A DNA stretch of 50,032 bases from Bacteroidota bacterium. Lineage in GTDB: Bacteria; Bacteroidota; Bacteroidia; Chitinophagales; Saprospiraceae. The stretch is taken from contig JAFMDF010000029.1 of the NCBI GenBank assembly GCA_017857395.1, positions 1 through 50,032 on the forward strand, written 5' to 3'. The notes beneath the pieces are model-generated. The model was not told where the DNA came from and ran no database searches. It saw only the letters and a list, made by a program, of their open reading frames with translations. Shown here piece after piece: positions 1 through 50,032 of this stretch. Positions within the stretch are counted from its first letter, which is position 1; each line of letters starts with the position of its first letter. The position numbers were made by a program, and so were the translations under genes.

Positions 1-56
1 GCAACCAGCAACCAGCAACCAGCAACCAGCAACCAGCAACCAGCAACCAGCAACCA
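1..56. repeat. Tandem heptamer array GCAACCA x8
   Basis: Eight perfect head-to-tail copies of the 7-bp unit GCAACCA start at the window edge and stop just before the nuclease stop codon, so the array may be longer on the left. Related GTTGCCA heptamers lie on the other side of the nuclease gene at about 1012-1060. Seven is not a multiple of three, and the array lies outside the gene. It may be one arm of a word palindrome cut by the window edge. Confidence 0.95.
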
Positions 57-58
57 GC

Positions 59-994
59 TTACCGATTATTCCATTCTCGCACCCGTTGCTGATACCGCTT
101 TTCGCTAAATTTCCAACGCCGAACATCCACAAACCCTTCCAACTCTGTTTCTAACTCCTCGGATAATAAGTTTGGAAAAAAGTCAATACCTGTTCGTTCT
201 TCCACATCGTCAATGGTCATGGCATATTCCGTCAAATGTTCATCACTAATGGCATTTGGAATAATAAAACCAATCCCCTTGTATTCAGGATCCGTTACGT
301 CAAGAATGACTTTATAATAATTACGAGGAACAGTCACTATATTTTTACCAATTCTATCAAATTCTTGTTCATTCAAAATGGGGCCAGTCACTATATATAA
401 ATGTTTGTATTTTCGCCCCCAATCTCTTACTTGTTCCTCCAATTCTCGCCAAATTCCCATGTTTTGATTTCGAACTTGTGGACTCATATTACTCATGTAA
501 AAAGTCTCTGACATGGCTTGTTCACTAAAACCCATATCGCCCGCAGGTACTAAATGACCTCTGGTATAGCCCGACCGTCGATAATCCGCAGGCGTTGCAG
601 ATTTCGTTTTCACCATAGGATCTGGCCTAAAATTATCTGTTCGGTCAGCGATCTTATTATTTAAGCGATCAACAGTTATTTCATAAGCCACCCATTCTGC
701 TTGTTCATGCTTTTCGGAATAAGATAAGGTGTAATATTTATGTTCTATAATTTGTCCTGTCGTGGAGGTAGGCAAAGCATAAGCTAAACCTTCATCGCTT
801 GAAATTTCGCCAGCAGTATCATCCGTACTAGCAGGCTGTTCCATTGCTTCTTTGAAAGTATCTAAAATCGAGCTTTCTTCTCCCCCTATTTGGTTAAAGC
901 CCCAATATAAAATACCGATAATAAATGCAAAAATACCCGCCTTATAAACCATTCCATTGTCATTTTGCGAATGATTCGTTTTAAATTTTGCCAT
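59..994 (-). CDS. DNA/RNA non-specific endonuclease (NUC family), membrane-anchored
   Basis: This is a metal-dependent, sequence-non-specific nuclease of the NUC1/Serratia-nuclease family (311 residues with the chosen start). The active-site block is visible as RGHLVPAGDM at about residues 145-154, with the catalytic His; the family's usual DRGH is TRGH here. The downstream SNMSPQ...N.GIW..LE block at about 168-186 carries the metal-binding Asn. A hydrophobic segment at about 18-33 after a short basic N-terminus predicts a membrane anchor with the nuclease domain outside the cytoplasm. The frame stays open to a TTG at 1069, but those 25 extra codons translate GTTGCCA repeat sequence, so the ATG at 994 is preferred. 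It stands alone; its stop abuts the heptamer array. Role (nutrient scavenging or DNA turnover) is inference. Confidence 0.88.
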   Translation of the reverse strand: MAKFKTNHSQNDNGMVYKAGIFAFIIGILYWGFNQIGGEESSILDTFKEAMEQPASTDDTAGEISSDEGLAYALPTSTTGQIIEHKYYTLSYSEKHEQAEWVAYEITVDRLNNKIADRTDNFRPDPMVKTKSATPADYRRSGYTRGHLVPAGDMGFSEQAMSETFYMSNMSPQVRNQNMGIWRELEEQVRDWGRKYKHLYIVTGPILNEQEFDRIGKNIVTVPRNYYKVILDVTDPEYKGIGFIIPNAISDEHLTEYAMTIDDVEERTGIDFFPNLLSEELETELEGFVDVRRWKFSEKRYQQRVREWNNR

Positions 995-1009
995 TTGTTG
1001 TTTGATTAG

Positions 1010-1062
1010 CTGTTGCCAGTTGCCAGTTGCCAGTTGAGCGTTGAACTGGCAACCCGCAACTA
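1010..1062. repeat. GTTGCCA/TGGCAAC word palindrome
   Basis: GTTGCCA is repeated about three times, then degenerates and inverts to TGGCAAC. TTGCCAGTT (1027-1035) pairs perfectly with AACTGGCAA (1044-1052). It lies immediately upstream of the nuclease gene and has the same 7-bp period as the array at 1-56. Confidence 0.85.
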
Positions 1063-1141
1063 GTAACAATAATTCCCAAAAATAAGAAAGAATAAACTAA
1101 AATTTCATTTATCAACGGCTGCATCAAATGGCAAATAGTGC

Positions 1142-1149
1142 TATCTTCG
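1142..1149 (+). promoter_or_regulatory. Possible Bacteroidota -7 box for the TerB-like gene
   Basis: TATCTTCG followed by CAG resembles the Bacteroidota -7 element TAnnTTTG with one mismatch. It lies about 120 bp upstream of the ATG at 1269. No clear TTTG -33 element is seen at the right distance, so this is a weak call. Confidence 0.35.
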
Positions 1150-1268
1150 CAGTTTATTTTTATATAATGGTATTTTATAACGATTAAATCCAGTGACTAA
1201 ACAAAATTATATCGTCAAAATACTAAAAATAATTACCTTAAATTTAATCATAAAACCCATATTTTACT

Positions 1269-1745
1269 ATGTTAAATGCAATGCAAAGCCTTAGTCAAGA
1301 GGAACAAGATTTATTATTAGAAGCACTACCTTTAGTGACTGTTTTAATTGCGGGAGCAGATGGAAAAATTGACGATAGCGAAACTAGCTGGGCAGAAAAA
1401 TTAACAGGTATTAGAAGTTATTCTAACGAGCCAGAATTAAATGATTTCTACGAAAAAGTACACGAAGACTTTTCTGGTAAAGTTAGCTATCTTATAAAAG
1501 GATTACCAGCAGATACAAAGGAAGCCACGCAATCTATCTCTGATAAATTAGCTGGACTGAATGCTGTTTTGCCTAAATTACCTCAGGTATTGGGCGCAAA
1601 ATTATATAAAAGTTTGACTTCTTTTGCTAAGCATATCGCTCGTGCGGATGGAGGCGTCTTTAAAATGTGGAGTATTTCTAAGGAAGAACAAGCATTGATT
1701 GACTTGCCGATGATTACACCGATTGATATGCCAGAGGAAGCGTAG
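1269..1745 (+). CDS. TerB-like protein
   Basis: A 158-residue all-helical-looking protein with two acidic DG loops: AGADGKIDDSE at about residues 28-38 and ARADGG at about 123-128. Two DG/E motifs of this spacing are typical of TerB-like (tellurite resistance B) domains, which bind metal through such loops. There is no signal peptide, so it is probably cytosolic. The C-terminus is short and Pro/acidic. It is monocistronic and faces the receptor gene at 1815 tail to tail, with the hairpin at 1755-1807 between them. A link to tellurite resistance should not be assumed; TerB-like domains occur in many contexts. Confidence 0.6.
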   Translation: MLNAMQSLSQEEQDLLLEALPLVTVLIAGADGKIDDSETSWAEKLTGIRSYSNEPELNDFYEKVHEDFSGKVSYLIKGLPADTKEATQSISDKLAGLNAVLPKLPQVLGAKLYKSLTSFAKHIARADGGVFKMWSISKEEQALIDLPMITPIDMPEEA

Positions 1746-1754
1746 TAGTGATGA

Positions 1755-1807
1755 ATTATAAATGGTGAGTGATGAGTATGCTGACTCATCACTCACCACT
1801 TATAACT
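1755..1807. terminator. Word palindrome / bidirectional terminator (GTGATGAGT family)
   Basis: TGGTGAGTGATGAGT (1763-1777) pairs perfectly with 1784-1798 around a 6-nt loop, and the pairing extends outward through ATTATAAA with one mismatch. It lies between convergent genes. The same vocabulary (GTGATGAGT, TTATAA) builds the palindrome at 25657-25708. Confidence 0.75.
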
Positions 1808-1814
1808 TATAACT

Positions 1815-4298
1815 CTAGAAGTTATTATTCCCGTCTCCACCAGATTTCACATCTGAATTCTTAATCTTACTTCCTCTTCTTTTCTTCGCTTTAAAGTCTA
1901 ATTTTCCGAATTTATAACTAAAGTTCAAACCAAAAGAACGGAAAGGCAATTTAAATTCACTTCTTTGGGAGAAGGTATCTCCGTCCAATTCTGTAATAAA
2001 GGATTTTGTTCGATTAAATGGTTCTACCATCCGCACACCAATAGCCCCTCTTTTATTCCAGATTTCTTTTTTGATGCCAATACTGTACATCCAGAAAGAA
2101 GGAATTTTTCCTTGTACGGTTTGTCTTCGAGACCGCATAAAACCAAAACCTTCAATTTTCCAATCTTTTTTCATGGATAAAGTACCACTTAAATTACCAC
2201 CAAATTGCAAGCCATCTCTGCTTACACTTTGATCATTGGCTATTCCATCAACACTATAGGTAAACATATTAAATCCACCACGGATGGTCAATTTTTTCTT
2301 AATCGTACCAGAAGAAAAGAAGTTAAAACCAACAGAGTTGTTCTGTCCGATATTCTGGTAATTGGTAATTGAAATACCTTCGGTATCAACCGTCAAGAAA
2401 CTTTCGATTATATCATTGGTTTGTCTGTAAAACATAGCCACATTGACCACCACTCCTTTTATATAATTATTATAAGCTACTTCATATTGATCAACCGTTT
2501 CAGGATCTAATTGCGGATTACCAAAAGTAACATTTCTTCTATCCGCCGCATCGGTATAAGGATTGATATAAAATAAACTCGGTCGTTGAATTCGTTGGGT
2601 ATAACTTAATTTAAGCGATGAAAAACCACTTAATTTTCTAGACAAAATAATACTAGGCAAGATATTACTATAACTATTATCAAATGCATCTCCATCGGTG
2701 ACAAATAGGCCATCAATTTCGGTGGCTTCATATCTTGTACCTGCTACCAAACCCCATTTATCTGTAATCGTCCAATTAAAAGATACATAACCTGCCATGA
2801 CATCTTGGTTATATTTAAAGATGTCTGAACGGAAAGGCGTAATGTCTTCGCCACTTAATAAATTATAAGAATAATCACTATTAATTCTTCGTAAAATGGA
2901 TTTAGCACCTGTTTCTAATTTTAGTTTATCACTAAAAGGGTGTGTATAATCTACTTGATAAATATATTCTCGATTCTTGCCATCATTCCGTCCTTCTTCT
3001 TCAAAATCCGTTGCATTCAATATATTTTGTTGGGTATAATCCACATTATTATCTTGGTTGTTTCCGCTTAATTGAAAAGCAAAAGCTAATTCTCTCCCCT
3101 TCTGAGGAAAAGTCTTGGTATAATCAGAAGTCCAATCAAAACTATTTCTGCCTCTTGTACCATCATTTGTTCGTAGATATTCTTGGATGAAATTATTAGC
3201 AGGATCATCAAAACTAACGGTTGATTCGCCCGTTTGGTCAAAAGAAAATCCACCTAATTGGAAGGAAGTGTTGATGGCATTGTATGCGTTAATGTCATAA
3301 AAAGCGCCTGCTGTGCCCCTAAAGCCAAGTCTTGAAGATTCAGTTAACCCGTTTTGAGCAAAAGTTCTAGTTGCTCCATTTACTTGATCTTCTCTCAAAA
3401 AAGTAGTCTCCGAATCATTTGGTACAGAGTAATAAACTGAACCATTGGCATTCATCCCAAAGCGGCCTTTGGCGGCACTTAAGCTTAAATTGCTATTATT
3501 TTGTCGATTTCCCGCAGAAGCACTAACAGAACCAGTGATTCCTTCAATGCTTTTCTTTTTGGTAATAATATTAATGATACCACCAGAACCTTCTCCATCA
3601 TATTTTGCTCCTGGTGTGGTAATTACTTCTACCGTTTTAATCTGGTCAGCGGGCAACATTTTTAAGGCATCTGCCACATTCGCAGAAAACATCCCTGAAG
3701 GTTTCCCGTTGATTAAAATTTGTAAATTAGAACTTCCTCTTAAACTTACATTTCCATCAAAATCAACAGATAATAAAGGGACTTTACGCAATACATCCGC
3801 CGCATCTCCTCCCGTAGAGGTCACATCTTTATCTGCATTATAAACGATTTTATCAATCCTATTTTCAATAATAGCCGCTTCTTCGACGACCTCCACCGCA
3901 TCTAACAAAATGTTATCTGAAATTAGATACATCTTTCCCAGATTAATATCGGGTTTTTTAGGCGTCAATTTAATGCCTCGATACATTCTGGTTTTGTAGC
4001 CAATAAAAGATAATTGCAAATCGTAAGTCCCTACTTTCACTCCGGTTAACTTAAATTTTCCATCATCTTCTGTAATATTTCCATTGACCTCTTTTTTGTC
4101 TTTAGGATTAATTAATACAATCGTAGCAAAACCTACCGCTTCTTTGCTCAACGTATCAAATACTTGTCCTGTTATTTTTCCAGTAATAGTTGGGCCGCCG
4201 CCGCCTCTTTTTCCGCCGCCATAACTACTTTGAGGTCTTTGTGAAAAGGCAAAAGTGGTGAGTACTCCTAAACATAAAGTAAGTATAATTCTTTGCAT
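1815..4298 (-). CDS. Outer-membrane beta-barrel protein with CarboxypepD-like and plug domains (TonB-dependent receptor type)
   Basis: An 827-residue outer-membrane protein. It has a signal peptide (about 1-19, ending AFS|QR), a Gly-rich linker, a CarboxypepD_reg-like beta-sandwich (about 38-120: GKITGQVFD...GFATIVL...GTYDLQLSFIGY), a plug-like segment (about 155-245: DVLRKVP, VSLRG, ILINGKPSG, TTPGAKYDGEGSGGIINI) and a long C-terminal barrel of the 'outer membrane beta-barrel family protein' class. Length and domain order match that family. A basic tail (KKRRGSK, ending in DGNNNF) follows the last strand. Such proteins take up large substrates, often siderophores or peptides, but no substrate is indicated. 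There is no SusD-like partner beside it, so this is not a SusCD pair. Confidence 0.88.
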   Translation of the reverse strand: MQRIILTLCLGVLTTFAFSQRPQSSYGGGKRGGGGPTITGKITGQVFDTLSKEAVGFATIVLINPKDKKEVNGNITEDDGKFKLTGVKVGTYDLQLSFIGYKTRMYRGIKLTPKKPDINLGKMYLISDNILLDAVEVVEEAAIIENRIDKIVYNADKDVTSTGGDAADVLRKVPLLSVDFDGNVSLRGSSNLQILINGKPSGMFSANVADALKMLPADQIKTVEVITTPGAKYDGEGSGGIINIITKKKSIEGITGSVSASAGNRQNNSNLSLSAAKGRFGMNANGSVYYSVPNDSETTFLREDQVNGATRTFAQNGLTESSRLGFRGTAGAFYDINAYNAINTSFQLGGFSFDQTGESTVSFDDPANNFIQEYLRTNDGTRGRNSFDWTSDYTKTFPQKGRELAFAFQLSGNNQDNNVDYTQQNILNATDFEEEGRNDGKNREYIYQVDYTHPFSDKLKLETGAKSILRRINSDYSYNLLSGEDITPFRSDIFKYNQDVMAGYVSFNWTITDKWGLVAGTRYEATEIDGLFVTDGDAFDNSYSNILPSIILSRKLSGFSSLKLSYTQRIQRPSLFYINPYTDAADRRNVTFGNPQLDPETVDQYEVAYNNYIKGVVVNVAMFYRQTNDIIESFLTVDTEGISITNYQNIGQNNSVGFNFFSSGTIKKKLTIRGGFNMFTYSVDGIANDQSVSRDGLQFGGNLSGTLSMKKDWKIEGFGFMRSRRQTVQGKIPSFWMYSIGIKKEIWNKRGAIGVRMVEPFNRTKSFITELDGDTFSQRSEFKLPFRSFGLNFSYKFGKLDFKAKKRRGSKIKNSDVKSGGDGNNNF

Positions 4299-4934
4299 GA
4301 TTTAATTTTTTTGTCAGGTGAACTATGATTTAAGACTAAAACATATTTTAATCATAGTAATAACTAAAAATACAGAGAAAGGTTGATTATGCAAGAATTT
4401 TAAATGACCAATATTATATTTTAGTGAAAAACAACAGAAAAAAGGAAGGAGTTTCTTAAAAAAGACTGCATTATTCCCCTCTGTTTATGGAGGGAAACAA
4501 GCCTTCTAAGTAGTTAAAAAGTGATTTTTTGAAACAAAAAGAGAGCTTTCAAAAAAAAAGCCATTTTTATTTCATTTTAAAAGTTTAAAATGCTTATTTT
4601 GTGACAACATAAAAAAGAATTAAGACATAGTGTTTCATAGTGTAGAGGTAGTCACTTCGGTGGCTGCCTCTTTCTTTTTCAGAAAAAGTGTAACATATAT
4701 TGCAAAAATATATAAATAATTGAAAAAAGTAGCATAATCAAAGAGAATATATTAATTATTTTTATAATACTTAACAAAAGATAATTTTTTAGGCTTCCTT
4801 TTTCATACTTAATAACCTGACAATGTGACATTCATTTATCGCACACTAAAAGGAGTCTAAATACTGTAGTTAGCATACAAATAATAATTAAAAAACCAAA
4901 TATTAATTATAACTTTCAACGCATATTTCATAGT
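4299..4934. other. Gene-poor AT-rich gap with one orphan terminator
   Basis: No credible coding sequence. A short hairpin CCCTC/GAGGG lies near 4478-4495. The only strong element is the UUCG-loop terminator at 4644-4679. The rest (4680-4934) is very AT-rich and shows nothing recognisable. Confidence 0.6.
4644..4679 (+). terminator. Rho-independent terminator with UUCG tetraloop
   Basis: GAGGTAGTCAC (4645-4655), TTCG loop, GTGGCTGCCTC (4660-4670): an 11-bp stem with two G-U pairs, then a T-rich tract at 4671-4679. The T tract lies only on the + side, so it ends a + strand transcript. No + strand gene precedes it, since 1815-4298 is on the minus strand. Confidence 0.85.
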
Positions 4935-5192
4935 CTAAAACTCAATATCAAACAAAAAATCCATTTGTCTTTCATTAATACTTTGAGGCGTCATTTTTAA
5001 AGCAAAATTTCGGAGAGTAGTTAGGATAGGATTAGTCAATTGGGCTACCTTGCCTAAAGTCCAAGAAGTATTGACTATTTTAGTTGTGCGAGGTAATCTA
5101 ATTTTTTCAAAAACTTTAAAGTCCTTTATAATCGTTTCTTTTTTATTTAAACAATGAGCTAGCACAGCTGCATCTTCAATTGCTTGACAAGC
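4935..5192 (-). pseudogene. 3' remnant of an FAD-dependent monooxygenase gene
   Basis: The reading frame translates ACQAIEDAAVLAHCL, which is the end of the conserved GxGxxQAIEDA flavin-binding motif of FAD monooxygenases (salicylate hydroxylase/zeaxanthin epoxidase type). It continues into the usual C-terminal helix (FEKIRLPRTTKIVNTSW, NPILTTLR). The family is normally about 370-400 residues; only about 85 remain. An in-frame stop at 5193-5195 sits immediately before the Ala codon, and nothing resembling the Rossmann domain lies upstream. The frame does contain a Met from which about 76 residues could be read, but without the FAD-binding domain the product cannot be an active oxygenase. Confidence 0.75.
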
Positions 5193-5327
5193 TTATTTAT
5201 CCTTATTTAACAACAAAAGGACAAATGGAATATAAAAAAAGCAATCGCAAAATAATATTCAATCCTAAAAGGGACAAAAGGAAACAAAAGTATTTATCTT
5301 CACCCTTCAAAATATAAATTCTCCTTT

Positions 5328-6356
5328 ATGCTTAAGAAAATACTAATCGGTTTATTGATTGTTGCAACCATCGCAGTTGCAGGTTATTATTATTTTATCA
5401 ATTCAGGTATTCAATTACCTAAAGAAACAGATGCTATCGTTGAAGAGGTTTTACAAACGAATGAATTGCCAGAATTAATTACTGGTGAAACTGGTTTTGC
5501 CCAGAATGAAGGTGTAAAAATTTGGTATGAAAAGATTGCGCCTCAAGACTCTATTCGCGGAACGGTTTTATTAATTATGGGACATAGTTCCTCTGCCTTA
5601 ATTTGGAGTTCCAATTTTACGCAACCATTGGTTGATGCGGGTTACCAAGTCATCAGATACGATAATCGAGGCGTCGGCGACTCTGACTGGATGGCCAATT
5701 GGAATGCCGACACCCCTTATTCTTTAGAAGATATGGCAAAGGACGGTATGGCAGTTTTGGATGCCGCTGGTGTAGCTAAAGCGCATATTATAGGTGCGTC
5801 TATGGGGGGAATGATTGCCCAACGAGTTGCGCTAAGTCATAGTGAAAGAACTTTATCCTTAACGTCTATTATGTCTTCAGGTTATATGAATGACCCAGAA
5901 ATGCCTGCGATTAATACCGCAGGAATGCTAGATTTTTTACGGCTTACCTTGCGTTATTTAATGCCGCCAAGCGAAGCAGGATCCATGAAATTTATGGTCG
6001 GCATCCAGCAATTATTACAAGGAAATGGTCCATACAGTCACCCGATTAAAAAAGCTGCAGAACAAACGCTTTATGAAATTCGCAAAAGAAAGGGAAGAAA
6101 TCCTGATGTAGGCGACCAACATACCGCCGCTATTGCTGCTTCTGGTTCTCGACTAGATGAATTGGGTAATATCAAAGTTCCTACTTTAATTATTCATGGT
6201 AAATCTGACCCATTGGTTCGGTTTGAGCATTGCGAAAAATATGCCCCATTGATTCCTCACGCCAAAAAATTATTTATTGATGGTATGGGACATGATTTGC
6301 CAGCTATTTATATGGAGCAATTTCATACCGCTATTTTGGATAATATTGGTACATAA
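5328..6356 (+). CDS. Alpha/beta-hydrolase, membrane-anchored
   Basis: A 342-residue alpha/beta-hydrolase fold enzyme. An N-terminal hydrophobic helix (about 5-25) predicts an anchor or uncleaved signal. The fold landmarks are visible: oxyanion strand LLIMGHSSSA (81-90), YDNRGVGDSD (111-120), nucleophile elbow GASMGG with Ser158, acid Asp294 in IIHGKSDPL, and His322 in DGMGHDLP. Similar proteins are esterases or haloperoxidase/aclacinomycin-esterase-like hydrolases; the substrate cannot be told. It is monocistronic. The start is the first in-frame ATG, directly followed by the basic residues typical of a signal-anchor. Confidence 0.85.
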   Translation: MLKKILIGLLIVATIAVAGYYYFINSGIQLPKETDAIVEEVLQTNELPELITGETGFAQNEGVKIWYEKIAPQDSIRGTVLLIMGHSSSALIWSSNFTQPLVDAGYQVIRYDNRGVGDSDWMANWNADTPYSLEDMAKDGMAVLDAAGVAKAHIIGASMGGMIAQRVALSHSERTLSLTSIMSSGYMNDPEMPAINTAGMLDFLRLTLRYLMPPSEAGSMKFMVGIQQLLQGNGPYSHPIKKAAEQTLYEIRKRKGRNPDVGDQHTAAIAASGSRLDELGNIKVPTLIIHGKSDPLVRFEHCEKYAPLIPHAKKLFIDGMGHDLPAIYMEQFHTAILDNIGT

Positions 6357-6691
6357 GTAATCATAAATCCGACAAAAATAATCATGCAAAGTTCGCTGGG
6401 TACGCAGAGAATATGATTTTCTAATTATTAATCCTCTGCCTACTCTCCGTTCTCTGCATGAGTTATTAAGCCAATTTTAGTACGCCAGCTACTGAGTTGA
6501 TAATTATCCGCTAGGAAGTTAAATCCGTTGGGAGTACATTTTTTTAATGACCATCTACATTAATCTCAAATCTCACCATATTGCCCCTTAACATTATTTT
6601 AACGCCTATAATATTTTCAATAAATCGAGGTTATAAAAGCATATTCTTTCAAAAGTAAGCTGCATTTTTTAACCACTAAATTTATTGCAAG
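6357..6691. repeat. Intergenic gap with a CGCAGAGAA/TTCTCTGC word palindrome
   Basis: TCATGCA and CGCAGAGAA words at 6382-6412 are answered by CTCTGCC, TTCTCTGCATGA at 6434-6462. Similar CTCTGCG/CTCTGTG vocabularies occur at 32097-32152 and 34980-35090. AATCCGTTGGG at 6522-6532 is the reverse complement of a word present twice at 31981-32007. No coding sequence is seen. Confidence 0.6.
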
Positions 6692-7912
6692 ATGAACACC
6701 TTTTTAAGCCAATGGCAACCTATCCAAGTTGTCCTGATCATACTTTTATCCGCTACCTTTTTATTCGTTTTACCAAATATTGGAACTAGCCAATGTTTTC
6801 TAAATACCACTACCAATCAGTATGAAACAGTTACAGGAGAACCTTGTGTCAATACTATTATTACTGCCGTTCCATTTCTAAGAATTGCCCCTGATGCTCG
6901 GTCGGCAGGGATGGGTGATGCGGGACTTGCGGTATCCAAAGATGCTAATGCCATACATTTTAATGCCTCCAAACTCGTTTTTGCAGAAAATAGAACTGGG
7001 CTTAGTTTGACCTATACGCCTTGGTTAAGCGCATTAGAGTTGAAGGATGTTTATCTAGGTTACCTTTCTGGTTACCACCAAATTAATGAAGCACATGCTA
7101 TAGGCTTAAGTATTAGATATTTCTCTTTAGGAGAAACTTTATTTACGGATGAAAATGGTATACCGATAGGAAATGGTAAGTCTAATGAAGTAGAATTCAA
7201 TGCAAGTTTTGCTAAGAAAATTGGAAAGAATTTCTCGGGCGGTTTTGGTTTAAAATATATTTATTCTAACCTAGCATCAGGCTTAAGCATAGCAGGAACG
7301 GATATTAGTGCAGGAAAATCTATTGCAATGGATTTTTCTTTTACTTACCAAACACCTAATCTGACAGTCGGTTTAGCAGCTACCAATTTAGGGCAAAAAA
7401 TTACTTATACCAATTCCATCAATAAAGATTTTATTCCAACTAATTTAGGAATAGGAGTCGCTTGGAATAAATATTTAGGAGAAACTACTAGACTAACCTT
7501 AACTACAGATATTAATAAATTGATGGCGCCAACTCCAGACCCTGCTGGTGCAGATGAAGATTTTGACGGCGTTCCAGATTATAAGCAAGTCTCTACTTTT
7601 AAAGGCATCTTCGGTTCTTTTAGTGATGCACCCGGCGGTTTTTCGGAAGAAATGAGAGAATTGATGTTTTCCTTTGGTGCAGAGTTAATTATAAAAGATA
7701 ATATTACTTTCCGAACAGGTTATTTTGCAGAGCATTCAACTAAAGGCAATCGAAAATATTTTACGACAGGATTAGGCTATACGTATAAATTTGTTACAGT
7801 TAATGGTTCTTATTTAATTCCTTCAACTAGTCAAAAAAATCCATTAAAAGATACCTTTAGGGTAAGTGTATTATTTAATTTTGGACAGTTAGATAAAGTT
7901 AAAAATAGCTAA
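6692..7912 (+). CDS. porV: Type IX secretion outer-membrane protein PorV
   Basis: A 406-residue outer-membrane beta-barrel of the PorV (LptO) family. PorV binds C-terminal-domain cargo emerging from the type IX translocon and carries it to the sortase/attachment complex. After a signal segment (about 14-33) the protein shows the family's diagnostic start FLRIAPDARSAGMGDAGLA (about 63-82) and DANAIHFNASKLVF, followed by alternating barrel strands (YTPWLSALELKDVYLGYL, HAIGLSIRYFSLG, GFGLKYIYSNLASG). The C-terminus ends in a final strand, RVSVLFNFG. It stands alone here, as porV often does. Cargo-like proteins in the same window are the endonuclease at 35101 and possibly the protein at 41365. 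Confidence 0.93.
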   Translation: MNTFLSQWQPIQVVLIILLSATFLFVLPNIGTSQCFLNTTTNQYETVTGEPCVNTIITAVPFLRIAPDARSAGMGDAGLAVSKDANAIHFNASKLVFAENRTGLSLTYTPWLSALELKDVYLGYLSGYHQINEAHAIGLSIRYFSLGETLFTDENGIPIGNGKSNEVEFNASFAKKIGKNFSGGFGLKYIYSNLASGLSIAGTDISAGKSIAMDFSFTYQTPNLTVGLAATNLGQKITYTNSINKDFIPTNLGIGVAWNKYLGETTRLTLTTDINKLMAPTPDPAGADEDFDGVPDYKQVSTFKGIFGSFSDAPGGFSEEMRELMFSFGAELIIKDNITFRTGYFAEHSTKGNRKYFTTGLGYTYKFVTVNGSYLIPSTSQKNPLKDTFRVSVLFNFGQLDKVKNS

Positions 7913-7927
7913 CAAACTTAATTTTCT

Positions 7928-7962
7928 AGATATGCCAGTTTTCGAAAAACTGACATATCTTT
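7928..7962 (+). terminator. Terminator hairpin (AGATATG..CAGTTTT)
   Basis: AGATATGCCAGTTTT (7928-7942) pairs with AAAACTGACATATCT (7946-7960) with one mismatch, followed by TT. It follows the porV stop. A near-identical vocabulary forms the terminator at 23947-23987. Confidence 0.75.
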
Positions 7963-7976
7963 AGGCTAAAAAATTC

Positions 7977-8435
7977 ATGCTTCATAAAATAGAAAGAGCA
8001 CGTCCAGAAGATACAAAACGATTATCCGAAATTGCTTGGCAATCCAAAAGTCATTGGAATTATCCTGCCGAATGGATGGAACTATGGCGAAAAGGCTTAA
8101 CTATCTCTAGTGAAATGATTGCGCAAAACGATGTCTTTAAACTCGTTTTGACAGATGGGCAAATTATAGGTTGTACCGTTTTAATTACCGAAAAAGACGT
8201 CCTTTGGGTTGAGCATTTATGGATTCTGCCTACTTATATTGGCAATGGGTTTGGGAAAAAATTATTGCAAACCGCTTTAACACAAACAATCAAACCCATT
8301 CATCAAAAAATAAAAGTAATCTCCGATATTCACGCAGAAATATTTTATCAAAAAATGGGTTTTGAAACAGTTAGTCAATATGAAAGCATGCCTAAGGGGC
8401 GATTTTTACCTGTTATGGAAAAGGCAATTTTCTAA
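7977..8435 (+). CDS. GNAT family N-acetyltransferase
   Basis: A 152-residue single-domain GNAT acetyltransferase. The fold is recognisable from IERARPEDTKRLSEIAW (first strand and helix), the central VLWVEHLWILPTYIGNGFGKKLLQTAL with the acetyl-CoA pyrophosphate loop (family Q/RxxGxG/A; here YIGNGFGKKL, about 81-90) and the late FYQKMGFETV strand-helix element (about 123-132). The acceptor substrate is unknown. Its TAA stop overlaps the stop codon of the convergent gene at 8432, leaving no room for an intergenic terminator. Confidence 0.85.
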   Translation: MLHKIERARPEDTKRLSEIAWQSKSHWNYPAEWMELWRKGLTISSEMIAQNDVFKLVLTDGQIIGCTVLITEKDVLWVEHLWILPTYIGNGFGKKLLQTALTQTIKPIHQKIKVISDIHAEIFYQKMGFETVSQYESMPKGRFLPVMEKAIF

Positions 8436-9253
8436 TTCATACCAAAGTTGAGAGCATTCTTTTTTATTTTAAAAACTTTGTCCACCAAGGGCGTTTTCTT
8501 AACAAAAAATTGACGCTTTAAAATATCTTCTCCTTCTACTCTTTCTTCCGCAAAACCAAATAAATCACAAAAGCGTCCAAAAAAACGATTTTTAAAACAA
8601 GAAGATAATCGGTATTCAGGTGAAAGGTGTACGTTCTGAGGAAATTCTCCTAACATCTCATGAAATATTTCTAGGTACTTATCGACATAAAAGTCTACTT
8701 TTCGTTCTTCTGCTCCGTAACGAATAAAATTCAACATACTATAAGCCCAACCTAATTGTGCCACATCATCGGGATCATAAGTCATATAAGACCAATTAAA
8801 TTTAGTGGTATAGGTTTTTAATAAGGTCAAATAAATGGCGGTGTCATCCCCCAATAATTTTTCGCCCTTTTTAGTTAGAGACAGTTTATTTCGGTATTTT
8901 CTTGTTAGCCCAGCCATTTTAGTGATAAAATGAGAAAAATGAATAGGATAAAAATCATCCTCTTTTAATAATTTTATCGTTCCATCATCAATGTACTTAC
9001 TGGTAATAATTCGATGTGCATATAGCTGATGAACAAATTTTCTATTTAAATTCCCTTTTACAGTTAATTTTATCGACTTGCTTGCGCTCACATCCAATAA
9101 AAGCTGTTTTACAAATCCAAACATTTTTAAATGAGAAAGGTCTTCATTTTTAAAATCTTCCCGAAGCCCTATTGGGGAGGCTTCATTAAATGGGTCGTAT
9201 ATTAAATAAGTTAAATCCTGTGGATTTAATCCTCCAAAAGGTAAGTAATTCAT
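8432..9253 (-). CDS. Conserved-looking protein of unknown function
   Basis: A 273-residue soluble protein that I do not recognise. There is no signal peptide or membrane segment. A phrase LTKKGEKLL at about residue 140 resembles the recognition-helix/wing region of winged-helix proteins, but the rest does not confirm this. It is rich in Phe, Tyr and Lys, with a YRLSSCFKNRFFGRFCDLFGFAEE stretch near the C-terminus. The ATG at 9253 leaves 31 bp after the M1 peptidase gene; a further in-frame ATG at 9313 would overlap that gene by 29 bp and add 20 residues. It probably shares a transcript with the peptidase upstream. The stop codon overlaps that of the GNAT gene. Confidence 0.6.
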   Translation of the reverse strand: MNYLPFGGLNPQDLTYLIYDPFNEASPIGLREDFKNEDLSHLKMFGFVKQLLLDVSASKSIKLTVKGNLNRKFVHQLYAHRIITSKYIDDGTIKLLKEDDFYPIHFSHFITKMAGLTRKYRNKLSLTKKGEKLLGDDTAIYLTLLKTYTTKFNWSYMTYDPDDVAQLGWAYSMLNFIRYGAEERKVDFYVDKYLEIFHEMLGEFPQNVHLSPEYRLSSCFKNRFFGRFCDLFGFAEERVEGEDILKRQFFVKKTPLVDKVFKIKKNALNFGMN

Positions 9254-9284
9254 TTTTAATTTGTGTAGTTGATAAGTAAATGTT

Positions 9285-11906
9285 TTAGTCTTGCAAGTTA
9301 GTATAATTTGCATTCAAAATCATTGCCTTCCGTTCCAATACATCCGCCGATTGCAAAATCTTGTTTTTTAATTTAATTGGATAATCCACTGGTAAACCTT
9401 CCAAAAATTGATGGACTGCTTGCGCCGCTGGCACACTTGAATGCCCACTTAAAATAGTCTGTGCCCAACGTTTTGGAAAGAAAATGCCGCCTGTTTGCTG
9501 AATTTCTTGTACCAATTCCAAACTTGGAATAATGTATTTTTCTGCCGAAACTGCTCGAAGCGGATGATGCAAATATTGTAAAGCTCGACCCACCCAAGGT
9601 TCTTTTGCACGGTTCTCTTTTTGTTTTAAGCTTTCAAAAAAAGCATCTCTCACCGTTTCGTCACTTGATAAAGCAGGAATGATAAATGCCATCGCTGCTT
9701 TTCTATCTGGATTCGTGATTTTTGCTAATTGTTCTTCTAAAATTTGGTCGCTATTTGTCACATTTCTAACCGCTAATTCATAAGCCAAAGTCGTCCTTTC
9801 ATTTTCGGATAAGGTAAAACCCTTAATCATCAGTTTTTCTGCCCATAAATCTTGTAATTGCTGAATGCCTTTGGGCGAACGGGCAATGCCAATATACGTA
9901 TCAAATAAAGTCTTCTTACGGCCTGAATTGTCTGCTTCTTGAATTGATTGCCATAATAAATCCTCTATTTTTTCGGCGTTTGCTAATTGGTCATCAGCAG
10001 ATAAAAAGCCCCAAAAAGTAGTCCGTAAATAGCCCAGGCGGCTAGACAAACCTTGAATTTCTTTTTCTGCTGGCAAACCTACCGATAGGGTTTCTAAAAT
10101 TTGTTTGGGGGCAATTTTTCCCCTTAACATACTTTCATATAAAGAGAACCAAGCTGCCGATTTTGTCATTTCGTCCTCGACATCTTGAATATTGGCTAAT
10201 AAATAACTTTGACTTTTTTCATCTAACTCAAAGAAGCCATAAGCTTTTTCAGTAACATTTGGTAAAATAAAATCTGGAGTTGGCTGACCAATCAATTCAG
10301 AAACCGTCGTCTTTTCAGTCAGTATTTGAAGGGGTATTTTTTGAATTTCACCATTAGTCGAAGTTAATAACTCGGTATTTTCTTGCCAGATATTCCCACC
10401 AGAAGTCGTATTTTGAAACTCCAATTCATAACTCGCTATTTTCCCATCTTTAGTTTCCAAATGGGCTTTTAGCCAAGGCATCCCCGATTCTTTTACCCAA
10501 GCCTGACTCCATGTTTTTAAATCTAAATCCGTTCGTTTATCTAAAATAGCAATCAAATCGTCCCAAGTCGCATTATCAAAAGAGAAGATTTTTAAATATT
10601 CTTGCAAACCTTCTTGGAAAATTTCTTCGCCCATAATCGCTTCTAATTGCTTCATCACAACGGGTGCTTTTTGGTAAATAATGCGTCCATATAATAAACT
10701 TGCTTGATTTAAATTATCTAATTTTTGCTGAATAGGATGACTACCCGCCGAACGGTCTTCACCATAGGCACTTGGATGGTGTCTTTGTAAAAAACGAAGG
10801 TCGTGGTTAATATCAGGAAAATTCGGGTTCACCATTTTCGCTGCCATAAAATTAGCAAATACTTCTTTTAGCCAGACATCATTGAACCAATCCATCGTCA
10901 CTAGATTACCAAACCACATATGTGCAGTTTCATGGGCAATCAACGAATTTCGGCTCATTTTCTGATTTAAAGTTGCATTTTCTTCTAAGAACAAGGAACG
11001 GTCTTTATAAAATATCGCACCTGGATGTTCCATGCCGCCAAATTGAAAGGCAGGAATGAGGGCAAAATCAAATTTTTTGAATGGTTGTTTAATCCCTGTA
11101 TATTTCTCTAACCAACGGATAGATTTTAGATGTAAATCAAATACTTCTGGGGCATTTTTTTTCACTTTCTCTTCGTTCGTTTCTCGGTGATAAAGGGTCA
11201 TTTCGATACCATCTAAAGTATCGGTAATTGTAGTGAATTTTCCCGCGGTGAAGGCGAATAGATAGGTGCTTATTGGTAGCGTTTGCTCAAATTTATAAAT
11301 GGTATTTTCACGAACCGTTTCTTTTTCCACTAGCGGATAATTAGCCAAAGCCGTCCATTTTTTTGGTATGGTAAGTGATAATTTATATTTAGCTTTAATA
11401 TTCGGTTGGTCAAAACAAGGGAATGCTGTTGATGCTTTATTAGGAACAAAAAGGGTATAGAGAAAATCTTTGTTACGATTTAAGGCTTGTTCTCCCACAA
11501 AAAAAGTAATAACGACCCGATTATCGTCCATTCGCAGGTATTTTTGAGGAATAATTACATGATTGTTCTCGACTCGATAATCCGTAATTTGAATTAATTT
11601 ATTTTGTTTGTCCATGACTTTAACAACCGTTATTTCCTTTTTTTCTGGCTGTACAAAATCAATTATAACCTCGTCCTTAATTTTATTCAAATCAAATTGA
11701 ATGGTTACCCCACCTACTATTTTTTCTTCTAAACTATCAGGAATCAAAAAATGCAATTCATATTCTACATTTTTTATGGTTGCTTTCCGATAATCCGCTA
11801 AGGTTTTAGAAACGCCCGATTCAACTGACATAGGTTCAGGCTGTTGGCAAGAAAATATAAGTGTCAAAATGGAAATTATGGATATTGAAAAAGGAAGTAA
11901 TCGCAT
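9285..11906 (-). CDS. M1 family metallo-aminopeptidase lipoprotein
   Basis: An 873-residue zinc aminopeptidase of family M1 (gluzincin). A lipoprotein signal ends in LIFSC with lipobox Cys20. The zinc site is HETAH (325-329) with the third ligand Glu348 in KEVFANF, matching HExxH-x18-E. The exopeptidase motif, normally GAMEN, reads GGMEH (290-294), keeping the key Glu but with His in place of Asn. The N-terminal beta-saddle (about 40-230) and a long helical ERAP1-like C-terminal domain (about 550-870) complete the fold. It is likely attached to the envelope and trims peptides N-terminally. A single gene on this strand, probably co-transcribed with the unknown gene at 8432. Confidence 0.93.
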   Translation of the reverse strand: MRLLPFSISIISILTLIFSCQQPEPMSVESGVSKTLADYRKATIKNVEYELHFLIPDSLEEKIVGGVTIQFDLNKIKDEVIIDFVQPEKKEITVVKVMDKQNKLIQITDYRVENNHVIIPQKYLRMDDNRVVITFFVGEQALNRNKDFLYTLFVPNKASTAFPCFDQPNIKAKYKLSLTIPKKWTALANYPLVEKETVRENTIYKFEQTLPISTYLFAFTAGKFTTITDTLDGIEMTLYHRETNEEKVKKNAPEVFDLHLKSIRWLEKYTGIKQPFKKFDFALIPAFQFGGMEHPGAIFYKDRSLFLEENATLNQKMSRNSLIAHETAHMWFGNLVTMDWFNDVWLKEVFANFMAAKMVNPNFPDINHDLRFLQRHHPSAYGEDRSAGSHPIQQKLDNLNQASLLYGRIIYQKAPVVMKQLEAIMGEEIFQEGLQEYLKIFSFDNATWDDLIAILDKRTDLDLKTWSQAWVKESGMPWLKAHLETKDGKIASYELEFQNTTSGGNIWQENTELLTSTNGEIQKIPLQILTEKTTVSELIGQPTPDFILPNVTEKAYGFFELDEKSQSYLLANIQDVEDEMTKSAAWFSLYESMLRGKIAPKQILETLSVGLPAEKEIQGLSSRLGYLRTTFWGFLSADDQLANAEKIEDLLWQSIQEADNSGRKKTLFDTYIGIARSPKGIQQLQDLWAEKLMIKGFTLSENERTTLAYELAVRNVTNSDQILEEQLAKITNPDRKAAMAFIIPALSSDETVRDAFFESLKQKENRAKEPWVGRALQYLHHPLRAVSAEKYIIPSLELVQEIQQTGGIFFPKRWAQTILSGHSSVPAAQAVHQFLEGLPVDYPIKLKNKILQSADVLERKAMILNANYTNLQD

Positions 11907-12009
11907 TATTTTTGATTGAAATGACCAAATAGACTGTAAAGCAAAGAAAAATGCTGGGTTTTATTTAATTTTAAGCCATCTTTTGAAATCACCGTACAAT
12001 TCCAAAAAT

Positions 12010-12483
12010 ATGAAAAATTTATGGCTACTCCTATTAGTGCTCCCTATTTGGGCTTGCGCTCAACCTGAACCCACAACCGAAGTAACAACAACCAACGACG
12101 ACATTGAAAAAAAGAAAGCGATTATTCTAAAAAACATTAAAGCCTTCTCCCAAGCCTTGATGAATCAAGATTATGATACGGTCGTCGATGCCTATACCGA
12201 TGATGCTAAAATCTTTCCTCAAAATTCCAAAATATTAACAGGGAAAGCCGCTATCCGAAAATATTGGACACCACCAGCAGGCAGCAATCGCAAAACCACT
12301 TATCATAAAATCACACCCGAAGAAATCAAAATCTTAGGTAAGGAAGCTTATGATTATGGCTATTATGAAGGTAAATCTATTGGCAATGATGGCAAAGAAA
12401 GTAGTTGGGGCGGAAAGTATGTGATTACTTGGAAAGAAGTTGAACCAGATGTTTGGAAAATGTATTTGGATATTTGGAACTAG
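12010..12483 (+). CDS. DUF4440/SnoaL-like lipoprotein
   Basis: A 157-residue lipoprotein with an NTF2-like cone fold. The signal peptide MKNLWLLLLVLPIWACAQ ends in a lipobox (WAC). The DUF4440 pattern follows: a long helix (ILKNIKAFSQALMNQDYDTVVDAYTDDAKIF), then GKAAIRKYW and a C-terminal sheet ending DVWKMYLDIWN. Such domains occur as ketosteroid-isomerase-like enzymes or small-molecule binders, so no reaction can be assigned. The frame is open from a TTG at 11983, but the ATG at 12010 starts exactly at the signal peptide and is preferred. Confidence 0.8.
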   Translation: MKNLWLLLLVLPIWACAQPEPTTEVTTTNDDIEKKKAIILKNIKAFSQALMNQDYDTVVDAYTDDAKIFPQNSKILTGKAAIRKYWTPPAGSNRKTTYHKITPEEIKILGKEAYDYGYYEGKSIGNDGKESSWGGKYVITWKEVEPDVWKMYLDIWN

Positions 12484-12489
12484 CGAGAA

Positions 12490-12625
12490 GTCAGAAGTCA
12501 GACCGAAAAATAAATTTTTCTGTCAGAAGTCAGATTAAGTTTGTATAAATTACTAATTGTTAGAATTTTAGACTTGAATTATCTGACTTCTGACAGTCAA
12601 TGAAATTGACGGTCTGACTTCTGAC
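12490..12625. repeat. Nested word palindrome (GTCAGAAGTCAGA)
   Basis: GTCAGAAGTCAGACC (12490-12504) pairs perfectly with 12611-12625, and TGTCAGAAGTCAGAT (12531-12545) pairs perfectly with 12581-12595. The four segments are copies of one word, so many alternative hairpins are possible. It lies between convergent genes. Confidence 0.9.
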
Positions 12626-12634
12626 ATCTCTTGA

Positions 12635-14122
12635 TTATCGCAGATTCAAATGCCGAATAGAATAATAAAAAATAGTCCCAAAACCAGCCATTAATAAGAG
12701 ATGATAAGCTAAAAAAGTATAATCTTCCATTTGCCAACCAATCACTACTGCGCCCGCAAAATAGATGGCTAATAAGCCTTCAAAGATAGTTGTCCAAGAA
12801 ATGCTAGATTGGAAATAATTTTGCTTGCGGAAAGTATCTTTGATACCGTTAATATTAAATTTTGGTGTCCTAATAAAAGGCGATTCTTTGCCCCACCAAC
12901 CTTGAATCACCGCAATCGTATTATGTAAGGAAAGTCCCATAGACAACGCTAAAAAGACAGGGAATAAAAAGACGAACTTCGTGACTTTTCTAAAATAGGA
13001 TTCATCCTTGAGTTCTGCCGTAACATTTGCTACATAATAGACAGCAATCACGGACAATAAACCAATTAAGAAAATACCAAAATAACGCGTATCAAAACCA
13101 ATTTCTTGCATCGCAAATAAAAGCGGTACACTAAACACGCCTGCAATAAACACAAAGATAAAAATCGTACTACCCAATAAATGCCCAGAAGCATGTAGTT
13201 TTTGGCCCAACCTCAATTCAGATTGCCAAATAGTTGGCAACATCTTTTTTGCCGTTTCTGCCCCACCTTTCATCCATCTAAACTGCTGTGATTTTAAGCC
13301 ATTCATTTCGGACGGTAATTCGGCAGGAGAGCCAAATTTTTCTAAGAAAATAATTTCCCAACCTTTTAACTGCGCTCTATAACTTAAATCTAAATCTTCG
13401 GTTAAAGTATCCGCTTCCCAACCACCTGCACTAGCAATGGTTTCTTTTCGCCAAACGCCTGCTGTACCATTAAATTGCAATAAATAATTACCCGATTTTC
13501 GACCTTGTTGTTCTACGGTGAAATGCACATTTAATTGCATCGCTTGTAGCTTAGTCAACATCGAATAATTTTGATTGATATGCTCCCAACGAGTTTGTAC
13601 TACCCCAATTTTTGGGTTTTTAAAATACGGAATCGTATTTAATAGAAAATCTCGGCGAGGTAAAAAATCTGCATCAAAAATCGCAATAAAATCTCCTTTG
13701 GCTTGTTCGGTTGCTTCTTTTAATGCACCCGCTTTATAACCCGTTCTATCTGTTCTGCAAATTTGTTTGATTTGAAAACCTTTTGCCGCATAATAGTCCA
13801 CTTTCTTGCTAACAATTTCTAATGTCTCATCTGTTGAATCATCTAAAATATGAATTTCAAATTTATCTTTTGGATACTCAAATTCCGTGACTCGATCAAT
13901 TAATCGTTCTATCACATACAGCTCATTATAAATAGGCAATTGTATCGTAACAAAAGGTAAATCTTCGGCTTTTATTTTCTTTGTCTCAGACTTTAATAAT
14001 GGAATAAATTGTTCCCCTCTACTATATTTATACAATAAATGAAATTGTAATAAACAGTAGGAGGTGATGTAGAATAAAGCCATACAATAAATTCCTAAAA
14101 TAGTATATGCCAAAATGGACAT
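12635..14122 (-). CDS. Processive-type family 2 glycosyltransferase, membrane protein
   Basis: A 495-residue membrane GT2 enzyme of the cellulose-synthase/glucosylceramide-synthase-like class. Its parts in order: one N-terminal membrane helix (about 5-28); the GT-A domain with DD at 94-95 (HILDDSTDET), DAD at 150-152, the TED acceptor motif at 241-243 and QQFRW at 279-283 (QxxRW); then about four C-terminal membrane helices. These motifs are those of enzymes that move a sugar from a nucleotide donor and often push out a polymer. No PilZ or BcsB-like partner is adjacent, so cellulose itself is not implied. Last gene of the operon with DinB (4-bp gap) and a second GT2. Confidence 0.85.
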   Translation of the reverse strand: MSILAYTILGIYCMALFYITSYCLLQFHLLYKYSRGEQFIPLLKSETKKIKAEDLPFVTIQLPIYNELYVIERLIDRVTEFEYPKDKFEIHILDDSTDETLEIVSKKVDYYAAKGFQIKQICRTDRTGYKAGALKEATEQAKGDFIAIFDADFLPRRDFLLNTIPYFKNPKIGVVQTRWEHINQNYSMLTKLQAMQLNVHFTVEQQGRKSGNYLLQFNGTAGVWRKETIASAGGWEADTLTEDLDLSYRAQLKGWEIIFLEKFGSPAELPSEMNGLKSQQFRWMKGGAETAKKMLPTIWQSELRLGQKLHASGHLLGSTIFIFVFIAGVFSVPLLFAMQEIGFDTRYFGIFLIGLLSVIAVYYVANVTAELKDESYFRKVTKFVFLFPVFLALSMGLSLHNTIAVIQGWWGKESPFIRTPKFNINGIKDTFRKQNYFQSSISWTTIFEGLLAIYFAGAVVIGWQMEDYTFLAYHLLLMAGFGTIFYYSIRHLNLR

Positions 14123-14126
14123 TTAA

Positions 14127-14600
14127 TTAGTTTTCGGTTATGTAAAATCTATGTTTCAAACCAAAAATAGCGTAAATATGATGTGCTTCATGAAGCAGAA
14201 AAAAATTCGTCCAGTCTTCCACATTCATACGTCCTAGTTTCGGATGAACACCTATTTGTGCTATTTGCATTTTGGGTAAATCGCCAATCAAATCAATGAT
14301 GGTTTGTCTATCCAATACTGCTTTTTCAATTATCTCTGCGCTATCCCAGCGACACCAATCATAAAAAATTGGGTCGTTCTCTGCTTTATATCTTTCTAAG
14401 TAAGGTACTTCTCCTTTCAAAATAACTGCTATTCGCTCTAAAAATATTTCTTGATACCTTCCTAAGTGGGCTAAATGTTCGTGAATTGACCATTTTTCAG
14501 GAATTGGATGCTCTTTTAAAAAAGTCTTGTCTACACTTTCCAATTGCCGAAGCAAAAATGCCAACTGCTTCTTTAGGTTATTTTTAAGAAATTCATCCAT
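14127..14600 (-). CDS. DinB-like four-helix protein
   Basis: A 157-residue DinB/YfiT-like protein. Members are four-helix bundles with a three-His metal site. Visible ligand candidates are His in SIHEHLAHLG (about 40-50) and the HEAHHIYAIFGL C-terminal helix (about 137-148). The LLRQLESVDKTFL start and PEKWSIHEHLAHL block are typical. Many members are thiol-dependent transferases or damage-induced proteins of unknown reaction. It is sandwiched between two glycosyltransferase genes with 4- and 22-bp spacers, so it is translated from the same transcript; its role there is unclear. Confidence 0.8.
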   Translation of the reverse strand: MDEFLKNNLKKQLAFLLRQLESVDKTFLKEHPIPEKWSIHEHLAHLGRYQEIFLERIAVILKGEVPYLERYKAENDPIFYDWCRWDSAEIIEKAVLDRQTIIDLIGDLPKMQIAQIGVHPKLGRMNVEDWTNFFLLHEAHHIYAIFGLKHRFYITEN

Positions 14601-14622
14601 ATAATTAGGAACTAATAGCTGT

Positions 14623-15318
14623 CTATAGCAATTTAAAAATAGTCCACAAAATCTTATGCCCTGCCAAAATGGTCCCTTTCAACGTACCAGAAACTTTAGA
14701 CACCCCAATTCTCTTCCGATAAGTCACCGCTATTTCTGTACATTTTAATTTATGTTTAGCTGCTTTCACTTGCATTTCTACCGTCCAACCAAACGTTTTG
14801 TCCTGCATATCAAGGGCTAATAACTGTTGCCATTTAATCGCTCTAAAAGGGCCTAAATCGGTAAAGCTATAATTATAAAATAAACGGATTAAATTGGTCG
14901 CTAGCCAATTGCCAAAAATTTGTTGAGGCATCATTGCACCCGATTCCATATTCCCCAAAGCTCTCGAACCAATCACCATATCCATATTTCCTACTATAAT
15001 TGGCGCTACTAACTTGGTCATTTCTTCGGGATGGTCTGAATAATCTCCATCTAAAAAAACGACAATATCTGGATGGTGGGAAAGAGGCTTTGCTTTAATA
15101 TGCGCCATTCCTTTTAAACAAGCATTTCCATAACCTTTCAAAGGTTGGTCTACGACGGTTGCTCCATTTTCTAAAGCAACGGCTTTCGTATTATCGGTAC
15201 TATTATTATTACAAACAATAATTTCTCGAACCAAATCTTTAGGGATGTCTCTTAAGACATTTCCAATAGAATCTTGCTCGTTATAAGCAGGAATGATGAC
15301 GTCAATAATTGTTGGCAT
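14623..15318 (-). CDS. Family 2 glycosyltransferase (dolichyl-phosphate-mannose-synthase-like)
   Basis: A 231-residue GT2 enzyme of the DPM1/UgtP-like class. It begins with IIPAYNEQDSIGNVL, has the nucleotide-binding CNNNSTDNT (about 36-44) and the metal-binding DxD as FLDGDYSDHPEE (about 88-99), and ends with SGTLKGTILAG..LWTIFKLL, an amphipathic or interfacial C-terminus. It has no true transmembrane span. Such enzymes transfer a sugar to a lipid phosphate or a nascent glycan. First gene of the GT2-DinB-GT2 operon; the TAATTTTG box on the minus strand at 15361-15368 may drive it. Confidence 0.85.
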   Translation of the reverse strand: MPTIIDVIIPAYNEQDSIGNVLRDIPKDLVREIIVCNNNSTDNTKAVALENGATVVDQPLKGYGNACLKGMAHIKAKPLSHHPDIVVFLDGDYSDHPEEMTKLVAPIIVGNMDMVIGSRALGNMESGAMMPQQIFGNWLATNLIRLFYNYSFTDLGPFRAIKWQQLLALDMQDKTFGWTVEMQVKAAKHKLKCTEIAVTYRKRIGVSKVSGTLKGTILAGHKILWTIFKLL

Positions 15319-15360
15319 GCTATTTCTGTAGTACAGACTTTTTGTCCGTTTTTATAAATG

Positions 15361-15368
15361 CAAAATTA
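15361..15368 (-). promoter_or_regulatory. Bacteroidota -7 box for the glycosyltransferase operon
   Basis: On the minus strand this reads TAATTTTG, a perfect TAnnTTTG, about 43 bp upstream of the ATG at 15318. No good -33 TTTG is seen at standard spacing. Confidence 0.4.
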
Positions 15369-15573
15369 CAGTAAAAGTACCTACCTTTTTTGTAGCAACT
15401 CGGACAAACATCCACCTAAATAAGAATTCCCGTTAATCCGCTGTGGAATTATACGTTATACACTAACTTTACGTTTATTATTTCGTTGGACTCTTAGAAT
15501 CTTTTGACTGAGAAATCGAGGTTCAAAGAATAAATACGCTTAAAAAATGCTTCCATTCACATTTACATAGTAC

Positions 15574-17052
15574 ATGAAAAAAATATTACTTTTTACCATG
15601 CTCTCCGCTTGCTATCTTTTTGTCGCTTGTAATAAAGAAGATAATTTCTTGTTGGATAGTTCAGCCGAGTTGAATTTTTCGGTAGATACTTTGCGTTTTG
15701 ATACCGTTTTTACGGAATTGGGTTCGGCTACTCGAATTTTAAAAATCTATAATACGAATGACCAACCTGTTAAGGTTAACAAAATTTCTTTGGAACGAGG
15801 AAGTGCTTCTTCTTTTAGGTTAAATATAGATGGGCTTCCAATCAACGAAGCAACCGATGTAGAAATCTTAGCGAATGATAGTTTATATATTTTCGCAGAA
15901 GTAACGATTGATCCAGACAATCCATTATCTATTAGTCCTTATGTGATTGGCGAACGCTTGTTAGTCGATTTAAATGGCACAGAAAGAGCGGTCTTGTTAG
16001 AAGCTTGGGGGCAAAATGCCAATTATATTCCAGACCGTTTTAGTCAGGGAGGTGGTGCTTTTATTAGTTGTGATTTAGGAGAAGTGATATTTGATGACCC
16101 AAAGCCTTATGTTATTTATGGCGCTTTATTTGTTGATAGTTGTACCTTAAATATTCCAGCAGGAACAGAGATTTATGTGCATGGCGGTATTGTCCGAACG
16201 GGAGTTTTAGGTGAAAATTATAACGATGGCTATATCATTGCTTTGCCTAGAGGACGCTTAAAGATTGAAGGTACCGTAGAACAACCTGTCACTATTCAAG
16301 GCGACCGACTGGAAGATCCTTTTCAAGAAGTCGCAGGTCAATGGGGCGGTATTTGGTTAACTAAAACCAGCCGAGGACATAAAATAGAACATACTATTAT
16401 CAAAAATGCTCGTTTTGGGATTATTGCTGATTCTTCTTCGACATTGATTATGGAAAACTCGCAAATTTTAAATGCGATTAGTGGTGGATTGATTGCGATT
16501 CATTCCAGAGTAAACGCAGAAAATTGTTTATTTGCAGGAAATGGTGGAAATGCGGTACAATTAGAATATGGTGGCAGTTATGATTTCAGTTATTGTACCT
16601 TGGCAAGTTATGGGGTTGATAACGCTGCCTTACGAATGACCAATGTCTTATGCTTAGACCAATTTTGTGAGCAGGCTCGTTTTAATGATTTAAAGGTTCG
16701 TTTTAAAAATTCGATTATTTTTGGTTCTCGTTCTGATGAAATAGAACTTTTCAATGCCGAACAAGCCGCATTTGATTATAATTTCGAAAATTGTATTGTC
16801 CGAGTAGAGGATTTAGTAGATGAAGATGATACGCCCGATTTTTTTAATAATTGTATTCCTTGTCAGCCAAGTCAAGGCGAAGGCAATAATATTGTGCTTT
16901 TTAAAGACCCTAGCGAAGGCGATTATACGTTAGATTCTTTGTCTATTGCTGACGGTTTTGGAATACCTATCTTTAATCAAACAACGGATATTTTAGGTGT
17001 AACAAGGGATGCAAGTATGCCAGATGCAGGTTGTTTTGAGCGAGTTGAGTAG
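15574..17052 (+). CDS. Beta-helix (parallel) surface lipoprotein
   Basis: A 492-residue lipoprotein. The signal peptide ends in FVAC (Cys19). The first part (about 30-140) looks like a beta-sandwich with RFDTVFTELGSATRILKIYNTNDQPVKVNKISL, a DUF/ASH-like arrangement. From about 150 a right-handed beta-helix follows: GTEIYVHGG, GRLKIEGTVEQPVTIQGD, KIEHTIIKNARFGIIADSSSTLIMENSQI, NAENCLFAGNGGNAVQLEYGG. No catalytic residues of a polysaccharide lyase can be singled out. It resembles Bacteroidota proteins annotated as right-handed parallel beta-helix repeat-containing. It is followed by a short-word repeat and the IS. Confidence 0.8.
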   Translation: MKKILLFTMLSACYLFVACNKEDNFLLDSSAELNFSVDTLRFDTVFTELGSATRILKIYNTNDQPVKVNKISLERGSASSFRLNIDGLPINEATDVEILANDSLYIFAEVTIDPDNPLSISPYVIGERLLVDLNGTERAVLLEAWGQNANYIPDRFSQGGGAFISCDLGEVIFDDPKPYVIYGALFVDSCTLNIPAGTEIYVHGGIVRTGVLGENYNDGYIIALPRGRLKIEGTVEQPVTIQGDRLEDPFQEVAGQWGGIWLTKTSRGHKIEHTIIKNARFGIIADSSSTLIMENSQILNAISGGLIAIHSRVNAENCLFAGNGGNAVQLEYGGSYDFSYCTLASYGVDNAALRMTNVLCLDQFCEQARFNDLKVRFKNSIIFGSRSDEIELFNAEQAAFDYNFENCIVRVEDLVDEDDTPDFFNNCIPCQPSQGEGNNIVLFKDPSEGDYTLDSLSIADGFGIPIFNQTTDILGVTRDASMPDAGCFERVE

Positions 17053-17066
17053 TTTTCAATTTTCAA
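17053..17066. repeat. TTTTCAA word, left half of a split palindrome
   Basis: TTTTCAATTTTCAA here, plus CAATTTTCAA at about 17071, are the reverse complement of the TTGAAAATTGAAAATT tract at 18951-18966. The IS is inserted between the two halves, so the palindrome was already there before the insertion. Confidence 0.8.
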
Positions 17067-17154
17067 GTAACAATTTTCAAATAGGGATCGACGGAAGAAA
17101 GTATTATCCATTATAATAAATTTTCATAATGATGCTTACTAGTTCAATATTTGA

Positions 17155-17162
17155 CTTTTATT
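17155..17162. repeat. Target-site duplication, left copy
   Basis: CTTTTATT directly precedes the left inverted repeat and is repeated exactly at 18828-18835 directly after the right one. Confidence 0.88.
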
Positions 17163-17337
17163 CAGTAATTCCGAACAAAGGAAGAGTATAAATTTTCTAA
17201 AAATTGATAATCAGCAGGAACAATAAATTATCATTTCGCTACTGCGATTCGGTAAATCCAGCTTTAAAATGAGTATAAAAACCTCCTTTGTTCTTTAATA
17301 TAAATTTTGGGCAATATCACCCTAAGTGCTACCTTTT

Positions 17338-18624
17338 TTAGTAGCGGAATTGAAATTTATGTAAATAATTAGTTTGTATTAATTCCAACTCAATCTGTCC
17401 TTCTAACATTAAAGCTGATATTTCCTTGAACATCTGCTTGAGCGTTAATTTAGTACTTTGCTGCCAGTATTTTTTTACTTCAAGGGTTAAAACAGCTAGT
17501 TGATGAAATAAATGGGCGATTTGCAAGCATTGATAAAAATTGCGCATAGCCGTCAAATTTTTACGAACGTACTTATGTTGTAAAGCATATCCTTCTTTCT
17601 TCTGATTTTTGAAGCCCTCATTTTCTATTTTCCATCGTTGCCTTCCATGATGGCAGATAGTGGCGGCATTCTGTGCCGTTAATTTAAAAGAAGTAAGGTG
17701 AACAAATCGACGTTCCAACTTGATTCCTGTTTCTATATTTTTAGTAACTTCTTTAGTTTCTAGCCAATGGATTTCATAGCCATTATAATCTATTTCATTG
17801 AGCCAAGTATAATTAAATACTAGCGCTTTTTTGGGGTTAATTGCGTGATATAACTTCTTTTTATTCTTTGGATAATTTGGCAATTCTTTTTCTATAGTTC
17901 GCCATACACTTTTTAAAGAAGCATCTTTAAATGTGATAATAAATTGCCAATTATTTTGCTTACAGACCTCAAAAAAGGTCTTATTTGGATATAGACCATC
18001 TGCTAAAATACAGATTGGTAAGCGAGGGAATCGCTCTTTTAATTTCTCTGCGATTCTCACAAACGCTTTACGTTCACAATCCTGTTTATCATATTTTTCT
18101 CCATTCAATATCCATTCGGTGGCGATTGATATGCTAAAGCCGTTCTCTGTTACCAGTTTGGCTTCTAATACGGGTTGAAGCCATACCTTTTTCTTTTTGT
18201 ACTGCCGATAGGGGCAACCTTCATAAGGTTCTTTAGCAAATCCATAGAGACCTGTAGCATCTATGGAAACTTTAAAATATTTCCCTAATAGACGGAATTT
18301 GTGGAAGATTCGTTTGTTCAGTAACTGTTTAATCAAAGTCTCTTTTAATTTTTCTATTGCTTCCACCTCTATTCGTTCTAGTACCCGATTAACCGTATCC
18401 ATATGAGGTAGAGCTAAACCAAATATTTTTTCATAGTTGCTGCTGAATTTCTCTTTTTCTCTATCTAGATTGAAGCTATTTCGAGAAGTTTCTTTAAATA
18501 AGAATAAGCCGATTGCTCCCATCAATATCGATGTCATCCCATATTCACTTTTACGCCTAAAATCTGGTAGTTCCCCTAAATCTGAATATAAGTTAGGAAA
18601 ATGATGATTTATCGTTTTATGCAA
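17338..18624 (-). CDS. DDE transposase of the IS
   Basis: A 428-residue reading frame with the RNase-H-like DDE core: Asp122 in KVSIDATGLYG, Asp209 in ICILADGLYPNK and Glu334 in RQRWKIENEGFKNQKKEGY, the last being the YREK-like signature of IS4-superfamily transposases. An N-terminal DFRRKSEYGMTSILMGAIGLFLF segment matches the usual domain before the core. In this frame the first usable start is a TTG at 18624, but the frame is open further upstream through a Lys/Arg-rich region. An ATG at 18731 lies in another frame and would join this one by a -1 slip on a 9-A run (see separate entry), giving about 464 residues. It is the sole gene of the element. Confidence 0.9.
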   Translation of the reverse strand: MHKTINHHFPNLYSDLGELPDFRRKSEYGMTSILMGAIGLFLFKETSRNSFNLDREKEKFSSNYEKIFGLALPHMDTVNRVLERIEVEAIEKLKETLIKQLLNKRIFHKFRLLGKYFKVSIDATGLYGFAKEPYEGCPYRQYKKKKVWLQPVLEAKLVTENGFSISIATEWILNGEKYDKQDCERKAFVRIAEKLKERFPRLPICILADGLYPNKTFFEVCKQNNWQFIITFKDASLKSVWRTIEKELPNYPKNKKKLYHAINPKKALVFNYTWLNEIDYNGYEIHWLETKEVTKNIETGIKLERRFVHLTSFKLTAQNAATICHHGRQRWKIENEGFKNQKKEGYALQHKYVRKNLTAMRNFYQCLQIAHLFHQLAVLTLEVKKYWQQSTKLTLKQMFKEISALMLEGQIELELIQTNYLHKFQFRY

Positions 18625-18706
18625 TTCATAAATCAGATTTTTCCTCGTTTTTGCTTTGCTCTTTCGATTTCTGTGTTTTTCTTGGCGATTTCTTGCTGCC
18701 CTTCTC

Positions 18707-18731
18707 TTTTTTTTTCCGATTTTACACTCAT
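18707..18731 (-). promoter_or_regulatory. A9 slippage run and ATG in front of the transposase frame
   Basis: On the minus strand, the ATG at 18731 begins MSVKSEKK and then meets nine consecutive A (T9 at 18707-18715). Without a shift the frame ends after about 32 codons. A -1 slip at the run continues as KRRAARNRQEKHRNRKSKAK and enters the transposase frame without a stop. Homopolymer slippage, transcriptional or ribosomal, is a known control of IS transposases. A sequencing error in the homopolymer is the alternative. Confidence 0.5.
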
Positions 18732-18827
18732 AATTGATTTTTTTTGGTGAAATAACTGTAAAATTATTTTTTTTAGTTGTTTCACCCTTTTGATTTTCAA
18801 TTATTTATTATTCGCTCGGAATTACTG

Positions 18828-18835
18828 CTTTTATT
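18828..18835. repeat. Target-site duplication, right copy
   Basis: CTTTTATT, identical to 17155-17162, directly abuts the right inverted repeat of the IS. Confidence 0.88.
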
Positions 18836-18950
18836 GCTATTTGAAATGTATTAATTGACATAAACAGCGCTATTCCATTTTTATAAGAAAACTCTTTATT
18901 GTTGAATATCAAGAATTGAAAATCCATTCGAGCATTATCTCCATCTCGTT

Positions 18951-18990
18951 TTGAAAATTGAAAATTCTAAATTGAAAATTAAAAATTGAA
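18951..18990. repeat. TTGAAAATT word tract, right half of a split palindrome
   Basis: TTGAAAATTGAAAATT at 18951-18966 followed by further ATTGAAAATT copies up to 18990. The last copy provides the TTG at 18986 that serves as start codon for the next gene. The same words form the palindrome at 37805-37904. Confidence 0.85.
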
Positions 18991-19810
18991 AATAGACTAC
19001 ACCATAAGTGTTTTAGGTTGCGGCTGGCTAGGATTACCTTTAGCCAAAAAGTTAGTAGAAATGGGGCATATCGTCAAAGGATCTACGCAAACTGCCGCTA
19101 AATTAGCCGTTTTACACAAACAAGGAATTGACCCTTATTTGATTGAAGTTCATAGAAAAATAAAAGGGACTAATCTCCCACATTTTTTTAAAAGTGGTAT
19201 TCTAATTATTAATATCCCGCCCGGTCGAAAGCGTCGAGATGTCGCCCGATTTCATCCAAAACAAATAGAAGCTATAATAGAAAAAGCTTTGATTCACGGT
19301 ACAAAAAGAATCCTTTTTGTGAGTTCTACTAGTGTGTATGGGAATGTAAATAGAATGGTTACAGAGTCAGATGAAACAAGGCCTGAAACTGCTTCTGGAG
19401 AAGCTTTAGTTGCCGCTGAAAATTTACTGCTAGCACAAACTGCCTTCGAAACGACAGTTGTTCGATTTGGTGGTTTGACTGGGGCAGATAGAAAAGCAGG
19501 TCGTTTTTTAGCAGGTAAAAAGGAAGTGAAAAATGGAGACGCGCCTGTTAATATGATTCATCAGGATGACTGCATTGGCTTGATAACTCAAATTATTACC
19601 CAAGAAAAATGGGGCTATTTGTTTAATGCCTGTGCGGATGAACATCCCACTCGTAAAGAATTTTATACTGCTCAGGCTAAGCTACAAGGTTTTGAAGCGC
19701 CTCATTTCTCCAAAGAGGCCGCTTTGGTTGGATTTAAAGAAGTTTCCAATTATAAAATCAAAGAAGAACTTTCTTATGATTTTCTTAAACCCAACCCCCT
19801 AAACTTTTAA
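18986..19810 (+). CDS. NAD(P)-binding epimerase/dehydratase-like protein
   Basis: A 274-residue Rossmann-fold protein of the atypical/extended SDR class (YeeZ-like). The dinucleotide site is VLGCGWLGLPLAKKL at about 9-23, and the SDR Ser/Tyr region is visible as VSSTSVYGNVN at about 111-121. VVRFGGLTGADRKAGRFLAG and NMIHQDDCIGLI follow, as in sugar-nucleotide epimerase relatives. The substrate is unknown. The only start that keeps the glycine loop is a TTG at 18986 inside a TTGAAAAT repeat; an in-frame TAA lies at 18980-18982, and the first internal ATG would remove the cofactor site. Translation is thus expected to begin at TTG, or at another non-ATG codon just after it. Confidence 0.8.
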   Translation: MKIDYTISVLGCGWLGLPLAKKLVEMGHIVKGSTQTAAKLAVLHKQGIDPYLIEVHRKIKGTNLPHFFKSGILIINIPPGRKRRDVARFHPKQIEAIIEKALIHGTKRILFVSSTSVYGNVNRMVTESDETRPETASGEALVAAENLLLAQTAFETTVVRFGGLTGADRKAGRFLAGKKEVKNGDAPVNMIHQDDCIGLITQIITQEKWGYLFNACADEHPTRKEFYTAQAKLQGFEAPHFSKEAALVGFKEVSNYKIKEELSYDFLKPNPLNF

Positions 19811-19878
19811 GATTTTCCAAAAATTAATTTTGCTCCTCCAATTCCTATTTTTTTTTACTAATTTGCAGGCTGTTTAAA

Positions 19879-19938
19879 GTAATCCAGGCATTCTTGTCTG
19901 GGAAATATTAAGCACCCAGATAAGAATGTCTGGACTAC
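19879..19938 (+). promoter_or_regulatory. Long hairpin in the leader of the sigma-factor gene
   Basis: CCAGGCATTCTTGTCTGGG (19884-19902) pairs with 19915-19933 around a 12-nt AT-rich loop, with 17 of 19 positions complementary. With flanking GTAAT/ACTAC the stem reaches 24 positions. It ends 13 bp before the ATG at 19952 and has no T tract, so it is not an ordinary terminator for the preceding gene. It could affect translation or stability of the sigma-factor mRNA. Confidence 0.7.
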
Positions 19939-19951
19939 ATTAGCACCGACT

Positions 19952-20512
19952 ATGCCCGAGATTGACGAACAGGAAATATTGAAACTGCTAAAAGCAGATA
20001 ACCCAGAAACGGTCAAACAATTGTTTTACCAGTTTTACCCTTTCCTGTGCAATACCGTCTTTCGCATCCTAAAAGACAAAGCTCTGGCAGAAGATTTAGC
20101 CCAAGATACTTTCTTTAAATTTTGGGATAAACGAGCAAGCATTGATATTCAAACTTCACTCAAAGCCTACCTTCGCCGTATGGCAGTCAATGAAGCTTTG
20201 TATTATATCAGAAAAAATAAAAAATTCCAAAAAGATACAGCCGTTGAACCTGGAGATTTAGGTCACGCAACGGATACGGTGGAGGATCAATTATTACATC
20301 AAGAATTAGAAGATAAAATTGGCGCTGCCATAAAAACATTACCGCCTCGATGTCAAGCAATTTTTAGATTGAGCCGTTTTGAAGATTTGAGTTATAAGGA
20401 AATTGCTGCTAAGTTGGAAATTTCTATTAAAACAGTCGAAAATCAGATGGGGAAGGCTTTGAAATTATTACGGGCAGCTTTGAAGGAGTATATGCATTTT
20501 TTCTTATTCTAA
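19952..20512 (+). CDS. ECF-type RNA polymerase sigma factor
   Basis: A 186-residue sigma-70 family factor with only regions 2 and 4. Region 2 spans about 20-90 (FLCNTVFRILKDKALAEDLAQDTFFKFWDKR, then YLRRMAVNEALYYIRKNKK). Region 4 spans about 120-175 (LPPRCQAIFRLSRFEDLSYKEIAAKLEISIKTVENQMGKALKLLR), a helix-turn-helix that reads the -35 element. It resembles the Bacteroidota sigma factors that partner FecR-type anti-sigma proteins, but no anti-sigma gene follows; the next gene is convergent. The leader hairpin just upstream may regulate it. The start ATG is the first in frame. Confidence 0.92.
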   Translation: MPEIDEQEILKLLKADNPETVKQLFYQFYPFLCNTVFRILKDKALAEDLAQDTFFKFWDKRASIDIQTSLKAYLRRMAVNEALYYIRKNKKFQKDTAVEPGDLGHATDTVEDQLLHQELEDKIGAAIKTLPPRCQAIFRLSRFEDLSYKEIAAKLEISIKTVENQMGKALKLLRAALKEYMHFFLF

Positions 20513-20525
20513 TATAAATTGCTAT

Positions 20526-20597
20526 ATGGTTATATTGCTTTATTGTTAACGCAACTACTCTATTAATAGCAATTTAACCATAAAGCAATATAACCAT
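20526..20597. terminator. Word palindrome between convergent genes (GGTTATATTGCTTTAT)
   Basis: ATGGTTATATTGCTTTAT (20526-20543) pairs perfectly over 18 bp with 20580-20597. The two genes end into it from both sides, so it may act as a bidirectional terminator. The same words build the palindrome at 31136-31237. Confidence 0.8.
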
Positions 20598-20607
20598 TTT
20601 TCCTATT

Positions 20608-21627
20608 CTATTTACTCGCCGCTTGCTGAACATAAGCCTTCAAATCCTCCAACTGCTGCACACTCATTCGCTCCTTCGTATATTGTGGCATGTACGCCTT
20701 TTTGCCAGGAATTGGAGACGTTCCCCATCGACTTACTTGATAAGTAGAATACCGACTATATTTACTAAAATGCTTGTTTAAATGGTCTAATGATAATTGG
20801 CTGTCATCCAATTTAAAAAAGGAATAGCGTTCGTTCTCGTGGCAATACTTACAACTTAAATCATAAATTAATTGCCCATTATCTGGATTGCCTGTAATAT
20901 TGGCTGCTCCTGCTTTTCTATCTGCTGGTGGCGGAATAAAAGTAGCAGGTGAACCTTGCAAGTATTTCGATTTTAATAAGGCAACTACCTGTTCTTTATT
21001 TGTTTCCTGATCAATTGCAGCAGTAATTTTTTGATAATCCGTTTCCGATAAGTTTAAATCCTCCATTTTCAACTCCAAAGTCCATAAATACGCTAGAATG
21101 GATTCAATTTCCCAATGTTTAAGTGACCGCCCCTGCGCACATTCCACCGCACATAATTGAATGGCTTCTCGAATATCATTTCTCGCTTTATCGACCAAAT
21201 CACCATATTTTTTATAATAATCCCCATTATAAAAACTAGTTCTATTGACGGCTCCATACATAGTCGTTCCTTGTAAAAAAGGAATGCCTTTTTCCTTCGC
21301 ATATTCCAACCTAGCTTGTGGGTCGGATATACTTAAATCAGGATCTTCTTTGACTATATTATGGCAAGAGGTACAAACAAAATGCTTGCTCTGTTTTTTT
21401 AATTTCTTACCATTTGGGCTTTTAGAAATACCTTCTAGAAAAAGTTTTTTACCATTTGCTGCCGATACACCTTTCAAGCCCATATTAGGCTGATGGGTAA
21501 TGGACTTATCGCCTAGTTTTTTCAATACTTCCGCTACTGGCATCTCTTTGATAACGCTTGCTTTTTCAGTAGCAACCACTAAAAAGGGAATAATAAATAT
21601 GGAAAATAGAATATATAAATATTTCAT
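20608..21627 (-). CDS. Di-heme c-type cytochrome, thiosulfate-dehydrogenase-like
   Basis: A 339-residue periplasmic cytochrome with a signal peptide (about 1-19). Two heme c sites are seen: CTSCH (Cys85, Cys88, His89) and CKYCH (Cys259, Cys262, His263). The middle part (QGTTMYGAVNRTSFYNGDYYKKYGDL, then REAIQLCAVECAQGR..WEIESILAYLW) matches the TsdA-like arrangement of tandem cytochrome domains, so thiosulfate or a related sulfur substrate is possible, but this is inference. Probably the last gene of an operon with the DUF5777 barrel and the CX4CH lipoprotein (125- and 70-bp spacings on the same strand). Confidence 0.85.
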   Translation of the reverse strand: MKYLYILFSIFIIPFLVVATEKASVIKEMPVAEVLKKLGDKSITHQPNMGLKGVSAANGKKLFLEGISKSPNGKKLKKQSKHFVCTSCHNIVKEDPDLSISDPQARLEYAKEKGIPFLQGTTMYGAVNRTSFYNGDYYKKYGDLVDKARNDIREAIQLCAVECAQGRSLKHWEIESILAYLWTLELKMEDLNLSETDYQKITAAIDQETNKEQVVALLKSKYLQGSPATFIPPPADRKAGAANITGNPDNGQLIYDLSCKYCHENERYSFFKLDDSQLSLDHLNKHFSKYSRYSTYQVSRWGTSPIPGKKAYMPQYTKERMSVQQLEDLKAYVQQAASK

Positions 21628-21752
21628 GGTTCGAGTTGCATAAAAGTGTTGATTTGCTAAATTTCAAGAATTTAGTAAATCTTTACTTCATTGAAAATAA
21701 AATTTACTACCTCGATATCTATCATCGATTTCGACTTAGCAAATTGAATACC

Positions 21753-22598
21753 CTACAAATTAAAAATTCTAGAAATAGTAAACCCTAATCGTATTCCTCC
21801 ATCTCTAAATTTCCAAACATCCTGATTATTAGGAATATAATTCGTTTCAGCAATTCCCTTAGCATTTGTAAAATTCATCTGAAAAACATGTCCTCCTGTA
21901 TCAAACTCAAACCCTACGCCAATAGCAGGTTTTGAATCCGTGTCTCCCAAAGGAAGTGTGGTATCAACAATAATTCCAATTACTTTAGTCAATTGATACC
22001 TTAATGCTCCTCCTAAACTAAACGTGCCATTTTGGTCATCAAAAGCAACAACGTTCCGATGAATATAGGAAGGTGTAACTTGCAGCGAGAAGTTATCAGA
22101 AAATTTACGAGCAATTAAAAGTTGACTCCCCAAAATGAAACGATGAGAGAATTTTTTAAAATTATTTAAAACAAACTCGCTATCCTCATCTTTTTGTTGC
22201 GTAGAAATGGACCATATACCTAAAGCCGTTACAGAAATTGGCGCTCCACTATCAGATTGCTTTAAGAGGCGGTATTTGACGTAGGTATTAATTAGTTTAG
22301 TTAATGACGGACTTACACCTTTGGTCCTATGTAAGCCAATATTAAGATCATTTGTTACTCCATAATCTACTCCAATAGCTATGTCTTGAGCAGATTCTAA
22401 TCCATAAAAAGAAGACCATCCACCATCTAAATCACCAAACCGATGACCTATTCTTAAATCCATTTTTCGTTTCTGAATGGTTTCTACAGATTGCGTATTA
22501 ATAATACGTGTATCTTTAAATGTACTTCGCACAAAATCTTGACTAAAAGAGCATGTGGCAAAACTGAGCAATAATAAAGTGGTTATAAGTCGATTCAT
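21753..22598 (-). CDS. DUF5777-type beta-barrel protein
   Basis: A 281-residue predicted outer-membrane barrel. It has a signal peptide (about 1-19, SFS|QD) followed by alternating strands typical of DUF5777 (RIINTQSVETIQKRKMDLRIGHRFGDLDGGWSSFYGLESAQDIAIGVDYGVTNDLNIGLHRT). The last residues FRDGGIRLGFTISRIFNL are suited to a barrel C-terminus. The family is common in Bacteroidota beside c-type cytochrome genes, as here; its biochemical role is not established. It could provide an outer-membrane conduit or anchor for the neighbouring cytochromes, which is inference. Confidence 0.8.
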   Translation of the reverse strand: MNRLITTLLLLSFATCSFSQDFVRSTFKDTRIINTQSVETIQKRKMDLRIGHRFGDLDGGWSSFYGLESAQDIAIGVDYGVTNDLNIGLHRTKGVSPSLTKLINTYVKYRLLKQSDSGAPISVTALGIWSISTQQKDEDSEFVLNNFKKFSHRFILGSQLLIARKFSDNFSLQVTPSYIHRNVVAFDDQNGTFSLGGALRYQLTKVIGIIVDTTLPLGDTDSKPAIGVGFEFDTGGHVFQMNFTNAKGIAETNYIPNNQDVWKFRDGGIRLGFTISRIFNL

Positions 22599-22668
22599 TT
22601 TTTGATATTGAAAATACTAAGGTAGTGATTAGTAATTAGTTGATTAATGCGAATACTCCTTAAATTTA

Positions 22669-23073
22669 CTAAAATTCAGGATAACCAGCTTCTATCCAAC
22701 AACTAATAATGTCAAATTCTTCTTGTGTCAAATCTTTTGGGCCAGGATTCGTATCCCAATTAGGTGGCATCCCCAAATCAGGGTCATTTCTTAAATCTAC
22801 AACAAATCTTTTAAATTCTCTATCAGTCAAAAAAAGAGATAATCCAGAAAAATCAGTATAATTACCAGGCGCAATGGATCCCGCCCGATGACAACCTGGT
22901 GTCGCACAATTAGTATCAATAATCTGTTTGACTTGAAGATTATAACTTACTTGTAAAGTATCGCAAAACGCAGGTGGTTCTGGTTCTGGTAACTTATCAG
23001 ACGTACAAGAAGTGGACAAGGAAAAGAGTCCAATTAATATTAAAGATAAGCACAAAATAATAGTCTTTGACAT
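22669..23073 (-). CDS. Cytochrome-c-like lipoprotein with CX4CH motif
   Basis: A 134-residue lipoprotein (signal MSKTIILCLSLILIGLFSLSTSC, lipobox LSTSC). It contains NCATPGCHRAG: the heme-type motif has four residues between the cysteines (Cys56, Cys61, His62) instead of two. Downstream, LGMPPNW supplies a candidate Met ligand and EEFDIISCWIEAGYPEF a cytochrome-like C-terminal helix. CX4CH hemes are known but rare. The ATG at 23073 is chosen over the upstream TTG at 23085 because it begins the signal peptide. First gene of the probable electron-transfer operon. Confidence 0.75.
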   Translation of the reverse strand: MSKTIILCLSLILIGLFSLSTSCTSDKLPEPEPPAFCDTLQVSYNLQVKQIIDTNCATPGCHRAGSIAPGNYTDFSGLSLFLTDREFKRFVVDLRNDPDLGMPPNWDTNPGPKDLTQEEFDIISCWIEAGYPEF

Positions 23074-23374
23074 AATACGAGTCAATTATTTAGGTTTAAC
23101 AACTTTAGAAATGATTAAGCTCCTTTTTACCTATACGAAAAGGTAAAGCAAAAGGCTGCGTATTCAGGAATATTAGAGAACCTTTAAGTCATTGTTTAGT
23201 TCGTCAAAAGTAAGACCTTCGAAACTTTTAACTATACAAGTTTTAAGTAAATATTTGAGTTTGGTTTCAAGGAGACAGAAATATGTTGATTCTTTTAAAT
23301 ATACTAGATTGCTAGATTCTTACTAATTGAACTTTCTTTTAAAAGAATTGTATTTATTTCTAGCGAAAATCAAG

Positions 23375-23382
23375 TATTTTTG
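23375..23382 (+). promoter_or_regulatory. Bacteroidota -7 box for the bacilliredoxin gene
   Basis: TATTTTTG followed by CAG is a perfect TAnnTTTG. It sits 58 bp before the ATG at 23441 and inside the longer open frame, which argues that the start lies downstream of it. Confidence 0.55.
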
Positions 23383-23440
23383 CAGTATCCATACAGTAAT
23401 CGCTGTACTTATTTTTAAAAACTTATTAAACGTAAAAAAT

Positions 23441-23854
23441 ATGTATCCACCGCATTTAGTCGCACCAATGTCAGCAGAGTTGACAGATTTCGGATTTGAA
23501 GGCTTAACAACACCAGAAGAAGTGTCTCAAGTATTAGACCAACAAGAAGGAACAGTTTTACTAGTCGTGAACTCTGTTTGTGGTTGTGCCGCAGCAAATG
23601 CTCGTCCAGCAGCGAAAATCGCTGCACAGCACACCAAAACGCCAACTAAATTAACAACTGTTTTTGCAGGTGTTAATGGAGAAGCAACAGAAAAAGCTAG
23701 AGAATATTTATTACCATATCCTCCTTCTTCTCCTTCTATTGCTTTGTTCAAAGAAGGAAAATTGGTACATTTTATTGAAAGACACCATATCGAAGGTCGT
23801 TCTGCGGAGATGATTGCACAGAATTTGGTCATGGCTTTTGACCATTACTGTTAG
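23441..23854 (+). CDS. Bacilliredoxin, BrxA/BrxB family (YphP/YqiW)
   Basis: A 137-residue thioredoxin-fold protein of the BrxA/BrxB (DUF1094) family. The start MYPPHLVAPM and the CGC active site in VNSVCGCAAANARP are diagnostic. In Firmicutes these proteins remove bacillithiol from S-bacillithiolated proteins; many Bacteroidota also make bacillithiol, but its synthesis genes are not in this window. The frame extends upstream to a TTG at 23327, but the -7 box lies there and the ATG at 23441 gives the standard family start and length. Followed by a word palindrome and a strong terminator. Confidence 0.9.
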   Translation: MYPPHLVAPMSAELTDFGFEGLTTPEEVSQVLDQQEGTVLLVVNSVCGCAAANARPAAKIAAQHTKTPTKLTTVFAGVNGEATEKAREYLLPYPPSSPSIALFKEGKLVHFIERHHIEGRSAEMIAQNLVMAFDHYC

Positions 23855-23875
23855 TCATTAATGTATTAGTCATTG

Positions 23876-23936
23876 AGTCATTAGTTAAGGACTGAAGCAT
23901 TAGGCATTTGCCCTAATTACTACTTAACTAATAACT
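23876..23936. repeat. Word palindrome (TAGTCATTAGTTAAG)
   Basis: AGTCATTAGTTAAG (23876-23889) pairs with CTTAACTAATAACT (23923-23936) with one mismatch; TTAGTCATTA-type words are also repeated in tandem just before it. Confidence 0.75.
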
Positions 23937-23946
23937 AAACCAGCTT

Positions 23947-23987
23947 AGATATGCCAGATTTGCGTAAATTTGGCATATCTTTTTTTA
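23947..23987 (+). terminator. Rho-independent terminator after bacilliredoxin
   Basis: AGATATGCCAGATTT (23947-23961) pairs with AAATTTGGCATATCT (23966-23980), one mismatch, GCGT loop, then a run of seven T. It lies 11 bp before rsmI. It shares the AGATATGCCAG word with the hairpin at 7928-7962. Confidence 0.88.
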
Positions 23988-23997
23988 TTTTATCCCT

Positions 23998-24672
23998 ATG
24001 CTTGTTATCGTTCCTACTCCTATTGGCAATTTAGAAGATATTACTTTTAGATCTATTCGAATCTTAAAAGAAGTGAGCCTAATTTTAGCAGAAGATACTC
24101 GAACGTCTAAAAAACTATTGAATCATTATGAAATTGAAACGCCTCTACGGTCACATCATGCACATAATGAACATCATACCACTCCGGATATTATTAAATT
24201 ATTGCAAAGTGGACAGGATATTGCTTTAATTTCTGATGCAGGTACGCCAGGGATTTCTGACCCTGGTTTTCTACTAGTTAGAGCCTGTCATCAAGCGGGT
24301 GTAAAAGTCGAATGTTTGCCTGGTGCAACTGCCTTTGTACCCGCATTGGTCGCTTCTGGTTTACCTTGCGATAAATTTCATTTTGAAGGTTTTCTGCCGC
24401 ATAAAAAAGGGCGTAAAACTCGCTTGGATTATTTGGCTACCTTGCCTTATACTTTCGTTTTATATGAATCTCCTCATCGACTCGTTAAATGTCTAAAACA
24501 ATTAGCGGAACATTTAGAAGGGGAACGATTGGCTTGTGTTTGTAGAGAATTAACTAAAATGCATGAAGAAATTGTCCCTGATACACTAGATAATTTAATT
24601 AAATACTACGATGTAGAGAAAAAAGTAAGGGGAGAGATTGTTTTGGTTGTCAAGGGAAGAGGAGGAAAGTAA
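23998..24672 (+). CDS. rsmI: 16S rRNA (cytidine(1402)-2'-O)-methyltransferase RsmI
   Basis: A 224-residue tetrapyrrole-methylase-fold enzyme that 2'-O-methylates C1402 in the ribosomal P-site region. Signature blocks are all present: VPTPIGNLEDITFRSIRIL (about 4-22), LAEDTRTSKKLLNHYEI, HHAHNEH, ALISDAGTPGISDPGFLLVRAC (about 79-100), PGATAFVPALVASGLPCDKFHFEGFLPHKKG. It is a little shorter than many homologues (about 280), lacking the extra C-terminal domain, which is usual for Bacteroidota versions. The start ATG closely follows the terminator at 23947-23987, so it needs its own promoter or read-through. Confidence 0.93.
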   Translation: MLVIVPTPIGNLEDITFRSIRILKEVSLILAEDTRTSKKLLNHYEIETPLRSHHAHNEHHTTPDIIKLLQSGQDIALISDAGTPGISDPGFLLVRACHQAGVKVECLPGATAFVPALVASGLPCDKFHFEGFLPHKKGRKTRLDYLATLPYTFVLYESPHRLVKCLKQLAEHLEGERLACVCRELTKMHEEIVPDTLDNLIKYYDVEKKVRGEIVLVVKGRGGK

Positions 24673-24733
24673 AAAATCAACTTTAACCTCAATGGCAATA
24701 GCAATTTGAAGCCTCATAAATAAAAAATAGTTT

Positions 24734-25657
24734 TTGGAGAATAGCCCACATAAACCCATTCCTAAATCAAGTGGAATAATTCGCAGCGTACTGGAATTAT
24801 TCCGACGCCCTTTTCCTATTATGGAAGATTGGGAAATGCGTTGGTTGGTGATTGGCTTTCATGGCATATTTATTGCTGTTTTTTTGGTTTTCTTAAAGCC
24901 CTTTCCTAGTCTTTTTAACTTTGATAATCTCTTTATTACTGCAGGTTATGGTTTGGTTGTAAGCCTTATCTTAGCCATCAATCATTTTTTGATAAGCAAA
25001 ATTCTCCCTATTGATATTAAGCAATGGACCATCGGCAAGTCCATTCTATGGACTTTACACGACATCGTTTCCTTAACTATATGGGTCTTTGTTTATAACA
25101 ATATTTGGAATAATTTCGAAAATTTCACTTGGGGGAAGTTCTTTTATGTAGGCTGGATTACTTTAGTATTGGCGATTATTCCTGTCATCATTAGCACGAT
25201 TTTATTAGAGAATTGGCTACTTAGAAGAAATTTGCGCAATGCAAATCGTATCCAACAATCGGTCGATAATGTAGCAACGACCATTCCCGAAATTGTTCCT
25301 CAAACAACCGATTTATTAACAATTTATGCAGAAAATCAGAGTGAATGGCTAAAAATTAGACCTTTTGATCTAATATTTTTAGAAAGTTCGGATAATTATG
25401 TGAGCATTTTTTATAAAGAAAAAGACCAATTACAGAAAAAATTATTGCGCTCTACCCTTACCAATATAGCAGCGCAAATTACCCAACCCTATATTCAACG
25501 TTGTCATCGTTCTTATCTATTAAATCTACATCAAATTAAATATGTGGATGGAAATAGTCGAGGTTTGCAATTACAATTATTAGATACGGATAAGGTTATT
25601 CCTGTTTCTAGAAAATATGTGAAAGGTATTTTGGCACAAATAGAAGCTAACAAATGA
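24734..25657 (+). CDS. LytTR DNA-binding regulator with membrane domain
   Basis: A 307-residue regulator with about four membrane helices (around 33-55, 65-88, 105-122, 140-165) and a C-terminal LytTR domain (about 208-305: LIFLESSDNYVSIFY, LRSTLTNIAAQI, IQRCHRSYLLNLHQIKYV, VIPVSRKYVKGI). LytTR domains bind direct-repeat DNA; the membrane part probably senses or anchors. No histidine kinase is adjacent. The start is a TTG at 24734, closed in by a TAG at 24728-24730; the next Met is residue 30 at the edge of the first membrane helix and would also be possible. The stop codon runs into the palindrome at 25657. Confidence 0.85.
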   Translation: MENSPHKPIPKSSGIIRSVLELFRRPFPIMEDWEMRWLVIGFHGIFIAVFLVFLKPFPSLFNFDNLFITAGYGLVVSLILAINHFLISKILPIDIKQWTIGKSILWTLHDIVSLTIWVFVYNNIWNNFENFTWGKFFYVGWITLVLAIIPVIISTILLENWLLRRNLRNANRIQQSVDNVATTIPEIVPQTTDLLTIYAENQSEWLKIRPFDLIFLESSDNYVSIFYKEKDQLQKKLLRSTLTNIAAQITQPYIQRCHRSYLLNLHQIKYVDGNSRGLQLQLLDTDKVIPVSRKYVKGILAQIEANK

Positions 25658-25708
25658 GTGATGAGTTATAAGTGATGAGTGTGTACTCATCACTTATAAC
25701 TCATCACT
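25657..25708. terminator. Perfect 24-bp word palindrome between convergent genes
   Basis: 25657-25680 (AGTGATGAGTTATAAGTGAT plus GAGT) is the exact reverse complement of 25685-25708, with a GTGT loop. The arm itself is AGTGATGAGT twice with TTATA between. It fills almost the whole gap between the LytTR stop and the OmpA-like stop, and its vocabulary matches 1755-1807. Confidence 0.92.
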
Positions 25709-25711
25709 AAA

Positions 25712-27133
25712 TTACCCATCTGTACTGAGAATCTTAATCTCTACCCGTTGATTTTTTCGCCGCCCACCAGTTGTATTATTAGAAGCAATTGGTTTGCTTT
25801 TACCGTACCCTTTATAACTTAACCGTCCCTGATTGATTCCTTTTTGTTGCAAGTAAGTGGTAACTGCTTTTGCTCTTGCAGTCGATAGTTGATTACAATA
25901 AAAATCGTCACATAAACCGCTGGTATGTCCGCCAACTTCAATTACAATTTCTTCATTTTCTTTTAGGAAATTATAGATATTATCCAAACTAGCAGCAGCG
26001 GATTGTGTAATGGTAGAATCGTTCATTTTAAAGGACAGAGAGCTAATCTTAATAATTTGTCCTTTACTAATTTCAGCTCTGGAGAAACCCTCTATCTGCA
26101 TACTCTTTTTAGGTCGTGTGGATGGAATAATTTTAGGTTGAACAGGAGTAGTATAATTCTGTGGTTGCTCAGGTGGTTTTTGATAAGCTACTACCTCTTC
26201 TGGTTCGTAAATAATAATAGCCGAATCTTCAGTTGTACCTGCTTTATTCGTCGCTTGCATAACCACCCGATTATTCCCTCTTTTTAAATTGGTTGCCTTC
26301 GCAGCTACTTCTCCTGTCCTACCATCAAAGGTAAAATTATTACTAATCTTTCCATTCACCTTAAACGTAATAGCTAATTTTTTATCAATATTCTTAATCG
26401 CTGCTTTTACAGCAAATTGTTTGTTTTTAGTGACTACAGGCGCATTTTGCGGCGTTATAAATGTTACCTCTGGCATTTTCGCTATAACTGGTGCTTCATC
26501 ACAAGGCATCGGTGCAATATCAGACGCATTATCTACTAAAATATTTCCATTATAAGGAAATAAAACAGGCGTTTTATAGAAAGCCTCTAAGGTGATATGC
26601 GTATGCGATAGTTTAGGCTCAAATTTGAAAACATAGGGTTGCCAGGACGTATTGGCAACTAAAGGGGATTCTGCCAAACGTTCTCTTTTGGCACAATGTC
26701 CATCTCCTCCCCATATTACCAATTTAATGGGCTGTACATAATTCGCTCTAGTTCCTGTTTCTCTACTGGCACTTACATATAATTCAGAGCGAGAAAGGTT
26801 TAAACTAAAGCTATAACAAGTACCAGATTGAATAGGCGAACTCAGATGTTGAGAAACCCGCTCCCAAGTGTCATTATCTCTAACCACCATTCCTAAATAA
26901 GTATTCCCATCACTTGGGTATTTGATGACATCAAACGCACCACTAGGATGTGTATCTGGGGCAGATTCACCAGGGAAGCCACAATCTCTCCAACCATGCG
27001 GTACTCTTTCCGCACGGGGATAATCTTCAAAAGAAGGATTGATTAATCGAATAACACCTTCCTGTCCAAAAACAGAAAAAGGAGCAGTACCTAATAAAAG
27101 AGTAAGGGTAAATATTACTAATCGGTTGGTCAT
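25712..27133 (-). CDS. OmpA-family outer-membrane protein with carbohydrate-binding-like N-terminus
   Basis: A 473-residue envelope protein. It has a signal peptide (about 1-23, SVFG|QE) and an N-terminal beta-sandwich (about 28-205: LINPSFEDYPRAERVPHGWRDCG...CYSFSLNLSRSE...ITLEAFY) like those called carbohydrate-binding. A short bacterial-Ig-like or linker region follows (about 225-310), then a Pro-rich stretch (about 313-340). The C-terminal OmpA domain (about 365-470) has VGGHTSGLCDDFYCNQLSTARAKAVTTYL and GYGKSKPI...RRKNQRVEI, which binds peptidoglycan. It therefore likely links the outer membrane to the cell wall. It is monocistronic. Confidence 0.88.
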   Translation of the reverse strand: MTNRLVIFTLTLLLGTAPFSVFGQEGVIRLINPSFEDYPRAERVPHGWRDCGFPGESAPDTHPSGAFDVIKYPSDGNTYLGMVVRDNDTWERVSQHLSSPIQSGTCYSFSLNLSRSELYVSASRETGTRANYVQPIKLVIWGGDGHCAKRERLAESPLVANTSWQPYVFKFEPKLSHTHITLEAFYKTPVLFPYNGNILVDNASDIAPMPCDEAPVIAKMPEVTFITPQNAPVVTKNKQFAVKAAIKNIDKKLAITFKVNGKISNNFTFDGRTGEVAAKATNLKRGNNRVVMQATNKAGTTEDSAIIIYEPEEVVAYQKPPEQPQNYTTPVQPKIIPSTRPKKSMQIEGFSRAEISKGQIIKISSLSFKMNDSTITQSAAASLDNIYNFLKENEEIVIEVGGHTSGLCDDFYCNQLSTARAKAVTTYLQQKGINQGRLSYKGYGKSKPIASNNTTGGRRKNQRVEIKILSTDG

Positions 27134-27565
27134 AAACCAGAAGTGTTTGTTGAGTCAATGTTTTTAGAACGCTAAAACAGAGGAGTTTTGTTTTATCAAG
27201 AGGAGAAAATTACAATAAAAATAGGAATATTAATAGATTGTTAAGAAAATTTAGACCAGCGTATCCTATTTTTAGGGTAGAACATGATTTTGTAAAGACT
27301 ATCATTTATTTATTCTATAGAATAAAAATACTTAAATTCACCACTACTAGAACGTCTTTTCTTTTTTTTGAAATTATCTTCATTCCATTATTAAACATCA
27401 TTACTTGTAAATCTGGAAGGTTAGTAGCTTACTATCAACTAAGACACCTAAGTTATTCAAGCATATTATCAGCCATTCAAAATTCGCTTTACTGATGTGA
27501 TAGATTAATTTTGGAAATTTTCGGAATTAAACATTCTATAAGAAAAGTGTTAAAAAAACTTCAAA
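27134..27565. other. Intergenic gap without a convincing gene
   Basis: AT-rich sequence upstream of the OmpA-like gene and of the small-RNA promoter. One open frame (27238-27495, TTG start) translates a basic, hydrophobic, low-information peptide and is not supported. Nothing else is recognised. Confidence 0.6.
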
Positions 27566-27593
27566 TTTGAATCAGATTTAGTGTTTACTTTTG
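27566..27593 (+). promoter_or_regulatory. Bacteroidota -33/-7 promoter for the candidate small RNA
   Basis: TTTG at 27566-27569 and TACTTTTG at 27586-27593 match the -33 TTTG / -7 TAnnTTTG pair with 16 bp between them, slightly short. The start of transcription would be near 27600. No coding sequence follows before the terminator at 27771-27803. Confidence 0.6.
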
Positions 27594-27599
27594 TGCAAA

Positions 27600-27803
27600 A
27601 TATAACCAAATAGAGAGAATCATTGGCAATAACTTCTAAATACAAAGAAGGGGCTATATTTTATTGAGGTATAGCTTTGAGGGATGGTTCACGGCGATTT
27701 TATTAATTACGGGGAATTGAATCTTGGAGTTATTTTAGAATAATACAATCCAATTGATTACAAAATAAAAAATCTCCTTGAAGTAGCTACTTCAAGGAGA
27801 TTT
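27600..27803 (+). ncRNA. Candidate structured small RNA of about 200 nt
   Basis: A promoter and a strong terminator bracket about 200 nt with no reading frame. The interior can fold: AATCATTGG (27618-27626) pairs with CCAATTGATT (27750-27759, one bulged T). TTCTAAA (27634-27640) pairs with TTTAGAA (27734-27740). Inside are a hairpin GGCTATA/TATAGC (27652-27658 with 27670-27675) and a small AATT/AATT hairpin near 27692-27717. The end is the hairpin at 27771-27802. I do not recognise it as tmRNA, RNase P RNA or SRP RNA. A 6S-like regulatory RNA is possible but the branched fold does not clearly support it. Confidence 0.5.
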
Positions 27804-27810
27804 TTTATTT
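27771..27810. terminator. Strong bidirectional terminator shared by the small RNA and tRNA-Leu
   Basis: AATCTCCTTGAAGTA (27771-27785) pairs perfectly with 27788-27802. An A-rich tract precedes it and a T6 tract follows, so it works on both strands: for the candidate small RNA on + and for tRNA-Leu/pnp transcripts on the minus strand. Confidence 0.93.
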
Positions 27811-27813
27811 ATG

Positions 27814-27896
27814 TGCCCGGAGCGGGACTCGAACCCGCACGTACGTAGTACACATGTCCCTCAAACATGCCTGTCTACCAATTTCAGCACCCGGGC
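27814..27896 (-). tRNA. tRNA-Leu (GAG anticodon)
   Basis: An 83-nt class II tRNA. The acceptor stem GCCCGGG pairs with TCCGGGC with one G-U, discriminator A. The D arm contains AAATTGGTAGA, the anticodon stem CATGT/ACATG encloses the loop TTGAGGG with anticodon GAG (reads CUC/CUU), there is a long variable arm, and the T arm is GCGGGTTCGAGTCCCGC. CCA is not encoded. It lies downstream of pnp on the same strand and ends in the bidirectional terminator. Confidence 0.95.
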
Positions 27897-27901
27897 TGAG
27901 G

Positions 27902-27992
27902 CAACCTCAATGCCAATTTCAAAATCAAAATAAATCGTTTTAAAAATTTAGTTCAACTTGAAGTTGAGATTGAGGTTGTTATTGAAGTTGAA
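27902..27992. repeat. Word palindrome between pnp and tRNA-Leu
   Basis: CAACCTCAAT (27902-27911) pairs perfectly with ATTGAGGTTG (27969-27978), and TTCAACTT (27952-27959) with AAGTTGAA (27985-27992). The whole tract is made of TTGAAGTTGA/GTTGAGATTGA-like words. It ends at the pnp stop codon. Confidence 0.75.
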
Positions 27993-30236
27993 TTATCTTC
28001 TTCTATCATCTCTTCGACGGTCATCTCGTCTATCCCCACCACCTCTACGATCATCTCGTCTATCTCCGCCGCCTCTACGGTCGCCGCCTCTGTCACTTCT
28101 TTCTGGCATGCCCTCAGGACGTTCAATTAGTGCTTTTCTAGACAAACGGAATTTACCTGTACGTGGATCTATACCGATTAACTTCACTTTCACAGGGTCT
28201 CCTTCTTTGAATACGTCTTCTACGTTATCAATTCGAGTGTGAGAAATTTCAGAAACGTGTAATAAACCACTCTTTCCAAAGAAATCAACGAATACACCGT
28301 AAGGCATTACAGTCTTAACTACAGCATCAAATTCATCTCCTTCTTGAGGAACGTAAGTAATTTCGTTTACACGCTTTAAAGCAGCATTAATAGAATCCTT
28401 ATCGCTACTCGCAATATTTACATGACCTTTTCCATCTTTTTCTTCGATGTTAATGGTTGTTCCAGTAACTTCTTGAATTTCTTGAATAATCTTACCACCT
28501 GGTCCAATTAATGCACCGATAAAGCTCTTATCGATAATTACTTCTACAATTCTTGGAGCGTGGTCTTTATAATCTTCATTAGGCACACTCAAGGATTTAC
28601 CCATCTCATTTAAGATGTGTAAACGAGCATCTTTTGCTTGCGCTAATGCTTGCTCTAATAATTCATAAGGAAGGCCATCAATTTTGATGTCCATTTGACA
28701 AGCACAAATACCTCTCTCTGTTCCTGTCAATTTGAAATCCATATCTCCCAATGCATCCTCGTCTCCTAAGATATCGGTTAAAATAGCATTTCTTTTTCCA
28801 TCAGAAATCATTCCCATCGCAATACCAGAAACAGGAGATTTAATTGGTACTCCACCATCCATCAAAGCTAATGCACCTGCACAAACAGTTGCCATAGAAG
28901 ACGAACCGTTTGATTCCAAAATATCAGAAACTAAACGTACCGTATATGGAAATCCTTCAGGCATTACTCGCTTCAAAGACCGAGCAGCTAAGTTAGCGTG
29001 ACCAACTTCTCTACGACCTGGCCCTCTCATTGGCTTCGTTTCCCCAACAGAGTAAGCAGGAAAATTATAATGTAAAATAAAGTTTTCATATCCTTGTAAC
29101 ATCGCCGTATCTATCATCAACTTATCCAACTTTGTTCCCAAAGTCAAAGAAGTTAACGCTTGCGTTTCTCCTCTATTAAAGATAGCTGAACCGTGCGCTG
29201 CAGGTAAATAGTCTACTTCTGTCCAGATAGGTCTTACTTCATCCAATTTTCTACCGTCTAAACGAATAGATTCAGACATCACCATTTCACGGATGATTTC
29301 TTTTTGGATTTTATTAAAATAGTCCTTCGCCATGCCGCCATGTTCTTCCATCCATTCTTCTCCTTCTTGCTCGGTAAGTGCCTCAACTAATTTTTCTTTT
29401 ACTTCTTTAAATTGCTTCTTTCTTTCAGATTTATTTAAAGCGCCTTTAGCAACTGCATAGATACCATCTTTGGTTAAAGCCGTTACTTTTTCCTTAATCT
29501 CGTCATTCTCTGCTGGCAATTCCACTTCTCGCTTAATCGCTTTGTCGCCAACTAATTTAGCTAAAGCCAATTGTGCCTGACATTGTACTTTAATAGCATC
29601 ATGCCCTATTTTAATCGCTTCTACTAATTCGCTTTCCAAACATTCATCTGCTTCGCCTTCTACCATCATCACGTTATCCATAGTGGCTGCCACAATAACA
29701 TTTAAAGTAGCTTTCTCCATAGCAGAACGGCTAGGATTAACGATATATTCGCCATCAATCTTTCCCACTCTAACTTCTGATAATACTTCTTGGATTGGAA
29801 TATCAGAAACAGCAATTGCAGCCGATGCAGCTAGTGCAGCATACGCATCAGGCAATTCTTCTTTCTCACCAGAAATTAAATTAATGATGATTTGTGTATC
29901 AAACATATACCCTTTTGGGAATAGCGGTCTAATCGCTCTATCCACCAAACGAGAGGTTAATATTTCATAATCAGACAACCTAGTTTCTCTTCTAAAAAAG
30001 TTGCCAGGAATTCTACCAGCAGCAGCAAATTTTTCTTGGTAATCTACAGATAAAGGGAAGAAGCTTTGTCCTTCTCGCATTGTTCTAGTAGAAACAGCCG
30101 AACAAAAAAGCATCGTTTTCCCAACCTTTACAACTACAGAACCGTCGGCTTGTGTTGCTAATTTTCCAGTTTCGATAGTGACTTCACGCCCGTCAGGTAG
30201 GTTAAAGGACGTGCTGATTCCAGTTTGTAAACCCAT
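27993..30236 (-). CDS. pnp: Polyribonucleotide nucleotidyltransferase (PNPase)
   Basis: A 747-residue PNPase, the phosphorolytic 3'-5' exoribonuclease. In order: first RNase PH domain (about 15-145, AVSTRTMREGQSFFPLSVDYQEKFAAAGRIPGNFFRRE), helical linker (about 240-320), second RNase PH domain with the catalytic region (about 325-545: MRGPGRREVGHANLAARSLK, DILESNGSSSMATVCAGALALMD, GMISD, DILGDEDALGDMDFKLTGT), a KH domain with IGPGGKIIQEIQE (about 575-590), and an S1 domain (about 640-710, FDAVVKTVMPYGVFVDFFGKSGLLHVSEI). A basic Gly/Asp/Arg tail of GGDRRDDRR repeats follows to the end. It is transcribed toward tRNA-Leu and lies downstream of rpsO, the common pnp-rpsO pairing. Confidence 0.97.
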   Translation of the reverse strand: MGLQTGISTSFNLPDGREVTIETGKLATQADGSVVVKVGKTMLFCSAVSTRTMREGQSFFPLSVDYQEKFAAAGRIPGNFFRRETRLSDYEILTSRLVDRAIRPLFPKGYMFDTQIIINLISGEKEELPDAYAALAASAAIAVSDIPIQEVLSEVRVGKIDGEYIVNPSRSAMEKATLNVIVAATMDNVMMVEGEADECLESELVEAIKIGHDAIKVQCQAQLALAKLVGDKAIKREVELPAENDEIKEKVTALTKDGIYAVAKGALNKSERKKQFKEVKEKLVEALTEQEGEEWMEEHGGMAKDYFNKIQKEIIREMVMSESIRLDGRKLDEVRPIWTEVDYLPAAHGSAIFNRGETQALTSLTLGTKLDKLMIDTAMLQGYENFILHYNFPAYSVGETKPMRGPGRREVGHANLAARSLKRVMPEGFPYTVRLVSDILESNGSSSMATVCAGALALMDGGVPIKSPVSGIAMGMISDGKRNAILTDILGDEDALGDMDFKLTGTERGICACQMDIKIDGLPYELLEQALAQAKDARLHILNEMGKSLSVPNEDYKDHAPRIVEVIIDKSFIGALIGPGGKIIQEIQEVTGTTINIEEKDGKGHVNIASSDKDSINAALKRVNEITYVPQEGDEFDAVVKTVMPYGVFVDFFGKSGLLHVSEISHTRIDNVEDVFKEGDPVKVKLIGIDPRTGKFRLSRKALIERPEGMPERSDRGGDRRGGGDRRDDRRGGGDRRDDRRRDDRRR
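28010..28095 (-). repeat. In-gene direct repeats encoding the GGDRRDDRR tail of PNPase
   Basis: Near-identical units reading GGCGGAGATAGACGAGATGA on the minus strand recur about three times at the 3' end of pnp. They translate to GGDRRDDRR blocks, an RGG-like, probably disordered RNA-binding tail that may vary in copy number between strains. Confidence 0.8.
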
Positions 30237-30707
30237 ATTTTATGAGGTTTTGTTTTTTTCTAAAAAGGCAGAATCCTTTTGGCTGCAATAATAAATGCGA
30301 CAAGCAAAAAGATGGAAACCAATTAGATGAATCAATAACAATAATAAACAAGGTCAAATTTAACAGGATATTTTAAGAAAAATACCTGATAGCTATTGAA
30401 ATTGTTATGGATTGAAATTATTTCTGTTATAAATATTGGAAGGATTCTTTAGTTGATAAATTGGAAAGGATTTCTATTATTTGGTTATGGTGAAATCTTT
30501 TTTGGTTTTTCCAATTGACAAACTTTAAGACTTCCGTTTAAAATGGCAACTTTTTTTCCTGTTGCCTAAATTTAATTTTCTAATTTTCCGCGAATGGAAG
30601 TCCAATAATAGTTTAGGAACGAATAAACTGTATTAGATAATAGATATTGTTCCTTAATAAATTTTTATTGTTTTTCCTGTCTTAACAGAGGAACTTACGA
30701 AATCAAA
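30237..30707. other. pnp leader and pnp-rpsO gap
   Basis: No coding sequence. A perfect minus-strand -7 box (TAAATTTG, 30355-30362) could give pnp its own promoter about 120 bp upstream of its ATG. The remainder is AT-rich and shows no further structure that I can support. Confidence 0.5.
30355..30362 (-). promoter_or_regulatory. Possible -7 box for pnp
   Basis: TAAATTTG on the minus strand fits TAnnTTTG exactly; the -33 element is unclear. It would create a leader of about 110 nt before the pnp ATG at 30236. Confidence 0.4.
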
Positions 30708-30743
30708 CGAAAAAGTGTTTCGGTTGCCCAAAACACCTTTTCG
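30708..30743 (-). terminator. Hairpin downstream of rpsO
   Basis: CGAAAAGGTGTTT on the minus strand (30743-30731) pairs with AAACACTTTTTCG (30720-30708) with one mismatch and a 10-nt loop, 10 bp after the rpsO stop. Only a weak T tract follows, so it may attenuate rather than stop transcription into pnp. Confidence 0.65.
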
Positions 30744-30753
30744 TATAATTTTA

Positions 30754-31029
30754 TTATTTTCTAATACCTAATTTTTCAATTAAAGAACGATATTTAGTAA
30801 TATCTTTCCTAGAAAGGTATTGTAATAATCTTCTTCTTTTTCCCACTAAAGACAATAATGTTCTTCTACATGCATGATCTTTGTGGTTCGTTTGTAAGTG
30901 CTCAGACAAACTTTTGATTCGGTAAGTAAACAAAGCTACCTGTCCTTCTACAGAACCTGTGTTGTTTGCTGCTCCACCAAACTCAGCGAAGATTTCTTCT
31001 TTTTTCTCTTTCGGTAAGTAAACCGCCAT
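30754..31029 (-). CDS. rpsO: 30S ribosomal protein S15
   Basis: A 91-residue S15, an early-binding 16S rRNA protein of the small-subunit platform. Family landmarks: FGGAANNTGSVEGQVALFTYRIKSLSEHLQTNHKDHACRRTLLSLVGKRRRLLQYL, then YRSLIEKLGIRK. The start at 31029 (MAVYLPKEKKEEI) gives the usual Bacteroidota length; a longer frame to 31062 adds 11 residues that do not belong to the family. It is preceded by a perfect -7 box at 31089-31096. Confidence 0.97.
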   Translation of the reverse strand: MAVYLPKEKKEEIFAEFGGAANNTGSVEGQVALFTYRIKSLSEHLQTNHKDHACRRTLLSLVGKRRRLLQYLSRKDITKYRSLIEKLGIRK

Positions 31030-31088
31030 TTTTTTAAATTTATTAGTTACCAATGTAATCAATCATTAGCGATCAATTTTTAGCGGTG

Positions 31089-31096
31089 CAAAGGTA
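31089..31096 (-). promoter_or_regulatory. Bacteroidota promoter for rpsO
   Basis: Minus-strand TACCTTTG followed by CACCGC is a perfect TAnnTTTG. A TTTC lies 19 bp further upstream in the place of the -33 TTTG. The leader before the rpsO ATG would be about 55 nt. Confidence 0.65.
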
Positions 31097-31135
31097 GGTA
31101 TTTCTATTGTCATCTGAAAGGGGGTAAAAATATTA

Positions 31136-31237
31136 ATGGTTATATTGTTTTATGGCTATATTGTTGACCCAATTACGAGTTTGGGCTACCCCGTAGGTTA
31201 GCAATAAAACAATATAGCAATATAGCAATATAATCAT
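31136..31237. repeat. Word palindrome between divergent genes (GGTTATATTG)
   Basis: ATGGTTATATTGTTTTAT then GGCTATATTG at 31136-31165 is answered by GCAATAAAACAATATAGCAA and further AATATAGCAA copies at 31201-31237. The vocabulary equals that at 20526-20597, 10.6 kb away. Here the flanking genes (rpsO, methyltransferase) diverge, so this copy cannot be a terminator for either of them. Confidence 0.85.
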
Positions 31238-31274
31238 TAGTTAATTTTAAATTAGCTATCTAAATTAATTCTTG

Positions 31275-31961
31275 ATGTCTAAAGCAACCAATCCAATTAT
31301 AAAATCTTGGGCAGTCAATGCGAAGAAATGGATAAAAACCATTGAAAATAACGAGATAGCAAGTCGTCGATTGGTAACCAATACCGCTATTCTACAAACT
31401 ATTTTGGCACAGCAACCAACAAGCGTTTTGGATATAGGTTGCGGAGAAGGTTGGTTGGTCAATACTTTAGTCCAGCATAAAATCAATGCGGTGGGCATAG
31501 ATGCAACGGCGGCGCTAATCAAAAATGCTAAAACGAAGGGAACGGGAACATTTAGGGTACAAGATTATGACGCTTTAATTAAAGGTGTCAAGTTCAAAGC
31601 AATGCCTTTTGACTTAATCAGTATCAATTTTGCTTTGTTTGAGAATAAAAAGACAATACGATTGATAAAAAAACTCCCCCATTATTTATCGAAAGATGGC
31701 AAAATTATTATTCAGACCCTTCATCCTTTTTCGATAGCAACAGATGAACGGTATAAAAGTGCTTGGCGTAAAGATAGTTGGCAGGGCTTAAAGCGAAATT
31801 TCACCCAACCTTATAAATGGTATTTTAGGACCTTAGCAGATTGGGTGAAATTATTTGGTAACGCTGGTTTACTGTTAGAGGCAATTAAAGAACCTATTCA
31901 TCCTAAAACGGGGCGACCTGCTTCTATTGTTTTTATTTTGTCTCAAAAACTTAGTAACTGA
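31275..31961 (+). CDS. Class I SAM-dependent methyltransferase
   Basis: A 228-residue Rossmann-type methyltransferase. Motif I is VLDIGCGEGWLVNTL (about 53-67), the acidic end of strand 2 is AVGIDAT (about 74-80), and motif IV is in FDLISINFALFENKKT (about 115-130), followed by LSKDGKIIIQTLHPF. The C-terminal HPKTGRPASIVFILSQK is common in Bacteroidota members annotated only as class I methyltransferases. The target is unknown. The ATG at 31275 is used rather than the TTG just before it. Confidence 0.85.
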   Translation: MSKATNPIIKSWAVNAKKWIKTIENNEIASRRLVTNTAILQTILAQQPTSVLDIGCGEGWLVNTLVQHKINAVGIDATAALIKNAKTKGTGTFRVQDYDALIKGVKFKAMPFDLISINFALFENKKTIRLIKKLPHYLSKDGKIIIQTLHPFSIATDERYKSAWRKDSWQGLKRNFTQPYKWYFRTLADWVKLFGNAGLLLEAIKEPIHPKTGRPASIVFILSQKLSN

Positions 31962-31980
31962 TAACAGATTAAATTAATTG

Positions 31981-32007
31981 CCCAACGGATTTATGCCCCA
32001 ACGGATT
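31981..32007. repeat. CCCAACGGATT direct repeat
   Basis: CCCAACGGATT occurs at 31981-31991 and 31997-32007. The reverse complement AATCCGTTGGG is at 6522-6532. Confidence 0.8.
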
Positions 32008-32096
32008 ATTATCTTTTTTGCAATCCGATATTTTTAGTATCCTGACAGTATTAAGCGTAAAACAGCAATGATAAGTGTAAATTGACAGATATTTTG

Positions 32097-32152
32097 CACG
32101 CAGAGACCGCAGAGAAACGCTTAATTTAGATAAGCTCTGCGAACTCTGCGTG
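32097..32152. repeat. Word palindrome (CACGCAGAG)
   Basis: CACGCAGAGACCGCAGAG (32097-32114) pairs with CTCTGCGAACTCTGCGTG (32135-32152), 15 of 18 positions. It lies between the convergent methyltransferase and M24 peptidase genes. Confidence 0.8.
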
Positions 32153-32205
32153 AACTAACTCATTCATGCTTTACGATTAAAACCTGGCAGCTGTATAAAA
32201 TATCA

Positions 32206-33597
32206 TCATTTTTGCCCACGAATAGCCTCAATTTCCTTAATAGTCTTAGGAATATGCGTTCCTAAGACTCGTTGTTTTTTCTTCGTTATCAATACATTAT
32301 CTTCAATCCGAATTCCACCAAAATCACGGTAGGCTTTTAATTTTTTATAATTGATAAATTCACTAAATTTTTGTTCACTTTGCCATCGGTCAATTAATTC
32401 TGGAATAAAATAAAGCCCTGGTTCTACAGTAATGACATTTCCTGTTTCTAATGCCTTACCTAATCGAAGTGACCTTAACCCAAATTGACTACTACGCTTT
32501 ACCGTCTCATCATAGCCCACTAAATCTTCACCCAAATCTTCCATATCGTGCACATCTAAACCGATCATGTGCCCTAAACCATGTGGAAAAAATAGTGCGT
32601 GCGCTCCTGCTTTGACGGCTGCATCCGTATCGCCTTTCATAATACCCAGGGCTTTTAAACCCTCTGTTTTTATTTTAGCTGCTAATAAATGAACCTCTTT
32701 ATATGGAACCCCAGGTTTCGAAGCCTTAATACATTGCATATTTGCCTCCAAAACAATTTGATAAATTTCTTTTTGTTGAGCGGTGAATTTTTTAGCAACT
32801 GGAAAAGTTCGAGTAATATCTCCCGCATAATGCATAGCTGTTTCTGCGCCAAAGTCTCCCAAAACTAATTGTCCTTTTTTCAGAACATTCCCATGATAAT
32901 GGTTGTGCAAAGTCTGTCCATTCACCGTTAGAATAATTGGATAGGATAAATTCCCACCCCCACTTACTGCAATACCGTGGACTTTACCTGTGACTTCCGC
33001 TTCGGTCATCCCTGGTTTAGCGTATTCCATCGCCGCAACGTGCATGGCTCCACTAATATTGACCGCTTTTTCCATCTCCGCAATTTCCTCGGGAGATTTA
33101 ATAGCCGCCAATGCTACAACTGCTTTCACTAAAGGAATAGAAACCAAACTACATAAACCATTGATTTTAATGCCTAACCATTCGCTTAGTTTAATTTTAT
33201 TTTCTGGTCGATAAGGTGGTAGAAAATGAACGGCTTGTCCTTTTTTACGTGCTTTCTTAAGGTAACTCGCAATCGCATTTTTAGGTTTTACCTTAGTTAC
33301 GCCTACTCGTGCTGCTAAATCTGTTAAAGCAGGTTGAGGTCCTGTCCAGACAATATCATCCAAAGTCAACTCATTACCGAATAGTATTGTTTGATTATTA
33401 TCAATGTCAATAATACCCGCTAAACCAGCTTGATCTAAACCCAAAAAGTAAAGGAAATTACTATCTTGACGAAAATGATAGTGATTGTCCGTATAGTTCA
33501 TGCTACTTTCTTCGTTTCCGAGTAGAAGAATTAATCCTGATTTTACTTTTTGCTGTAATTGTTGGCGGCGCTTTACGTATATTTTAGTAGGAAACAT
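32206..33597 (-). CDS. Xaa-Pro aminopeptidase, family M24B
   Basis: A 463-residue aminopeptidase P-type enzyme that removes N-terminal residues in front of proline. The N-terminal AMP_N creatinase-like domain is at about 1-130 (RRQQLQQKVKSGLILLLGNEESSMNYTDNHYHFRQDSNFLYFLGL). The pita-bread metallopeptidase domain has the two-metal ligands: Asp in VLGDFGAETAMHYAGDITRTFPV (about 245-268), His in FPHGLGHMIGLDVHDM (about 337-352), Glu in VEPGLYF and Glu in GIRIEDNVLI. Length agrees with PepP. It is a single gene on this strand, likely cytosolic as there is no signal peptide. Confidence 0.92.
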   Translation of the reverse strand: MFPTKIYVKRRQQLQQKVKSGLILLLGNEESSMNYTDNHYHFRQDSNFLYFLGLDQAGLAGIIDIDNNQTILFGNELTLDDIVWTGPQPALTDLAARVGVTKVKPKNAIASYLKKARKKGQAVHFLPPYRPENKIKLSEWLGIKINGLCSLVSIPLVKAVVALAAIKSPEEIAEMEKAVNISGAMHVAAMEYAKPGMTEAEVTGKVHGIAVSGGGNLSYPIILTVNGQTLHNHYHGNVLKKGQLVLGDFGAETAMHYAGDITRTFPVAKKFTAQQKEIYQIVLEANMQCIKASKPGVPYKEVHLLAAKIKTEGLKALGIMKGDTDAAVKAGAHALFFPHGLGHMIGLDVHDMEDLGEDLVGYDETVKRSSQFGLRSLRLGKALETGNVITVEPGLYFIPELIDRWQSEQKFSEFINYKKLKAYRDFGGIRIEDNVLITKKKQRVLGTHIPKTIKEIEAIRGQK

Positions 33598-33661
33598 TAG
33601 TCTTAGTTTAATTCTAAATAATGAATAGAAAGCTAAAAATATTAATTTACGTTTAAATTAT

Positions 33662-33815
33662 TCAGAATAGAGCGCAGAGATTAGAGAAAAGAGATATTAA
33701 ATAGCATAATCACCGTTTTGTATCATTAGAAAACTACTGAAATTAGTAGATTCCTAAATTTAATCTCTATTCTCTCAATAAAATGGCCTCTACTCTCTAA
33801 TCTACTGAACAGTTA
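33662..33815. repeat. Word palindrome (AGAGATTAGAGA) between divergent genes
   Basis: CAGAGATTAGAGA (33675-33687) pairs with TCTCTAATCTACTG (33794-33807) with a few mismatches, and TCTCTATTCTCT at about 33763 adds further copies. TTACGTTTAAATTA also occurs twice, near 33651 and 33818. The M24 gene and the cyclase gene diverge here. Confidence 0.65.
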
Positions 33816-33832
33816 CTTTACGTTTAAATTAG

Positions 33833-33840
33833 TAAGTTTG
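33833..33840 (+). promoter_or_regulatory. -7 box for the cyclase gene
   Basis: TAAGTTTG is a perfect TAnnTTTG, 49 bp upstream of the ATG at 33890. The -33 element is not clear. Confidence 0.45.
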
Positions 33841-33889
33841 GTTGAAAATAGATGTAAAATAAATTTCAATCCCCAATATTAAAGAAACT

Positions 33890-34963
33890 ATGCTAAAATC
33901 CACTAAAGACATTTTTATATTATACCTGCAAATGATTGTTGTATGGGTAGTCGCCATTTTTCTGTTTTTCTTTCTGAGAACTTTTGGCTTACCTGAACAC
34001 ATGCATAGTATAGGATTGGAGAATCATTTGCCTTCTCATTTTCCAGTAGTCTTAAATCTATTACTCGGAACGGTGGCAGGTATTTTATTTGCCAGTTCTG
34101 AGCTATTTTTTAGTCAAGCAAAATTCAAACGTTGGTCGTTCCGAAATATCTTAATATTTAAAGGCATCATCTATTTTTTAGGCGCAAAGTTGATGATGTT
34201 AATGGGCATCCTTTTATCTTCCAAAGCCGCAGACCGATTCCTTAGTTTTGACATTATTAAGGAATTAATGTGGAGTAAGATTTTTTGGGTGATTTTACTT
34301 TACTTTTTTATTGTCATTAGTCTCATCACCTTTGTTCGAGCCGTCAGTCAAAAATTTGGCCCAGGTAACTTATGGAAAATGCTAAAAGGGACTTATTATC
34401 GACCACAAGAAGACCAACGAATTTTTATGTTTTTAGATTTAAAATCTTCTACAACTATTGCCGAAGCCATTGGACATATTAAATTCAGCGAATTTATCCA
34501 AGATTGTTTTTATGATCTGAATGAGATTGTTCCAAAATATAAGGCAGAAATTTACCAATACGTAGGCGATGAGGCTATTCTAAGTTGGACGTATAAAGAT
34601 GGATTTGATAAAAGTAATTGTGTGGAAGTATTTTTTGCTTATATGAATCGTTTGCAAGAAAAATCGGATTATTATTTGACAAAATATAATAACATTCCCG
34701 AATTCAAAGCAGGTTTACATTTTGGGAAAGTAACAGTAGCGGAAGTCGGTGTCGTCAAAAAAGAAATTGCCTATCATGGAGATGTATTAAATACGGCTGC
34801 CCGCATTCAAGATCAATGCAATGTTTTTCAACAAAAGCTTTTGATTTCTAAGGCTTTATTAAATGAATTAGTGTTACAAAGTCCGCTCAAAAGTATTGAT
34901 ATTGGAGAAGTGCAGCTAAAAGGGAAAATGCAGACGGTTGCTTTGTATGGGATTCAGCATTAG
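33890..34963 (+). CDS. Membrane-bound class III adenylate/guanylate cyclase
   Basis: A 357-residue protein with four membrane helices (about 10-30, 52-74, 87-108, 131-150) and a class III nucleotide-cyclase domain (about 176-355). The metal-binding aspartates are Asp183 in FLDLKSST and Asp227 in QYVGDEAI. The transition-state Asn301 and Arg305 lie in GDVLNTAARI. The position that holds the purine-specifying Lys in adenylate cyclases (four before the second Asp) is Gln223, while Asp298 is kept, so cAMP versus cGMP cannot be assigned. It probably turns a membrane signal into a cyclic nucleotide. It is monocistronic with its own -7 box. Confidence 0.87.
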   Translation: MLKSTKDIFILYLQMIVVWVVAIFLFFFLRTFGLPEHMHSIGLENHLPSHFPVVLNLLLGTVAGILFASSELFFSQAKFKRWSFRNILIFKGIIYFLGAKLMMLMGILLSSKAADRFLSFDIIKELMWSKIFWVILLYFFIVISLITFVRAVSQKFGPGNLWKMLKGTYYRPQEDQRIFMFLDLKSSTTIAEAIGHIKFSEFIQDCFYDLNEIVPKYKAEIYQYVGDEAILSWTYKDGFDKSNCVEVFFAYMNRLQEKSDYYLTKYNNIPEFKAGLHFGKVTVAEVGVVKKEIAYHGDVLNTAARIQDQCNVFQQKLLISKALLNELVLQSPLKSIDIGEVQLKGKMQTVALYGIQH

Positions 34964-34979
34964 GAAGTGAGAAAATGCC

Positions 34980-35090
34980 TCTGTGAAACTCTGTGAGCAC
35001 TTTGTGTAACTCTGTGTAACAACTATATTTCAAGCGTTATTCCACAGAGTTTCTCGGAGAAAGACACAAAGGTACACAGAGAAAAACGTG
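34980..35090. repeat. Word palindrome (CTCTGTGAAACTCTGTG)
   Basis: CTCTGTGAAACTCTGTGAG, TTTGTGTAACTCTGTGTAAC on the left half are answered by CCACAGAGTTTCTC, ACACAAAGGTACACAGAG on the right half. Pairing is imperfect but extended. It lies between the convergent cyclase and endonuclease genes and resembles the CTCTGCG vocabulary at 6.4 and 32.1 kb. Confidence 0.75.
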
Positions 35091-35100
35091 TTTCTTTCCC

Positions 35101-36162
35101 TTAATGGATAATCGCAACTTTAAAGGTAGCTTGCAAGCCTGCTGATTGAACGACTAAGAAATAATAGCCATTTGGTAAATCATAAACAGGAATCGTAGTA
35201 TTAAAATCAAATTGTTGCCTTTTCAGTAATTGCCCATTTGCATTGACTAAATGAGTCACTATATTCCGCTCCGTACTTTTTAAGCTAATTTCATTCGCCA
35301 CTACATTCGATTGCAAATGCACCCAATCCTCTTTTTCTAAAGAAGCAATCGACGTAATGACACAGTTTGGATTACCTGGTTCATAAACCGCATCTTCCTT
35401 AAAAAAGGCACGCTCTGCTAAAGAAGTATCCACTATAAATGGATTTAAATTCCCCTGATAGAAAGCAATTAAATCATTACGTCGCAATTCTTTTTCACTA
35501 ACAGGGTCAACTCGATGCCATTTTAATAATACGGCCTTTTGTCGAAGGAAAAAATTAGCATCTTCTCGGTCTGCTAATTGTTGATAAATGGTATAGAAAT
35601 AAAAGACGGCTCTGGCAATATCCCCCTTCACAGATTCCCTTGGTTCGAAGACACAACTTTCTTCGTCTTTTTCACTATAAGCATCAATATCAGTCGTCGG
35701 CATTTGAGATAAACGTTCCCCCAATACAAACCAAAATTCTGTATCTGAATCTTCAATATCTCCAAAAATGCAACTTCCTCTCGCACTATTCACACTCACT
35801 TTAGAGGGAAAAACATGATGCATATCACTTCTACCAGGTTCTTGTCTAGCTCCTTTTGATTGTGGATAAACATGTTCTGCATTTATACCTTCTTCATTTT
35901 GAAAAACAGAAATACTTGGATCCTTGCCCACTTCTAATGAAACCGTAAAATCTGTATAAATCCCTGATAATGTGGAGCCATTATTATCAATTCTGGAATA
36001 TAATGTATCTCTAGCTCGACTATATCCCAACGTCAAATCAGGTTTATACAAATTCCGAACGGCATCAATTAAAGGTTGACCTGTTTTGCAGGATTCAATG
36101 ACATTTTGTGCAGCAAGTGAAAAAGAAAAGGTAATAAAAAATAAGGTCAAATAATTTTTCAT
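35101..36162 (-). CDS. Secreted endonuclease I with type IX sorting domain
   Basis: A 353-residue secreted nuclease. It has a signal peptide (about 1-18, SLA|AQ) and a catalytic His-metal-finger domain of the EndA/Vvn class (NAEHVYPQSKGA at about 94-105; DMHHVFPSKVSVNSARGSCIFGD at about 113-135, with the catalytic His and metal-binding His/Asn). The C-terminal 75 residues (SLKSTERNIVTHLVNANGQL...PVYDLPNGYYFLVVQSAG..ATFKVAIIH) form a beta-rich domain with the LPxGxYxL-type motif of type A T9SS sorting domains. It is expected to cross the outer membrane by T9SS with PorV and to digest extracellular DNA. Confidence 0.9.
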   Translation of the reverse strand: MKNYLTLFFITFSFSLAAQNVIESCKTGQPLIDAVRNLYKPDLTLGYSRARDTLYSRIDNNGSTLSGIYTDFTVSLEVGKDPSISVFQNEEGINAEHVYPQSKGARQEPGRSDMHHVFPSKVSVNSARGSCIFGDIEDSDTEFWFVLGERLSQMPTTDIDAYSEKDEESCVFEPRESVKGDIARAVFYFYTIYQQLADREDANFFLRQKAVLLKWHRVDPVSEKELRRNDLIAFYQGNLNPFIVDTSLAERAFFKEDAVYEPGNPNCVITSIASLEKEDWVHLQSNVVANEISLKSTERNIVTHLVNANGQLLKRQQFDFNTTIPVYDLPNGYYFLVVQSAGLQATFKVAIIH

Positions 36163-36276
36163 TAAAAATCTAGATTTGGATGGTTAAGTCCTCCAAAAAT
36201 AGCATGAAAAATAGGGAGTAATTTGATATAGAATGGAGTAAATGAAGTATCGTCGGAAATTTAGCAAAAGGTAACT

Positions 36277-36375
36277 AATCCTATCCAGTAACTTCCCGTT
36301 ACTGGATAGGATTCATTGCAAAAACATAAGCTAAGCATACTGAAATTACTGGATGACTTCCCACCATCCAGTAAT
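36277..36375. terminator. Two hairpins built from the word ATCCAGTAA
   Basis: AATCCTATCCAGTAAC (36277-36292) pairs perfectly with 36298-36313 around TTCCC. ATTACTGGATG (36345-36355) pairs perfectly with CATCCAGTAAT (36365-36375). The second ends 5 bp from the DUF819 stop. Both could end DUF819 transcription on the minus strand. Confidence 0.88.
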
Positions 36376-36380
36376 AGTGG

Positions 36381-37769
36381 TCACGTCGCCACCGCCTGCA
36401 TCAAATAAGCACAAAGCAACGCACCATAAGTCCCCAAAGCATAGCCCAAAACTGCCATCAAAACACCAACAGGCGCTAAACTCGGACTAAAAGCCGCAGC
36501 CACTACAGGTGCAGAAGCAGCCCCACCAATATTCGCCTGAGAACCAACTGCCACAAAAAAGAAAGGTGCTCGAATAATTTTAGCCGTAATTAAAAGAACT
36601 GCCACATGAATTGTAATCCATAATAACCCAACAGCGAATAAACCTAAATTATTAAAGACATCCCCGATATTCATGTGCATCCCAATAGTAGCGACTAAGA
36701 TAAAAATACAGACACTTCCCCAACGAGAGGCGCCAATACCTTCTAATTTTCGAGCTTTGGTTAACGATAATAATAAACCGAAAGTGGTCGAAAAGACAAC
36801 CAACCAGAAAAAATGACTAGTTAAAGAAGTCAAATTCATTGCTTGTAAGGTGGATTTATGACTCTGCATAAAAGCAGAAACGATATCTGCCCCCCAATGA
36901 GATAAACCAACTGCGCCAAAAGTAATTCCTAAGAGCACAAAAACTTTAGGTGTTGTCGGCATTTCTTCAATACTAGCTCGATATGCTGCCACTTTATTTT
37001 TTAATTCTTCTACCGCCGAATTATCTGCTTGTAGCCAATTATCTACTTTATCAGAAATATTAATCCCATATAATAAAAAGCCCAACCAAATATTTGCTAC
37101 TAAAACATCTACCACAACCATTGTCGTAAAAATACTACCTACGTCAAATATTTCCTTCATCGCTGCCTGATTCGCACCGCCACCAATCCAACTGCCTGCT
37201 ATGGTCGATAAACCCCGCCAAATTTCATCAGGACTGGCTTGAAAAAAGCCTTCGGGTGCAAGGTATAAAACCGTAAACAAAGCAATCGGCCCACCAATAA
37301 TGACGCCTATAGTTGCCGCAAAAAACATAATTAAGGCTTTAGGGCCCAAATTAATGATACCCTTAAAATCAATGCTAAGACAAAGTAAAACCAAACTTGC
37401 AGGTAATAAATATCGAGAAGCAACAAAGTATAAACTCGAATGTTTGACAAAGGAATTATACTCAGCGGAAGCAACACCATTGGTATCCAAAAAATATTTA
37501 ATTTGCCCAAAGGACATATTGTCTTCAGGTAAAGCCAAGCCTTTTTGACTTAAAAAATCCATAAAAGTTGGGTCAAACCATTCAGCAGCGATTAAGCCTA
37601 GTGGCCAATGCAATAAAGCAGGTAAGAAATAGCATAATAATAAGGTAGGTACATAGGTATAAAATTTCTGCCAACCTTCGTTTTTTAAACTAGAGGTATA
37701 AAAAACAAAAGCTAATAGCAGCATTAATAGACCAAAGACAACAGCATCGTTTGTGAAAAAGGGTTCCAT
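36381..37769 (-). CDS. DUF819 family membrane protein
   Basis: A 462-residue integral membrane protein with about ten to twelve hydrophobic helices. The DUF819 hallmark GSWIGGGANQAAMKEIFDV is at about 192-210, and a conserved SQANIGGAASAPVVAAAF block is near 408-425; together they suggest a discontinuous-helix transporter fold. Family function is not established; a transport role is inferred from topology only. Divergent from the JmjC-like gene with a 476-bp gap containing a word palindrome. Confidence 0.88.
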   Translation of the reverse strand: MEPFFTNDAVVFGLLMLLLAFVFYTSSLKNEGWQKFYTYVPTLLLCYFLPALLHWPLGLIAAEWFDPTFMDFLSQKGLALPEDNMSFGQIKYFLDTNGVASAEYNSFVKHSSLYFVASRYLLPASLVLLCLSIDFKGIINLGPKALIMFFAATIGVIIGGPIALFTVLYLAPEGFFQASPDEIWRGLSTIAGSWIGGGANQAAMKEIFDVGSIFTTMVVVDVLVANIWLGFLLYGINISDKVDNWLQADNSAVEELKNKVAAYRASIEEMPTTPKVFVLLGITFGAVGLSHWGADIVSAFMQSHKSTLQAMNLTSLTSHFFWLVVFSTTFGLLLSLTKARKLEGIGASRWGSVCIFILVATIGMHMNIGDVFNNLGLFAVGLLWITIHVAVLLITAKIIRAPFFFVAVGSQANIGGAASAPVVAAAFSPSLAPVGVLMAVLGYALGTYGALLCAYLMQAVAT

Positions 37770-38050
37770 ATTTACAGGTTAGAAATTTTCGATTTTCAAT
37801 TTATAATTTTCAATTTTCAAAACGTAATAGACGAATCGCCAACATTATCTATAAATCAGGTTTATCATTGAAAATTGTACCCTGAAAATTGAAAATTGAA
37901 AATTTATTAATGACGATCAAGGTTACGAAATTATCTTGGATTCCTTTTCTCTTTTTTACAGAAAAATAAAAAAAAGGTCTTGACCAACTATTTTTTTATC
38001 ATTTTCCTGTTAAAAGTTCGTTTCTAATTTAGCAGAAAAATAGAATTTAC
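37770..38050. other. Divergent intergenic region with TTTTCAA word palindrome
   Basis: AATTTTCAATTTTCAA (37805-37820) pairs with TTGAAAATTGAAAATT (37889-37904), with extra copies of both words beside them. This is the same vocabulary that flanks the IS at 17.05 and 18.95 kb. No coding sequence is present. Confidence 0.85.
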
Positions 38051-38058
38051 TACTTTTG
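38051..38058 (+). promoter_or_regulatory. -7 box for the JmjC/cupin gene
   Basis: TACTTTTG followed by CAC is a perfect TAnnTTTG. Transcription from here would give a leader of about 180 nt before the ATG at 38246; AACCGCTT (near 38128) and AAGCGGTT (near 38171) can pair within it, and CAGGACATTCACCCTG forms another short hairpin. Confidence 0.55.
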
Positions 38059-38245
38059 CACTAGATAATTTAGTTTTTAAAATCCAATGGGGTGTTTTTA
38101 ATATAAAAAATCCCGTAAATTTTGAGTCACCCAACCGCTTTGCAATTCAGGAGCTTAGCCTTCCCATCCGCAAGCGGTTCACAAACGGTGTTTGTTCATA
38201 CAGGACATTCACCCTGTGGGTTCGCTCATTCATCCTGTAAACAGT

Positions 38246-39124
38246 ATGGCACTAACATTAATAGATGGAATTGATCGAGTAGAAGGCATTACTCGGCAAG
38301 AATTTCAAGAAAAATACATGATACCGCAAAAACCGGTTATCATTAAACATTTTTATGGCGCTGATTCTCCTTTGTATAATAAATGGGGCTTTGACTATTT
38401 TAAAAAAGAATTGGGGCATTTAGAAGTTGGCGTATATGATATGGAGGGAGAAAAACGGAAAGATGACCGTTCCTATAAAGGCGCTAATAATAAAATGAAA
38501 TTTGCTGATTATTTAGATATGGTGCAAGCAGGTCCAACTTCAAAACGATTATTCCTTTTCAACATATTCAAACATAAAAAGGAATTGATGAAGGATTTTG
38601 AATTCCCTGATGTAGCAGATAAAGTATTGAAGTTTATTCCTTTAGCATTTTTTGGTGGACAAGGGGCGGTTACTCGTATCCATAGAGATATGGATAATAG
38701 TAATGTCTTTCTAACGGAATTAGCAGGAAATAAACGAGTCGTCTTATTTGATCCTAAATATTCTGATTTAATGTATCGTTATCCTTTTGGTACGCATACT
38801 TCAATTGACATCAACAATCCTGATTACGAAAAATTCCCAGGATTAAATAAGGTCATAGGGTATGATTGTACAATCGAAGCAGGGGATACTGTTTTCATGC
38901 CATCTGGCTGGTGGCACCATATTGAGTACAGAAGTGCAGGTATTGGTTTTTCCATTCGTTCTTTAAGTCCAAAAATTGGTGGTCGATTAAGAGGGTTTTA
39001 TCAAATTGGTATCTTAACCCACCTGGATGAATTAATGCGCATGCTATTGAAAGATAAGTGGTTTGAAACCAAAAAGAAAATTGCACATAAGCGAGCAACA
39101 GAGGCGATGGCATCAATGAGTTAA
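38246..39124 (+). CDS. Cupin-like (JmjC-type) Fe(II)/2-oxoglutarate oxygenase
   Basis: A 292-residue cupin_8/JmjC-like protein. Metal ligands are visible as His146-x-Asp148 in TRIHRDMDN and a distal His in GWWHHIEYR (224/225). MPSGWWHH with the preceding TIEAGDTVF is typical of FIH-like hydroxylases, and PVIIKHFY near the start is the usual entry to the fold. Members hydroxylate protein or small-molecule targets; the target here is unknown. The longer frame from a TTG at 38192 adds 18 residues that translate repeated ATTCACCCTGT/ATTCATCCTGT words, so the ATG at 38246 is chosen. Confidence 0.85.
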   Translation: MALTLIDGIDRVEGITRQEFQEKYMIPQKPVIIKHFYGADSPLYNKWGFDYFKKELGHLEVGVYDMEGEKRKDDRSYKGANNKMKFADYLDMVQAGPTSKRLFLFNIFKHKKELMKDFEFPDVADKVLKFIPLAFFGGQGAVTRIHRDMDNSNVFLTELAGNKRVVLFDPKYSDLMYRYPFGTHTSIDINNPDYEKFPGLNKVIGYDCTIEAGDTVFMPSGWWHHIEYRSAGIGFSIRSLSPKIGGRLRGFYQIGILTHLDELMRMLLKDKWFETKKKIAHKRATEAMASMS

Positions 39125-39279
39125 GCAATTATCTGGTACAACTGAAAAAGCGATAATATTTCACACCAAGAATATTGTCGCTTTTTTGTTGTACACAGCT
39201 AAAAGATAGCCCTAGTTAACCAAATTAAAATTTTCTCGTTAATAGTTGTTAAAAGCTATAATTTATAAACTGCTTCCAC

Positions 39280-39287
39280 TACTTTTG
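39280..39287 (+). promoter_or_regulatory. -7 box for the small-protein/symporter operon
   Basis: TACTTTTG, a perfect TAnnTTTG, 48 bp upstream of the ATG at 39335. No good -33 TTTG at standard distance. Confidence 0.5.
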
Positions 39288-39334
39288 AGCAAATAATAAA
39301 AAAACAACTATTTAAAACCTTATTAATCAAAATC

Positions 39335-39472
39335 ATGTCTAAACCAACAAAGCCGCTTAAGGAAGACCCACCACCAATTTTTAAATCTTGGAATCAAATG
39401 TATGCTTTTGTTTTAATACTACATTTTATACTCATTTCTCTTTTTTATCTCCTGACTAAAACCTACGCTTAA
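39335..39472 (+). CDS. Small single-span membrane protein (45 residues) coupled to the symporter
   Basis: ATG at 39335 to TAA at 39470-39472 encodes 45 residues: a polar, Pro-rich start (MSKPTKPLKEDPPPIFKSWN) and one membrane helix (about 21-41, MYAFVLILHFILISLFYLLT), then KTYA. The symporter ATG begins one base after its stop, so the two are translationally coupled. It has its own upstream -7 box and an A-rich start region (CAAAATC). It may be an accessory subunit of the transporter, like the small proteins encoded next to other SSS carriers; that is inference from position. Confidence 0.75.
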   Translation: MSKPTKPLKEDPPPIFKSWNQMYAFVLILHFILISLFYLLTKTYA

Positions 39473-39473
39473 T

Positions 39474-41207
39474 ATGCATACGATTGATTGGATAGTTCTA
39501 ATTTCTACCTTAGTATTTATTGTTTCTTACGGTCTGTGGAAAACACGAAAAGTAAACAGTACTGAAAGTTATTTATTAGGGGATAGAGAATTAAAATGGT
39601 GGACTATTGGGTTGTCTATTATGGCGACTCAAGCTAGTGCGATCACCTTTTTATCTACTCCTGGACAGGCCTTTGATGATGGAATGCGCTTTGCACAATT
39701 TTACTTTGGTTTGCCGATTGCGATGGTGATTCTCGCCGTTTTTGTCCTACCAATTTTCTATCGACTCAAAGTGTATACTGCTTATGAATATTTAGAGCAA
39801 CGATTTGATGTCAGAATGCGACAATTTACAGGCTTTTTGTTCTTATTAGGTCGTGGTTTGGCAGCGGGAATTACGATTTATGCCCCCGCCATTATCTTAT
39901 CCCTAGTTTTAGGCTGGAATCTAAAATTAACGATTGCCTTAATGGGATTTATCGTTATTTTTTATACGATGTCTGGAGGTACAACCGCCGTAAGTCATAC
40001 TCAGAAACAGCAAATGATTATTATCATGAGTGGTTTGGTAGTGGCGTTTATCATTTTAATCATAAAGTTGCCAATGGATGTATCTTTCTCTGATGCGATG
40101 GGCGTAGCAGGAAAAATGGGCAAATTGAATATCGTTGACTTTGAATTTGATTTAGAAAACAAATACAATATGTGGTCTGCCTTATTTGGTGGCACTTTTT
40201 TATTCTTATCTTACTTTGGAACAGACCAATCTCAAGTGGCTCGTTATTTATCAGGAAAAACGCTAAAAGAGAGCCGTTTAGGGTTGTTGTTTAACGGTAT
40301 ATTCAAAGTGCCGATGCAGTTTTTTGTATTGACGGTAGGAATTATGGTATTTATGTTTTATCAATTCACAAAACCACCTATTCACTTCAATCCAGCCAAT
40401 TTGACCAAACTAGAGCAGGATGCGACTACGCAACCTAAATTAGCTGCTTTACAATTGCAGTTTGATGAAGTGTTTGAAAAAAAACAAGCGGCTATTCATT
40501 CTATGGTAGCAGACTTGGATGCAGGAGATGAAATAAAAATTGGCGCCTCACAGGTTTTATTAAAGAACTACAATGACCAAGATGTACGAATAAGAGGAGA
40601 AGTAGATAAATTAATCGTCGATTATAGCGAACGTACAGCGGTCAAAATGGATGTAGAGGATAGTGATTATGTTTTTCTAGCCTTTGTCACCCAGCATTTA
40701 CCCAAAGGTTTAGTTGGCTTACTCCTAGCCGTAATTTTCTCAGCAGCGATGTCGTCTATTGCCTCTGAGTTAAATGCATTGGCAAGTTGCACAACCGTAG
40801 ATTTTTATAAACGTTCTTTTAATCCAAATCAATCGGATCAGCACTATTTAAAATCAGCTAAAATGTTTACGCTGATGTGGGGTCTTATCGCCTTAACTTT
40901 TGCTTCCTTTGCTTCGCTCTTCGATAATTTAATTGAATTTGTCAATATTGTAGGCTCTTTATTTTATGGGACTATATTAGGGGTATTTGTGGTCGCTTTT
41001 TTCTTCGACAAAGTAAAGTCGCAAGCCGTTTTTTATGGTGCAGTTATTGGGGAATTGACCGTTTTGACTACTTTTGCCCTAGACTATTTCGGACATATTA
41101 GCTTAGCGTACTTATGGCTAAATCTAATTGGTTGTATGGTCGTTATCTTTATGAGCGTAATATTTCAATCCTTATTTGGGAACAAAGCAACAGTAGCTAT
41201 CAGATAA
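39474..41207 (+). CDS. Sodium:solute symporter (SSS family)
   Basis: A 577-residue Na+-coupled carrier with about 13 membrane helices. Family marks: YLLGDRELKWWTIGLSIMATQASAITFLSTPG (about 33-64, with a first-helix sodium-site region), the RLKVYTAYEYLEQRF loop, and FLSYFGTDQSQVARYLSGKTLKESRLGLLFNG (about 243-274). A soluble insertion of about 85 residues (about 305-390, highly charged: LEQDATTQPKLAALQLQFDEVFEKKQ..DAGDEIKIGAS) separates helices and is not part of the minimal fold. The substrate is unknown. It is translated with the small membrane protein immediately upstream and is followed by two hairpins. Confidence 0.9.
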   Translation: MHTIDWIVLISTLVFIVSYGLWKTRKVNSTESYLLGDRELKWWTIGLSIMATQASAITFLSTPGQAFDDGMRFAQFYFGLPIAMVILAVFVLPIFYRLKVYTAYEYLEQRFDVRMRQFTGFLFLLGRGLAAGITIYAPAIILSLVLGWNLKLTIALMGFIVIFYTMSGGTTAVSHTQKQQMIIIMSGLVVAFIILIIKLPMDVSFSDAMGVAGKMGKLNIVDFEFDLENKYNMWSALFGGTFLFLSYFGTDQSQVARYLSGKTLKESRLGLLFNGIFKVPMQFFVLTVGIMVFMFYQFTKPPIHFNPANLTKLEQDATTQPKLAALQLQFDEVFEKKQAAIHSMVADLDAGDEIKIGASQVLLKNYNDQDVRIRGEVDKLIVDYSERTAVKMDVEDSDYVFLAFVTQHLPKGLVGLLLAVIFSAAMSSIASELNALASCTTVDFYKRSFNPNQSDQHYLKSAKMFTLMWGLIALTFASFASLFDNLIEFVNIVGSLFYGTILGVFVVAFFFDKVKSQAVFYGAVIGELTVLTTFALDYFGHISLAYLWLNLIGCMVVIFMSVIFQSLFGNKATVAIR

Positions 41208-41230
41208 TCAATCAAATGATTCTGTGATAA

Positions 41231-41325
41231 AAAGATTGTGTACGTCTTGTATACAATCTTTCAATCTCTACTCTATTAAAGACAAAAAGGTCTTTCAACT
41301 ATTGATTGAAAGACCTTTTATTTTT
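41231..41325 (+). terminator. Two tandem terminator hairpins after the symporter
   Basis: AAAGATTGTGTAC (41231-41243) pairs with GTATACAATCTTT (41249-41261), one mismatch. AAAAGGTCTTTCAA (41285-41298) pairs perfectly with 41306-41319 and is followed by a T-rich tract. The A-rich left side also suits the convergent gene at 41365. Confidence 0.9.
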
Positions 41326-41364
41326 TTAAAGCAATGAATGAATCGATGGAATTTAATTTATTAT

Positions 41365-42033
41365 TTAATTCTTCTTGATTTTTTGGCTAGAAGCAACATT
41401 AGACTTTTGCCCATCACTTGCTTTTTGGATAACTAAGAACTCTTCTTCGTCGCCCAATTTCAATTTTACTTTGTAAGTGCCTTCAGGTAAATCTTGTAAG
41501 CTCAACTGAATTTCATTTAAGCCAGGATATAAAAATTGAAATTCTTCAAAAATTAGTTCTCCTTTGTAGCTTACTAGAGCGTACTCTAACTGTCCTTCGG
41601 TAACTGCATCCAAGGTAAGGTCAAAATTTGTTTTCGCCATTACGCTGCTATAAGCAACGACGGCAAACTGGTTTGGTTTTTCTTTATTCACCAAAATAGT
41701 TTGGGAATAACTAGAAGTTCCATCAGCTTCTACTACTTTTAATCGATAGTAGCTTTTCTGAGTACCTAATTTGGTGTCGAAAAAACGATAAGCTTTTTCG
41801 TCACTCATATCTACATTAGATTCTACAGTTCCGATATTTTCAAAAGCAACACCATCGGTTGATTTTTCTACATCGTAATGCTGAACGTCTTCTTCAAAAC
41901 TAGTCTTCCAGTTTAGCAAATTTCCCATTCCTAACTCTTTTGCTTGTAATGGTGCAGAGTAAACAACTTCTGCACTTAATTGCCAAGATGTTGCAAAAAG
42001 GACTAACATTAATAAGTTGAATCTTTTTCTCAT
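41365..42033 (-). CDS. Secreted protein with fibronectin-like and sorting-domain-like parts
   Basis: A 222-residue exported protein. It has a signal peptide (about 1-20, WQLSA|EV) and a domain typical of Bacteroidota cell-surface proteins (LLNWKTSFEEDVQHYDVEKSTDGVAFENIGTV, then FFDTKLGTQKSYYRLKVVEADGTSSYSQTI), usually found just before a T9SS sorting domain. The following part (LISFKGEL-like ALVSYKGELIFEEFQF..GLNEIQLSLQDLPEGTYKVKLKLGDEEEFLVIQK) resembles a type A sorting domain with LPEGTYKV, but a charged tail of about 15 residues follows. No catalytic domain is present. The longer frame to 42138 only adds residues before the signal peptide, so the ATG at 42033 is preferred. Confidence 0.75.
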   Translation of the reverse strand: MRKRFNLLMLVLFATSWQLSAEVVYSAPLQAKELGMGNLLNWKTSFEEDVQHYDVEKSTDGVAFENIGTVESNVDMSDEKAYRFFDTKLGTQKSYYRLKVVEADGTSSYSQTILVNKEKPNQFAVVAYSSVMAKTNFDLTLDAVTEGQLEYALVSYKGELIFEEFQFLYPGLNEIQLSLQDLPEGTYKVKLKLGDEEEFLVIQKASDGQKSNVASSQKIKKN

Positions 42034-42396
42034 TAGTTGTAGGTTGAATTGTAAGTAGGAAAAATTTCTGTGGAGAGTGAAGCAAATATCAGATATATTC
42101 AGCTTCCAAATGATAGGTAACAACGATTTTTGTGACATTGGTTTTTGGGGAATTATGAATTACCAATTGCAAGTTGTGAGTCAATATCTAATCAGTAACC
42201 TGCGGCTTACAACCCGTTAATTATTAGTTAAACCATTTTTCGTTACTGGCTTAACATAATAAATAGGGATAATTTAGACGTTGATAATTACCTGATGCTG
42301 CGTTTACTGTTGATATTTAAATTTAGAAGACTATATATTTACATAGAAAAGAAAAAATATAGTTCCTTAAATATCACACGCAATAAAAAATAAATT
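42034..42396. other. Divergent intergenic region
   Basis: No gene seen. Degenerate short words (CAATTGCAAGTTG, GGCTTACAACCCG) near 42160-42220 give weak inverted pairing only. The rest is AT-rich. Confidence 0.5.
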
Positions 42397-42939
42397 ATGA
42401 AAATTTTAATTGGTAACACATTGCTACTAGCTATTCTCTTTTTAAGTGCCTGTAGCCCTAAATTAAGTCCGTTTTCTCAGCGACTAGTTGACCAAAATGG
42501 TTGGTCAGAAGACGAATTACAGCAAATTCAGTTCTATTTATCGGATGATATTGTTTTAAAACGCGATTTTACGCGTGGCTCTTCCGAAATCGTCTCTGGT
42601 GAGATTAAGATGGTCAATGGTCGCGAAGTAGAACAAGTGAGAATAGCCAAAGGTACGCCAGGTGTTCTATTATTTCAACCAAAAAGCAATCGAATGGCAG
42701 TCAGTTTTGAGTCTGGAAAGGATTCAAGGTATCTAATGTTCGGACCAAATCCAAAAAGGGGTAAAAATTATGTTTTATTAGCGTCAGATTGGAAAAACAG
42801 GCAAGGCAAAGTAAAGTACGATGGTAAAACTTATTATACAAGTTCCGATAGTGCGCTATCGACTTTAATGGTTGACTTAAAGAAAAGCGGGCGTACTTCT
42901 GTAAAATCTAGATCGGCTAAAGGCAGGAAAATCAAATAA
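42397..42939 (+). CDS. Lipoprotein of unknown function
   Basis: A 180-residue lipoprotein (signal MKILIGNTLLLAILFLSAC, lipobox LSAC, Cys19). The body has LSPFSQRLVDQNGWSEDELQQIQFYLSDDIVLKRDF, then an acid/Gly-rich beta region (GEIKMVNGREVEQVRIAKGTPGVLLFQPKSNRMAVSFESG..YLMFGPNP) and YDGKTYYTSSDSALSTLMVDLKK. A basic tail (KSRSAKGRKIK) ends it. I do not recognise the family. It is in the same direction as, and 152 bp before, the thioredoxin lipoprotein gene. Confidence 0.75.
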   Translation: MKILIGNTLLLAILFLSACSPKLSPFSQRLVDQNGWSEDELQQIQFYLSDDIVLKRDFTRGSSEIVSGEIKMVNGREVEQVRIAKGTPGVLLFQPKSNRMAVSFESGKDSRYLMFGPNPKRGKNYVLLASDWKNRQGKVKYDGKTYYTSSDSALSTLMVDLKKSGRTSVKSRSAKGRKIK

Positions 42940-43091
42940 TAAATTAATTTAATGAAATGTTTTTTTGTCGTTTTTTGTGACTAACTTCGGGGAACTATTT
43001 ATAGCAAATTAAATTGATTTTAATCTAAATATCAAAAAATCGGAGACCTTTGTCGTATTCCATATTCCATAAAATCTAAATATTTTTCTCG

Positions 43092-43541
43092 ATGAAAAAA
43101 ATAATATTGTTCGTATCGCTGTCACTTTTTTTCTTAAACTGTAATAGCACCAAAAAAGTCACAAGGGTAGAAGGAGTAGATTTTGTTGCCTCTGACAATT
43201 TAACAGCAGTTCTAGAAATGGCAGAAGGTAAAGAGAAATTAGTTTTTGTCGATTTTTATACAACTTGGTGTTTGCCTTGTAAATTAATGGATGAAGATGT
43301 ATTTACAGATAAAGGAATTGGAACGTTAATGAATGATAATTTCATTAATTATAAAATAGATGCTGAAAAAGGCAATGGTCCTAATTTAGCCTTGCTTTAT
43401 CAAGTGAATGTATTTCCTACCTTACTTTTCTTAGATGAAAAAGGACGAGTATTGGTTAGAAAGGAAGGGGCTGCTTATCAAACTGAATTGCGAAGTTTGG
43501 CAGAAGAAGCGATGGCTAATATGGATAATACAGGAGATTGA
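43092..43541 (+). CDS. Thioredoxin-family lipoprotein
   Basis: A 149-residue lipoprotein (signal MKKIILFVSLSLFFLNC, lipobox Cys17) with one thioredoxin fold. The redox site is TTWCLPCKLMDEDVF (Cys60, Cys63) and the cis-Pro loop is NVFPTLLFLDEKG (about 110-122). Such DUF255/thioredoxin_7-like proteins act in the periplasm to reduce or exchange disulfides. Closest homologues are Bacteroidota 'thioredoxin family protein' entries. It is followed directly by the palindrome at 43543. Confidence 0.87.
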   Translation: MKKIILFVSLSLFFLNCNSTKKVTRVEGVDFVASDNLTAVLEMAEGKEKLVFVDFYTTWCLPCKLMDEDVFTDKGIGTLMNDNFINYKIDAEKGNGPNLALLYQVNVFPTLLFLDEKGRVLVRKEGAAYQTELRSLAEEAMANMDNTGD

Positions 43542-43542
43542 T

Positions 43543-43599
43543 AATCAGTTGTCGATTATCAGTTGAGTTCAACCGATAACTGATAATCGACAACTGATT
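43543..43599. terminator. Perfect 22-bp word palindrome (AATCAGTTGTCGATTATCAG)
   Basis: 43543-43564 is the exact reverse complement of 43578-43599, and each arm is itself a repeat of ATCAGTT/GATTATCAGTT. It fills the gap between the convergent thioredoxin and uvrC genes and touches the uvrC stop codon. Confidence 0.92.
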
Positions 43600-45398
43600 T
43601 ATTTTCCAAAATACACCTTCACTTTTCTCGCCGCCACTTTTCCCACCACTTCAACGATTTCTGTTTCCAAGGCCGCTTTTATCTTTTTTACTGAACCAAA
43701 ATGGCTCAATAATTTCTGCGCTGTTTTATCCCCAATACCTGGAATATTTGTTAATTCTGTAGAAGTGAAATTTCGAGAGCGTTGATTCCTATGAAAGGTA
43801 ATCGCAAAACGGTGGGCTTCATTTCTTGCGTGCTGAATAACTTTTAAGGTTTCCGATTTTTTATTGATGTATAAAGGAATTGGGTCGTCAGGAAAGAAAA
43901 TTTCTTCTAACCTTTTGGCAATACCTATAATCGTAATTTTATTTTCTAGTTTTAAAGCACGCATAATTTTCATAGTCGCACTTAATTGACCTTTACCCCC
44001 ATCAACAATAATCAAGTTTGGCAATGGTTTTTCTTCTTTGATTAAGCGACTATATCTTCGATACACCACTTCTTCCATAGAAGCAAAATCATCTGGTCCT
44101 TCTACTGTTTTGATATTAAAATGGCGATAATCTCGTTTGGAAGGTTTTGCATTTTTGAATACGACACAAGAAGAAACGGGAAAAGAACCTTGTAAATTAG
44201 AGTTATCAAAACATTCAATATGGAACGGTAATTCGTCCATTTGCAGGTCTTCTTTCATTGTTTTCAGAATACGCTCAGCAGAAGTTTCTTTTTTAATATT
44301 ATTGATGGCTTGCTTGCGTTGTTGCAATAAGAAATACTTTACATTTTTTTCAGAAAGGTCTAGTAGTTTCTTTTTATCTCCAATTTTAGGCACCGTAATT
44401 TCTACATCAGGTTCTAACAAATTAACTTTAAAGGGTAAAATAATTTCTTTGGTAATGCTATTAAATTTTTTCCGTAGTTCATCAATCGCAAAAACCAGTA
44501 GTTTTTCCTCCTCGTCATCTAAATTTTTGGTCAACTCTAGCGTATGCGTATTCATAATCGCTCCATTAATGACCTTAAGAAAGTTGACATAAGCCTTCTT
44601 CTCATCCGTTGCGATATAAAAAACATCCAAATCTCGAATGGAGGTACTTACCACGGTAGACTTGCCTTGATAATCTTCAAAAGCACTTAATTTTTCTTTT
44701 AAAACTTGTGCTTTTTCAAATTCCCAATTTTCGGCATGTAGCTGCATAACCGATTTAAAATGCTGTTTAACAGCCCCAAAATTTCCCCGCAACATATTTT
44801 TTATCTGGGCAATCTTTTCATTATAACTGGCTTCATCTTCATGCCCTTCGCAAGGTCCCATACAATTTTTGATATGGTATTCTAGACAAACTTTAAATTT
44901 ATTTTTTTTAATATTATCTGGGGATAATTGAAGATTACAAGTTCGGAGTGGAAACAAAGATTTAATCAGGTCTAAAATAACCTTAATGCGATATTTGGAA
45001 GTATAAGGACCAAAGTAAGTAGAGCCATCTCTAAAAACACTTCTAGTGATAAAAACTCTTGGGAAGCGCTCTTTTTTGACACAGATATAAGTATAAGATT
45101 TTCCATCTTTCAGCATCACGTTATAGCGAGGCTGAAATTTTTTGATTAAAGTAGCCTCCAGTAATAAGGCATCTTGTTCTGTTTCTACAATGGTGTATTC
45201 AAATCGGTCAGCATTTTTAACCAATGCCTTCGTCTTATTCTGCTGGTGTTTTTTATTACCAAAATAAGAAGATAATCTATTTTTTAAATTTTTTGCTTTA
45301 CCAACGTATAGGATGGTCTCATCTTTTGCTAAAAATCGGTAGACACCAGGGTCTTTGGGTAAGGTAGGCGCTACTTTTTTATAATCTTCCGTAGTCAT
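43599..45398 (-). CDS. uvrC: Excinuclease ABC subunit C
   Basis: A 599-residue UvrC, the dual-incision nuclease of nucleotide excision repair. The GIY-YIG nuclease is at about 13-95 (DPGVYRFLAKDETILYVGKAKNLKNRLSSYF). The UvrB-binding UVR helix pair is at about 205-240 (HFKSVMQLHAENWEFEKAQVLKEKLSAFEDY). The RNase-H-like C-terminal nuclease is at about 390-540 (IECFDNSNLQGSFPVSSCVVFKNAKPSKRDYRHFNIK, LIIVDGGKGQL, HARNEAHRFAITFHR) and the tandem helix-hairpin-helix at about 555-595 (LTNIPGIGDKTAQKLLSHFGSVKKIKAA). It is complete and of normal length, monocistronic. Confidence 0.97.
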   Translation of the reverse strand: MTTEDYKKVAPTLPKDPGVYRFLAKDETILYVGKAKNLKNRLSSYFGNKKHQQNKTKALVKNADRFEYTIVETEQDALLLEATLIKKFQPRYNVMLKDGKSYTYICVKKERFPRVFITRSVFRDGSTYFGPYTSKYRIKVILDLIKSLFPLRTCNLQLSPDNIKKNKFKVCLEYHIKNCMGPCEGHEDEASYNEKIAQIKNMLRGNFGAVKQHFKSVMQLHAENWEFEKAQVLKEKLSAFEDYQGKSTVVSTSIRDLDVFYIATDEKKAYVNFLKVINGAIMNTHTLELTKNLDDEEEKLLVFAIDELRKKFNSITKEIILPFKVNLLEPDVEITVPKIGDKKKLLDLSEKNVKYFLLQQRKQAINNIKKETSAERILKTMKEDLQMDELPFHIECFDNSNLQGSFPVSSCVVFKNAKPSKRDYRHFNIKTVEGPDDFASMEEVVYRRYSRLIKEEKPLPNLIIVDGGKGQLSATMKIMRALKLENKITIIGIAKRLEEIFFPDDPIPLYINKKSETLKVIQHARNEAHRFAITFHRNQRSRNFTSTELTNIPGIGDKTAQKLLSHFGSVKKIKAALETEIVEVVGKVAARKVKVYFGK

Positions 45399-45461
45399 TA
45401 GAAACGGTTATTCGTTGGTAAATAAACAACTTCAAGTTCAAAAAACAACCTTAAAAAACAA

Positions 45462-45496
45462 AAGTTCAAATCTGCATCAATTACAAATTTGAACTT
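45462..45496. repeat. AAGTTCAAAT hairpin upstream of uvrC
   Basis: AAGTTCAAAT (45462-45471) pairs perfectly with ATTTGAACTT (45487-45496), and further TTCAAGTTCAAAA words lie at about 45431. It sits between hemD (stop at 45569) and uvrC (start at 45398), both on the minus strand. Confidence 0.75.
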
Positions 45497-45568
45497 CTAT
45501 ATGTTATTTAGCTATTGGTACTTGCGATTTTCAATTGATTAAAAACGTTCAATAATTCGCAGTTAGTA

Positions 45569-46363
45569 CTATGATTTTTTATTTGCCACCTTAATATATT
45601 TTTCCAAAGCCATCGTCATAGATGGTGTCTCTGGAGAAGGTGCATGGATATTTATCATTAAATTTCTTTCTTTAACCGCTTTACTAGTAGAATTGCCAAA
45701 AACAGCAAATCTAGTGTCATTTTGCTCAAACTCAGGGAAATTCTCGTATAGTGACTTAATGCCTAATGGACTAAAAAAGACCAATACATCATAAGTAATA
45801 TCACTTAAATCAGATAAATCACTACTCACTGTTCTATACATCATCCCTTCTTTCCAATTGAACTCATTTTCTGTTAAAAAAGAAGAAACTCGTTGACTAC
45901 CTAAATTAGAACAAGGTAATAAAAAACGTTCTTTAGCCTTGTGCTTCATCAAATAAGGCTTTAGATCAAGAATGGTTCTTTTACCTGTAAAAACTTTACG
46001 TTTTCGGTATACAATAAATTTCTGTAGATAATTCGCAATGGCTTCCGTCAAACAAAAGTACTTCGTTTCTGCGGACATCCGAATACGCATTTCTTCACAG
46101 ATTCTAAAGAAATGGTCGACAGAATTTTTGCTAGTAAAAATAACTGATGTAAATTCATCAGGACGAATTCTAGCTTTGCGAAACTCTTTTACAGTTACTT
46201 CTTCAACATGTATAAATGGTCTAAAATCAATCTGCAAACCATACTTTTGCTCCAATTTAAAATAAGGAGATTGTGTAGGTTGCGGTTGAGATATTAAGAT
46301 ACTTTTAACTGGCTTATATTGCTCTACTTTTTGAGCGGTACTATCTGATGACATTCCTAACAT
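45569..46363 (-). CDS. hemD: Uroporphyrinogen-III synthase
   Basis: A 264-residue HemD-like protein. HemD closes hydroxymethylbilane into uroporphyrinogen III for heme and siroheme. The two-domain fold is recognisable from SILISQPQP..SPYFKLEQKYGLQIDFRPFIHVEEV (about 20-55), SVIFTSKNSVDHFFRIC (about 74-90), LLPCSNLGSQRVSSFL (about 149-164), VLVFFSPLGIKSLYENF (about 194-210) and the end FAVFGNSTSKAVKE. HemD is poorly conserved, so the assignment rests on these blocks and on the DUF4271 neighbour, a common Bacteroidota pairing. It supplies the heme precursors needed by the cytochromes encoded at 20.6-23.1 kb. Confidence 0.85.
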   Translation of the reverse strand: MLGMSSDSTAQKVEQYKPVKSILISQPQPTQSPYFKLEQKYGLQIDFRPFIHVEEVTVKEFRKARIRPDEFTSVIFTSKNSVDHFFRICEEMRIRMSAETKYFCLTEAIANYLQKFIVYRKRKVFTGKRTILDLKPYLMKHKAKERFLLPCSNLGSQRVSSFLTENEFNWKEGMMYRTVSSDLSDLSDITYDVLVFFSPLGIKSLYENFPEFEQNDTRFAVFGNSTSKAVKERNLMINIHAPSPETPSMTMALEKYIKVANKKS

Positions 46364-46554
46364 ACATTTAGAAATTAACCTTAAAAAAAGAAATTCTTTC
46401 GTTTAGGTGTGTTCAAAGGAAAATTATAGCATTCAAACTAAAAAACAACAACGCTTAGCTTGTAAAAGTTTGTTATTTGATTTATATATTTCGCCCAATA
46501 AAAATATTGGGAAGCAAATCGAATTCTTAACTTTCCTTGCCTTTAATCAATCCT

Positions 46555-47451
46555 CTATAAAATAAATTTTAATAGAACTACAATTGGCAGAATTTCAACG
46601 GCGCAAAGATACAATAAAAAATGAAAACTATGTAGCATTATGTACTTGCTTGCTATTGATAAACCTCTAAGGGAACGAAAAAGGTAAATTACAAGAATCG
46701 CTCCAAGTCCTCCCCAAATTGCTATTTTCATAAGCCCAACAGGGGCGAAAGCTCCTAAAATATTAATTGGTAATAAGACTATTCCTAATATGATACTAAA
46801 CACCATAATTGAAAAGCTATACAACTTAATTTCTTTGCTAATAGGAAAGACTATTTGGATAAAAAATAGCATTAGATGCTTTAATAAAAAGGCTAATGCA
46901 ACGCCTAAACAAATTAGAAAAACCCATCCAAAATTTTGTGGTAAATTAGCGCCGAAATAATTTGCGGCTAAAAAGATAAATATACCCGCATTTAAGAAAA
47001 AAGAAAGGTATAATAGAAAATAAGACAAGGAGAAACTTCCTTGGTTGACTCGATGTAATTGTCTTAAAAAATTATCATTCAAGAAAGCTCTATAACTTTG
47101 TTCCAAACGTTTCCGAGCAATACTGACCACAGTTGTAAAGAAGGCTAATACTAAGAAAAAGACCCAGAAAAGGTAGTTTTTAGAAGCTGCTTCATCAGGC
47201 ATCGTACTTTTTACTTTATCAGTCGTAGGAATTGGTGTAGCCCTTGTTGTTTGGACGGGCTGCGTCGCAATATCAAATGGGTTATCTGATTGAATAAGAC
47301 GCGTGTCTATTCCTTCCGTTTCAGAATCAGTTGTAGTTTGGTTGTCTAGCCGATGTTTTAATTCAAAAGGGTTATCACTATTTTGTGCAAACATCGTTTG
47401 GCTTCCCAATAGAACTAAAATAAAGAATAAGTATTTTATTATTAATCTCAT
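46555..47451 (-). CDS. DUF4271 family membrane protein
   Basis: A 298-residue protein. It has a signal peptide (MRLIIKYLFFILVLLGSQTMFA|QN), a low-complexity polar segment with Gln/Thr (about 25-85), and then about six to seven membrane helices (from about 90). The tail helices end ILPIVVLLKFIL. The SYRAFLNDNFLRQLHRVNQGSFSLSYFLLYLSFFLNAGIF block is typical of DUF4271. Function unknown; the family is regularly encoded next to hemD in Bacteroidota, as here. The longer frame to 47517 only adds residues before the signal peptide, so the ATG at 47451 is preferred. Confidence 0.85.
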   Translation of the reverse strand: MRLIIKYLFFILVLLGSQTMFAQNSDNPFELKHRLDNQTTTDSETEGIDTRLIQSDNPFDIATQPVQTTRATPIPTTDKVKSTMPDEAASKNYLFWVFFLVLAFFTTVVSIARKRLEQSYRAFLNDNFLRQLHRVNQGSFSLSYFLLYLSFFLNAGIFIFLAANYFGANLPQNFGWVFLICLGVALAFLLKHLMLFFIQIVFPISKEIKLYSFSIMVFSIILGIVLLPINILGAFAPVGLMKIAIWGGLGAILVIYLFRSLRGLSIASKYIMLHSFHFLLYLCAVEILPIVVLLKFIL

Positions 47452-47473
47452 GAATGAATTTCCTGTGATTTTG

Positions 47474-47481
47474 CAAAAATA
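47474..47481 (-). promoter_or_regulatory. -7 box for the DUF4271-hemD genes
   Basis: Minus-strand TATTTTTG is a perfect TAnnTTTG, giving a leader of about 15 nt before the ATG at 47451. It is inside the 71-bp divergent region shared with the mannanase gene. Confidence 0.45.
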
Positions 47482-47522
47482 GGCATACCTAGCGGTGAAT
47501 AAAAATAAAAACATCAATTAAA

Positions 47523-48863
47523 ATGAAAAAGGACATTTATATACCCAAATATTTTCTAGTAATTAATGTTTACATTATTCTTTTTTGCAGCCTATCTTTC
47601 TTATTAACAACTAAAATAGTGGGACAAACAAATACTAATTTTATCACAGTAAAAAATAAACAATTTATCAAAAACGGGCAGCCTTATTATTATCTCGGCA
47701 CTAACTTTTGGGCAGCTATGAACTTGGCCATTGCCAATAATCCCAATTATCGAGCTAGATTAGTTCGAGAACTAGACCAGCTACAATCTTTAGGCATTAA
47801 TAATTTGCGCATTATGGCAGCAAGTGAAGGGCCTGATACCGAACCTTGGCGAATGTCCCCTGCACTCCAACCTGAGTTGGGGAAATATAATGAAGATTTG
47901 CTCAAAGGCTTAGATTTTTTATTAGTGGAAATGGCAAAACGGGATATGGTTGGCGTTTTATGTTTGAATAATATGTGGCCTTGGTCTGGTGGTTTTGCGC
48001 AATATATCAATTGGGTGACAGGCGAAACCATTCCTTATCCGCCGCCTGCTGAAAATGGAAAATGGTTAAAATATATGAAATTTTCGGCTCGTTTTTTTAA
48101 AAATGAAGCAGCCCAAGCAGCCTATTTCAAACACCTTGAAGTAATCATTAATAGAACCAATTCTATTTCCAATATTCCTTATAAAGCAGACCCAACAATT
48201 ATGGCTTGGCAATTGGCGAATGAACCAAGAGCTATTATCAGTAATTGGAAGTATCGCAAATGGATTAAAAAAACGGCCGCTTTCATCAAATCTCTAGACC
48301 AAAATCATTTAGTCTCTATTGGTAGTGAAGGCAATGCTTTTGTGCCTTTTAGTACAAAATTTAAAAAAGAACATCGCATCAAAAATATAGATTATGCAAC
48401 CATGCATATTTGGATTCAGAATTGGGGCTGGTACGATCCAACTAAACCAGAAAAGTCTTATCAAAAATCCTTAGAAAAAGCCAAAAAATATATTAAAAAA
48501 CATATCGCTCTAGCCAATAAATTAAAAATGCCCGTCGTATTAGAAGAATTTGGTATTGCTAGGGATATGGAAAGTTATGAATCGACATCTCCGACTACTT
48601 ATCGAGATAATTATTATCAGGAGATTTTTGATTTAATCCATCAATCGACTAAAAACGGTCAACCTATTGCAGGTTGTAATTTTTGGGCTTGGGGAGGAGA
48701 AGGTCGTCCTCGAAAACCAAAAGCCGTTTGGAAAGCTGGCGATGAATTTATTGGGGATCCGCCTTTTGAATACCAAGGCTGGTATTCTGTTTATGATAAG
48801 GATGAAACTACGTTGAAGGTTATCAAAGAGTATACCAAGAAGATGAATGAATTAAAAAGATAA
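47523..48863 (+). CDS. Secreted GH5-type endo-beta-mannanase
   Basis: A 446-residue glycoside hydrolase of the GH5_7/mannan endo-1,4-beta-mannosidase kind. A signal peptide or anchor is at about 10-35. The TIM barrel starts with YYLGTNFWAAMN and RELDQLQSLGINNLRIMAASEGPD. The acid/base is Glu234 in WQLANEPRA, the nucleophile Glu342 in VVLEEFGIARD, and the aromatic WPWSGGFAQYINW loop and GCNFWAWGGEGRP segment form the sugar-binding cleft. It cleaves beta-mannans outside the cell, supplying oligosaccharides. No SusCD pair is nearby, so it is a stand-alone degradative enzyme here. Confidence 0.9.
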   Translation: MKKDIYIPKYFLVINVYIILFCSLSFLLTTKIVGQTNTNFITVKNKQFIKNGQPYYYLGTNFWAAMNLAIANNPNYRARLVRELDQLQSLGINNLRIMAASEGPDTEPWRMSPALQPELGKYNEDLLKGLDFLLVEMAKRDMVGVLCLNNMWPWSGGFAQYINWVTGETIPYPPPAENGKWLKYMKFSARFFKNEAAQAAYFKHLEVIINRTNSISNIPYKADPTIMAWQLANEPRAIISNWKYRKWIKKTAAFIKSLDQNHLVSIGSEGNAFVPFSTKFKKEHRIKNIDYATMHIWIQNWGWYDPTKPEKSYQKSLEKAKKYIKKHIALANKLKMPVVLEEFGIARDMESYESTSPTTYRDNYYQEIFDLIHQSTKNGQPIAGCNFWAWGGEGRPRKPKAVWKAGDEFIGDPPFEYQGWYSVYDKDETTLKVIKEYTKKMNELKR

Positions 48864-49178
48864 CTGTCGCTAAAAAGGCACTTATAAAAACACCTAATTT
48901 CTTAAGATAACTTTAACCAACCCCACATACGAATTCATCTTTCCATATCATTTAATATGTAACTGCATCTATAACTCTATACTGTAAAACTATAACTTAT
49001 CTATTCGAAGAAGACTTTATTTAGTCCTAAAATCATTTAACTAATCTAGAATTTCAAGCCGTTGCTTTGGAATTTGGTCAATGCTGTATTCAGTTAATCA
49101 CCTATAGCATATTGACTCGATTATTAACTGCTTTCGTTAAGCAAATGGTTTAACGAATTAGCCTATAAAGTTTTAACC
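48864..49178. other. Gap before the final gene
   Basis: No coding sequence is seen. A hairpin TTCGTTAA (49133-49140) / TTAACGAA (49150-49157) lies 21 bp before the ATG at 49179, without a T tract. Otherwise featureless AT-rich DNA. Confidence 0.55.
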
Positions 49179-50032
49179 ATGAAAAAGAGGAAAATCCTAC
49201 TATTATTTGCTTTATTCTGCGTTTCACTCACCGCTACCCAAGCACAGTATTTTGGCAGAAACAAAGCCAAATACAAAAAATTCAATTTTGAAGTTTATGA
49301 ATCGCCAAACTTTGAGATATACCATTATTTAGGCAATCCAGAATACTTAGATGCTTTGACCCAACAAAGCGAACAATGGTATCACATGCATCAAGAAGTA
49401 TTACACGATACTTTTGCCACTAAAAATCCAATTATTTTTTATAATAATCACGGTGATTTCCAGCAAACCAATGCTATTTCTAGCTCGGTAAGTGTTGGAA
49501 CAGGGGGAGTAACAGAAGGCTATAAACGCCGAGTAATTATGCCGATTGCCATGTCGAATCAGCAAACCAATCATGTTTTGGGACATGAAATGGTGCATGC
49601 TTTTCAGTATCATTTGATGTCAGAAGGAGATTCGACTAGTCTTAAAAATTTAGCTAACATTCCACTTTGGATGGTCGAAGGTTTAGCGGAATATATGTCG
49701 ATTGGGCGAGTAGATGCGCATACGGCTATGTGGATGCGAGATGCGGTGTTAAATGACGATGTACCGAGTATCAAAGATTTGAGTAGTGGTAAATATTTCC
49801 CTTATCGGTATGGACAAGCTTTTTGGGCGTTTATTACAGGTATTTATGGAGACGATATTATTGAGCCTTATTTTAAAGGAGTGGGTAAGTATGGTTTGGA
49901 AGTAGCGACTAAGAGAATGCTTGGTTTGAAGACAAAAGACTTATCCAAAAAATGGCAGGAAAATTTAAAAACCTATTATAAAGACCATTTAAAAACGGAT
50001 AAAGAAGCATTGGTTGGCAAAAAACTATTATC
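49179..50032 (+). CDS. Secreted HExxH metalloprotease-like protein, truncated by the window end
   Basis: ATG at 49179 opens a frame of 284 codons to the last base with no stop, so only the N-terminal part is seen. It has a signal peptide (about 1-22, ATQA|QY), then a peptidase_MA-like or basic-secretory-type domain: VLGHEMVHAFQYHLMS carries the zinc site (His136, Glu137, His140) and MVEGLAEYMS the likely third ligand Glu167 (or 171). In Bacteroidota this arrangement often precedes a WD40-like/TolB-type beta-propeller, which would lie beyond the window. The start follows the 315-bp gap. Confidence 0.85.
   Translation, partial: MKKRKILLLFALFCVSLTATQAQYFGRNKAKYKKFNFEVYESPNFEIYHYLGNPEYLDALTQQSEQWYHMHQEVLHDTFATKNPIIFYNNHGDFQQTNAISSSVSVGTGGVTEGYKRRVIMPIAMSNQQTNHVLGHEMVHAFQYHLMSEGDSTSLKNLANIPLWMVEGLAEYMSIGRVDAHTAMWMRDAVLNDDVPSIKDLSSGKYFPYRYGQAFWAFITGIYGDDIIEPYFKGVGKYGLEVATKRMLGLKTKDLSKKWQENLKTYYKDHLKTDKEALVGKKLL

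Follow-up and report, generated by a model that had tools for sequence, protein, structure and literature searches.

A candidate lineage-specific small RNA that may end at a tRNA-Leu terminator in a Saprospiraceae genome

The gap between an OmpA-like gene and a tRNA-Leu gene in this Saprospiraceae genome is best read as holding a lineage-specific intergenic small RNA (sRNA) gene, one of a pair, whose transcript would end at the terminator of the tRNA. We lean towards this reading, if only slightly. The evidence for it comes from the layout of the locus, from a second copy of part of the candidate RNA elsewhere in the genome, and from the hairpin that the two copies have in common.

Results

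Layout of the candidate sRNA gene

The window, that is the whole stretch of 50,032 nucleotides analysed here, is a single contig (C272) of a genome of 10.15 Mb in 631 contigs. This assembly (G000; contamination 4.82%) is larger than those of eight genus-mates, which measure 3.7-7.1 Mb. In the window, 679 bases separate the start of the OmpA-like gene (25712-27133, minus strand; a reading frame named by eye) from the 3' end of tRNA-Leu (gag) (27813-27896, minus strand; located by tRNA and Rfam scans). In the closest genus-mate, G006, the syntenic gap lacks anything corresponding to 27254-27764, as judged by eye and with MAFFT; the GC content of this part is 0.28 compared with 0.35 for the window. 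The candidate transcript would cover 27598-27806 on the plus strand, with a start deduced from where the -7 element lies and an end at the T-run of the terminator.

A first-pass annotation of this locus had pointed to a -33/-7 promoter match, and the match is indeed present: a -33-like TTTG at 27566-27569 is followed, after a rather short gap of 16 nucleotides, by the -7-like element TACTTTTG at 27586-27593 on the plus strand. As described in two studies, the promoter of the phylum consists of a -33 TTTG and a -7 TAnnTTTG element (PMC7366714, PMC9723704), and the -33 element was reportedly not found in Flavobacterium johnsoniae (PMC7366714). The motif is not enriched window-wide, since its strict form (gaps of 16-23) occurs once per strand where 2.1 occurrences per strand are expected, and by itself it therefore proves nothing. 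Within 27254-27660 alone, one strict match is seen against 0.02 expected. A generic sigma-70 scan returned three matches against 3.9 expected, which is not above chance. The promoter region 27560-27613 also resembles two other upstream regions, one in the same genome (G000:C628:12254-12299, 80% over 46 bases) and one in a genus-mate (G007:C18:4618-4660, 82% over 43 bases), a likeness that perhaps reflects a longer promoter consensus in the genus.

About 200 nt had been described as being without a reading frame, and about 165 nt without a credible frame were found. Only one frame of at least 30 codons enters 27598-27764 (31 codons, minus strand, 27550-27645), and the other frames seen are shorter. 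No reading frame is conserved, as is expected of an intergenic sRNA, and the coding signal is weak.

A terminator that may read both ways

The strong symmetric terminator at 27765-27808 was the only one found by the terminator scan, against 0.2 expected, and the scan lists it in the direction of the tRNA (minus) only. In the plus direction, GGAGA is followed by six T, which belong to the A-T pairs that close the palindrome, and then by ATTT (GGAGA-TTTTTT-ATTT), so that by ordinary sequence reading the element should be usable as a terminator both ways. The earlier idea of a strong symmetric terminator serving both RNAs thus stands for the stem and, by the scan, for the tRNA direction, and by this reading of the T-run it would extend to the plus direction. 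The leading T-run on the plus side is 6 long in the window compared with 3-4 in all eight genus-mates. The terminator stems of G006, G005 and G002 have a closing AAAAAATC...GATTTT in common with the window, so that the window may have kept the older terminator of the tRNA in a form with an altered stem; this likeness was seen by eye, and MAFFT did not align it. The terminator stem CTTGAAGTAGCTACTTCAAG (window 27775-27798) recurs in a terminator-like palindrome at about 3207-3248 of L012, on contig C272 of G018, which belongs to another genus of the family; there it sits at an unrelated gene.

A second copy in the same genome

Part of the candidate RNA recurs on another contig of the same genome, C355 (blastn E 8e-6; 6e-6 when searched from the C355 side). 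Aligned without gaps, the window and the hairpin block of C355 are identical at 48 of 65 bases, and within the genome the motif GGTTCACGGCNATN6AANTNCGGGGAATTG, searched with up to 3 mismatches, is confined to these two places. Both copies sit directly upstream of a terminator whose other side faces a gene on the minus strand, namely tRNA-Leu in the window and a sulfatase-like gene, named by eye from its frames, on C355. The latter gene (L009/L127, 247-780) is interrupted near 520, where either a frameshift or a mistake in the assembly breaks it into two frames. Contamination is an unlikely source of C355, because its make-up matches that of the window: GC content is 0.346 compared with 0.351 for the window contig, and the tetranucleotide correlation of 0.98 equals that among pieces of the window.

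A motif search on C355 revealed a plus-strand promoter match, TTTG-N20-TAACTTCG, at 74-105 (TAACTTCG at 98-105), which would place the start at about base 110, two bases before a closing stem that begins at 112. Promoter match, closing stem, hairpin and terminator follow one another in this order as a compact unit, and the 127 nt from start to terminator fold with a z-score of -7.3 (-2.5 without the terminator). With all 111 upstream bases included, which corresponds to a transcript starting at the contig edge, another fold displaces the C355 hairpin.

The shared block as a probable RNA hairpin

The whole candidate RNA of the window folds with a z-score of -5.4. This strength comes from the terminator, because 27599-27762 without it reaches only -1.0, with 30 of 200 shuffled sequences folding as well. 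The branched fold closed by long-range pairing that had been proposed therefore does not go beyond chance. What the two copies share is a hairpin that the first-pass annotation had not observed, at 27671-27733 on the plus strand. Folds and the alignment of the two copies give it an outer stem of 12 pairs, a 3x3 internal loop, an inner stem GGUUC/GAAUU, a mismatch-rich module and a variable apical loop. On the plus strand the hairpin folds with z-scores of -2.7 in the window and -2.8 on C355, with 2 of 200 shuffles as good in each case; it was picked after looking, which makes these scores somewhat flattering. Folds of the minus strand are weaker (-0.9 and -1.5).

The comparison of the hairpins involves two sequences only. 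Standard pairs are formed at 19 of 20 positions in each copy, with one pair changed on both sides and three changed on one side. Variation is seen in the apical loop, with hardly any in the inner stem and its mismatches. Seven of the 17 substitutions fall in the 40 paired columns and ten in the 25 unpaired ones. When 17 substitutions were placed at random, the observed pairing was matched in 0.2-0.3% of 20,000 trials, and when the number falling in paired columns was kept, it was reached in 1.8-5.5%. Pairing was 95% in register and 32-55% with the partners slid against each other, a contrast that is partly built in, since the structure was derived from these two sequences. In a pair-count shuffle control, 260 of 500 shuffles reached the observed value, a test in which two rows cannot discriminate. 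On balance, these comparisons favour an RNA hairpin as the nature of the shared block.

In the full-length window RNA another fold is preferred, with AUAGCUUU paired to upstream bases, and the pairs of the conserved hairpin have a mean probability of 0.15-0.17. If the hairpin is imposed, a closing helix of nine pairs forms between 27618-27626 and 27750-27759, at 1.6 kcal/mol above the minimum. This would make 27618-27759 a possible rod on the plus strand.

Search for relatives

Four genus-mates are syntenic at the locus, with PNPase identities to the window of 94% (G006), 93% (G005), 93% (G007) and 90% (G002). All four keep tRNA-Leu and, by eye, a terminator, and the candidate RNA is absent from the gap in all of them, as read base by base; the closest, G006, is 55% complete, yet has the gap. 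In G004, G008, G003 and G001 (PNPase 78-79%), where the PNPase and OmpA-like genes lie on separate contigs, a terminator is seen and there is no hairpin block on the tRNA-Leu side. These eight stretches were read base by base out of twelve fetched; those from G009, G022, G017 and G018 were covered by a tRNA scan only, which found none. The gap differs in every genus-mate read, and 27240-27600 has no clear relative in the genus (best matches of 29-41 bases). It seems that the gap often takes inserts. In G002 (L069, G002:C164:11270-12600), it holds several hundred bases of its own with long inverted repeats, resembling a small mobile element.

The motif, with up to 3 mismatches, was found in none of 59 relatives, and a pattern one base longer in none of 395 other genomes of the order; a control with the reversed pattern gave one match, in G036. 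The exact pattern occurred at three places in wider genome contigs, all within protein-coding frames, and at none in viral contigs. We also built a covariance model, R1, from both copies; above 40 genomes it was run with stricter filters, under which weak matches are lost. The order and phylum samples show no genus-mates, which were searched apart. In the order, 8 of 395 other genomes matched at E ≤0.1 with 19.6-23.5 bits, compared with about 90 for the true copies, and all eight cross long open frames, as does a further weak match, on C54 of the own genome, beyond the two copies (the shortest frame, L119, has 141 codons). One weak match, at 1501-1532 of L116 (G159:C174), lies antisense in a frame that by eye reads as ribosomal protein L5, and it is similar to the inner portion of the hairpin in the window; with 396 genomes searched and an E of 0.008 per genome, chance alone would produce such a match. 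Among the eight genus-mates, R1 matched one weakly (G002, E 0.029), inside a deacetylase-like frame (by eye), and in the phylum it matched 3 of 394 others at E ≤0.005, one in a gene and two at plain terminators between converging genes. Distant blastn found no match in plasmids, and in phages it gave short, weak matches in 43 records; the best had an E of 0.02, and among the 10 listed the query was covered to 17-27%. No credible relative was thus found in the eight genus-mates, in even samples of the order (395) and the phylum (394), or in plasmids, phages and viruses. A check of conservation and covariation in relatives had been suggested by the first-pass annotation, and the absence of the RNA from them is half of the counter-evidence that it had named.

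Known RNA families

At curated thresholds, Rfam found only the tRNA in the whole window, and lax scans gave nothing convincing, which bears out the earlier impression that the RNA matches no recognisable family, 6S included. A diverged 6S or other housekeeping RNA would fit the length of about 200 nt and the possible rod fold, in which it resembles 6S RNA (RF00013) and 6S-Flavo (RF01685). The search with 6S-type models that had been advised gave no match in the own genome with either model. RF00013 matched none of 20 genomes, the own one included, and 6 of 14 controls. RF01685, also absent from the own genome, is a weak test, with 0 of 14 controls and 1 of 60 relatives matched (G036, below the cut-off). 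With either model nearly all relatives go unmatched here, so that the results carry little weight in this order. A housekeeping RNA is disfavoured because the candidate is absent from the genus: the hairpin is not credibly present in any of the eight genus-mates and is missing from the syntenic gap in four of four. The second copy, moreover, is only about 127 nt long, unlike 6S and 6S-Flavo RNA. We regard the chance of a housekeeping RNA as almost negligible. The possibilities of attC sites, group II introns, SRP RNA, k-turns and small ribozymes were also thought of and set aside.

Discussion

The main rival to an sRNA gene is that there is no RNA gene here, the terminator serving tRNA-Leu alone and the shared 65-base block being a duplicated, functionless relic in a fast-changing gap. 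Such a relic would agree with the genus-mates, which have the tRNA-Leu terminator without the RNA and a different gap in each case read, with a promoter motif that is not enriched, with a fold that is not significant once the terminator is removed, and with a terminator scan that lists the tRNA direction only. It leaves unexplained why both copies kept the hairpin and its position before a terminator, why their differences spare pairing more than random ones do, why C355 carries a coherent promoter-hairpin-terminator unit, and why the plus-side T-run is longest in the window. We consider a relic unlikely, yet serious.

The block might instead be what is left of a gene for a small protein, on the minus strand (NSKIQFPVINKIAVNHPSKL / NFKMQFPAVTLIAVNHPSKP) or on the plus strand. 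Several differences are synonymous in the minus frame, BLOSUM scores reach P 0.055 in that frame and 0.016 in a plus frame that has a stop in the window, and C355 has an open minus frame of 56 codons from an ATG. Identity in those two frames is nonetheless not above random (P 0.14 and 0.18, and at least 0.14 in every frame), the minus frame of the window stops a few codons past the block, and the searches gave nothing in Pfam, PDB or plasmids, seven phage records at the level of chance (E of 2 or higher), and no viral relative that was confirmed, all of which makes a protein remnant quite improbable. A small dispersed element, such as a MITE- or REP-like hairpin inserted twice, would account for two copies at unrelated places and for a gap that holds other inserts in relatives (L069). 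Such elements should be present in many copies, whereas there are only two, and the window copy is a poor inverted repeat as DNA because about half of its outer-stem pairs are G-U; we hold this origin to be highly improbable.

A lineage-specific sRNA thus remains the best reading. The RNA would be transcribed from a sigma-A-type promoter and stop at the tRNA-Leu terminator, and it would be one of two paralogues in the genome, with the hairpin at 27671-27733 as their common part. By analogy with other intergenic sRNAs, it would most likely act in trans, its hairpin binding an mRNA or a protein. The second copy, with the same layout of a hairpin before a terminator, strengthens the earlier proposal of a small RNA gene with the tRNA-Leu terminator. 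The proposal nevertheless shrinks from a new structured RNA to an orphan sRNA candidate with one paralogue, because the branched fold is unsupported, the 6S idea did not pass the tests applied to it, and the searches of relatives did not find the RNA.

As an intergenic sRNA, the RNA is a fair candidate of a known kind. Two studies give 49 high-confidence intergenic sRNAs for Bacteroides thetaiotaomicron (PMC7366714) and 85 Rfp RNAs, with a median of 176 bp, for Flavobacterium psychrophilum (PMC9723704). The candidate, compared with these sets via Rfam and the genome samples, is like them in length and in the lack of a credible frame, and would be like them in its putative promoter type and intrinsic terminator; unlike them, it is known from sequence alone, has no Rfam match and would end at a terminator that also serves a tRNA. 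Among the papers listed for small RNAs in Saprospiraceae, none concerned it by title and abstract start. A bolder idea, which we rate as improbable, is that a new RNA family begins here, defined by the hairpin with its near-invariant GGUUCACGGC / CGGGGAAUUG module. The hairpin would then be a protein-binding (decoy) module in at least two sRNAs of the lineage; one of these would have adopted the terminator of a tRNA to form its 3' end, and on the side facing the sRNA the T-run of that terminator would have lengthened.

The candidate has the look of a recent regulatory RNA specific to its lineage, and not of a widespread new RNA class, and a young sRNA that uses the terminator of the tRNA, with its paralogue on C355, is the most economical account of the locus. 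Should there be no transcript, the locus would be common intergenic DNA flanking the terminator of a tRNA. A transcript would make it a clear example of a bacterial sRNA of very recent origin, because the gap lacks the RNA in four close relatives and the terminator, which belongs to the tRNA, seems to be older. Examples of this kind illustrate how new sRNAs can acquire a 3' end.
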